Source of the DNA: a virus
Direction: 5' to 3' (one strand)
IMG/VR virus record: IMGVR_UViG_3300032562_000118
Coordinates: 1-31,617 of that record
DNA length: 31,617 nt
Shown here piece after piece: positions 1-31,617 of this stretch (positions are counted from its first letter, which is position 1; each line of letters starts with the position of its first letter). Made by a program: the position numbers and the translations under genes. The notes beneath the pieces were generated by a model that saw nothing but the letters and a program-made list of their open reading frames with translations, searched no databases and was not told where the DNA came from.

Positions 1-2
1 CG

Positions 3-326
3 ATGAAGATAAAAATGACATGGAAAGCGATTCAAAGCTTTTTCAAAATGGACCCGGCAACTCTGGATGCCCAGGAGTTGACTGATGAACGAGTACAGCA
101 GATCAACGATCAGTTGGCCACCGTCACAGCACGCAATGAAGAACTTGAAAACCTGCTAACTACTGAGACAGCAGCGAAGGAAACGGCCTTATCCGACCTT
201 GAAACTTTACGGTCAGAAGATGCCGGAAAAGAAACCGTTGCTGCAAAGGCAGCAGATAAAATCGCTGGCAGCAACGACAAACCGGTCTTTGCCCATGACA
301 AGATCGCCGATGAATACTGCGCATAA
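3..326 (+). CDS. Putative scaffold-like coiled-coil protein upstream of the capsid gene (5' end uncertain)
   Basis: The 107-residue product is acidic and rich in Ala, Glu and Thr, with a predicted coiled coil at about residues 28-70 and a low-complexity Ala/Lys stretch near 75-90. It sits 32 bp before the major capsid gene, the usual place for a scaffold or capsid-assembly gene, and the composition fits that role. The first ATG is only 2 bp from the window edge, so the true start may lie upstream and this may be the C-terminal part of a longer protein such as a protease-scaffold. A second ATG lies at 15. Function is inferred from position and composition only. Confidence 0.5.
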   Translation: MKIKMTWKAIQSFFKMDPATLDAQELTDERVQQINDQLATVTARNEELENLLTTETAAKETALSDLETLRSEDAGKETVAAKAADKIAGSNDKPVFAHDKIADEYCA

Positions 327-358
327 CCCGAGAATACAAACAATTAATTCAAGATAAA

Positions 359-1306
359 ATGGCAGAAACAATTTCTTTACAAGACCTTAAAACTGCGTTT
401 GGTACCTATATCGGTACCAACCAGAAGGATATCCTGCGACTTTTGACCCAACCCACTGTGTCTGAGAAATACATGACAACGGTGGCTTCACAGGATCTTG
501 TTTACCGGGCTTCCAATGCAGTGATCGATGATCTTGTCCAGGGCTTTCAGAAAACATGGACCCCGAAAGGCAAGGCAAAGTTCACCCCGATCGAGATTCC
601 ACAGCGCCGGCACAAGATCGACTTGTCATTCTATCCGGATGAAATCATGGAGACCTGGCTTGGCTTTTTAGGGGACGAAGCCTCTGACCGCAAGGTATGG
701 CCCATCACCCGGTATATCATCGAGCAGCTTATCATGCCAAAGGTTCTGGATAACCGTGAACTAAAACTCATCGGTACCGGCACCTATGCAGCACCGGTGG
801 ATGGAACCGCCCAGGCTGTCGGCCTTTCCATGGATGGGTTCTGCACCATCTTAAAAGCAAAACATACTGCCGGAAATTCCAACGTCAATTTCATTCCGCT
901 GGAACCGTTGACTGAAGAAAACATTTTCGACCAGGTTGAACATTTCGGTAAGAATGTCGATGCACTTTACATCGACCTTTCCATGAATGTTTTCCTTTCC
1001 CGCAAATGGTATGCAGCTTATCACCGCAAACGCCGGGACCTTCACGGTATGGATACCAACTATACCGGGATGAAAGACGTGATCGAAGGAACGAACTTAA
1101 CATTGGTTCCGCTGCCTTCCATGACTGCTGAGAACATCATCTTCACTACTCCCAAGGAAAACTTCATCCGCCTGATCAACCGCAATAACGGAGCTTCTAA
1201 CATCACGGTTGAAAGCATTGATCGTCAAATCAAGGTCTTTGCCGACTGGTACGAATCTGTCGGCTTTGGCATCGAAGAAGCCGTTTTTGCAAATGTTCCC
1301 GCTTAA
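359..1306 (+). CDS. Major capsid protein (HK97-fold type, inferred)
   Basis: The 315-aa product has the length and composition of a Bacteroidota siphophage major capsid protein. The N-terminal helix-rich part (1-60) is followed by a mixed alpha/beta body; a segment near 205-235 (LSMNVFLSRKWYAAYHRKRR) resembles the backbone region of such capsids, and the C-terminus contains the ESVGFGIEEAVF segment typical of these proteins. It lies directly after a scaffold-like gene and before another virion gene. It would assemble into the icosahedral shell. No protease-cleaved delta domain is evident in this ORF. Assignment rests on family resemblance and neighbourhood; a structure comparison would settle the fold. 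Confidence 0.72.
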   Translation: MAETISLQDLKTAFGTYIGTNQKDILRLLTQPTVSEKYMTTVASQDLVYRASNAVIDDLVQGFQKTWTPKGKAKFTPIEIPQRRHKIDLSFYPDEIMETWLGFLGDEASDRKVWPITRYIIEQLIMPKVLDNRELKLIGTGTYAAPVDGTAQAVGLSMDGFCTILKAKHTAGNSNVNFIPLEPLTEENIFDQVEHFGKNVDALYIDLSMNVFLSRKWYAAYHRKRRDLHGMDTNYTGMKDVIEGTNLTLVPLPSMTAENIIFTTPKENFIRLINRNNGASNITVESIDRQIKVFADWYESVGFGIEEAVFANVPA

Positions 1307-1325
1307 TCCTTAAAATCAAAAAATC

Positions 1326-1886
1326 ATGACCATAGCACTTTTTGACCTTGCAAAACCCACCGTAAGAAATGCCGGAGGCGGCGGTGGGATAAAATCCGAG
1401 ATCATCCTGATCCAGGAAGCGGATATTGACTGGGCGACATTCCCTGCCAGGGATACCGATGGAGTAACCATCGCAGATGATATCCAGCTTTTAACCGGGA
1501 AATTCATGCACAGTTTCTATATGACCCAGGGAACGATCAAACCATCTCAGAAGAAACTCAAAGGTTCCAACCAGGACTGTGGTGGATATGAGATCGGTTT
1601 GGAAGGGTTCTATCCCGGTATTGAGAAGGCTGTTCAGAAATGGATTCAGAACTTCGGGATAGACTTCAAAGGGATTGTCATCATTCAGAACTGTGCGTCA
1701 AACAAACGGTACCTGATCGGTGAACCCTGCAACCTGGTACATATCGAAACCATTGAAACGACCTGGGGCGAAGAGATCGACAAAGATAAAGGCCACAAGT
1801 TCGGCTTCCTGTGCAAACAGGGTTCGCCGATGGCCTTTTATGAAGGCGATCTGCTGATGGATCCCAATCCTCCAGTTGGTGGTTAA
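1326..1886 (+). CDS. Putative virion structural protein (tail-tube-like)
   Basis: This 186-aa protein starts 19 bp after the capsid gene and is followed at once by a strong terminator, so it ends the capsid operon. It has a glycine run at residues 17-21 and then a beta-rich body with alternating hydrophobic residues (KGIVIIQNC, YLIGEPCNLVHIETIETTW). Abundant single-domain beta proteins placed after the capsid gene in phages are often tail-tube or decoration proteins; I favour a tube-like protein because of the beta pattern but see no diagnostic motif. A head-decoration role is the main alternative. Confidence 0.45.
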   Translation: MTIALFDLAKPTVRNAGGGGGIKSEIILIQEADIDWATFPARDTDGVTIADDIQLLTGKFMHSFYMTQGTIKPSQKKLKGSNQDCGGYEIGLEGFYPGIEKAVQKWIQNFGIDFKGIVIIQNCASNKRYLIGEPCNLVHIETIETTWGEEIDKDKGHKFGFLCKQGSPMAFYEGDLLMDPNPPVGG

Positions 1887-1928
1887 TTAACGAAGCTTTT
1901 GTAGCTGTTTTCATAAGTAGGTTAGTTG

Positions 1929-1960
1929 AAGCCTGTCGGAGTGATCCGGCAGGCTTTTTT
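1929..1960 (+). terminator. Intrinsic terminator after the capsid operon
   Basis: AAGCCTGTCGG (1929-1939) pairs with CCGGCAGGCTT (1946-1956), one G-U pair, with a 6-nt loop, and the stem runs into six T (1955-1960). It separates the capsid genes from the packaging genes that begin at 2000. Confidence 0.9.
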
Positions 1961-1999
1961 GTCCTTTAATTCCTGCAATTGCATCAATATTTTCGCATC

Positions 2000-2662
2000 A
2001 TGGATCATGAAATTCATAAATGGGTAAATTCTGACCAGGACTATTTCACCGGCGTTCAAATCTATGACCGGTATGGCCGGAATCCAAATTTAGCCAGGAT
2101 ATTACGCCGTGGGGGAGCAACTGTGAAAAACCGGCTGACGCTTTCGTATGAACTTGGCAAGATTGCCAAACAGATAGCGGTTTCTGATAATACTCCTGCT
2201 TTGGTGAAACCGCAGGTAAAGCAGGAAATTCAAAAAGCAGAATTGCCAGTGCCTTCGGAGGTTATCACTATTGATAAACTCAGATCTGAACAGAAAATGT
2301 GTTACAAAATGCTGGATAACCTCCATGCAATTCTACCATATAAAGAAAAACCAGAACGTATGAACATAGCTTTTCAGATTTTAGAACTCGATGACAGGTT
2401 GAAAGAGATCACCATCCGGATCGAGCACTTTGACAAACATGGAGTGATCCCGGCGCGGCCGGTCAAAGATGAGCCAAAAAACCTCTCTGACCTGAATACC
2501 GCCGAGCTCATCAAACGGCAAATGACCGTCCGCACCTATATCACACGGTACAAAATCAAACTTGAGAAATCAAAGTCCCTAAAAAAACGTACCAGGTACC
2601 AGGAACTGTTGGATAAATATCAGTTGGAAATGGATGACATCAATAAAAAACTTGGTCAATGA
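2000..2662 (+). CDS. Conserved-looking phage hypothetical protein, coiled coil at the C-terminus
   Basis: I do not recognise the family. The frame is open from a TTG at 1979, but the ATG at 2000 (MDHEIHKWV) is the better start. The 220-aa product is basic; residues 1-60 are a compact domain with aromatic and Arg residues (FTGVQIYDRYGRNPNLARIL), the middle is Pro/Glu-rich and probably flexible, and residues 90-220 are mostly helical with long charged heptads that predict a coiled coil. The stop overlaps the next start (ATGA), so it is translated with the PLD-like gene and belongs to the packaging operon. A virion-assembly or DNA-packaging role is a guess from position. Confidence 0.6.
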   Translation: MDHEIHKWVNSDQDYFTGVQIYDRYGRNPNLARILRRGGATVKNRLTLSYELGKIAKQIAVSDNTPALVKPQVKQEIQKAELPVPSEVITIDKLRSEQKMCYKMLDNLHAILPYKEKPERMNIAFQILELDDRLKEITIRIEHFDKHGVIPARPVKDEPKNLSDLNTAELIKRQMTVRTYITRYKIKLEKSKSLKKRTRYQELLDKYQLEMDDINKKLGQ

Positions 2663-3252
2663 GTTTATTCTCTTCCGAGGATTTGGTAAAGAAAAAACCT
2701 GACAGACCGAAATCCGGATCTACTGCTGTTGCCGGTGAAAATTTTCTGATCATTGGCAAAGCTAATGAGAAGCTTCACCAGGTCTTTGGAAAAGTTGTCG
2801 ACGGACAAAGTGTTCATTATGCCTCCCTGGGTGACTGGTCAACCCATGATCTTTTATTTTTCCTGCTTGAACAAACAGGTCCGGCCAGGGTCTATTTTAC
2901 AACTTGGGCAATCTCAGAATATGCAATCCGACAGTTGTACGGGTTCATTGAACATGGCTTGATCCTTGAACTCAAAGGCATATTCGATTACCGAAACGGA
3001 ATCCGTAAGCCTGCCGAGCTTCAGTTCCTGCAAAAGATCACCACCGATATCAAAGCTGCCAAGTGTCATGCCAAGGTAACAGTAATCGAAAACGATCACT
3101 GGGGGATCAGTGTGGTAGGATCGGCAAACTATACCCGGAACCCCCGCATTGAGGCAGGTGTATTATGCTGCGATAAAACAGTTGCAGCGTTTCACCGCGA
3201 TTGGATTTTAAAAGAACTCTCAAATACAAGCGCATTTGATCGATCAGAATGA
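2659..3252 (+). CDS. Phospholipase D-like (PLDc) nuclease-family protein
   Basis: The 197-aa product has one HKD-like motif: HAKVTVIE at about residues 137-144, followed after 8 residues by GSANYT, the usual Gly-Ser-x-Asn companion of PLD-superfamily nucleases, and a conserved Glu (RIEAG). The segment RVYFTTWAISEYAIRQL upstream matches the first strand and helix of a PLDc_2 domain. A single HKD motif implies that it acts as a dimer, as Nuc-like endonucleases do. The start overlaps the previous gene by 4 bp and the end overlaps the next by 17 bp. In phages such proteins may process DNA during packaging or degrade host DNA; the substrate here is unknown. The Asp of the canonical HxKxxxxD is Glu (or shifted), so activity is not assured. 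Confidence 0.7.
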   Translation: MSLFSSEDLVKKKPDRPKSGSTAVAGENFLIIGKANEKLHQVFGKVVDGQSVHYASLGDWSTHDLLFFLLEQTGPARVYFTTWAISEYAIRQLYGFIEHGLILELKGIFDYRNGIRKPAELQFLQKITTDIKAAKCHAKVTVIENDHWGISVVGSANYTRNPRIEAGVLCCDKTVAAFHRDWILKELSNTSAFDRSE

Positions 3253-3517
3253 ATCATTCATCACCGAAGTGGAAACCTATGCTTCGCTGATGTTCACAAA
3301 AGAAGAAATTGCGGTTATCCTGGAGGTTGATCCTTCGGAACTAAAAGTTCTCTTAAAGGATCAGGATAACCCAGTCTTCAAGGCTTTCCAGCGTGGCAGG
3401 CTCAAACGTGAAGCCGAAGTTCGCAAAGGTATCTTTGACCTGGCTCAGAATGGATCATCGCCGGCTCAAGCTTTTGCCATGAAGATAATCGAGAATGCTA
3501 AAATGGATGATGTATGA
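3236..3517 (+). CDS. Small HTH-like protein of the packaging operon
   Basis: The 93-aa product (TTG start at 3236; the first in-frame ATG is 3290, codon 19) contains a helix-turn-helix-like segment, FTKEEIAVILEVDPSELKVL (residues 20-39), then a basic helix (FQRGRLKREAEVRKGIF) and an Ala-rich C-terminal helix. The pattern resembles the short DNA-binding domains found in phage terminase small subunits and their partners. It overlaps the genes on both sides (17 bp and 4 bp), so translation is probably coupled. Which of this protein and the next recognises the packaging site cannot be told from sequence. Confidence 0.6.
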   Translation: MIDQNESFITEVETYASLMFTKEEIAVILEVDPSELKVLLKDQDNPVFKAFQRGRLKREAEVRKGIFDLAQNGSSPAQAFAMKIIENAKMDDV

Positions 3518-4134
3518 ATGCAATCATATCTGATACGACCTTTGATCGTATAAGTCAATTTTATTATTCTGATGAAACGGCATTGGCTCCCGAGGATGAA
3601 GCGATCCGCATCCGTTGGAGCACCTGCTTTATGCAATTGAATGATGAGCTGAATACAGACCGGGATGTTAGTGTTTTTATGGTCAAGCAGTTTGGTATTT
3701 CTGAAGGCCAGGCCTATAAAGATATCCGTAATTGCAGAAGGCTATTTGGTGATGTTCGCACCTATACCAAAGAAGCCATGAGGTATCATGTCACCCAGTG
3801 GGCCATTGAGCTATTGAAAATGGCAAAGCTCAAGAAGGACCTCCGTGGGATGGAAAAAGCCCTGGAGCGAATCACCAAAGCCTACAACTTGGACAAAGAA
3901 GACCTTTCGCTTCCGGATCCATCAAAGTTCCAACCTCCCATTCAGCTCCTGACAATCAACTACAACTTTATCAATTCCCCTTCTTTTCAGATGATTGATC
4001 AAAAAGCCCAGGAGAAACTCCTGGAATTGCACCGAAGGATCGAAGCCATGGCAGATGAATTGCACGTAAAGGATTATCTCAATATGTTACTTTCCGAGAA
4101 TCCTGCTGCAGAAATGATCGATGTTGATGATTAA
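3514..4134 (+). CDS. Putative terminase small subunit
   Basis: The 206-aa product lies immediately before, and overlaps by 14 bp, the large terminase gene. Residues 48-80 (VSVFMVKQFGISEGQAYKDI and following) have a helix-turn-helix-like pattern, followed by a helical region (YHVTQWAIELLKMAKLKKDL) and a Pro-rich linker near 130-145 before a C-terminal acidic helix. This is the layout seen in small terminases: DNA-binding head, oligomerisation helices and a tail that contacts the large subunit. Function is inferred from position and this layout. Confidence 0.65.
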   Translation: MNAIISDTTFDRISQFYYSDETALAPEDEAIRIRWSTCFMQLNDELNTDRDVSVFMVKQFGISEGQAYKDIRNCRRLFGDVRTYTKEAMRYHVTQWAIELLKMAKLKKDLRGMEKALERITKAYNLDKEDLSLPDPSKFQPPIQLLTINYNFINSPSFQMIDQKAQEKLLELHRRIEAMADELHVKDYLNMLLSENPAAEMIDVDD

Positions 4135-5623
4135 GCCAGCGCCATATTATAATGACCCGCAGTTAAAGATACTGCTGTCAACCAAGCCGCATAAAACCTT
4201 TATCGGTGGCAGGGGAGTAGGAAAGACTACGATCATCGCTGAAGAGATCATCAAATATTTTGTTGCCATGCCCCGGGGAAAGATTTCCCTCAATGGCCTT
4301 ACCTATTTCCATATCCGTACCAAATCCCTGCCGCCGATCATTGACCACCTTGAACGCCGGGGTTTATTTCGTGGCCAGCATTATTTTATCGGTCATAAAG
4401 CCCCGAAGAAATTTTTATGGGATGAACCTTTTCAGCCTCCATTAGATTATACCAACTGCATGCACTTTGTCAACGGGTTCGTTGTTGAATTCAACTCTTT
4501 TGACCGTCCGGAAATGGCACGTTCAGGCTCATACGATGGGATGATCTTTGATGAATGCACAAAACTCAAGAAATCGGCCATCGATGCCGATGTTCTTCCG
4601 GCAAACCGTGGAAACCGTGAACGATTCGGACATCTTAACTTTCATCATGGCACATTGTTCCTGGGGAGCATGCCTTTAACCCCTGAAGGAGAATGGGTTT
4701 TTGAATATGAAGCGCTGGCTAAGAAATTTCCTCACCGGTACTTTTATTTAGAGGCTTCTGCGATTGAAAACATCCACATCCTGGGAGAAATGTATTTCCG
4801 TGATCTTAAACGAGCGCTTCCAAAAGTAGTCTATGACCTGGAAGTACTCAATAAACGAAGGAAACAGAATGAATCCGGGTTCTATCCCTTATTGTCAGCG
4901 CAAAAGCATACCTATAACGATTCTTTTAATTATGATTTCTTCGATTCCATTGACTATGACATCAAAGGGAAAAGCTCCTTTGATTGCCGTGGTGATGCAG
5001 ACTGCCTTCCTTATGAACCTTTATATGTTTCCTTTGACTTTGGTACAACGCAGAACTGCATTGTTGTAAGCCAATGGCATAAACATACCAATGAATTCCC
5101 TGTTATTAAAAACTTCTTTGTTGAAAATGAAACGCTGACAGTCCTTGTCAGCAAGTTTATTGAGTACTATAAGGACAAGCCATCCAAGGCGTTATACCTA
5201 TATGGGGGATCGGATGGCACCCGGCGCAATGATGCAGCTTCACGCAGTTCCTACTTTGATGATGTCAAAGATCAACTGTCAAAGTCAGGCTGGGAAGTGT
5301 ACCTCAGGGCAGAGCTATATGAGGCTTCCCACATGGACAAGTACCAGTTCTGGCATAAGTTCTTATCAGGTGATTATCCAAACCTTCCTGCCTTTCGTAT
5401 AAACATGAACAATGCCATGGAAACATTTGTATCCATGGACAATGCACCCATCCTGCCTCAGGAGTTCAAGAAAGATAAATCTTCTGAACGTAAAAAAGAT
5501 TCTCCCAGATGGAAAGCCACTGATCTTAGCGATGCAGTGGACAATCTTTATTATTGGGTGCTTGACTCTATGGTAGGGGATCAAATGCCTACCAATGATA
5601 TGATCATCCTTCCTGGTCGATAG
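4121..5623 (+). CDS. terL: Terminase large subunit (ATPase and nuclease)
   Basis: This 500-aa protein drives DNA into the prohead and cuts the concatemer. The Walker A motif GGRGVGKTT is at residues 29-37 and the Walker B MIFDE at 141-145. The RNase H-like nuclease domain begins at about 300 with LYVSFDFGTTQNC, in which D306 is the first metal ligand, and ends with DLSDAVDNLYYW (about 468-479) carrying the last catalytic Asp. The length matches the family. It is the last gene of the packaging operon. Unusually the portal gene is not next: 9 kb of accessory DNA intervenes. Confidence 0.93.
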   Translation: MLMIKPAPYYNDPQLKILLSTKPHKTFIGGRGVGKTTIIAEEIIKYFVAMPRGKISLNGLTYFHIRTKSLPPIIDHLERRGLFRGQHYFIGHKAPKKFLWDEPFQPPLDYTNCMHFVNGFVVEFNSFDRPEMARSGSYDGMIFDECTKLKKSAIDADVLPANRGNRERFGHLNFHHGTLFLGSMPLTPEGEWVFEYEALAKKFPHRYFYLEASAIENIHILGEMYFRDLKRALPKVVYDLEVLNKRRKQNESGFYPLLSAQKHTYNDSFNYDFFDSIDYDIKGKSSFDCRGDADCLPYEPLYVSFDFGTTQNCIVVSQWHKHTNEFPVIKNFFVENETLTVLVSKFIEYYKDKPSKALYLYGGSDGTRRNDAASRSSYFDDVKDQLSKSGWEVYLRAELYEASHMDKYQFWHKFLSGDYPNLPAFRINMNNAMETFVSMDNAPILPQEFKKDKSSERKKDSPRWKATDLSDAVDNLYYWVLDSMVGDQMPTNDMIILPGR

Positions 5624-5920
5624 GGGAGCACCCTGCCTTCTTTCCTGTTTTATATTCCGTTTTCTATATATGTAGCATCATTTCATATATCCGTACCGAA
5701 AAACGGGTGGTGCAATTGCTTTTTTCGATAGGGCGGGGCGTGCACTCCGTGAGGTATAAGCAAATTTTTGAGGGTATTCAAACGGATAAACCGTTAAATA
5801 TGAATAACTAACAAAATTTTACACGCAAAACAAAAATCGACTGCTTTTCTTTGAGGTAATGGTGTCAAAGTAAAGCAGCAAAAGAAACCACCTGCAGATA
5901 AGGACCTGCTTTTTAGCGGT
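5624..5920 (+). other. Gene-free stretch after terL with hairpins
   Basis: I see no gene. It holds a 5-bp AACGG/CCGTT hairpin (5781-5795) and a 14-bp inverted repeat with one T-T mismatch, CTGCTTTTCTTTGA (5841-5854) pairing with TCAAAGTAAAGCAG (5865-5878). The second is followed by AAAAGAAACCACC, which resembles the start of the leader repeats (hairpin with CTTTG/CAAAG arms, then AAAAAAGAAACCCC). It may therefore be a truncated extra copy of the leader's 5' end. The GC-rich stretch around 5724-5755 has no clear structure. No good intrinsic terminator for terL is visible. Confidence 0.5.
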
Positions 5921-6211
5921 GTACTTTTTTCTTTGGGGATCCTGGTCAAATCAAAAAGTACCAAAAAAGAAACCCCTTGGCCAGCGCACGGTTTAGCTCG
6001 AAATTTCCTTCAAAGTTACCTTACGAATAATTCGCTTTTTAAAAGAAGGAGCTTAAAACTGTCAAGGGCGACCTCCTTTTGGAATTGTCGCTCTTCGAGT
6101 TCTTTCATCCTGGATTCCCGGGAATGACCCTAACCCTTGACATTATTTATTATTCCAGGTTATTGCCGTTGGCGTAAAAAATTTCTTTTCTAACCTTAAA
6201 ACAAACGCCTT
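5921..6211 (+). repeat. Leader repeat L1 (upstream of the 56-aa gene)
   Basis: First of four related leaders. In order it has: an A/T-rich hairpin, GTACTTTTT (5921-5929) with AAAAAGTAC (5953-5961); AAAAAAGAAACCCC and GCCAGCGCAC; CTCGAAATT (5997) and CAAAGTTA (6011-6018); hairpin H1, AGGGCGAC (6065-6072) with GTCGCTCT (6087-6094) and an inner TCC/GGA; a weaker hairpin H2 at about 6099-6133; a TTGACATTATTTAT block (6137); and a GCCGTTGGC block (6164-6172). It ends at the start codon. It lacks the GAGCCAGA/AGGGCA motif found in L3 and L4. Confidence 0.75.
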
Positions 6212-6382
6212 ATGAAAGCTTTAGCCGAAACAACAAAAGAACAGTCAATCGTTGAAATCTTCTCCGAAATGATGGATCAGATTTACTACCCTGGTTACAC
6301 AGAAGAAATCATTGCCTCCGATCCTGAAAAGTTCGATTGGGAACTGAAAGAGTTCCAGGGGCAATTCTCAATAAAAAATTAA
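6212..6382 (+). CDS. 56-aa acidic hypothetical protein
   Basis: The small ORF encodes 56 residues (MKALAETTKEQSIVEIFSEM at the N-terminus), with 12 Asp/Glu against 5 Lys and no Arg. It is mostly helical by pattern, with an aromatic centre (IYYPGY) and no signal peptide or membrane segment. It is the only gene between leader L1 and a perfect terminator, so it is its own transcription unit with a leader longer than the gene. I recognise no family. Its small size, negative charge and neighbours radC and ardC suggest a phage inhibitor of a host DNA-binding or defence protein, but that is conjecture. Confidence 0.72.
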   Translation: MKALAETTKEQSIVEIFSEMMDQIYYPGYTEEIIASDPEKFDWELKEFQGQFSIKN

Positions 6383-6394
6383 ATGGCTTTAACG

Positions 6395-6436
6395 AAGCAG
6401 TCAGCTCCGATGAATCGGGACTGACTGCTTTTTTTT
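6395..6436 (+). terminator. Strong intrinsic terminator after the 56-aa gene
   Basis: AAGCAGTCAG (6395-6404) pairs perfectly with CTGACTGCTT (6421-6430); an inner CCGA/TCGG stem extends it and eight T follow. It isolates the gene at 6212 from leader L2. Confidence 0.93.
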
Positions 6437-6463
6437 ATGCTCGCTGATGCTTCGCATTTGGGG

Positions 6464-6714
6464 CGACTTTTTGAAATAAAAAGTTGCAAAAACCCTACCC
6501 ACCGTAGTAAATCGAAATTTACAAAGTTATGCTCGTGAAAATATTGTCTCGCTAAACACGACCTCCTTTCGGAACTGTCGCCTTTCAGGTTCATTCAGAT
6601 TCTTGAAACAATCTGACCTGAATGTTTGCTTAAAATTTTCTACTCCGCATGATCCCTACCGGCAAATTTCATTTACTCACTGCGGCCAACAGCGCTGCTT
6701 AAAACTAATCAACT
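6464..6714 (+). repeat. Leader repeat L2 (upstream of radC)
   Basis: The order of elements matches L1: hairpin CGACTTTTT (6464-6472) with AAAAAGTTG (6478-6486); ATCGAAATTT (6511) and CAAAGTTA (6522-6529); H1 with CGAC (6559-6562)/GTCG (6577-6580) and inner TCC/GGA; H2 TTCAGGT (6584-6590)/ACCTGAA (6616-6622) with inner CAGATT/AATCTG; then TTTGCTTAAAATTTTC (6625) and a CCGGCAAATTTC block. It ends at radC and, like L1, lacks the GAGCCAGA/AGGGCA motif. Confidence 0.72.
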
Positions 6715-7455
6715 ATGAAAAAACCGATCATGAATCCGGAACTTGCCCAGGAAGACGGCAAAAACTACGAAAACAGAATCCCGATGCGCTACTGGGCAGA
6801 AGATGACCTGCCAAGCCAGAAACTTTTGCTCAAAGGCAATGGCAGCTTGTCTGACGCTGAACTTCTCAGTATCATCATTGGCTCAGGTGTTTCCGGGGAA
6901 AATTCCCTTGATATTGCCATGAAAACACTGTCAATATGCGGAAATAACCTGTGCGAATTCTGGAAGTTCAGCGTTTCAGACCTTCAAAAGATTAAAGGCA
7001 TCGGTGAAAAACGAGCCGTGAAGATTGCTGCCATGTTTGCTCTGGCCCGTCGCCGGAATGAATCAGAAGTGATCTGTAAAAACAAGATCTCAAAGAGCCA
7101 GGATGCCTTTGAAATATTTCATTCCCTGATGGGCGACCTTCCCTATGAAGAATTCTGGCTCCTCCTTTTGAACAGAGCAAACAGGGTTGTCAAGAAAGTG
7201 AAGATTTCCGAAGGAGGAATTTCCGGGACTGTCGTTGATCCGAAAAAAATCTTCCAGATATGCCTGGAACAGCATGCAACCTCGATCATCCTGGGTCATA
7301 ACCATCCGAGCGGGACTATCACACCAAGCGAAGCCGACAACAAAATCACTAAAAAGATCAAAGATTGTGGCTTACTGCTTGATGTTGCTGTCCTGGATCA
7401 CATAATTGTCGGGGATGACCGGTTTTATTCCTTTGCCGACGAAGGAACGATTTGA
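6715..7455 (+). CDS. radC: RadC-family JAB1/MPN domain protein
   Basis: The full-length 246-aa protein has an N-terminal UPF0758 region, a helix-hairpin-helix (LQKIKGIGEKRAVKIAAM, residues 90-107) and a C-terminal JAMM-type metal site: Glu 145/146, HNHPSG (195-200), Ser 205 and Asp 208. RadC proteins are common on phages, integrative elements and plasmids; despite the name, a role in recombination repair is not established, and they often lie near antirestriction genes as here. The gene has its own leader (L2). The ATG at 6715 is followed by a second in-frame ATG at 6730; I keep the first because it directly follows L2. Confidence 0.93.
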   Translation: MKKPIMNPELAQEDGKNYENRIPMRYWAEDDLPSQKLLLKGNGSLSDAELLSIIIGSGVSGENSLDIAMKTLSICGNNLCEFWKFSVSDLQKIKGIGEKRAVKIAAMFALARRRNESEVICKNKISKSQDAFEIFHSLMGDLPYEEFWLLLLNRANRVVKKVKISEGGISGTVVDPKKIFQICLEQHATSIILGHNHPSGTITPSEADNKITKKIKDCGLLLDVAVLDHIIVGDDRFYSFADEGTI

Positions 7456-7461
7456 TATTCA

Positions 7462-7500
7462 TGGCGAGCCAGATGCCACTACAAATCCCAAGGGCATGGG
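7462..7500 (+). ncRNA. Tandem-hairpin motif, copy 1 (downstream of radC)
   Basis: TGGC (7462-7465) and GCCA (7475-7478) enclose the loop GAGCCAGAT; after an 8-nt spacer, CCCA (7487-7490) and TGGG (7497-7500) enclose AGGGCA. TCTTTTTG follows, so this copy could also act as a weak terminator for radC. Unlike the other two copies it is not next to a start codon, the next gene beginning 80 bp later. It may be the end of a leader whose gene was displaced by the AT-rich block. I do not recognise a named RNA family. Confidence 0.6.
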
Positions 7501-7579
7501 TCTTTTTGTTGTTATTAACAATTCCTCATTTGGACTAGATATTCCGTAAATTTACACCGTTAAACAAAAAACAAATAAC

Positions 7580-8092
7580 ATGGAAATCGATATTGTAAAG
7601 CACAATGGGCTAGACCAGAAAGATTCAAGTAAAAGTTATCCGGTTCTTGATTACAAGACCGTAAATCAAAGTACAGACTTACTATTGATCAAGCAAAGTC
7701 AAATGGGTGTTGACCATGAAAATGAAACAGAACAGTGTGATTTTCTTCAAATTGTTAAAATTCAATTTGTTGCTGCTTGTCGAATTGAATTAGCGGAGTG
7801 TGTCATAGTTGCTTTTTACCTTGGTGAAGGAGGCGAGCTCCTCCCTTATGTAATAAGTGGATTGCCATTACATTATTATCAAGAGATTGATCGTAGTATT
7901 TTGATAGATTATAAGTCATATTCTGAGATTTGTGAGATTACTCAAGAGAAGAAGCTTTCAATTTACGAATACTATCAGCATATGAAAGATGCTGATCAAT
8001 CATTAAATTCTTTGATGGTTTATCATGGCAAAGTGCTCAACTATGATGCGCAAATTGATTTGTGGGCCGAGGTAGATGGAAAAAGGAAATAG
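7580..8092 (+). CDS. Hypothetical protein at the start of the AT-rich block
   Basis: The 170-aa protein matches no family I know. Residues 1-45 are polar; a central hydrophobic stretch (about 60-83, FVAACRIELAECVIVAFYLG) looks like buried strands, followed by mixed helix with many Tyr and acidic residues. There is no signal peptide. It is AT-rich compared with the phage genes and starts the 3.4-kb block that ends with the restriction-modification pair. An ATG at 7580 follows an A-rich leader (AAACAAAAAACAAATAAC), common in Bacteroidota. It could be a defence accessory protein, but nothing in the sequence shows this. Confidence 0.68.
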   Translation: MEIDIVKHNGLDQKDSSKSYPVLDYKTVNQSTDLLLIKQSQMGVDHENETEQCDFLQIVKIQFVAACRIELAECVIVAFYLGEGGELLPYVISGLPLHYYQEIDRSILIDYKSYSEICEITQEKKLSIYEYYQHMKDADQSLNSLMVYHGKVLNYDAQIDLWAEVDGKRK

Positions 8093-8158
8093 TTCCTTGT
8101 TTTCTTCTCTATTGCATTTGTATAATTAACTTTCAAATATAACAGCAAATATAATTCT

Positions 8159-8461
8159 ATGAAAAGCAAACAGGTAGTTATTACAATAGGAGAAATTACT
8201 CGCTCTTTATTTGTTGGAGCCGTTCCTGGTCAAAATGCAACTTCTGGAGAAAATGGGTTTATAGCCTGTGGATTTTCTGCAGAAGATGGAAAACCAACTG
8301 ACCCAAATAAAGGGAAACGACTTGCAGAAATTCTCTTTGAAACTGAAGATGAAGCATTAAAACAGGGCGAAATAATTGTAAAATCCACAGCTAAAGCTCA
8401 ATATGCTAAAGCAAAAAAGGATGCAGCGGATAGACAACGAGCTTCAAAACGAAAAAGATAA
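8159..8461 (+). CDS. Small basic hypothetical protein
   Basis: The 100-aa product has a beta-like N-terminal half (VVITIGEITRSLFVGAVPGQ) and a helical, Lys/Arg/Ala-rich C-terminus (AKAKKDAADRQRASKRKR) that could bind nucleic acid. It lies 66 bp after the preceding gene and about 70 bp before the restriction endonuclease start, in the same AT-rich composition, so it probably arrived with them. I recognise no family. Confidence 0.62.
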   Translation: MKSKQVVITIGEITRSLFVGAVPGQNATSGENGFIACGFSAEDGKPTDPNKGKRLAEILFETEDEALKQGEIIVKSTAKAQYAKAKKDAADRQRASKRKR

Positions 8462-8534
8462 GAAGACTCTGCACAATTACAGATTATGAACATTAATGAA
8501 GTGGTTGAACTGGTTAAATATTGTAAATTTACTT

Positions 8535-9218
8535 ATGGAAATGAAAGAAAAATTAACAATATCGAAACTTTTAGAAGAAGCACAAATATTTTGTGTTGCA
8601 CAGTCAAAATTTCAACATAAAGAACTTTTTGGCGTTACCGACGGGAAAGCAGTTGGAACTCTTATAGAACAAAGTTTCCAAAAACATCTTAAAGAAAGAT
8701 TTGAAGTAGCAATTGGCTCTTCTGCAAGAGGAATTGATTTGCCTTCTGAAGATATTTTAACTGATATCAAAGTGACATCCATAGTTCAACCACAATCTTC
8801 TTGTCCGTTTAAGGACGCAAAACAAAAAATATTTGGACTTGGATATAATTTACTTGTTTTTGTTTATGATAAAAAAGACAATGCTGAAAGCCAAACTGCA
8901 ATTCTGGAGTTTGTAAGTTGTTCATTTATTTCAAAAGAAAGAACTGCTGATTTCACAACTACAAGTATCTTAAATGATATGAAGAAGGTCAACTCAAATG
9001 TGGAAGATATTGTTTCCTTTTTGAATGGTATTAAAATTCCAGCTGATGAAATCACTTTAAATCAAATAGCGGAACAAATATTATCTACAGAGATTACAAT
9101 AGGATATTTAACCATTTCAAACGCATTGCAATGGCGGCTACAATATAATAGAATTGTGAACCTAAGTGACGATATCGAAGGCATACACAAAATAGTAAAG
9201 TATAACAAGCCTGTATAA
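8535..9218 (+). CDS. Type II-like restriction endonuclease (PD-(D/E)xK)
   Basis: The 227-aa product contains a PD-(D/E)xK-type core: Glu 45 (GTLIEQSF), Asp 68 (GIDLPSED) and TDIKVTS with Asp 77 and Lys 79, the layout of many Type II endonucleases. It overlaps the methyltransferase by 1 bp, which supports the pairing. The frame is open from an ATG at 8496, but those first codons encode a Leu/Trp-rich stretch unlike a soluble enzyme, and the start at 8535 (MEMKEKLTIS) looks natural. A different frame from 8486 (MNINEVVELVKYCKFTYGNE) also looks protein-like there. Recognition sequence cannot be inferred. Confidence 0.75.
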   Translation: MEMKEKLTISKLLEEAQIFCVAQSKFQHKELFGVTDGKAVGTLIEQSFQKHLKERFEVAIGSSARGIDLPSEDILTDIKVTSIVQPQSSCPFKDAKQKIFGLGYNLLVFVYDKKDNAESQTAILEFVSCSFISKERTADFTTTSILNDMKKVNSNVEDIVSFLNGIKIPADEITLNQIAEQILSTEITIGYLTISNALQWRLQYNRIVNLSDDIEGIHKIVKYNKPV

Positions 9219-10987
9219 TGAAAGTATTTGAAGCAAATATTACTCATCAGGTTTCCGATTATCTAAATGTTAGTCTTAAAAACATTATATCTTTTGAAAT
9301 AGCAAATAAAAAATTGTTTGATGCCTTTGGCATACAGCATTTTTTTGATAATAATGAGGAATTAGAAACCCTAAAAGAAATCATTTCCGAAAATCATAAT
9401 GTTATTGAAGATCCTGATAGAGCAGAATACGGCGATTTTCAAACAAACGAAGATTTAGCAAACAAAGTAACTTTATATTTAGCCGTAAAAAATATTTCAC
9501 CTCAAATAGTAGTTGAACCAACTTGCGGTAAGGGTAATTTCATCATTGCATCTTTGCGAAATTTCAGCGCTATTAGAAATATATTCGGGGTGGAAATTTA
9601 CAAACCTTACGTTTGGGAAACTAAATTTAGTATTATCAATTTTTTTCTAGAAAACCCTGAACGCAGCAAGCCGGAAATTTCAATTTCACATTGCAATGTT
9701 TTCGACTATGACTTTAAACAAATTGCTAAGCATTTTTCAGATAAAGAAATTTTAATCATTGGCAATCCGCCTTGGGTAACAAACTCAAAATTGGGATGTC
9801 TTAATTCTTCTAACCTTCCGAAAAAAACTAATTTTAAAAATCATAGTGGCTTAGATGCTATGACTGGGAAAGGTAATTTTGATATTGCTGAATATATTAC
9901 ATTAACAATGATTGAAACCTTTCAACGAATGAAAGGAAATTTATTATTGTTGGTTAAAAATTCCGTCATCAAAAACATTGTTTTTGACCAAAACACAAAC
10001 CAGTACAGAATCTCATCTTTAGAAAAGCAATGCATTGATAGTAAAAAAGAATTTAATGTTTCCGTTGAAGCTTCTCTATTTTATTGCAAACTAAATTCAG
10101 TTCCGGAATTAGACTGCACGGAATTTAACTTTTATAACAACAAAATCTCTTATCAAAAATTTGGCTGGTTAAAGAAAAAATTTGTTTCCAACATTGATAC
10201 CTATCTACACAATAATGACATTGATGGAGAGAGTCCTTTCATATGGAGACAGGGCCTGAAGCATGACTGTTCCGCAATAATGGAATTAGACAGGGTTAAT
10301 GGGCATTATGTAAATGGATTGAATGAAGAGGTGAAATTTGAAGAAGGATTAGTCTACGGTATCCTTAAAAGTTCTGATCTAAAAAATACAGTAATATACC
10401 AGACAAGAAAATTCACAATCGTTACTCAAAAGAAGGTTGGACAAAGCACTATATACATCAAATCGGAATATCCCCAAACATATCAATACTTGATAGATCA
10501 TCAAAATTTTTTTGATGCAAGGAAATCAAGTATTTATAATAATAAGCCTGCATTTTCCATTTTCGGCATAGGGGACTATTCTTTTAAACTTTACAAAGTT
10601 GCAATATCAGGCCTTTACAAAACATTTCACTTTACATTAATCCTACCTCAAGATAATAAGCCTGTAATGCTTGATGACACTTGCTATTTTATAGGTTTTG
10701 ACAAAATTGAATTTGCCGTTTATGCTTTGATGCTTTTAAATTCCGAAACGACTATGCAATTCTTGCAATCAGTAACATTTGCAGACGCGAAAAGAACTTT
10801 TACAAAAGATGTTTTAATGCGAATAGACCTTTTAGCATTAGCAAAAAGGATTAATCTAAATGACTTACAGACGGAATTAACACGACTTAATGAAATGTAT
10901 CGTTTTAATTTAACTTTGGACTTGTGGGACACCTTTATAAAAGAAATTACGCCTGTAAGTAACAGTCAAATTGCAATGTTCGCTTAG
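9218..10987 (+). CDS. N6-adenine DNA methyltransferase (Eco57I-like)
   Basis: The 589-aa protein has the N6-adenine methyltransferase motifs: the pre-motif YGDFQT (71-76), motif I EPTCGKGNF (100-108) for AdoMet binding, an acidic GVEIYKP (124-130) and the catalytic motif IV GNPPW (182-186). The ~350-residue C-terminal half is probably the target-recognition region, as in Eco57I/TaqI-type enzymes. The start overlaps the endonuclease stop by 1 bp. The AT-rich gene contrasts with phage genes either side. It would protect phage and host DNA from the partner enzyme; in a phage the pair can exclude competing phages. No controller gene was found. Confidence 0.88.
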   Translation: MKVFEANITHQVSDYLNVSLKNIISFEIANKKLFDAFGIQHFFDNNEELETLKEIISENHNVIEDPDRAEYGDFQTNEDLANKVTLYLAVKNISPQIVVEPTCGKGNFIIASLRNFSAIRNIFGVEIYKPYVWETKFSIINFFLENPERSKPEISISHCNVFDYDFKQIAKHFSDKEILIIGNPPWVTNSKLGCLNSSNLPKKTNFKNHSGLDAMTGKGNFDIAEYITLTMIETFQRMKGNLLLLVKNSVIKNIVFDQNTNQYRISSLEKQCIDSKKEFNVSVEASLFYCKLNSVPELDCTEFNFYNNKISYQKFGWLKKKFVSNIDTYLHNNDIDGESPFIWRQGLKHDCSAIMELDRVNGHYVNGLNEEVKFEEGLVYGILKSSDLKNTVIYQTRKFTIVTQKKVGQSTIYIKSEYPQTYQYLIDHQNFFDARKSSIYNNKPAFSIFGIGDYSFKLYKVAISGLYKTFHFTLILPQDNKPVMLDDTCYFIGFDKIEFAVYALMLLNSETTMQFLQSVTFADAKRTFTKDVLMRIDLLALAKRINLNDLQTELTRLNEMYRFNLTLDLWDTFIKEITPVSNSQIAMFA

Positions 10988-11038
10988 ACTGACAAGCCGA
11001 ATATAATCCTAATATTATCCACTACATTTTAACTGATC

Positions 11039-11351
11039 GCTTTTTTCTTCCAAATCCAGGTCAAAGAAAAAAGCTTAGCAAAAAAGAAACCCCCACGCAT
11101 TGCTCAGTTCTGGCAGCTTTTTGGAAGTAAGTAAAAAGCAAGCAAAAAGCCAGCGCACTTTATTAAACTCGAAATTATCGCAAAGTTACCTGCGAAAAAT
11201 CCGCTTAAACAAGCTATAAAACTGTAAAGGGCGACCTCCTTAAGGAACTGTCGCTCTTCGAGTGTTGTCAGGTTGTTCCAATCATGACCTACACCCTTGA
11301 CATTATTTATTTTTCTCGGTATGCACTTGGGCATAAATTTCAATTTTAACC
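11039..11351 (+). repeat. Leader repeat L3 (upstream of ardC)
   Basis: The clearest copy. A perfect 11-bp hairpin GCTTTTTTCTT (11039-11049)/AAGAAAAAAGC (11064-11074) is followed by AAAAAAGAAACCCCC, GCCAGCGCAC, CTCGAAATTAT (11168) and CAAAGTTA (11181-11188). H1 is AGGGCGAC (11228-11235)/GTCGCTCT (11250-11257) around the palindrome TCCTTAAGGA. H2 pairs GTGT (11262-11265) with ACAC (11291-11294) and TCA with TGA inside. TTGACATTATTTAT begins at 11297 and TTGGGCATAAATTT at 11327. The tandem-hairpin motif then follows directly. A ~75-nt insertion (about 11100-11150) makes this copy longer. Confidence 0.78.
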
Positions 11352-11390
11352 AGGTGAGCCAGAAACCTAAATAAGACCCCAGGGCAGGGG
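11352..11390 (+). ncRNA. Tandem-hairpin motif, copy 2 (before ardC start)
   Basis: AGGT (11352-11355) and ACCT (11365-11368) enclose GAGCCAGAA; after 8 nt, CCCC (11377-11380) and GGGG (11387-11390) enclose AGGGCA. Only CGGATATC separates it from the ATG at 11399, so the second hairpin lies where the ribosome would contact the mRNA. Folding or ligand/protein binding here would plausibly control translation of ardC; that is inference. Confidence 0.68.
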
Positions 11391-11398
11391 CGGATATC

Positions 11399-12340
11399 AT
11401 GAACAACTCACAAATCTATGCAGCCATCACTGAGAAGATCATTGCCAACCTTGAAACAGCTGGAAGCTGGATGAAGCTCTGGCAGGTTCCTTCGCCGGTC
11501 AGCATGAATGGCCATTACTACCGGGGCATCAATCGTCTGGTGCTTTCTTCAGATCCCTACAAGAGCCGGGTTTATGGCACATTCCAGCAGATTCGCTCCA
11601 ACGGTGGACAGGTTCGCAAGGGCGAAAAATCCACTATCGTTGTGTTCTGGAAGACCGGCATGGAACAGGATGAAGCCACCGGCATTACAAAGAAAACATT
11701 CCTTCTGAGGTTTTACCATGTCTTCAATTCCGAACAGGCCGACTTTGACGAGCAGGGTAAACAAAAGATCGCCCACCTTCAAAGCCTGGTTGACGAAAAA
11801 GTCAACGATGAACACCTGGAGGCTGAATCAATCATCGAAGGCTATACAGGCCGTCCGGAAATTATCTTCTCAGACAAAGACGACCGCGCTTACTATGCCC
11901 CGGTTGCCGATCTGATCTCAGTTCCGGATAGAAAATATTTCACAAGCTCTTCTGCCTTCTACCGTGTGGTTTACCATGAGCTTGGTCACTCGACTGGCCA
12001 CCCCAAACGGCTCAACCGCTATGACGGAATGTCGAACAACTTTGGCGATATCCCATACAGCAAAGAGGAACTTGTTGCTGAACTCTGTTCTTCATTCCTC
12101 TCCGGTATCGCTCACCTTGACCCGGATATCCGAAACTCAGCTGCTTACATCAGGGGATGGGCATCGGCGCTCCGTGACAACCAGAAATGGGTCATGTGGG
12201 CTGCTGCAAGGGCTGAGAAGGCTGCCGATCATATCCTAGGCATTGACTCTTCTTACACTCCTTCAGAAGAAAAAACCACAGCTGAAGCGACTAGCGAAGT
12301 TCCGGTACTGGAGCCTGTCCTGGAAGACTCACCTTTTTAA
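11399..12340 (+). CDS. ardC: ArdC-like antirestriction protein (ssDNA-binding domain plus zincin)
   Basis: The 313-aa product has the ArdC layout: an N-terminal ssDNA-binding domain (about 1-130; GHYYRGINRLVLSSDPYKSR and VRKGEKSTIVVFWK are typical) and a C-terminal zincin-like metallopeptidase domain with HELGHSTGH (193-201) and Glu 224/228 as the likely third ligand (SKEELVAEL). Plasmid ArdC protects incoming DNA from restriction; here it should serve phage DNA entry. The protein ends EDSPF, an acidic tip resembling the SSB C-terminal peptide. It is preceded by L3 plus the tandem-hairpin motif and closed by a terminator, making a self-contained unit. Confidence 0.88.
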   Translation: MNNSQIYAAITEKIIANLETAGSWMKLWQVPSPVSMNGHYYRGINRLVLSSDPYKSRVYGTFQQIRSNGGQVRKGEKSTIVVFWKTGMEQDEATGITKKTFLLRFYHVFNSEQADFDEQGKQKIAHLQSLVDEKVNDEHLEAESIIEGYTGRPEIIFSDKDDRAYYAPVADLISVPDRKYFTSSSAFYRVVYHELGHSTGHPKRLNRYDGMSNNFGDIPYSKEELVAELCSSFLSGIAHLDPDIRNSAAYIRGWASALRDNQKWVMWAAARAEKAADHILGIDSSYTPSEEKTTAEATSEVPVLEPVLEDSPF

Positions 12341-12360
12341 CTGAACCATTCATTCAATAG

Positions 12361-12390
12361 AGCCATCCCGGGCAACCGGGGTGGTTTTTT
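12361..12390 (+). terminator. Intrinsic terminator after ardC
   Basis: CCATCCCGG (12363-12371) pairs with CCGGGGTGG (12376-12384), one G-U pair, with a GCAA loop; six T follow. The ATG at 12381 lies inside this stem, so the next gene starts later. Confidence 0.9.
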
Positions 12391-12413
12391 CATTTACACT
12401 AAAACCAAAACCC

Positions 12414-12632
12414 ATGAACAATTTTAACAGTTATTCCGGGGATCCCCGCCAGATCACAGCCCGCTTCGCAAGTAAATGTCACACTTGCGGCAAACCAATA
12501 AAAAAAGGCGAACAAATCATCTACTGGCCAAATGGCAAACATGCCGGGCATCTGAAATGTGATGAGGCTGACTACCGAAATTCTTTGGCTTCCTTTGAAG
12601 ATGAAGAGAGGTACAACAGTCAGTACCGGTAA
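12414..12632 (+). CDS. Small zinc-finger-like protein
   Basis: The 72-aa product has CHTCGKPIKKGEQI followed by KHAGHLKC, a Cys-x2-Cys ... His-x3-His-x2-Cys arrangement (about residues 23-53) that resembles a single PARP-type or similar zinc ribbon, as found in small Bacteroidota phage and element proteins. The frame opens at 12381 but that ATG is in the ardC terminator, so I use the ATG at 12414 (MNNFNSYSG). The N-terminus is Asn/Ser-rich and the C-terminus acidic and Tyr-rich. It lies between two terminators and has no leader repeat. It may bind DNA or RNA. Confidence 0.75.
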   Translation: MNNFNSYSGDPRQITARFASKCHTCGKPIKKGEQIIYWPNGKHAGHLKCDEADYRNSLASFEDEERYNSQYR

Positions 12633-12643
12633 TTCCGATTCTT

Positions 12644-12676
12644 AAGCCGCTGTGAGAAACCACAGCGGCTTTTTTC
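12644..12676 (+). terminator. Intrinsic terminator after the zinc-finger gene
   Basis: AAGCCGCTGTG (12644-12654) pairs perfectly with CACAGCGGCTT (12661-12671), 6-nt loop, followed by a T run. Confidence 0.93.
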
Positions 12677-13008
12677 ATGCTCGTTAATAGGTGTAGTCAT
12701 GAATTTGCCAGGGATTTTGCGCTTTCGGGATGTCTATCATGTCTTTATGCAACTCTACAAGCATTTTTCCTTTGATCATTCAGCCCTTCTGTTTTCCTTT
12801 TCTGGGATGCAGTTCACATAAATCTGATGTCTGTGGTCTTGGTTTAATTCCTATGCTAAGCTATTATTCCATTCCAGGGTGAAAGTGCTACTCATTCAAG
12901 AATTTTCCCGGCATATCCTGCAGGTGTTCGGTATTCCAGTTCCTACTTGAGTGCCCCTCCATGGTCTTAATTACACTTGCATATAAATTTCACTTAAAAA
13001 TCACAGCC
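12677..13008 (+). other. Gene-free stretch, possible gene remnant on the minus strand
   Basis: No + strand gene was found. On the minus strand there are three short open stretches: MEGHSSRNWNTEHLQDMPGK (from 12963 leftwards), one ending LCELHPRKGKQKG, and MIKGKMLVELHKDMIDIPKA ending near 12685. They read like protein but are broken by stops and have no clear start order, so this is either a decayed gene or chance. The last ~50 bp before 13009 are A/T-rich and probably hold the promoter of the next gene. No leader repeat is present here. Confidence 0.35.
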
Positions 13009-13320
13009 ATGAAAAATTTTGTAAAAAACTACATCGGAAAAGGAAAGAAAGTCGAAGGCCTTGAAATCATTAAGATCAACTTCAAAATTGAAGATCTCGT
13101 AAAGTTCTCACATAAATACAAGGATGAAGACTACATCACCATTGAGATCGCAAAACTAAAAAGCCCTGACAAATTCGGACATGAATACACCGCTTATGTC
13201 AACCGTCTGGAGGAATCTGAAGTAAAGGAACCGGTAAAGCCAGTTGAAACCCCCAAAAAGAAACGTGGCACTTCAAAGAAGGCATCGAATGATGTTCCAT
13301 CAGGAGATATCCCCTTCTAA
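13009..13320 (+). CDS. Putative ssDNA-binding-associated small protein with SSB-like tail
   Basis: The 103-aa product has a beta-rich N-terminal domain (VEGLEIIKINFKIEDLVKF, DYITIEIAKLKSPDKFGHEY) of a kind common on Bacteroidota phages and mobile elements, a Lys/Pro-rich linker (about 70-92) and the terminal GDIPF. The final acidic plus Pro-Phe tip matches the SSB C-terminal peptide that recruits repair and replication proteins. A role on single-stranded DNA is therefore plausible but not proven. I use the ATG at 13009 rather than 12961 because the preceding sequence is A/T-rich and non-coding in character. A terminator follows. Confidence 0.72.
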   Translation: MKNFVKNYIGKGKKVEGLEIIKINFKIEDLVKFSHKYKDEDYITIEIAKLKSPDKFGHEYTAYVNRLEESEVKEPVKPVETPKKKRGTSKKASNDVPSGDIPF

Positions 13321-13340
13321 TCCATTATAGAATCCCTCAG

Positions 13341-13370
13341 AGAGGCTGCCTTCCGGCAGTCTCTTTTTTT
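13341..13370 (+). terminator. Intrinsic terminator
   Basis: AGAGGCTGCC (13341-13350) pairs with GGCAGTCTCT (13355-13364), with one G-U pair and a TTCC loop; a run of T follows. Confidence 0.92.
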
Positions 13371-13382
13371 GTTCGCGAATCA

Positions 13383-13659
13383 GGCTTTTTTCTTTGAGAC
13401 CAGGACAAAGAAGAAACCCTGCCAAAAAAGAAACCCCTTCCGGGCAGCTTTTAAAAAAGCAAGCAAAAGCCAACCCACTATTACTCAAAATTCGCAGCAA
13501 AGTTAAACTCATGAAAATCTTTTTCGCTAAGAGTGACCGCCTGAAGGCACCGTCACCCTTTCAGGTTCATTCAGATTTTGAAGGTAAAATCAGACCTGAA
13601 CTCTTGCTTAAAATTTTCATTCCGTTTGTTCCCGTTGGCATAAATTTTTTCTTAAACCC
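13383..13659 (+). repeat. Leader repeat L4 (upstream of the 148-aa gene)
   Basis: Elements in the same order as L1-L3: CTTTG (13392-13396)/CAAAG (13406-13410) hairpin within a T-rich/A-rich pair of arms; AAAAAAGAAACCCC; CTCAAAATT (13484) and CAAAGTTA (13498-13505); H1 as GTGAC (13533-13537)/GTCAC (13552-13556) with inner GCC/GGC, both stems differing from the other copies by compensating changes; H2 TTCAGGT (13560-13566)/ACCTGAA (13594-13600) with inner GATTTT/AAAATC; TTGCTTAAAATTTTC (13604); and CCCGTTGGCATAAATTT (13631). Confidence 0.78.
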
Positions 13660-13698
13660 AGGCGAGCCAGATGCCTAAAAAAGTCTCTAGGGCAAGAG
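13660..13698 (+). ncRNA. Tandem-hairpin motif, copy 3 (before the 148-aa gene)
   Basis: AGGC (13660-13663)/GCCT (13673-13676) around GAGCCAGAT, 8-nt A-rich spacer, then CTCT (13685-13688)/AGAG (13695-13698) around AGGGCA. The ATG at 13708 is 9 nt further on. Both stems differ from copies 1 and 2 with pairing kept, and both loops are unchanged. Confidence 0.68.
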
Positions 13699-13707
13699 CA
13701 TAACACA

Positions 13708-14154
13708 ATGACAAAGATCACCGCACCAGTACAGAAGCCGACCAATGGCGGAGCATCCAAAGAAGAAACCGCAGTTCTTGCAGCCGTAAAAACGGTTCTC
13801 AATCCTGAACAGAACAAAACCGAAGAAAAAAAGCCGGTTTTGCAGATTGAACCGGAAAAGCCGGTCATTCCCGCTCCGGAGCCAAAGAAGGAAATGACCA
13901 TGCTGGAAAAAATCCTTAAGGTCGAAAATCTCCAGTTGGTCGTTGAAAAAAGGGCGAAACTGGTCCAGACCCGCTCAGAATTGGAGCGCTTCCAGATTTC
14001 CTCAAATGATTTCAATTGTTCCATGAGGCTGAATGATTCAGACGGAAACGTCTTCACCACCAGCTTCACTCCTGGAATCAAGAAAGTCATTGATTTTCTT
14101 AAATCATCATTCGATGCAAGCATCACCGATGTAGAAAACAAGATCACTTTCTAA
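13708..14154 (+). CDS. 148-aa hypothetical protein with disordered N-terminus
   Basis: Residues 1-65 are rich in Pro, Lys, Glu and Ala (KPVLQIEPEKPVIPAPEPKK) and probably disordered. Residues 65-100 predict a coiled-coil helix (MLEKILKVENLQLVVEKRAK) and the rest is a mixed domain ending in a helix. No known family is recognised. It is controlled by L4 plus the tandem-hairpin motif and closed by a terminator, the same arrangement as ardC, so it likely belongs to the same regulon and may act on DNA or host defence. Confidence 0.72.
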   Translation: MTKITAPVQKPTNGGASKEETAVLAAVKTVLNPEQNKTEEKKPVLQIEPEKPVIPAPEPKKEMTMLEKILKVENLQLVVEKRAKLVQTRSELERFQISSNDFNCSMRLNDSDGNVFTTSFTPGIKKVIDFLKSSFDASITDVENKITF

Positions 14155-14180
14155 AGCCTTCGGTTTCATTCAGCGATCTG

Positions 14181-14213
14181 GGTGTTCAGTCGAAAGACTG
14201 AACACCTTTTTTT
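14181..14213 (+). terminator. Intrinsic terminator closing the accessory region
   Basis: GGTGTTCAGTC (14181-14191) pairs perfectly with GACTGAACACC (14196-14206) around a GAAA tetraloop, followed by seven T. It separates the cassette region from the portal operon. Confidence 0.95.
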
Positions 14214-14280
14214 ATAGTCGTAAAGTCTGGAAGAAAATAGTGTCCTTTATTATTCATGTGCGCCATTGTAGTATTGCTTC

Positions 14281-14628
14281 ATGAATTCAAGCTTAATACG
14301 GTTGTGGGATGTTTTAGAGATCATGGAATCTATGGATGGCCAGGGAAAGCCTGTCAGATTTCAGCTAAAATATGTTACCGCCGACAAAACGAAAGGCACC
14401 GGCGGAGAGATCGTCGAGCTGAAAGACGCCTGCAAATGCTCAGTAAGAACAAAACAGGGAAAGGAAATTTTCTCGGCAAAACAGAAATTTCCTACCAATG
14501 ACCGGGTTACGAAAGATCCCAATCATTGGGTCAATTCAACAAGGAATTGCCTATTGCCCAATGGACAGAAACGAAAATTGCATATCCGTCTGATCATCGA
14601 ATTCAATAACAAGAAAGTTTGCTACTGA
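14281..14628 (+). CDS. Hypothetical protein at the head of the portal operon
   Basis: The 115-aa basic product (MNSSLIRLWDVLEIMESMDG) has alternating beta strands (PVRFQLKYVTA, KLHIRLIIEFN) and a Cys pair (CKC, 51-53). Its stop overlaps the portal start (TGATG). The ATG at 14281 is chosen; a second candidate, ATG at 14323, would remove the first helix. I do not recognise the family; coupling to the portal gene suggests a virion or assembly role. Confidence 0.68.
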   Translation: MNSSLIRLWDVLEIMESMDGQGKPVRFQLKYVTADKTKGTGGEIVELKDACKCSVRTKQGKEIFSAKQKFPTNDRVTKDPNHWVNSTRNCLLPNGQKRKLHIRLIIEFNNKKVCY

Positions 14629-15965
14629 TGAAACAAAGGATCGTTTACGAAAACGAAGTTGCATTCATGCCTGGAGCCAAGGCCGTGGCCACAAGCTATA
14701 AGAAAACAGAGGATGCAGCCACAGAGAAGGTAGTGATCCCGAAAGATTTCTCTTCCTGGCCCTGGTCTCCCTGGGGTGATGATAATTTGTTTCCGCAGAA
14801 TGTCCTGAAGGACCTTGAAAAGAATTCGATTGCACTCCGGGCACTGGAAAAACGCAAGACTGTCCATTATGGCCGTGGTATCATGGCTTACCGGGATAAA
14901 GGCAATGATAACCTTGGAGCGCCCATCCGGGAACCGGTCATTGATCCAGATGTGGTCGAGTTTCTCAGGACCAACCGGTTGAACTTTCAATGGATCGAGC
15001 TGATCGGCAGCCTTGAAATCTTTGCAAACGGATGGGTAGAATTCATCCTGAACAGGGGAAAGGATAAGATCAACAAGGTTTTCGTGAAAGACCCGGCCTA
15101 TTGCCGCAATGCAAAGATGGACAGTGATCATCCGTCTCGTATTCCTTTTTTGTTCTATTCAGCCCAGTGGGATTTCAATCCGACCGAAACCGATGGATCA
15201 TTAGTCAAGATTCCAATGTTCGATCCTGCTAATTATGACGGAAGACGTTATCAGGACCCGCAGTTTGCGTACCCGGTTTTTTACCGGTCGTTCAATAAAT
15301 CATATTACCACTTGTCAGTCTGGAACGGAATCCGTCAAAGCGGATGGCTCAGCATTGCAAACAAGGTGCCCCAGCTCAAGCAGGCTATCATGAAAAACCA
15401 GATGACCATCAAGTATCACATTGAGATACCCGATGATTATTTCATGAACAGGTATCCTTCGCCGGATTATACCCGGGAACAGCGGGAGTCGGCAAGAACA
15501 AGGGTTCTGGAGGAAATGAATGATTTCCTGTCAGATGTTGAGAACACCGGAAAAGCTTTTCTCACATTCACCTTCTTCAACAAGTTCAAAGGAGAATACT
15601 TGGCAGGGTGGAAGATCAACGTGATCGACAATAAGCTCAAAGATGATGCTTATCTGCCGGATTCCCAGGCAGCAAATTCGGAAATCCTCTTTGCCATCGG
15701 GGTTGATCCATGCCTGGTGGGTTCTGGGCTTCCCGGCGGGAACCTGGGAGCGGGAAGCGGATCGGACAAACGGGAAGCTTTCTGGCAGCTCAATGCCGAG
15801 ATGGGCATTTACCGTCAGATCAGTCTGGAACCTCTCTATTTCATCAGGGATTTCAATAAATGGTCTCCGGACATCGAGTTTGATTACGTGACGGTTGATA
15901 CCTCCCAAACCATGCAGGATCATCCTACAAAAATTGACAAACGAATTGATAAGAACATCGCATGA
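14628..15965 (+). CDS. Portal protein
   Basis: The 445-aa protein has portal features: an N-terminal segment (FSSWPWSPWGDDNLFPQNVL), a long helix-rich stem with LEKNSIALRALEKRKTVHYG, a wing-like middle, and a C-terminal region (NSEILFAIGVDPCLVGSG then GSGSDKREAFWQLNAE) that matches the conserved end of many Bacteroidota portals. As a dodecameric ring it would form the DNA entry channel and dock terminase. The frame could open at TTG 14619, but the ATG at 14628 overlaps the upstream stop and is preferred. It is 9 kb from terL, an unusual separation. Confidence 0.8.
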   Translation: MKQRIVYENEVAFMPGAKAVATSYKKTEDAATEKVVIPKDFSSWPWSPWGDDNLFPQNVLKDLEKNSIALRALEKRKTVHYGRGIMAYRDKGNDNLGAPIREPVIDPDVVEFLRTNRLNFQWIELIGSLEIFANGWVEFILNRGKDKINKVFVKDPAYCRNAKMDSDHPSRIPFLFYSAQWDFNPTETDGSLVKIPMFDPANYDGRRYQDPQFAYPVFYRSFNKSYYHLSVWNGIRQSGWLSIANKVPQLKQAIMKNQMTIKYHIEIPDDYFMNRYPSPDYTREQRESARTRVLEEMNDFLSDVENTGKAFLTFTFFNKFKGEYLAGWKINVIDNKLKDDAYLPDSQAANSEILFAIGVDPCLVGSGLPGGNLGAGSGSDKREAFWQLNAEMGIYRQISLEPLYFIRDFNKWSPDIEFDYVTVDTSQTMQDHPTKIDKRIDKNIA

Positions 15966-16972
15966 TAAGGTTCATTGATAATCTGTCACAGGTTTTGACC
16001 GCTGCATCCATAAATGTCAGCAACTTGATAGAGAACTGGTTCCCGTACATTGATGAAGCACAGGAAACGTTCATCAAACCTGTTCTGGGAGATGTTCTTT
16101 ATGATCAATTGCAAGGTGCGATGAATCCGGATGATCATGCTCCTGAAGCACGACCGATCGATGGTCGTTTAGTTGATCTTCTGGCAATGATCCGCAAACC
16201 ACTAGCGTTATACGCTCTTTGGCTTGGCGCCGATGAATTCGGAGTGAGCATTTCAAGCCAGGGTATCCAGGTGATTGAATCACCTACCCATAAGACAGCT
16301 CCCCAGTACCGGGTGCAGAACCTAAAAGAGAATTGGATCCGCCGGGCAAACACAGCGCTGGACCTTGTCCTGAAATTCCTTGATGAACACAAGGAAGATT
16401 ATACCGGATACGAGCCACAGGATGCAGACCTGTTTATCCGTGGTACCCTTGAGTTCAACAGTGAGGTGGATATACGCGAGAGCAGACGGGTTTTCGTAAG
16501 CCTCAAACCTATTATCCGCTCTGTGGAAAAGAAGTATATACGACCTACACTTTCGGCGGAATTGTTCGATGAGCTTAAAACGGCCTGGACATCCGATGAT
16601 GATTTAACATCTTCACAAATTGCACTCCTGGACTTGATCCGCCCCGCATTGGCTCATCTTACCATGGCAAGGGCACTGCTGGAAATCTCAATTGACATTC
16701 TCGATTGGGGCATTTTCGATACTGCCGGCAACACGTTTGCCAACGTCTCTTCAAAGCAGACTTCCAACAAAGATCGTATCTCCATCATGGCTGAAGCCAA
16801 TCAGAGGGATGGAGAATCCGAGTTGAAAGCCCTCCAGCAATTCCTAGATGAAACGGCCAGCGAGGATGTTTACGCAGCTTATTTTCATTCTTCTCGGTAC
16901 GCTGGAACAGTAAAAGCCGAAACCCGCAACGAATTTTTCAATAAATCCGATAACTCATTTTTCCTTGCATGA
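15962..16972 (+). CDS. DUF6712-like phage protein, putative head-tail connector
   Basis: The 336-aa product has two similar halves: both begin with a helix leading to a conserved 'ETFIKPVLGDVLYDQL' / 'KKYIRPTLSAELFDEL' element (about residues 38-53 and 193-208), then LLDLIRPALAHLTMARALLE-like helices. This internal duplication and the helical fold resemble DUF6712 proteins of Bacteroidota phages, which sit next to portal genes and resemble connectors. Function as a connector or completion protein is inferred. It overlaps the portal stop by 4 bp and the next gene by 4 bp. Confidence 0.68.
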   Translation: MIRFIDNLSQVLTAASINVSNLIENWFPYIDEAQETFIKPVLGDVLYDQLQGAMNPDDHAPEARPIDGRLVDLLAMIRKPLALYALWLGADEFGVSISSQGIQVIESPTHKTAPQYRVQNLKENWIRRANTALDLVLKFLDEHKEDYTGYEPQDADLFIRGTLEFNSEVDIRESRRVFVSLKPIIRSVEKKYIRPTLSAELFDELKTAWTSDDDLTSSQIALLDLIRPALAHLTMARALLEISIDILDWGIFDTAGNTFANVSSKQTSNKDRISIMAEANQRDGESELKALQQFLDETASEDVYAAYFHSSRYAGTVKAETRNEFFNKSDNSFFLA

Positions 16973-17259
16973 AGTCACTTGATTTTATTCTCCAGGATGT
17001 CTTTGACGTCATAAAGATCATCGCTATTCCGGTCATCGGATTTTTCCTATACCAATTTTATATAGGTGTGATCGCCTTAAAGAAATCAGTCGATAAACTC
17101 ATTATCCAGATGCAGTGCCGTGAGACTTACTGCACGGAAAAGCATAAAGAGATCGGTGAACACCTGTGCCGGCATGATACCGGGATTGAAGAAATGAAAG
17201 TCACCCTGGGCGATCATGGCGAAAGAATTTCAAAGGTTGAAGGTCAATTATCAAAATAA
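16969..17259 (+). CDS. Small membrane protein, possible holin partner
   Basis: The 96-aa product has one membrane helix (VIKIIAIPVIGFFLYQFYIG, residues 14-33) and a cytoplasmic or periplasmic tail with Cys/His (CRETYCTEKHKEIGEHLCRH) then a coiled coil at the C-terminus. Its place in front of a second small membrane protein, the endolysin and the spanin suggests a holin, antiholin or lysis regulator. The Cys/His cluster could bind metal or form disulfides. Confidence 0.62.
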   Translation: MKSLDFILQDVFDVIKIIAIPVIGFFLYQFYIGVIALKKSVDKLIIQMQCRETYCTEKHKEIGEHLCRHDTGIEEMKVTLGDHGERISKVEGQLSK

Positions 17260-17265
17260 CGAAAC

Positions 17266-17436
17266 ATGAACGAGAGAATTTTTAAGAATTGGAAAACCAC
17301 CTTGACAGGCATTCTGATGCTGGCCGGTGGTCTGGCATTGGTCGGAATAGGCAAGGCAACCCTGACCGAGTATGTGGTATTTGCCCCGGTTTGCTTCGCT
17401 TTAATCTTTGTCAAAGACCCATCATTTAAAAAGTAA
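17266..17436 (+). CDS. Holin candidate (56 aa)
   Basis: The 56-residue product has two hydrophobic segments, [17 protein letters not shown] (13-29) and [13 protein letters not shown] (37-49), with a charged N-terminus ([10 protein letters not shown]) and a basic end, and ends 1 bp before the endolysin start. Small two-helix proteins directly before an endolysin are the usual arrangement for class II-type holins. It would form membrane lesions that release or trigger the endolysin. Assigned from topology and position. Confidence 0.68.
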
Positions 17437-17437
17437 C

Positions 17438-17959
17438 ATGGCAAAGGTCGAATTGTTTGCCCCGAAGATCCTCCGGTATGAAGGCGGGTTTGTCAATGAT
17501 CCCAAAGACAAGGGAGGTGTCACCAATATGGGTGTTACCCTTGCTACCTGGCGAATGGTGGGTTATGATAAAGACGGCGATGGAGACATTGACGCTGAAG
17601 ATATCAAGCTGCTTTCCAAAGAAGATGCGGTAAAAGTCCTGAAGCTGAATTACTGGAACCGGTGGAAAGCAGATCAGATAAGCAACCAGAGTATTGCAGA
17701 AATCCTGGTGGACTGGGTTTGGGGTAGCGGAAAATGGGGTATTGTCATTCCACAAAGAATACTAAAGGTGGCTGATGATGGGATTGTCGGTATGGGAACG
17801 CTATTCGCCGTCAATAATGTCAACCAGCGCGGCCTTCATGCCTCTATCTTCCAGGCAAGGAAGGTTTTTATTGAAGAGTTGGTTAAAAATCATCCGGACC
17901 AGCTCAAATTTTTCAACGGATGGATGAACCGATTGAACAATTTTAAATTTATTGCATGA
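17438..17959 (+). CDS. GH108-type endolysin (N-acetylmuramidase) with EF-hand-like loop
   Basis: The 173-aa enzyme has the GH108 signature at its N-terminus: [20 protein letters not shown], in which Glu 15 is the catalytic residue, then MGVTLATW. The loop [12 protein letters not shown] at 44-55 matches an EF-hand calcium loop. The C-terminal part resembles the PG_binding_3 region (DDGIVGMGT). It should cleave peptidoglycan for lysis. I use the ATG at 17438 rather than TTG at 17408, which lies inside the holin gene. It sits between the holin candidate and a spanin. Lacking a signal peptide, it depends on the holin for export. Confidence 0.86.
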
Positions 17960-18468
17960 TGAAACCGTGTTTCCTGATCCTGCTCCTGGCCGCCTTATTG
18001 TCCGGCTGTATTTCCGAGAGAAGATGTACTGAAAGATATCCTCCTGCAGAGCGATCGGATGTCTTTGTCCAGCATGATACTGTTACTTGTGTGAAGGACT
18101 CGCTGATCCCGCTTCCGGCTGACAGCGGCCTGATCAAAGCGCTATTGGAATGCCAGGACGGGAAAGTAGTTGTAAAAGAGATTCTGGAAGTAAAGCCGGG
18201 AAAGCGGGTTGTTCCTTTCTTTTCGGTTCAGAACAATGTTCTGACAACCGGTGCAAAGATCGACAGCAGTTCGATCTATTTTGCCTGGAAAGAAACTCAC
18301 ATCCGGGAATCCAGGATTGAATCAAAGACAATTGAAAAGCCGGTGTATAAAGTCACCGGTCTCCAGAACTTCCTGATCTGGTCAGGAGGGATAGCCTGGG
18401 CGATCATTATCTTCCTAGTCGGTATTAATCTTGTCCGGATGTATTTCAAAAGGAAACTGCTGCCATGA
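17956..18468 (+). CDS. Unimolecular spanin candidate (lipoprotein with C-terminal TM)
   Basis: The 170-aa product starts with a lipoprotein signal, [18 protein letters not shown], in which Cys 18 follows a LLSG lipobox, and ends with a membrane helix ([20 protein letters not shown], about 141-160) and basic residues. N-terminal outer-membrane lipid anchor plus C-terminal inner-membrane helix is the topology of unimolecular spanins such as T1 gp11, which fuse the two membranes at the end of lysis. It overlaps the endolysin stop by 4 bp and the next gene by 4 bp. Role is inferred from topology and place. Confidence 0.72.
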
Positions 18469-19271
18469 ACCAGGTTGAAATAGATGGTAAAAAGTATTTT
18501 ACACCTTCCGACTGGAACGAACTGACAAGGAAACAGGTTTTATTTGTCAGCCGCCTCTTTCAGGGACAACTCACGATGGTAGATTTTAAGCTCAGGGCGC
18601 TTTTTGATTTCCTATCAGCCAAGCAGAAAGTCACCAAAAGAATTCATCCGGAGGACGCATACTTCCTTTGTGAAAGCCTTGAGTTCCTTTTTAAAGAGGT
18701 CTCCCTGACAAGGAACCTTCTGCCTGTAATCAAAATCGGTTGGAGAAAGTGTATAGGTCCTTCGGATGCAATGATGAACTGCACATTTGGGGAATTCACA
18801 ATGGCAAATTCCTTGCTCGATTCTTTTTCTAAGACCAGGGAACAAAAGTATCTTGATGAAATGGTGGCAGTTCTTTACCGGCCAAGGAAATGGTTTTGGT
18901 TCATCAGGAAGGCTTTTACCGATAACCAGGATCCCCGGAAAAGATTTGTAAACCGGACATTGAATAAACGGTGCCGGATAATTTCCCTGCTGAATTACGA
19001 AATAAAGTACTCCATTTCCCTTTTCTTTTCCGGTGTTCTGAATTCATTACCAGTGTTATATCCTTACGTTTATCAGGAAAAAGGAGATGCCGGCAACGAA
19101 GATAATGGCTGGGCATCGCTGATTATCTCGCTTGCCGATGGCAAGACCGATGATCAAAGCCTTGAAACTGTAATGAATTCAAACCTTTACAATGTGCTGA
19201 TCGGGTTAAACAAGAAGTCCAAAGAGTATCACGAGTATATGAGTAAGATTGAATCCTATGACCGACATTAA
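18465..19271 (+). CDS. Putative tail assembly chaperone-like protein
   Basis: The 268-aa protein is helix-rich (LTRKQVLFVSRLF, YLDEMVAVLYRP, INFADGK-like acidic C-terminus) with no signal peptide. Genes of this size and place, ahead of the tape measure, often encode tail chaperones; no programmed frameshift was evident. It overlaps the spanin start by 4 bp and the next gene by 14 bp. The block of cargo that follows separates it from the tape measure. Identity is uncertain. Confidence 0.5.
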   Translation: MNQVEIDGKKYFTPSDWNELTRKQVLFVSRLFQGQLTMVDFKLRALFDFLSAKQKVTKRIHPEDAYFLCESLEFLFKEVSLTRNLLPVIKIGWRKCIGPSDAMMNCTFGEFTMANSLLDSFSKTREQKYLDEMVAVLYRPRKWFWFIRKAFTDNQDPRKRFVNRTLNKRCRIISLLNYEIKYSISLFFSGVLNSLPVLYPYVYQEKGDAGNEDNGWASLIISLADGKTDDQSLETVMNSNLYNVLIGLNKKSKEYHEYMSKIESYDRH

Positions 19272-19749
19272 CAGCTACATTGAATATTTTCGCACCCTTG
19301 CCAGGGAACACAAGGAGATCAATGATTTTTACATGATGGATATCAACGAGCCGCTGGATGCTCTGCGGTCAAACATCAAATATCCTACCCTGATCCTGAC
19401 CAGCCTTTCAGGAAACTTTGAAGCTTCAAACCTGGATAACATCCTGGATTTTATTAATGGAGGGTTCCTGATCATCGGCCACCTTGATCAGATCGATGAC
19501 TTTTCAGGAGAAATGCAGTTAGTCTCAAAAATGAAGCAGATCGGAACAGATATCATTGCCCGGATGTTGCATGACCATATGATATGTGAACCATTTGCCT
19601 TGAAGGCCATTCCTGGGTTCAATGTCAATTCTGTGAGTTATGAGATGTTGGGACCGGTGTTTGATAATGATTTTGGAGTGATATTTTCCTTCAAACTTTT
19701 GGATTGTCTTGATTTGGAATATTTTCCTTCTAAATGGATAAAAATGTAG
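19258..19749 (+). CDS. Phage structural hypothetical protein (possible tail completion)
   Basis: The 163-aa protein (MTDINSYIEYFRTLAREHKE) has alternating strands and helices, such as YPTLILTSLSGNFE and GGFLIIGHLD, and no signal peptide. The ATG at 19258 is chosen over TTG 19249; it overlaps the previous gene by 14 bp. Its composition matches the tail genes and it is the last gene before the AT-rich cargo block. It may be a tail terminator or completion protein, but I see no diagnostic motif. Confidence 0.58.
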   Translation: MTDINSYIEYFRTLAREHKEINDFYMMDINEPLDALRSNIKYPTLILTSLSGNFEASNLDNILDFINGGFLIIGHLDQIDDFSGEMQLVSKMKQIGTDIIARMLHDHMICEPFALKAIPGFNVNSVSYEMLGPVFDNDFGVIFSFKLLDCLDLEYFPSKWIKM

Positions 19750-19814
19750 ATGTTTTTTTCTTTCAAATGCATTACTGAAAATTCCATATAAAACAAGCCT
19801 ATTCAAATATTTCG

Positions 19815-19822
19815 TACATTTG
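19815..19822 (+). promoter_or_regulatory. Possible -7 box before the 1170-aa gene
   Basis: TACATTTG matches the Bacteroidota -7 consensus TAnnTTTG and lies 65 bp before the start codon. No TTTG -33 box is found at the expected 19-21 bp spacing, so this is weak. Confidence 0.35.
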
Positions 19823-19887
19823 AGTTGGTTTTGATTTTGACTCTTTTTAAGAATGACATTACAAAAAAATATTAAATCGATATTGAC

Positions 19888-22800
19888 ATGAAAAAGTTCT
19901 ATCTGTTTTTATTTTTCGCATTTGGCATTTTCAGCGTTTTCAGCCAAACCCAAATCACACTGACTTTTATTGGCAAAGATTCTTTAAATCAGAATCTTGT
20001 TTCGCTTGACAGTGTTCATGTGAAAAATTTAACTGAGAATTGCGATACTTTATTGTATGGACCAGTTGCAGTGCTTTCACTAATAGCTAACTGGCCTGTC
20101 GGGATTAATGAGATTAATGCCAATAAATCAGGAGAATTCACTTTAAAGCAAAATTATCCCAATCCTTTTCATGGATCTACATTTGTGAATATTTACAGGG
20201 AATATGGTGGCCTATTGAATCTAATCCTATTTGATGAGTTAGGAACCAAATTAGCATCATATCAAAACGTGTTTGAAAAAGGATTTCATTCGTTTGTTAT
20301 TTCCTCATATGGTAATAAAGTTCTATTTCTGGTAGTATTTGATGATAAAAACAACCGGTCAATTAGAATTATAAGTGCCGGACAAGGCAATGATAATAAT
20401 ACCATTAAATATCTTGGATATACTCCGAATGTTGAAAAAAGCACATTAAAGAATTCGGATAACTCAGGGTTTATTTTTTATCTGGGCAACCAATTGATTT
20501 ATACAGCCTATGCAAATGGATTTAACAATAAAATAATCGCAGACAGCCCTACAACTAATACTAACTATACTTTTTTGATGGCACCAGTAGGTACTCCACC
20601 TACAGTTACAACAACACAAGTTACAAATATCACACAAACAACCGCAACAAGCGGAGGTAATGTCACATCAGATGGTGGATATCCTATATTAACACGAGGA
20701 GTTTGCTGGAGCTCCTCACCTAATCCAACGACAGCAAATAGTTATACAGTAGATGGCAGTGGCCTTGGGACATTTGTAAGTTATTTGGTTGGATTAGCAC
20801 CAAGCACAACTTATTATATCCGTGCGTATGCAATAAATGGTGTAGGAACTGCCTACGGGAATGAGTTAACATTTATCACATTGCAGAATATTTCTTTACC
20901 AACCGTAACAACTGCTGCTATTACAAATATTACCCAAACCACTGCAACAAGCGGGGGTAATGTTATATCAGATGGGGGAGCAACGGTAGCATCAAGAGGG
21001 GTATGCTGGAGTACTTCTCCAAGTCCAACAACAGCAAATAGTCATACCTCGGATGGCAGTGGACTAGGTTCATTTATAAGTTATTTAACAGGGTTAGCCC
21101 CGAATACAATTTATTATGTTCGAGCATATGCAACAAACAGTGTTGGTACAGCATATGGTAATGAAAACTCCTTTACCACTGGTCAAACTATTACGCCTCC
21201 AACTGTAACAACAACCGGTGTTACAAACATTGCCCAGACAACGGCCACAAGTGGTGGCAACGTGACATCAGACGGCGGAGCAACAGTAACTGCGAGAGGG
21301 GTATGCTGGAGTACTTCTACTTCACCAACTATTACTGGGAGTCATACAACGGATGGTACTGGTACTGGAACATTCGTAAGTAATCTTACGGGTTTAACAG
21401 GAGGTACACTTTATTATGTTCGTGCTTACGCTACTAATAGTGCCGGAACATCATACGGGAATGAATTAACCTTTACAACTTTAACTTTACCGACTGTAAC
21501 TACAAATACTGTTACAAATATTACGCAGACAACAGCGACAAGCGGAGGAAATGTGACAGCAGACGGGGGAGCAACAGTGACGGCAAGAGGCGTGTGCTGG
21601 AGTACAACTTCATCGCCCACTATTGCAGGTAGTCATAGTACAGATGGAAACGGGGTAGGTACATTTGTGAGCAATATTACTGGATTGACCGGAAGTATTC
21701 TTTACTACGTTCGGGCATATGCAACCAATAATGTAGGGACAGCTTATGGCAATGAGTTAACATTTACAACACTGAATTTTCCAATAGTAACAACAGCTGC
21801 AGTGACGAATATCGCTCAAACTACTGCAACTAGTGGCGGGAATGTGACTTCTGATGGAGGTGCCACTGTTTCGGCAAGGGGTGTTTGTTGGAGTACTTCT
21901 TCAAACCCAACAACAGCGGGGAATCATACATCTGATGGAACAGGTACGGGAACATTTGTAAGTAACCTGACTGGTTTAATAGGAGGCACTTTGTACCATG
22001 TTCGTGCTTTCGCGACAAATAGTGTAGGAACATCTTACGGTAGCGATTTATCATTTACAACATTGAATTTCCCAACTGTTACTACTGCTACAATTACCAA
22101 TATCACTCAAACCACAGCAACAAGTGGCGGCACTGTCACATCAGATGGTGGAGCCACAGTTACAGTTCGAGGTGTTTGTTGGGGTACCTCATCAAACCCA
22201 ACAACAACAGGTAGTCATACGATTGATGGAGCAGGCACTGGATCTTTTGTCAGTAACCTAACGGGTCTCACAGGAGGTACTTTATACCACGTTCGTGCTT
22301 ATGCAACAAATAGTGTGGGGACATCATACGGAAACGATTTATCATTTTCAACATTGAATTTGCCGACTATAACAACAGCTACGATTACCAATATTACCCA
22401 AACTACGGCAACAAGTGGGGGCACCGTAACGTCAGATGGTGGATCTAGTGTCATAGCGAGAGGTGTTTGTTGGAGTACCTCATCAAACCCTACAATTGCG
22501 GGGAGTCATACGACTGATGGAACTGGAACAGGAACATTTGTAAGTAACATAACTGGATTAACAGGAGGTAATTATTATTATGTTCGTGCTTATGCTACCA
22601 ACAGTCTTGGTACATCTTACGGGAACGAATTAACATTTACTACACCGATTTTACCCACTGTCACAACACTTCTGGTTACTAATATCACAAGTTCAACAGC
22701 AGCGAGCGGAGGAAATGTTTCATCGGATGGAGGAGCTACTGTTACAGCCCGAGGTGTTTGTTGGAGCACAAGTCCAAATCCAACAACAACCAATAATCAC

Positions 22801-23400
22801 ACCACCGATGGCACTGGCATTGGTTCATTTGTGAGTAATATTACTGGATTAACAAATAATACTTTATATTATGTTAGAGCATATGCAACTAACAGTGTAG
22901 GAACAGCATATGGAAATCAAGTTACTTTTACAACAGTATTTAGCGTTGGAGAGTCATATGGAGGTGGAATTGTTTTTTATATTGATGGAACGGGCCAACA
23001 TGGGCTTATTTGTGCTTCCAATGATCAGGTTCAAGGTCAATGGGGTTGTTTTGGGACTTCAATTTCTGGGACCTCCCTTACGATTGGAACAGGACAATCT
23101 AATACCACAATTATTGTAAATGGATGTAGCACGACAGGCATAGCAGCCCGCATTTGTAATGACCTTGTTTTGAATGGATATAGTGATTGGTATTTACCAT
23201 CAAGGGATGAACTTAATCTTATGTGGATAATGTTTTCAACAACAGGAATTGGCAGTTTTTCAACTGGTGGGGCCGCATATTGGAGTTCCTCCCAATACAG
23301 CGCTAACTACGCATGGTCAGAGTTCTTCGATAGTGGCTACCAAAGCTATATGGCTGGGAAGAACTTCGCCGCCAATGTCCGTGCCGTCAGGACATTTTAA
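19888..23400 (+). CDS. Secreted eight-repeat surface protein ending in a DUF1566-like, DGR-variable domain
   Basis: The 1170-aa protein has a signal peptide (MKKFYLFLFFAFGIFSVFSQ), then a region (about 70-170) whose FTLKQNYPNPF matches the T9SS type A sorting domain, here near the N-terminus rather than the C-terminus. Eight near-identical ~97-residue fibronectin-like repeats (TVTT..TNITQTTATSGGN...GGATV.ARGVCW) fill about 237-1017. The C-terminus (about 1018-1170) carries YSDWYLPSRDELNLMW and YWSSSQYSANYAW, typical of DUF1566/C-type-lectin-like DGR target domains. It is AT-rich and inserted within the tail operon. It probably acts outside the cell, perhaps as a variable adhesin, or as a phage fibre if it does not use its signal peptide. 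Confidence 0.82.
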   Translation: MKKFYLFLFFAFGIFSVFSQTQITLTFIGKDSLNQNLVSLDSVHVKNLTENCDTLLYGPVAVLSLIANWPVGINEINANKSGEFTLKQNYPNPFHGSTFVNIYREYGGLLNLILFDELGTKLASYQNVFEKGFHSFVISSYGNKVLFLVVFDDKNNRSIRIISAGQGNDNNTIKYLGYTPNVEKSTLKNSDNSGFIFYLGNQLIYTAYANGFNNKIIADSPTTNTNYTFLMAPVGTPPTVTTTQVTNITQTTATSGGNVTSDGGYPILTRGVCWSSSPNPTTANSYTVDGSGLGTFVSYLVGLAPSTTYYIRAYAINGVGTAYGNELTFITLQNISLPTVTTAAITNITQTTATSGGNVISDGGATVASRGVCWSTSPSPTTANSHTSDGSGLGSFISYLTGLAPNTIYYVRAYATNSVGTAYGNENSFTTGQTITPPTVTTTGVTNIAQTTATSGGNVTSDGGATVTARGVCWSTSTSPTITGSHTTDGTGTGTFVSNLTGLTGGTLYYVRAYATNSAGTSYGNELTFTTLTLPTVTTNTVTNITQTTATSGGNVTADGGATVTARGVCWSTTSSPTIAGSHSTDGNGVGTFVSNITGLTGSILYYVRAYATNNVGTAYGNELTFTTLNFPIVTTAAVTNIAQTTATSGGNVTSDGGATVSARGVCWSTSSNPTTAGNHTSDGTGTGTFVSNLTGLIGGTLYHVRAFATNSVGTSYGSDLSFTTLNFPTVTTATITNITQTTATSGGTVTSDGGATVTVRGVCWGTSSNPTTTGSHTIDGAGTGSFVSNLTGLTGGTLYHVRAYATNSVGTSYGNDLSFSTLNLPTITTATITNITQTTATSGGTVTSDGGSSVIARGVCWSTSSNPTIAGSHTTDGTGTGTFVSNITGLTGGNYYYVRAYATNSLGTSYGNELTFTTPILPTVTTLLVTNITSSTAASGGNVSSDGGATVTARGVCWSTSPNPTTTNNHTTDGTGIGSFVSNITGLTNNTLYYVRAYATNSVGTAYGNQVTFTTVFSVGESYGGGIVFYIDGTGQHGLICASNDQVQGQWGCFGTSISGTSLTIGTGQSNTTIIVNGCSTTGIAARICNDLVLNGYSDWYLPSRDELNLMWIMFSTTGIGSFSTGGAAYWSSSQYSANYAWSEFFDSGYQSYMAGKNFAANVRAVRTF
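20596..22938 (+). repeat. Eight tandem fibronectin-like coding repeats
   Basis: Eight units of about 290 bp begin near 20596, 20899, 21199, 21490, 21780, 22070, 22365 and 22655, each starting with (L/P/F)P(T/I)(V/I)TT and containing RGVCWS and YYVRAYATNSVGT. DNA identity among units is substantial but imperfect, so copy number could vary by recombination. Confidence 0.85.
23281..23397 (+). other. Putative DGR variable region (VR)
   Basis: The C-terminal codons of the DUF1566-like domain show a run of codons compatible with AAY template codons: TAC AGC GCT AAC TAC, then TTC TTC GAT AGT GGC TAC, AGC TAT, GCT, AAC TTC GCC GCC AAT. In the 27 codons from TAC at 23296 to AAT at 23376, 19 end in C or T. 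Intervening and flanking codons (TGG AGT TCC TCC CAA; GTC CGT GCC GTC AGG ACA TTT) look fixed, as expected of non-adenine positions and an initiation-of-mutagenic-homing-like end. No template repeat or reverse transcriptase lies in the window. Confidence 0.62.
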
Positions 23401-23462
23401 GTAAACACATTTTTGTGCGAAATAGTAAACAGGTACTTCTATTTCCAATACATAATTTCACC

Positions 23463-23558
23463 ATGACAAACAATAATTTATTTTCCGATAAAACGATTAT
23501 AGAGACTTGTCTGATATATTTGACTCAGGATCACCAAAACAACAATGACGCGTTTTGA
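23463..23558 (+). CDS. 31-aa hypothetical ORF after the VR gene
   Basis: Reads MTNNNLFSDKTIIETCLIYL and ends NNNDAF. It lies in the DGR-downstream position, where small accessory genes can occur, but is too short to assign, has no clear start context and may be chance. The surrounding 240 bp (23401-23639) otherwise hold only a -7 box-like site. Confidence 0.25.
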   Translation: MTNNNLFSDKTIIETCLIYLTQDHQNNNDAF

Positions 23559-23571
23559 CATCCTATCATTT

Positions 23572-23579
23572 TATATTTG
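23572..23579 (+). promoter_or_regulatory. Possible -7 box before the 69-aa gene
   Basis: TATATTTG is a perfect TAnnTTTG match 61 bp before the ATG at 23640. A TTTTG lies 14 bp upstream, closer than the usual 19-21 bp, so the -33 assignment is doubtful. Confidence 0.4.
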
Positions 23580-23639
23580 CAAGAAAAAAATGGGGAAGCT
23601 GAAAACCGGATAGAGTAAGCATCATTAAACAATATTAAA

Positions 23640-23849
23640 ATGGGACTATATAAGATAACCGCTAAACAAACTGGAAGTTGGGGCGGAGTTAAAATGGAAA
23701 AGGGAATGAGCGTTGAAGTAACTTACAGTAATTCCCCTCTAATTTATCCGGATGGGCAAAAACTTGCGCGGAAAGCCTTTTTAAGTAAATATGGAATAGA
23801 TTATAAACATTTACTTTCACAGACTTACTTTGATGTCGAAAAAATTTAG
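23640..23849 (+). CDS. Small conserved-type protein (DUF6140-like, tentative)
   Basis: The 69-aa product begins MGLYKITAKQTGSWGGVKME followed by KGMSVEV and ends with YGIDYKHLLS. It resembles small Bacteroidota proteins with an N-terminal '(L/Y)(K/R)IT.KQ...G...KGM.VEV' strand pair and a C-terminal 'FL.KYGID' helix (I recall these as DUF6140, not verified). It is predicted to be a single beta-plus-helix domain without a signal peptide. It is in the cargo block with its own -7 box-like site. Function unknown. Confidence 0.65.
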   Translation: MGLYKITAKQTGSWGGVKMEKGMSVEVTYSNSPLIYPDGQKLARKAFLSKYGIDYKHLLSQTYFDVEKI

Positions 23850-23953
23850 CTAATAAGACATCAATTCCTAATTGATTAATGTTAGCCAAAGCAGAACGGC
23901 CACAAGAGCGCTCCTTTAAAATTGAAGAATTTAAATAACCAACACTCGCAATC

Positions 23954-24682
23954 ATGAAAGACAAAATTTTTGAAATGTACAAATCAATTTCTGTCGGCAA
24001 TAACCAGATTTGTTCAGAATGCAACAACGAAGGAGCACTTGGAAAGCCTGTATCAATTTATTTTATTGGTGAAAATTTTCATAAATCTGATGACACGATT
24101 TTATTTGTAGGTAAAACGGCTGTTGGAGGACTTGGAATTGGCCCTTTCGTTGACAATCTGTTTACTGATGCAACAACATTTGGTGAATTGAGTCTTGACC
24201 TTAAAGAGGAAAATGCAAAAAGACGAGCATTTTATTCATATACAAATGAAATTGTCACACAGTACTATGGTTCGTTTGAGATTGGCAAACAGTTTATTGC
24301 CTTAACAAACTTAGTGAAATGCAATAATGCTTCAACTAAGGACGAAACATCTTATCATATAATGGAACACTGTATCAATAGCTTAAGAGTAACATGGAGG
24401 GAAATTGAAATCTTAAAACCAAAGAGAATAATCTTTTATACAGGCAATACAGATTACGATGATTTTATTGAAAATTTTGAACCAGAAAATTATGTTGACT
24501 ATCTTGAAATTGAACGCGATAAATCTGGTATTTGGTGGCATGGCAGGTATGTTGATGAAAACCAAGTCTCGATTTGCGACATTTTGAGAATCAATCATCC
24601 TGACAGAATAAGATATATTGGTGGTAACGCTAAGGATAATTATATATCAAAAGTTGTAGACTGGTTACACATGACAAAATGA
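23954..24682 (+). CDS. Uracil-DNA glycosylase superfamily-like protein
   Basis: The 242-aa product shows the UDG-superfamily layout: ILFVGKTAVGGLG (about residues 49-61) as the first strand and loop, FIALTNLVKCNN (about 115-126) as the second conserved strand, LKPKRIIFYTG (154-164), and a His-Pro motif RINHPDRI (about 215-222). Two N-terminal Cys (CSEC) and C124 could belong to a metal or Fe-S site as in family 4/5 enzymes. It would remove uracil or damaged bases, or serve as an anti-defence enzyme. Catalytic residues are not secure; the function may differ. Confidence 0.55.
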   Translation: MKDKIFEMYKSISVGNNQICSECNNEGALGKPVSIYFIGENFHKSDDTILFVGKTAVGGLGIGPFVDNLFTDATTFGELSLDLKEENAKRRAFYSYTNEIVTQYYGSFEIGKQFIALTNLVKCNNASTKDETSYHIMEHCINSLRVTWREIEILKPKRIIFYTGNTDYDDFIENFEPENYVDYLEIERDKSGIWWHGRYVDENQVSICDILRINHPDRIRYIGGNAKDNYISKVVDWLHMTK

Positions 24683-24874
24683 AAACCGCAAGTCATCCTT
24701 CCTGGTCGGATTAAAACAATCATGCTGCTCGGATGCAATGTTAAATAATGAGCACCTATAAATGATCGCAACATAATCAAGCATCGGAACTAGCATTTCA
24801 TAATTCATGGAATTTATGTTGCTTATACCAAACTGTCCTTTGTCTTGCATTGCATTGAACCTTTCTTTGCTCAA
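24665..24874 (-). pseudogene. Short minus-strand ORF, possible gene remnant
   Basis: A 69-codon frame on the minus strand, from TTG at 24874, reads KERFNAMQDKGQFGISNINS and MLDYVAIIYRCSLFNIASEQ, which looks protein-like. It overlaps the UDG-like gene's end by 18 bp and fills the otherwise empty gap before 24874, where it lacks a convincing start. It could be a decayed gene brought in with the cargo block, or chance. Confidence 0.25.
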
Positions 24875-25314
24875 TGCGAAGCCCCCAATCCAAACTTTCC
24901 GAACGTGAAATAGCCGAAGCCTGGGCTAAGATCACTATTCAACTTTGGAGGAAGAACCTGACAAAGATGAAGATCGGTCAGAATTCCTCCGGAGACCTCA
25001 ATCGAAGTTTCAAGTACAAAGTCATCGCCGGTACCCGCGGAAACGTGGACCGGATCGAATTTGCTTTCAACTATTACGGAAAGTTCCTGGATATGGGTGT
25101 CGGCAAGGGAACCAAGCTCGGAGACCGCCCGGTTTCCAGGGGTAGCAGGGTTTTAGCTGATAAAATGCTGGGACAGGTACGCAAACCCAAGAAATGGTAT
25201 TCCAAAACTTTCTACGGAGAAGCACAGCGCCTTTTTGAAATCCTGCAAAAAGAGTACGGCAGGAAAGCCCAGGTGGTGATCTCTGAAAACATCAATGACA
25301 ATTCAATAAAATAG
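24874..25314 (+). CDS. Minor tail/neck component (gp10-like, tentative)
   Basis: The 146-aa basic product has FNYYGKFLDMGVGKGTKLGD (about 69-88), a Gly-rich element common in Bacteroidota phage tail-completion or neck proteins, flanked by helices. It ends 4 bp before the tape measure gene and has the GC-richer composition of tail genes. It resumes the tail operon interrupted by the cargo block. It could be a tail-assembly or head-tail joining protein. Confidence 0.6.
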   Translation: MRSPQSKLSEREIAEAWAKITIQLWRKNLTKMKIGQNSSGDLNRSFKYKVIAGTRGNVDRIEFAFNYYGKFLDMGVGKGTKLGDRPVSRGSRVLADKMLGQVRKPKKWYSKTFYGEAQRLFEILQKEYGRKAQVVISENINDNSIK

Positions 25315-25318
25315 GGCA

Positions 25319-28300
25319 ATGGCAAAGATGACAGAAGAAGCCAGGGCATCCGTTATCCTGAACGGTCAGCAGGCCAATGCAACGCTGAAGGAGATCGAGG
25401 CATCAGCAAGGACATTGAATGCAGAACTGAAAGGTCTCAAGACCAATACACAGGAGTTCGCTGATAAGTCAAAGAAGCTTCAGGAACTCAACACCAAACT
25501 GGCTGATATCCGTAGCCAGACAAGAGCCATCGGCGATGAGATGAAAAAGAATGCCGGTGGCCTGGGTGGTCTTTTCGATTCTTTGAAAGGAGCAGCCTTG
25601 CAGATGGGAGGAGCAATGGCCGCTGCCTTTTCCATCACTGCCATTGCAGATTATGTCAAAGGCGGAATTCAGAAAGCAATTGAACTAAGGGATGCCGAAA
25701 AATTGCTCCTTGATGTGCTGGACGGGAATAAAGCTACCCAACGGGAATTGATTGATCTTGCCAAGGAACGGGCAGGATCAACCAAGGATAGCCGCCTGGA
25801 AATCGAACAGGCTGAAAAGTTCCTGGCCATCCAGGGCAGGACTCCGGAACAGTTCCGTAAAACCATTTTAGCCGCCCAGGATCTGGCGGTTGTAACCGGC
25901 CAGACTTTGGAAAAGGCTGTCGAAGACCTTGACGGAACAATGGAAGGCAGACTTGCTAAGGGTTTGCAAAAGCTTTCAAGTCAATTCAAAGACCTATCGA
26001 AGGAGCAACTCTATCATGGCGCCGCCATTGATATTGTTGCCAAAAAGTACAAAGGACTGGCAGAAGAAGAAATGCAAACCACCGAAGGCCGGTTGGTCCT
26101 GCTTGGAAAAAGCTGGAAAGCCTTGCAGCGAACAGTGGGTGAAGCGCTTCTTGGCACAAACGGAATGTTCGACGGACTTGTGCAGGGAGCCACTCAAGCC
26201 CTGAATTCGGTCAAGAAACTCTTCGAAGTGCCAATGGCCCAAAAATACCGGGAAGAACAGGAAACCTTAAACGCCCTTGTATTTCAGATACAGGCCACAA
26301 ACACAAACCAGGCAGAACGTAACCGGTTGATCGATGATCTCCGTCAGAAATATCCGGAGTTCCTGGGCAGCATGAAAGATGAAGATGTTACCAACCAGTT
26401 CCTTGCAAAACACCTGGAAGAAGTCAATTATCAGTACATGGAGAAGATCCGCCTTGCGGAATCCGAGGATAAACTCAAAGACATTGCCGAAGCCCAGTCG
26501 AAGGCTTCCAAAAAACTTACGGAAGCTGAAGGCGAGCGGAACAGGATACTTGCTGCTTCCATGCAACTGCTTTACGATTCCAAGCCGGCTTATGCCCGGT
26601 TAGTAGAACAGGCAACTACGTTGGAAGAAAAAATAAAGCTGGTAAAGCAATACTGGGGAACCGGTGGCGGAACCACCGGAACGGCAGGATGGTTTTTAGA
26701 AGCGGCTGATAATGCCAAGAAAGCGGCTGACAAGATGAAGGTGTACTCGGTAGAATTTAAAAATGAGCAACTCAAGATTGCCGAAGAAGCGGTCAATTCC
26801 TCTTTGAACCTCAGTAACAGCCTTGACATGGTTTCCAACCAGATCCTTACGATTGCCATGCAAACCAAGGATGAAACACTCAAGATGATCATCAAGACCG
26901 AACTGGAGGACCGTGAGCGTACTCACCGGATGGTAGAGAACCGGAAAACGGAATTCAAGGAGGAACTTGACTGGAAAAAGATGTCGATCGATCAGCTAAA
27001 TGATTACATCTCAAAAGGCAGGGAAGCGGATGCAACCAACACTGACCGTACCAACATGCGAAAGGCGACCGATGAATTGAACAGCCGGGTCAAAGCCAAT
27101 GACAAGATCAGGGAAGCATACAAGAACCTGATGGATTCCCTCAAAGAAATTGAGGGAAAGAACTATGCTGACAAATTCACCCAGACTCAGCAGGAGATAA
27201 GGAATGTCGAAGAGAAGTACGACACCCTGATCAAAAAGGCTTTGAAGTTCAAAGCGGATAATGATAAAGCATTATCCCCGGAGCAGAAAAAAGGGATTGA
27301 TGACAATGTGTCTTCTTTGGAAGTTCAGCGGGATTCGCAGATCAAACAAGTGCTGCTTCAGGCCGAACAGGCCTTTGCAGAAGATGTAAAGAAGATCCAT
27401 GAAAACCTGCGGGTTGCCCGCATGAGCATTACACAGCGGCAAATCTATGAGGTAAACAAAAAGTACGAGGATGCCAGTAAAGAGATCCTCGGGGCGATAG
27501 AGTTTGCCTACAAGGAAGAAGTGGCTGCCGCTGAAGGAAATTCTGAAAAGATCATCCAGGCAGAGAAGAACAAAGCTGCCGCTCTCAAAGCGATCCAGAA
27601 GGATTTGGACGCTTTGAAAAAGGGGCAGAAACAGGAGACCGCCGATGCAAAGAAACAAGGGGATACGAAGTTTGAGGATGACCTGAATAATCTCAAACTC
27701 AAAGGTGAACGTGATCTGGCAAAAGGCAAGGAGAAGATTCAGTTAGAGGTAAATGCCAGGTACAAAAAACTGCTGGAAGAAAACCTGGGAGATGAAGAGC
27801 GTACCGCTGAAATTAAGAAGCAAATTTCTGAAGAAGTCGCTGCAAAACAGCTTCAATTTTCCAAAGAGACAGCCCTAAAAGTAGCCGATGATGCAATCTC
27901 ACTGGCAAAAGGCGCTGTTGATGGCCTGGCAGCCATCTTCTCCATGCAGACAGATGCTGAAAATCAGCAGCTCAAGGAAGATGAAGAGACCAACAATAAG
28001 AAGAAAGCAAACTTAAAAGCGCAGCTTGATGCCAAGCTAATTTCAAAGTCCCAGTATGATTCCCAGGTCGATAAAATGGATAAGGACCTGGATAAGAAAA
28101 AGAAGAAGATGGAGCATGATCAGGCTGTACGGAACAAAGAAGTGGCTTTGTTCAATGCGCTGATCAGTGTGGCCACAGCAGTCGCTTCAGCGTTGGGCGC
28201 CGGTCCCGGAGTCGGGATCGTACTCAGCATCATCACTGCTGCTTTGGGTGCCATCCAAATCGGGTATATCCTGAGCCAAAAGGTTCCCGAAGCTGCCAGG

Positions 28301-28705
28301 GGCCGCTATTCTGTAATTGGCCAGGATGACAACAAACTCTATAAGGATGTTCCGCTTGTGAATTCACCGGAAACCGGTTTGTATTCAACGCCAACATTAA
28401 TCAGTGAAACTGGCCAGGAAATCGTCATTGATCCCAAAACGACAAAGAACCTGATGGTCAATTACCCTCATGTCATTGATGCGATCAATTTTGCAAGAGT
28501 TCCGCAAAGGGCCGTTGGCCGGTACATGGATGCTCCGGCTTCAACGCCGGCAGGAGTTCCCTCAGTGGTCGATCCTGAATTCATGGCCAGTATTAACAAA
28601 CTGAATTCATTGATTGAAAGCGGCATTCCTGCCTTCATTTCCTTTGATCACCTGAGGGAAACGACAAACCGGATCAACGAGATCGAAGCCGAAGTATCCA
28701 AATAA
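25319..28705 (+). CDS. Tape measure protein
   Basis: The 1128-aa protein is helical and Lys/Glu/Ala/Gln-rich throughout, with long coiled coils (about 20-80, 480-700, 720-830), a hydrophobic segment near 90-112 (LGGLFDSLKGAALQMGGAMA and onwards) and another near 940-985 (ALISVATAVASALGAGPGVG; IVLSIITAALGAIQIGYIL). This layout, length and place in the tail operon identify a siphophage tape measure, which sets tail length and passes into the membrane at infection. The C-terminus may be an extended tip region. Confidence 0.88.
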   Translation: MAKMTEEARASVILNGQQANATLKEIEASARTLNAELKGLKTNTQEFADKSKKLQELNTKLADIRSQTRAIGDEMKKNAGGLGGLFDSLKGAALQMGGAMAAAFSITAIADYVKGGIQKAIELRDAEKLLLDVLDGNKATQRELIDLAKERAGSTKDSRLEIEQAEKFLAIQGRTPEQFRKTILAAQDLAVVTGQTLEKAVEDLDGTMEGRLAKGLQKLSSQFKDLSKEQLYHGAAIDIVAKKYKGLAEEEMQTTEGRLVLLGKSWKALQRTVGEALLGTNGMFDGLVQGATQALNSVKKLFEVPMAQKYREEQETLNALVFQIQATNTNQAERNRLIDDLRQKYPEFLGSMKDEDVTNQFLAKHLEEVNYQYMEKIRLAESEDKLKDIAEAQSKASKKLTEAEGERNRILAASMQLLYDSKPAYARLVEQATTLEEKIKLVKQYWGTGGGTTGTAGWFLEAADNAKKAADKMKVYSVEFKNEQLKIAEEAVNSSLNLSNSLDMVSNQILTIAMQTKDETLKMIIKTELEDRERTHRMVENRKTEFKEELDWKKMSIDQLNDYISKGREADATNTDRTNMRKATDELNSRVKANDKIREAYKNLMDSLKEIEGKNYADKFTQTQQEIRNVEEKYDTLIKKALKFKADNDKALSPEQKKGIDDNVSSLEVQRDSQIKQVLLQAEQAFAEDVKKIHENLRVARMSITQRQIYEVNKKYEDASKEILGAIEFAYKEEVAAAEGNSEKIIQAEKNKAAALKAIQKDLDALKKGQKQETADAKKQGDTKFEDDLNNLKLKGERDLAKGKEKIQLEVNARYKKLLEENLGDEERTAEIKKQISEEVAAKQLQFSKETALKVADDAISLAKGAVDGLAAIFSMQTDAENQQLKEDEETNNKKKANLKAQLDAKLISKSQYDSQVDKMDKDLDKKKKKMEHDQAVRNKEVALFNALISVATAVASALGAGPGVGIVLSIITAALGAIQIGYILSQKVPEAARGRYSVIGQDDNKLYKDVPLVNSPETGLYSTPTLISETGQEIVIDPKTTKNLMVNYPHVIDAINFARVPQRAVGRYMDAPASTPAGVPSVVDPEFMASINKLNSLIESGIPAFISFDHLRETTNRINEIEAEVSK

Positions 28706-28717
28706 CTGTAAATCCTT

Positions 28718-30349
28718 ATGCTATCCATCCTGATTGCCGACCAACCCCTTGACCTGAGCGATGATTTTTCGGTTTCACTGAACCTCAAATCTCCTATTTT
28801 CAATGATGTCGGGGATTATTCCTTTCCATTCAAAGTTCCTTCTACGGCAAGGAATATGTCAATCCTGGGATGGAAAAACCGGTTATCATCAACCCGGAGC
28901 ATCTATGAAACCTTTAATGGTAGTATCCGGTGGAATGGGATAGTGCTTTTTGTCGGTCAGATAAAGATCAAAACAGCATCAGATAAGACATTTGAAGGTA
29001 CCCTTTACATCAACAAGGGCAACTTCAATTATGAAGTGAAGGATCTTCTTTTAGACCGGGTTGATATGGGAATGAAAACCTTTCCCACTGATCAGGATGC
29101 TGTAAATTACTTCAACTGGTCGTTGACGCATTTTTATCCTGAAGTGGACTTTTCTTTGCCCGAGATCGCCAACCTTGACTTTTTTGATCCGGTGGCCACT
29201 AATCCTGAGCTGATGGCCTACAATCACATATTCCCGGATGGATGGCTTCATAAAACCACAACGGACGGACAAAGCAGAACGATCCTGATCCCTTTTCTTT
29301 ACCTGAAGTTCGTACTGAATAAACTTGCGGAAAACTTCGGGTACCGGCTGCAGGATGAATTCTTTACTTCAAGCATCGAGCTTTCCCGCCTGGTGATCTA
29401 CCATTCGGTAAACCTGAGCGAGGTTATATTCGGTCTTCAGCAGATTTATTACTGCCGCTTCCTTCCCAAGGTGAAGGTGAGTGAATTCATATCCGGTTTG
29501 GAAAAGTGGTTTAATTGCTGCTTTCATGTGGACTCCAAGCAAAGGGTTGTTAGGATTGTCAGCAACAAAGAGGTGTTGCTTCGCTCCGAGGTGGTCGAGT
29601 TTTCAAAGAATGTTCTTTCAATCTCCCAGGAGATCCCCGAAGAGATCACCGGCTTTAGGTTCTTACTTGGACCCGATTCCGGGGATAAGGTTTACCAGGC
29701 ACAGTTGGATTCGGAAAAAGGAATCACTGACTATATCAAAGGCGCAGTACAGAGCTTTTCAGATATTCCGCCTTATCCCTTCACCTGGCTCGGCGATATC
29801 TACTATATCGCTGATACAAACACCTGGTGGCAGTTGGGAGTTAATCCGATTTCATTCCTCATTGAGTGGATACAACTGCCAAACGGACCAACTCTAACCG
29901 ATAAATTTTTCTACAAATGGGGGGATGATAAAAACAAGTATGAGACAATTTTCTCGTCTCTATCGGATAAGTACATCGTTGTAAGCTGTGGAAACCTGGG
30001 AACCGATAAAGACAAAATCACCCCCCGTTTGTTTTTTGTCGGAATTGTTGGCGGTTGGGGTACTCCAGTCCGGCTTAAAGGTCTTGCCAATAATGGCAAT
30101 TTATCACTCCGGTATCCCGGTCCCAATGGATTGTTCAATCTCTATTGGAAGGACTGGGTAAACTGGATCATGGATAATCGAAAGAGCGTAAAGATCGAAA
30201 AGCAGATGGATTTCATAGAGTTGAAAAATCTCGATTTTACAAAGCGTTACCGAATTAACGGGATCAATTATCTTGTCAGTGAAATTGCCGTTACCCTGAA
30301 TAAATCCTCGATTAAATCCGCTCAGCTCAAGTGCTTCACGGCTCCCTGA
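28718..30349 (+). CDS. Tail protein, probable distal tail/baseplate component
   Basis: The 543-aa product begins MLSILIADQPLDLSDDFSVS followed by a beta-rich region (FPFKVPSTARNMSILGW), typical of the first protein after a tape measure in Bacteroidota phages. Strands and turns alternate throughout, with acidic and aromatic residues. It has no signal peptide. It is 12 bp after the tape measure stop, so probably cotranscribed. Distal-tail or baseplate function is inferred from place. Its exact family is not recognised. Confidence 0.66.
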   Translation: MLSILIADQPLDLSDDFSVSLNLKSPIFNDVGDYSFPFKVPSTARNMSILGWKNRLSSTRSIYETFNGSIRWNGIVLFVGQIKIKTASDKTFEGTLYINKGNFNYEVKDLLLDRVDMGMKTFPTDQDAVNYFNWSLTHFYPEVDFSLPEIANLDFFDPVATNPELMAYNHIFPDGWLHKTTTDGQSRTILIPFLYLKFVLNKLAENFGYRLQDEFFTSSIELSRLVIYHSVNLSEVIFGLQQIYYCRFLPKVKVSEFISGLEKWFNCCFHVDSKQRVVRIVSNKEVLLRSEVVEFSKNVLSISQEIPEEITGFRFLLGPDSGDKVYQAQLDSEKGITDYIKGAVQSFSDIPPYPFTWLGDIYYIADTNTWWQLGVNPISFLIEWIQLPNGPTLTDKFFYKWGDDKNKYETIFSSLSDKYIVVSCGNLGTDKDKITPRLFFVGIVGGWGTPVRLKGLANNGNLSLRYPGPNGLFNLYWKDWVNWIMDNRKSVKIEKQMDFIELKNLDFTKRYRINGINYLVSEIAVTLNKSSIKSAQLKCFTAP

Positions 30350-30392
30350 TGCTGTCCTTTATTTCCGCGAGATCTCACGGTACTATTGCACC

Positions 30393-31617
30393 ATGATTGA
30401 CATCACGGAGGAACCCAATCTCATTTCCTTTGCCGGTAATCCGGTCATTTACGAGGCCTGCTCAGATAATTACCTGATCTCGCTTGGTTCTCCTGCTCAC
30501 TTTGAGCTTGTAGTATCATCCATTGATACCACGGTCGGTCATTCTTTCCATCTTCAGTTTGCGGGGAAAACCCTGATCTTTCAGTCAGCCGGGTTCACTG
30601 GTTTTGACGGATTGCTGTTTGAAGTTGGCTACCTGGGTCAGACCTTCAATGACTTCGCAAACAATATTTACCAGTGTTTTCTTTCAAATTATGACATCCA
30701 AAAGTATTTCAATGTTACGCTGGACCCGCCAGGAACAAGCCAACGTAGTATCAAGCTCCAGGCAAAGGAGTCCGGAGCTGATGGTACTGTGGTTCTCTCT
30801 AACGTCGGGGTTTCAGGAGTAGCCGCAGGGATAAACATACCCGGAACAGATGATGTTTACAGGGATTACTTTGGCATCCTTTGCCTGATTCGGGATACAT
30901 GGAATAATCCGATTGGGGAAGATATTAAACCCGCCGATTTCATCGGTTGTGCAAGGTTCGATATCTCGGATTACATCAGGTCAAAGTTTGCAGCCTGGGA
31001 AATGACACGCTTTGAATTTCCTGAACTTGCCGGGAATGTCAGGGTTCACGGCTGGGATTATCTTCTCAAATACCGGGTATCATTTGCAGAAAGTATTGCC
31101 GGCAATGTAAGAGGCCTCCAGTCGGACGGATGGAAATACGCCCTGGCTGGTGGTCTTAACCATGAACTGTTGACATCTCTGAATGAAAAGTACCTGGAAT
31201 ATTTTTCAATTCCGGCGAACAAGTCCAAGTTTCTTTCCTGGCTCCCAACGACAAAATATTCCCGCTCCGGAGTCATAGAGAAATTGTTTTTCCTCTTCCA
31301 GGACAACCCAACAGGAGTTCAGTACAGGTTGGTTGTTGTAATCACCTTTACAGACGGATCCCACAAAATTGTGAATGCAACCCCGCAGGTGACGTATCCG
31401 GCTTTTTCAGTGATGGAGTTTAAGGTAGGCTTTGATCACCTTGACCTGGTGAATGCGCAGTATGGCAAAACAGTCCAGTCATGGGAAGTCTATCTGATGG
31501 ACAGCAACGATGACTTGCTTTCTGAAGTAAGGGTATTCAATAATGATACCCGTGTTTTTGAGAATGAGAAAGTCTTTTTTTACCGCAATTCTTTTTCGGC
31601 CTATGATACTTTCAGGT
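30393..31617 (+). CDS. Tail protein, truncated by the window edge
   Basis: A frame opening at ATG 30393 (MIDITEEPNLISFAGNPVIY) is still open after 408 codons at the window end. The content is beta-rich (FHLQFAGKTLIFQSAGFTGF, VQYRLVVVITFTD), with no signal peptide, and it follows the preceding gene by 43 bp, consistent with another tail-tip component in the same operon. The earlier ATG at 30349 is in a short, different frame and is not its start. Its full length and C-terminal domains are unknown. Confidence 0.7.
   Translation, partial: MIDITEEPNLISFAGNPVIYEACSDNYLISLGSPAHFELVVSSIDTTVGHSFHLQFAGKTLIFQSAGFTGFDGLLFEVGYLGQTFNDFANNIYQCFLSNYDIQKYFNVTLDPPGTSQRSIKLQAKESGADGTVVLSNVGVSGVAAGINIPGTDDVYRDYFGILCLIRDTWNNPIGEDIKPADFIGCARFDISDYIRSKFAAWEMTRFEFPELAGNVRVHGWDYLLKYRVSFAESIAGNVRGLQSDGWKYALAGGLNHELLTSLNEKYLEYFSIPANKSKFLSWLPTTKYSRSGVIEKLFFLFQDNPTGVQYRLVVVITFTDGSHKIVNATPQVTYPAFSVMEFKVGFDHLDLVNAQYGKTVQSWEVYLMDSNDDLLSEVRVFNNDTRVFENEKVFFYRNSFSAYDTFR

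Follow-up and report, generated by a model that had tools for sequence, protein, structure and literature searches.

Three copies of a small element, in which two short hairpins appear to be joined through their loops, lie in the window (the whole stretch of 31,617 nucleotides analyzed here), and they belong to an RNA family of dsDNA phages that seems not to have been described before. On balance, we think that the element is probably a cis-acting RNA that controls translation of a phage accessory regulon, most likely operated by a trans-acting protein. Comparison of relatives shows an RNA-like constraint held at a near-fixed distance from the AUG of many genes, and we infer that the element acts on translation initiation. 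That its reader is a protein rather than a metabolite or the ribosome, and that it represses rather than activates, is our guess.

Copies in the window and the wider family

The initial annotation described three units, each with two short stems 8 nt apart, and all three were found where it had placed them. The units, GAGCCAGA...AGGGCA, lie on the + strand at 7466-7496, 11356-11386 and 13664-13694; the spaced loop pair has an expectation of 0 in 100 dinucleotide shuffles of the window sequence. The copies and their neighboring features are as follows.

6715-7455, + strand: radC-like gene before orphan copy 1 (PHROG 10276, DNA repair protein)
7462-7501, + strand: element copy 1, orphan (58.8 bits with model R1); P1 7462-7465/7475-7478, loop 1 7466-7474, P2 7487-7490/7497-7500, bulge-spanning pair 7485-7501, loop 2 7491-7496
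11352-11391, + strand: element copy 2, ardC leader (61.9 bits with R1; ATG 7 nt downstream); P1 11352-11355/11365-11368 (AGGU/ACCU), loop 1 11356-11364, P2 11377-11380/11387-11390, bulge-spanning pair 11375-11391, loop 2 11381-11386
11358-11360, + strand: loop-1 GCC of the putative kissing helix of copy 2, partner GGC 11383-11385 (from compensatory changes in relatives)
11399-12340, + strand: ardC-like antirestriction gene behind copy 2 (Pfam ArdcN 2e-21, MPTase-PolyVal 2.5e-31)
13624-13650, + strand: putative promoter region before copy 3, TTTGTTC ... GCATAAATTTT (pattern only)
13660-13699, + strand: element copy 3, leader of the 148-aa gene (65.4 bits with R1; ATG 8 nt downstream); P1 13660-13663/13673-13676, loop 1 13664-13672, P2 13685-13688/13695-13698, bulge-spanning pair 13683-13699, loop 2 13689-13694
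13708-14154, + strand: 148-aa gene behind copy 3 (element upstream of 33/33 homologues with readable upstream DNA)

A pattern search of IMG/VR with the loops fixed matched 59 stretches, which separated cleanly into true copies (6-8 of 8 positions paired) and chance ones (2-4). Model R1, built from thirty ungapped copies (alignment A2), found more than 100 copies in 36 phage records, the window included; true matches scored 26-68 bits, and noise did not exceed about 12 bits. Two more patterns with the loops freed contributed further contigs, and an initial pattern with variable spacing was too loose, its matches being mostly due to chance. The family comprises 148 distinct copies (distinct over the element plus 40 nt) on approximately 75 IMG/VR phage contigs, as tallied from contig lists, with a maximum of nine in one phage (record G026).

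No copy was found in the INPHARED phages or in four related named phage sequences (with a related terminase or ArdC). PLSDB plasmids yielded no true copy; a 22.5-bit match in enterobacterial IncFIB plasmids lacked hairpin 1 and was judged to be chance. Likewise, there was no true copy in about 790 sampled bacterial genomes from the phylum (395, searched with R1) and class (395, searched with the pattern) of a Bacteroidales MAG, two partly overlapping sets, the phylum search using filters strict enough that a weak copy could escape. A 29-bit match in one genome of the Bacteroidota phylum fell in apparent coding sequence and also lacked hairpin 1.

The uncultured phage group likely infects Bacteroidota, judging from its sequences. 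The terminase is nearest to those of Polaribacter, Flavobacterium, Cellulophaga and Bacteroides phages, plus two Microcystis phages. Gene starts without the element in these phages are A-rich at -14 to -11 and have few Shine-Dalgarno (SD)-like sites (15%), and Bacteroidota starts are likewise A-rich with few SD-like sites (PMC6847099).

Stems and loop-loop pairing

Structure was counted in 102 regular copies (alignment A6). P2 consists of five pairs, 28-31 with 38-41 plus 26-42 across a 1-nt bulge, with 99.8% of cells paired and two-sided changes at 5/5 pairs. The fifth pair is G-C in 67 copies, A-U in 34 and G-U in 1, and the bulge nucleotide is U, A or C but never G. P1 has a 3-bp core (4-18, 5-17 and 6-16) that reads GGC/GCC, GGU/ACC or, once, GCU/AGC, with the GGU/ACC-type change of the inner pair occurring thirteen times; its outer fourth pair, 3-19, is optional and forms in 28/102 copies. 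Thus the two 4-bp stems of the initial annotation hold for P2, where the pair across the bulge had been overlooked, but not for the fourth pair of P1. The compensatory stem changes that it had noted in three copies were borne out: the covariation score was 0.352 compared to 0.132 for shuffled and 0.02-0.06 for slid partners, although the copies come from related phages, so that changes are not fully independent and these statistics are not phylogeny-free p-values. When all 780 column pairs at least 4 apart were ranked blind to structure by an APC-corrected G statistic, the P2 and P1 pairs occupied places 1-6 and kissing pair 12-33 came in at place 8. Single-sequence folding energies did not stand out from those of shuffled sequence (z near 0), and the case for the proposed structure is a comparative one. 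The linker is A-rich, and its A22, A24 and A25 (the last in 102/102 copies) are conserved unpaired positions, as is G13.

The loops follow the consensus GNGCCAGAW (loop 1) and ARGGCA (loop 2), with compensating changes. They had been called invariant; constrained they are, but relatives show that they are not strictly invariant. Across the 102 copies, the kissing core GCC x GGC is 101 G-C and 1 G-U at its first pair, 102 C-G at the second, and 95 C-G, 6 U-G and 1 mismatch at the third. Because most loops hardly vary, the exceptions are the informative cases. U12 occurs only with A33, in 8/8 distinct sequences from several phages and genes (naive Fisher p 2e-6). One copy (L336:1251) has GUACC in loop 1 and AGGGUA in loop 2 (UACC x GGUA), and two others pair GCCUU with AAGGC (L401:7297) and GCCAU with AUGGC (L410:10419). 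In L424:2063-2107 the core is swapped, GUGGCUAAU and CGAGCCA giving UGGCU x AGCCA with five pairs; at 15.6 bits and with an ATG 7 nt behind, this is a real copy by its geometry. A descriptor scan that required the two stems, at least 4 kissing pairs and an ATG nearby recovered known copies and L424:2063, and gave 10 matches in shuffled sequence. One copy (L334:11274, loop AGCGCA) allows three kissing pairs only, in a different register. Loop variation is therefore bounded and mostly preserves loop-loop pairing. The compensatory cases at L336, L401, L410 and L424 favor the 3-bp kissing contact that had been suggested, and a kissing helix of 3-5 bp probably joining loop 1 to loop 2 is well supported by the comparison.

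Placement before start codons

The initial annotation placed two copies just before start codons, those of ardC (11399) and the 148-aa gene (13708), and this arrangement proved general in relatives. The start codon follows the closing pair at a distance of 7-9 nt in 137/139 copies with a gene (7 nt in 50, 8 nt in 68 and 9 nt in 19), and it is always ATG. The downstream genes fall into 45 families without mutual sequence similarity. Most frequent are the 148-aa family (34 copies), RadC (15) and ArdC (13), and others include DUF6573, DnaJ-like, SymE, zinc-ribbon, SLOG, RecT and SSB genes and many of unknown function. For the 148-aa gene, a protein-only search with profiles from two sub-alignments yielded 35 homologues; two are truncated by a contig end, and each of the remaining 33 has the element upstream. 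In phages mapped gene by gene, the genes with an element are accessory modules, and structural genes lack it. Regions upstream of element genes are structured (GC 0.52, MFE -8.6), whereas upstream of other genes in the same phages the sequence is rich in A and has little structure (GC 0.37, MFE -4.6).

A promoter-like box lies closely upstream of about 93/148 copies, a placement that could suit a mere stabilizer of mRNA 5' ends. We find this reading scarcely credible, since 33 copies stand inside operons, at most 30 nt from where an upstream ORF ends, and a stabilizer would not need a fixed distance to the AUG. These 33 copies tie the element to the gene start and not to a promoter or mRNA end. 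Boxes resembling the putative promoter of copy 3 precede many copies elsewhere.

Copy 1 starts 7 nt past the radC stop codon and has no ATG in range behind it, so that as an orphan it is unable to gate a gene as it stands. A relative (L366:4288) is arranged similarly, 7-8 nt past the radC stop with no start codon behind. Since other relatives, e.g., L334, have further element-gene pairs after radC, copy 1 is best read as the remnant of a lost gene. In another pair of relatives, the ArdC-type gene retained in L346 is missing at L341:6714, and in the window copies 1 and 2 are separated by a type II restriction-modification module. Orphans beside lost or replaced genes, this module and the repetition of units in a single orientation between cassettes could also be expected of a DNA-level recombination or replication site at which accessory cassettes are exchanged. 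However, the near-fixed distance to the ATG, the G-U pairs, the kissing covariation and the operon-internal copies point to RNA, and we regard a DNA site as very unlikely. A terminator-like hairpin follows the copies in L336:1251 and in the L377/L378/L389/L390/L394 group, and such copies may serve as small RNAs. The element may also be useful as a marker, an ORF 7-9 nt behind it being a member of the regulon, and could help to annotate unknown antirestriction and counter-defense candidates.

Possible modes of action and known systems

In the mechanism that we favor, hairpin 1, with its 3-bp core and 9-nt loop, and hairpin 2, whose 6-nt loop tops 4 bp, a 1-nt bulge and one further pair, connected by the A-rich linker, would be drawn by the 3-5 bp loop-loop helix into one compact unit. 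The element ends 7-9 nt before the AUG, in the stretch covered by the 30S subunit, and its folded state should therefore decide ribosome loading. Because a G+C-rich folded element takes the place of an unstructured A-rich leader, 30S loading is expected to be limited in either the free or the bound form. In Flavobacterium johnsoniae, structure near the start codon tunes initiation, and structure in the initiation region normally reduces it (PMC6847099). A phage or host protein recognizing the kissing complex would operate the switch, by a logic like that of phage translational operators. As the same element precedes many unrelated accessory genes (DNA repair and recombination, antirestriction, small toxins and unknowns), these would be controlled together, as one regulon.

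The spacing, which varies by only ±1 nt, would be expected of a positive ribosome contact no less than of repression. A less likely reading is that the kissing complex is a positive initiation element that binds the 30S platform and draws in host ribosomes, prioritizing phage mRNAs in SD-poor hosts. The element occupies the place expected of SD pairing or of the A-12/A-13 signal, at near-fixed spacing and always before ATG, other phage genes have few SD-like sites, and the anti-SD of Bacteroidia ribosomes is sequestered in a bS21/bS18/bS6 pocket (PMC9976891). Against docking, initiation is normally weakened where its region is structured, the structural genes in these phages lack the element, and just some of the accessory genes carry it. 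A bolder version, in which a phage-wide kissing-hairpin element replaces the SD sequence by direct 30S docking and privileges phage genes in SD-poor hosts, seems to us a little more doubtful still. The element has a tight structure-to-start-codon geometry across about 45 gene families, which, if it gates translation, would be of interest in hosts whose initiation is poorly understood because SD pairing is unused.

The initial annotation knew of no family with these loops, and we found none. Rfam 15 gave no match in the window at the gathering score, and in cmscan the elements were unmatched at E<=10 in window positions 7000-14200 and at E<=2 in four relative loci (L334, L340, L401 and L404). 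No description of this kissing-hairpin family was found in the open-access papers searched. None of the observations named beforehand as telling against the element (no covariation, an Rfam match, freely varying loops) came true. The proposal of a cis-regulatory RNA is thus supported; of its narrower forms, a protein-binding site and a riboswitch are both still candidates.

The nearest known kinds are the radC motif and STAXI in gene context, guanidine-II in build and the T4 operators in logic. The radC RNA motif (RF01754) is likewise cis-regulatory, can occur several times close together (three copies in L429), and is named after radC, a gene type also found behind the element, but it is 149 nt long with other folds and was reported from Proteobacteria (PMC2864571). 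RF01754 had no match in window positions 7000-14200 (E<=10) or in L334, L340, L401 and L404 (E<=2), and scored 104 bits in the positive control, L429; conversely, model R2 did not find the element family in radC-motif loci, the one 16.8-bit match being a chance one without the loops. The motif's gene context comprises RadC and antirestriction genes, as does that of the element with its RadC and ArdC copies. STAXI (RF01728) is likewise repeated and pseudoknotted and is found on mobile DNA close to SSB and antirestriction genes, but differs in its hosts (Enterobacteriales), its tandem pseudoknots with UUCG loops and its unclear placement (PMC2864571). It had no cmscan match in the window (E<=10) or the four relative loci (E<=2), and UUCG loops are absent from A6.

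Guanidine-II (mini-ykkC) likewise has two short hairpins and a linker, with loops proposed to kiss on ligand binding (PMC7544219). It differs in hosts and genes and gave no cmscan match to the element. Guanidine-II loops are ACGR, without a known conserved bulge pair, and ACGR is absent from the loops of the element. Loop-loop kissing is common to both, in the element on the comparative evidence of compensatory changes only. A small-molecule riboswitch of this type, in which a ligand would close the loop-loop contact and so block or free the start, is unlikely in our view, even though the marginal 3-bp stem 1 and the conserved unpaired A22, A24, A25 and G13 fit with it as the build does. The 45 unrelated gene families have no metabolic theme, the swapped-complement core of L424:2063 argues against a fixed pocket that reads bases, and the sampled bacterial chromosomes had no copy that we found.

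For a protein-operated switch, the T4 operators (gp32 pseudoknot, gp43 hairpin and RegA sites) offer a parallel: they lie in phage leaders at the start codon and block initiation, and RegA acts on many genes (PMC3014915). The element shares their position at the initiation region. However, RegA sites have no structure, the gp32 and gp43 sites are autoregulatory and single-gene, and none is a multi-gene kissing-hairpin unit. The rpsO/S15 pseudoknot is likewise a translational operator (PMC3014915), but of a single gene, for a host ribosomal protein. If the element gates translation, it would form a multi-gene structured operator system, unlike the RegA sites.

No evident regulator was found among the phage genes examined, and no candidate gene was universal. 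An SSB-like MKNFVKNYIGKGK family (DIPF tail) was considered and rejected: its own gene consistently lacks the element, but the family was not found in several element-bearing phages (G009/G010-type), and its predicted domain matches no solved fold. Autoregulation by the 148-aa protein is not favored because the protein looks like a prefoldin-type coiled coil, with weak matches only.

Three copies (L283:5279, L409:808 and L424:1082) carry an extra hairpin-like insertion on the 3' side of loop 1. In the ardC leader, a predicted alternative pairing reaches into the coding region.

Sequence around the element copies

Upstream of many copies of the two-hairpin element lies a common promoter-like sequence, TTGAC-NN-GAATCCG-NNN-GGCTCAAT ... 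TAATTT (e.g. at loci L334, L345 and L349), which may be a phage-specific promoter. In the ardC leader (window 11352-11420), folded alone, GGTGAG pairs with CTCAC of the ardC coding start, and this predicted alternative pairing could be either a chance occurrence or a switch partner. Several copies are unusual in form or position:

L283:5279-5341, L409:808-874 and L424:1082-1147, hairpin-like insertions on the 3' side of loop 1
L336:1251-1295 and L377:1304-1346, copies at gene 3' ends, a terminator-like hairpin directly after and no gene behind

CCTGAGCGTAGTCGAAGG is present in one of the three insertions. The two 3'-end copies are possibly decoy RNAs or remnants.

Genes beside the element

window 13009-13317, SSB-like small protein family with a MKNFVKNYIGKGK...DIPF tail
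window 8496-10987, type II restriction enzyme and methyltransferase (PADLOC, 2e-73 and 1e-126, respectively)
L411:2427 and L341:6265, SymE-like toxin genes of phages with the element in front

The SSB-like family neighbors many element-bearing modules, its own gene being without the element. An all-beta/helix domain was confidently predicted for this protein, and comparison of the predicted domain with solved folds gave no match. The phage-borne type II pair has orphan copy 1 (after the radC stop) on one side and the ardC element on the other, and an antirestriction gene adjoins it.

Two other proteins of the window

window 19888-23400, protein of 1170 aa in which FN3-like units recur, with an NYPNPF-like motif and, at the C-terminus, an Lcl_C domain
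window 23954-24682, member of the uracil-DNA glycosylase superfamily

The 1170-aa protein may be a variable receptor protein. The glycosylase superfamily gene sits among structural genes.
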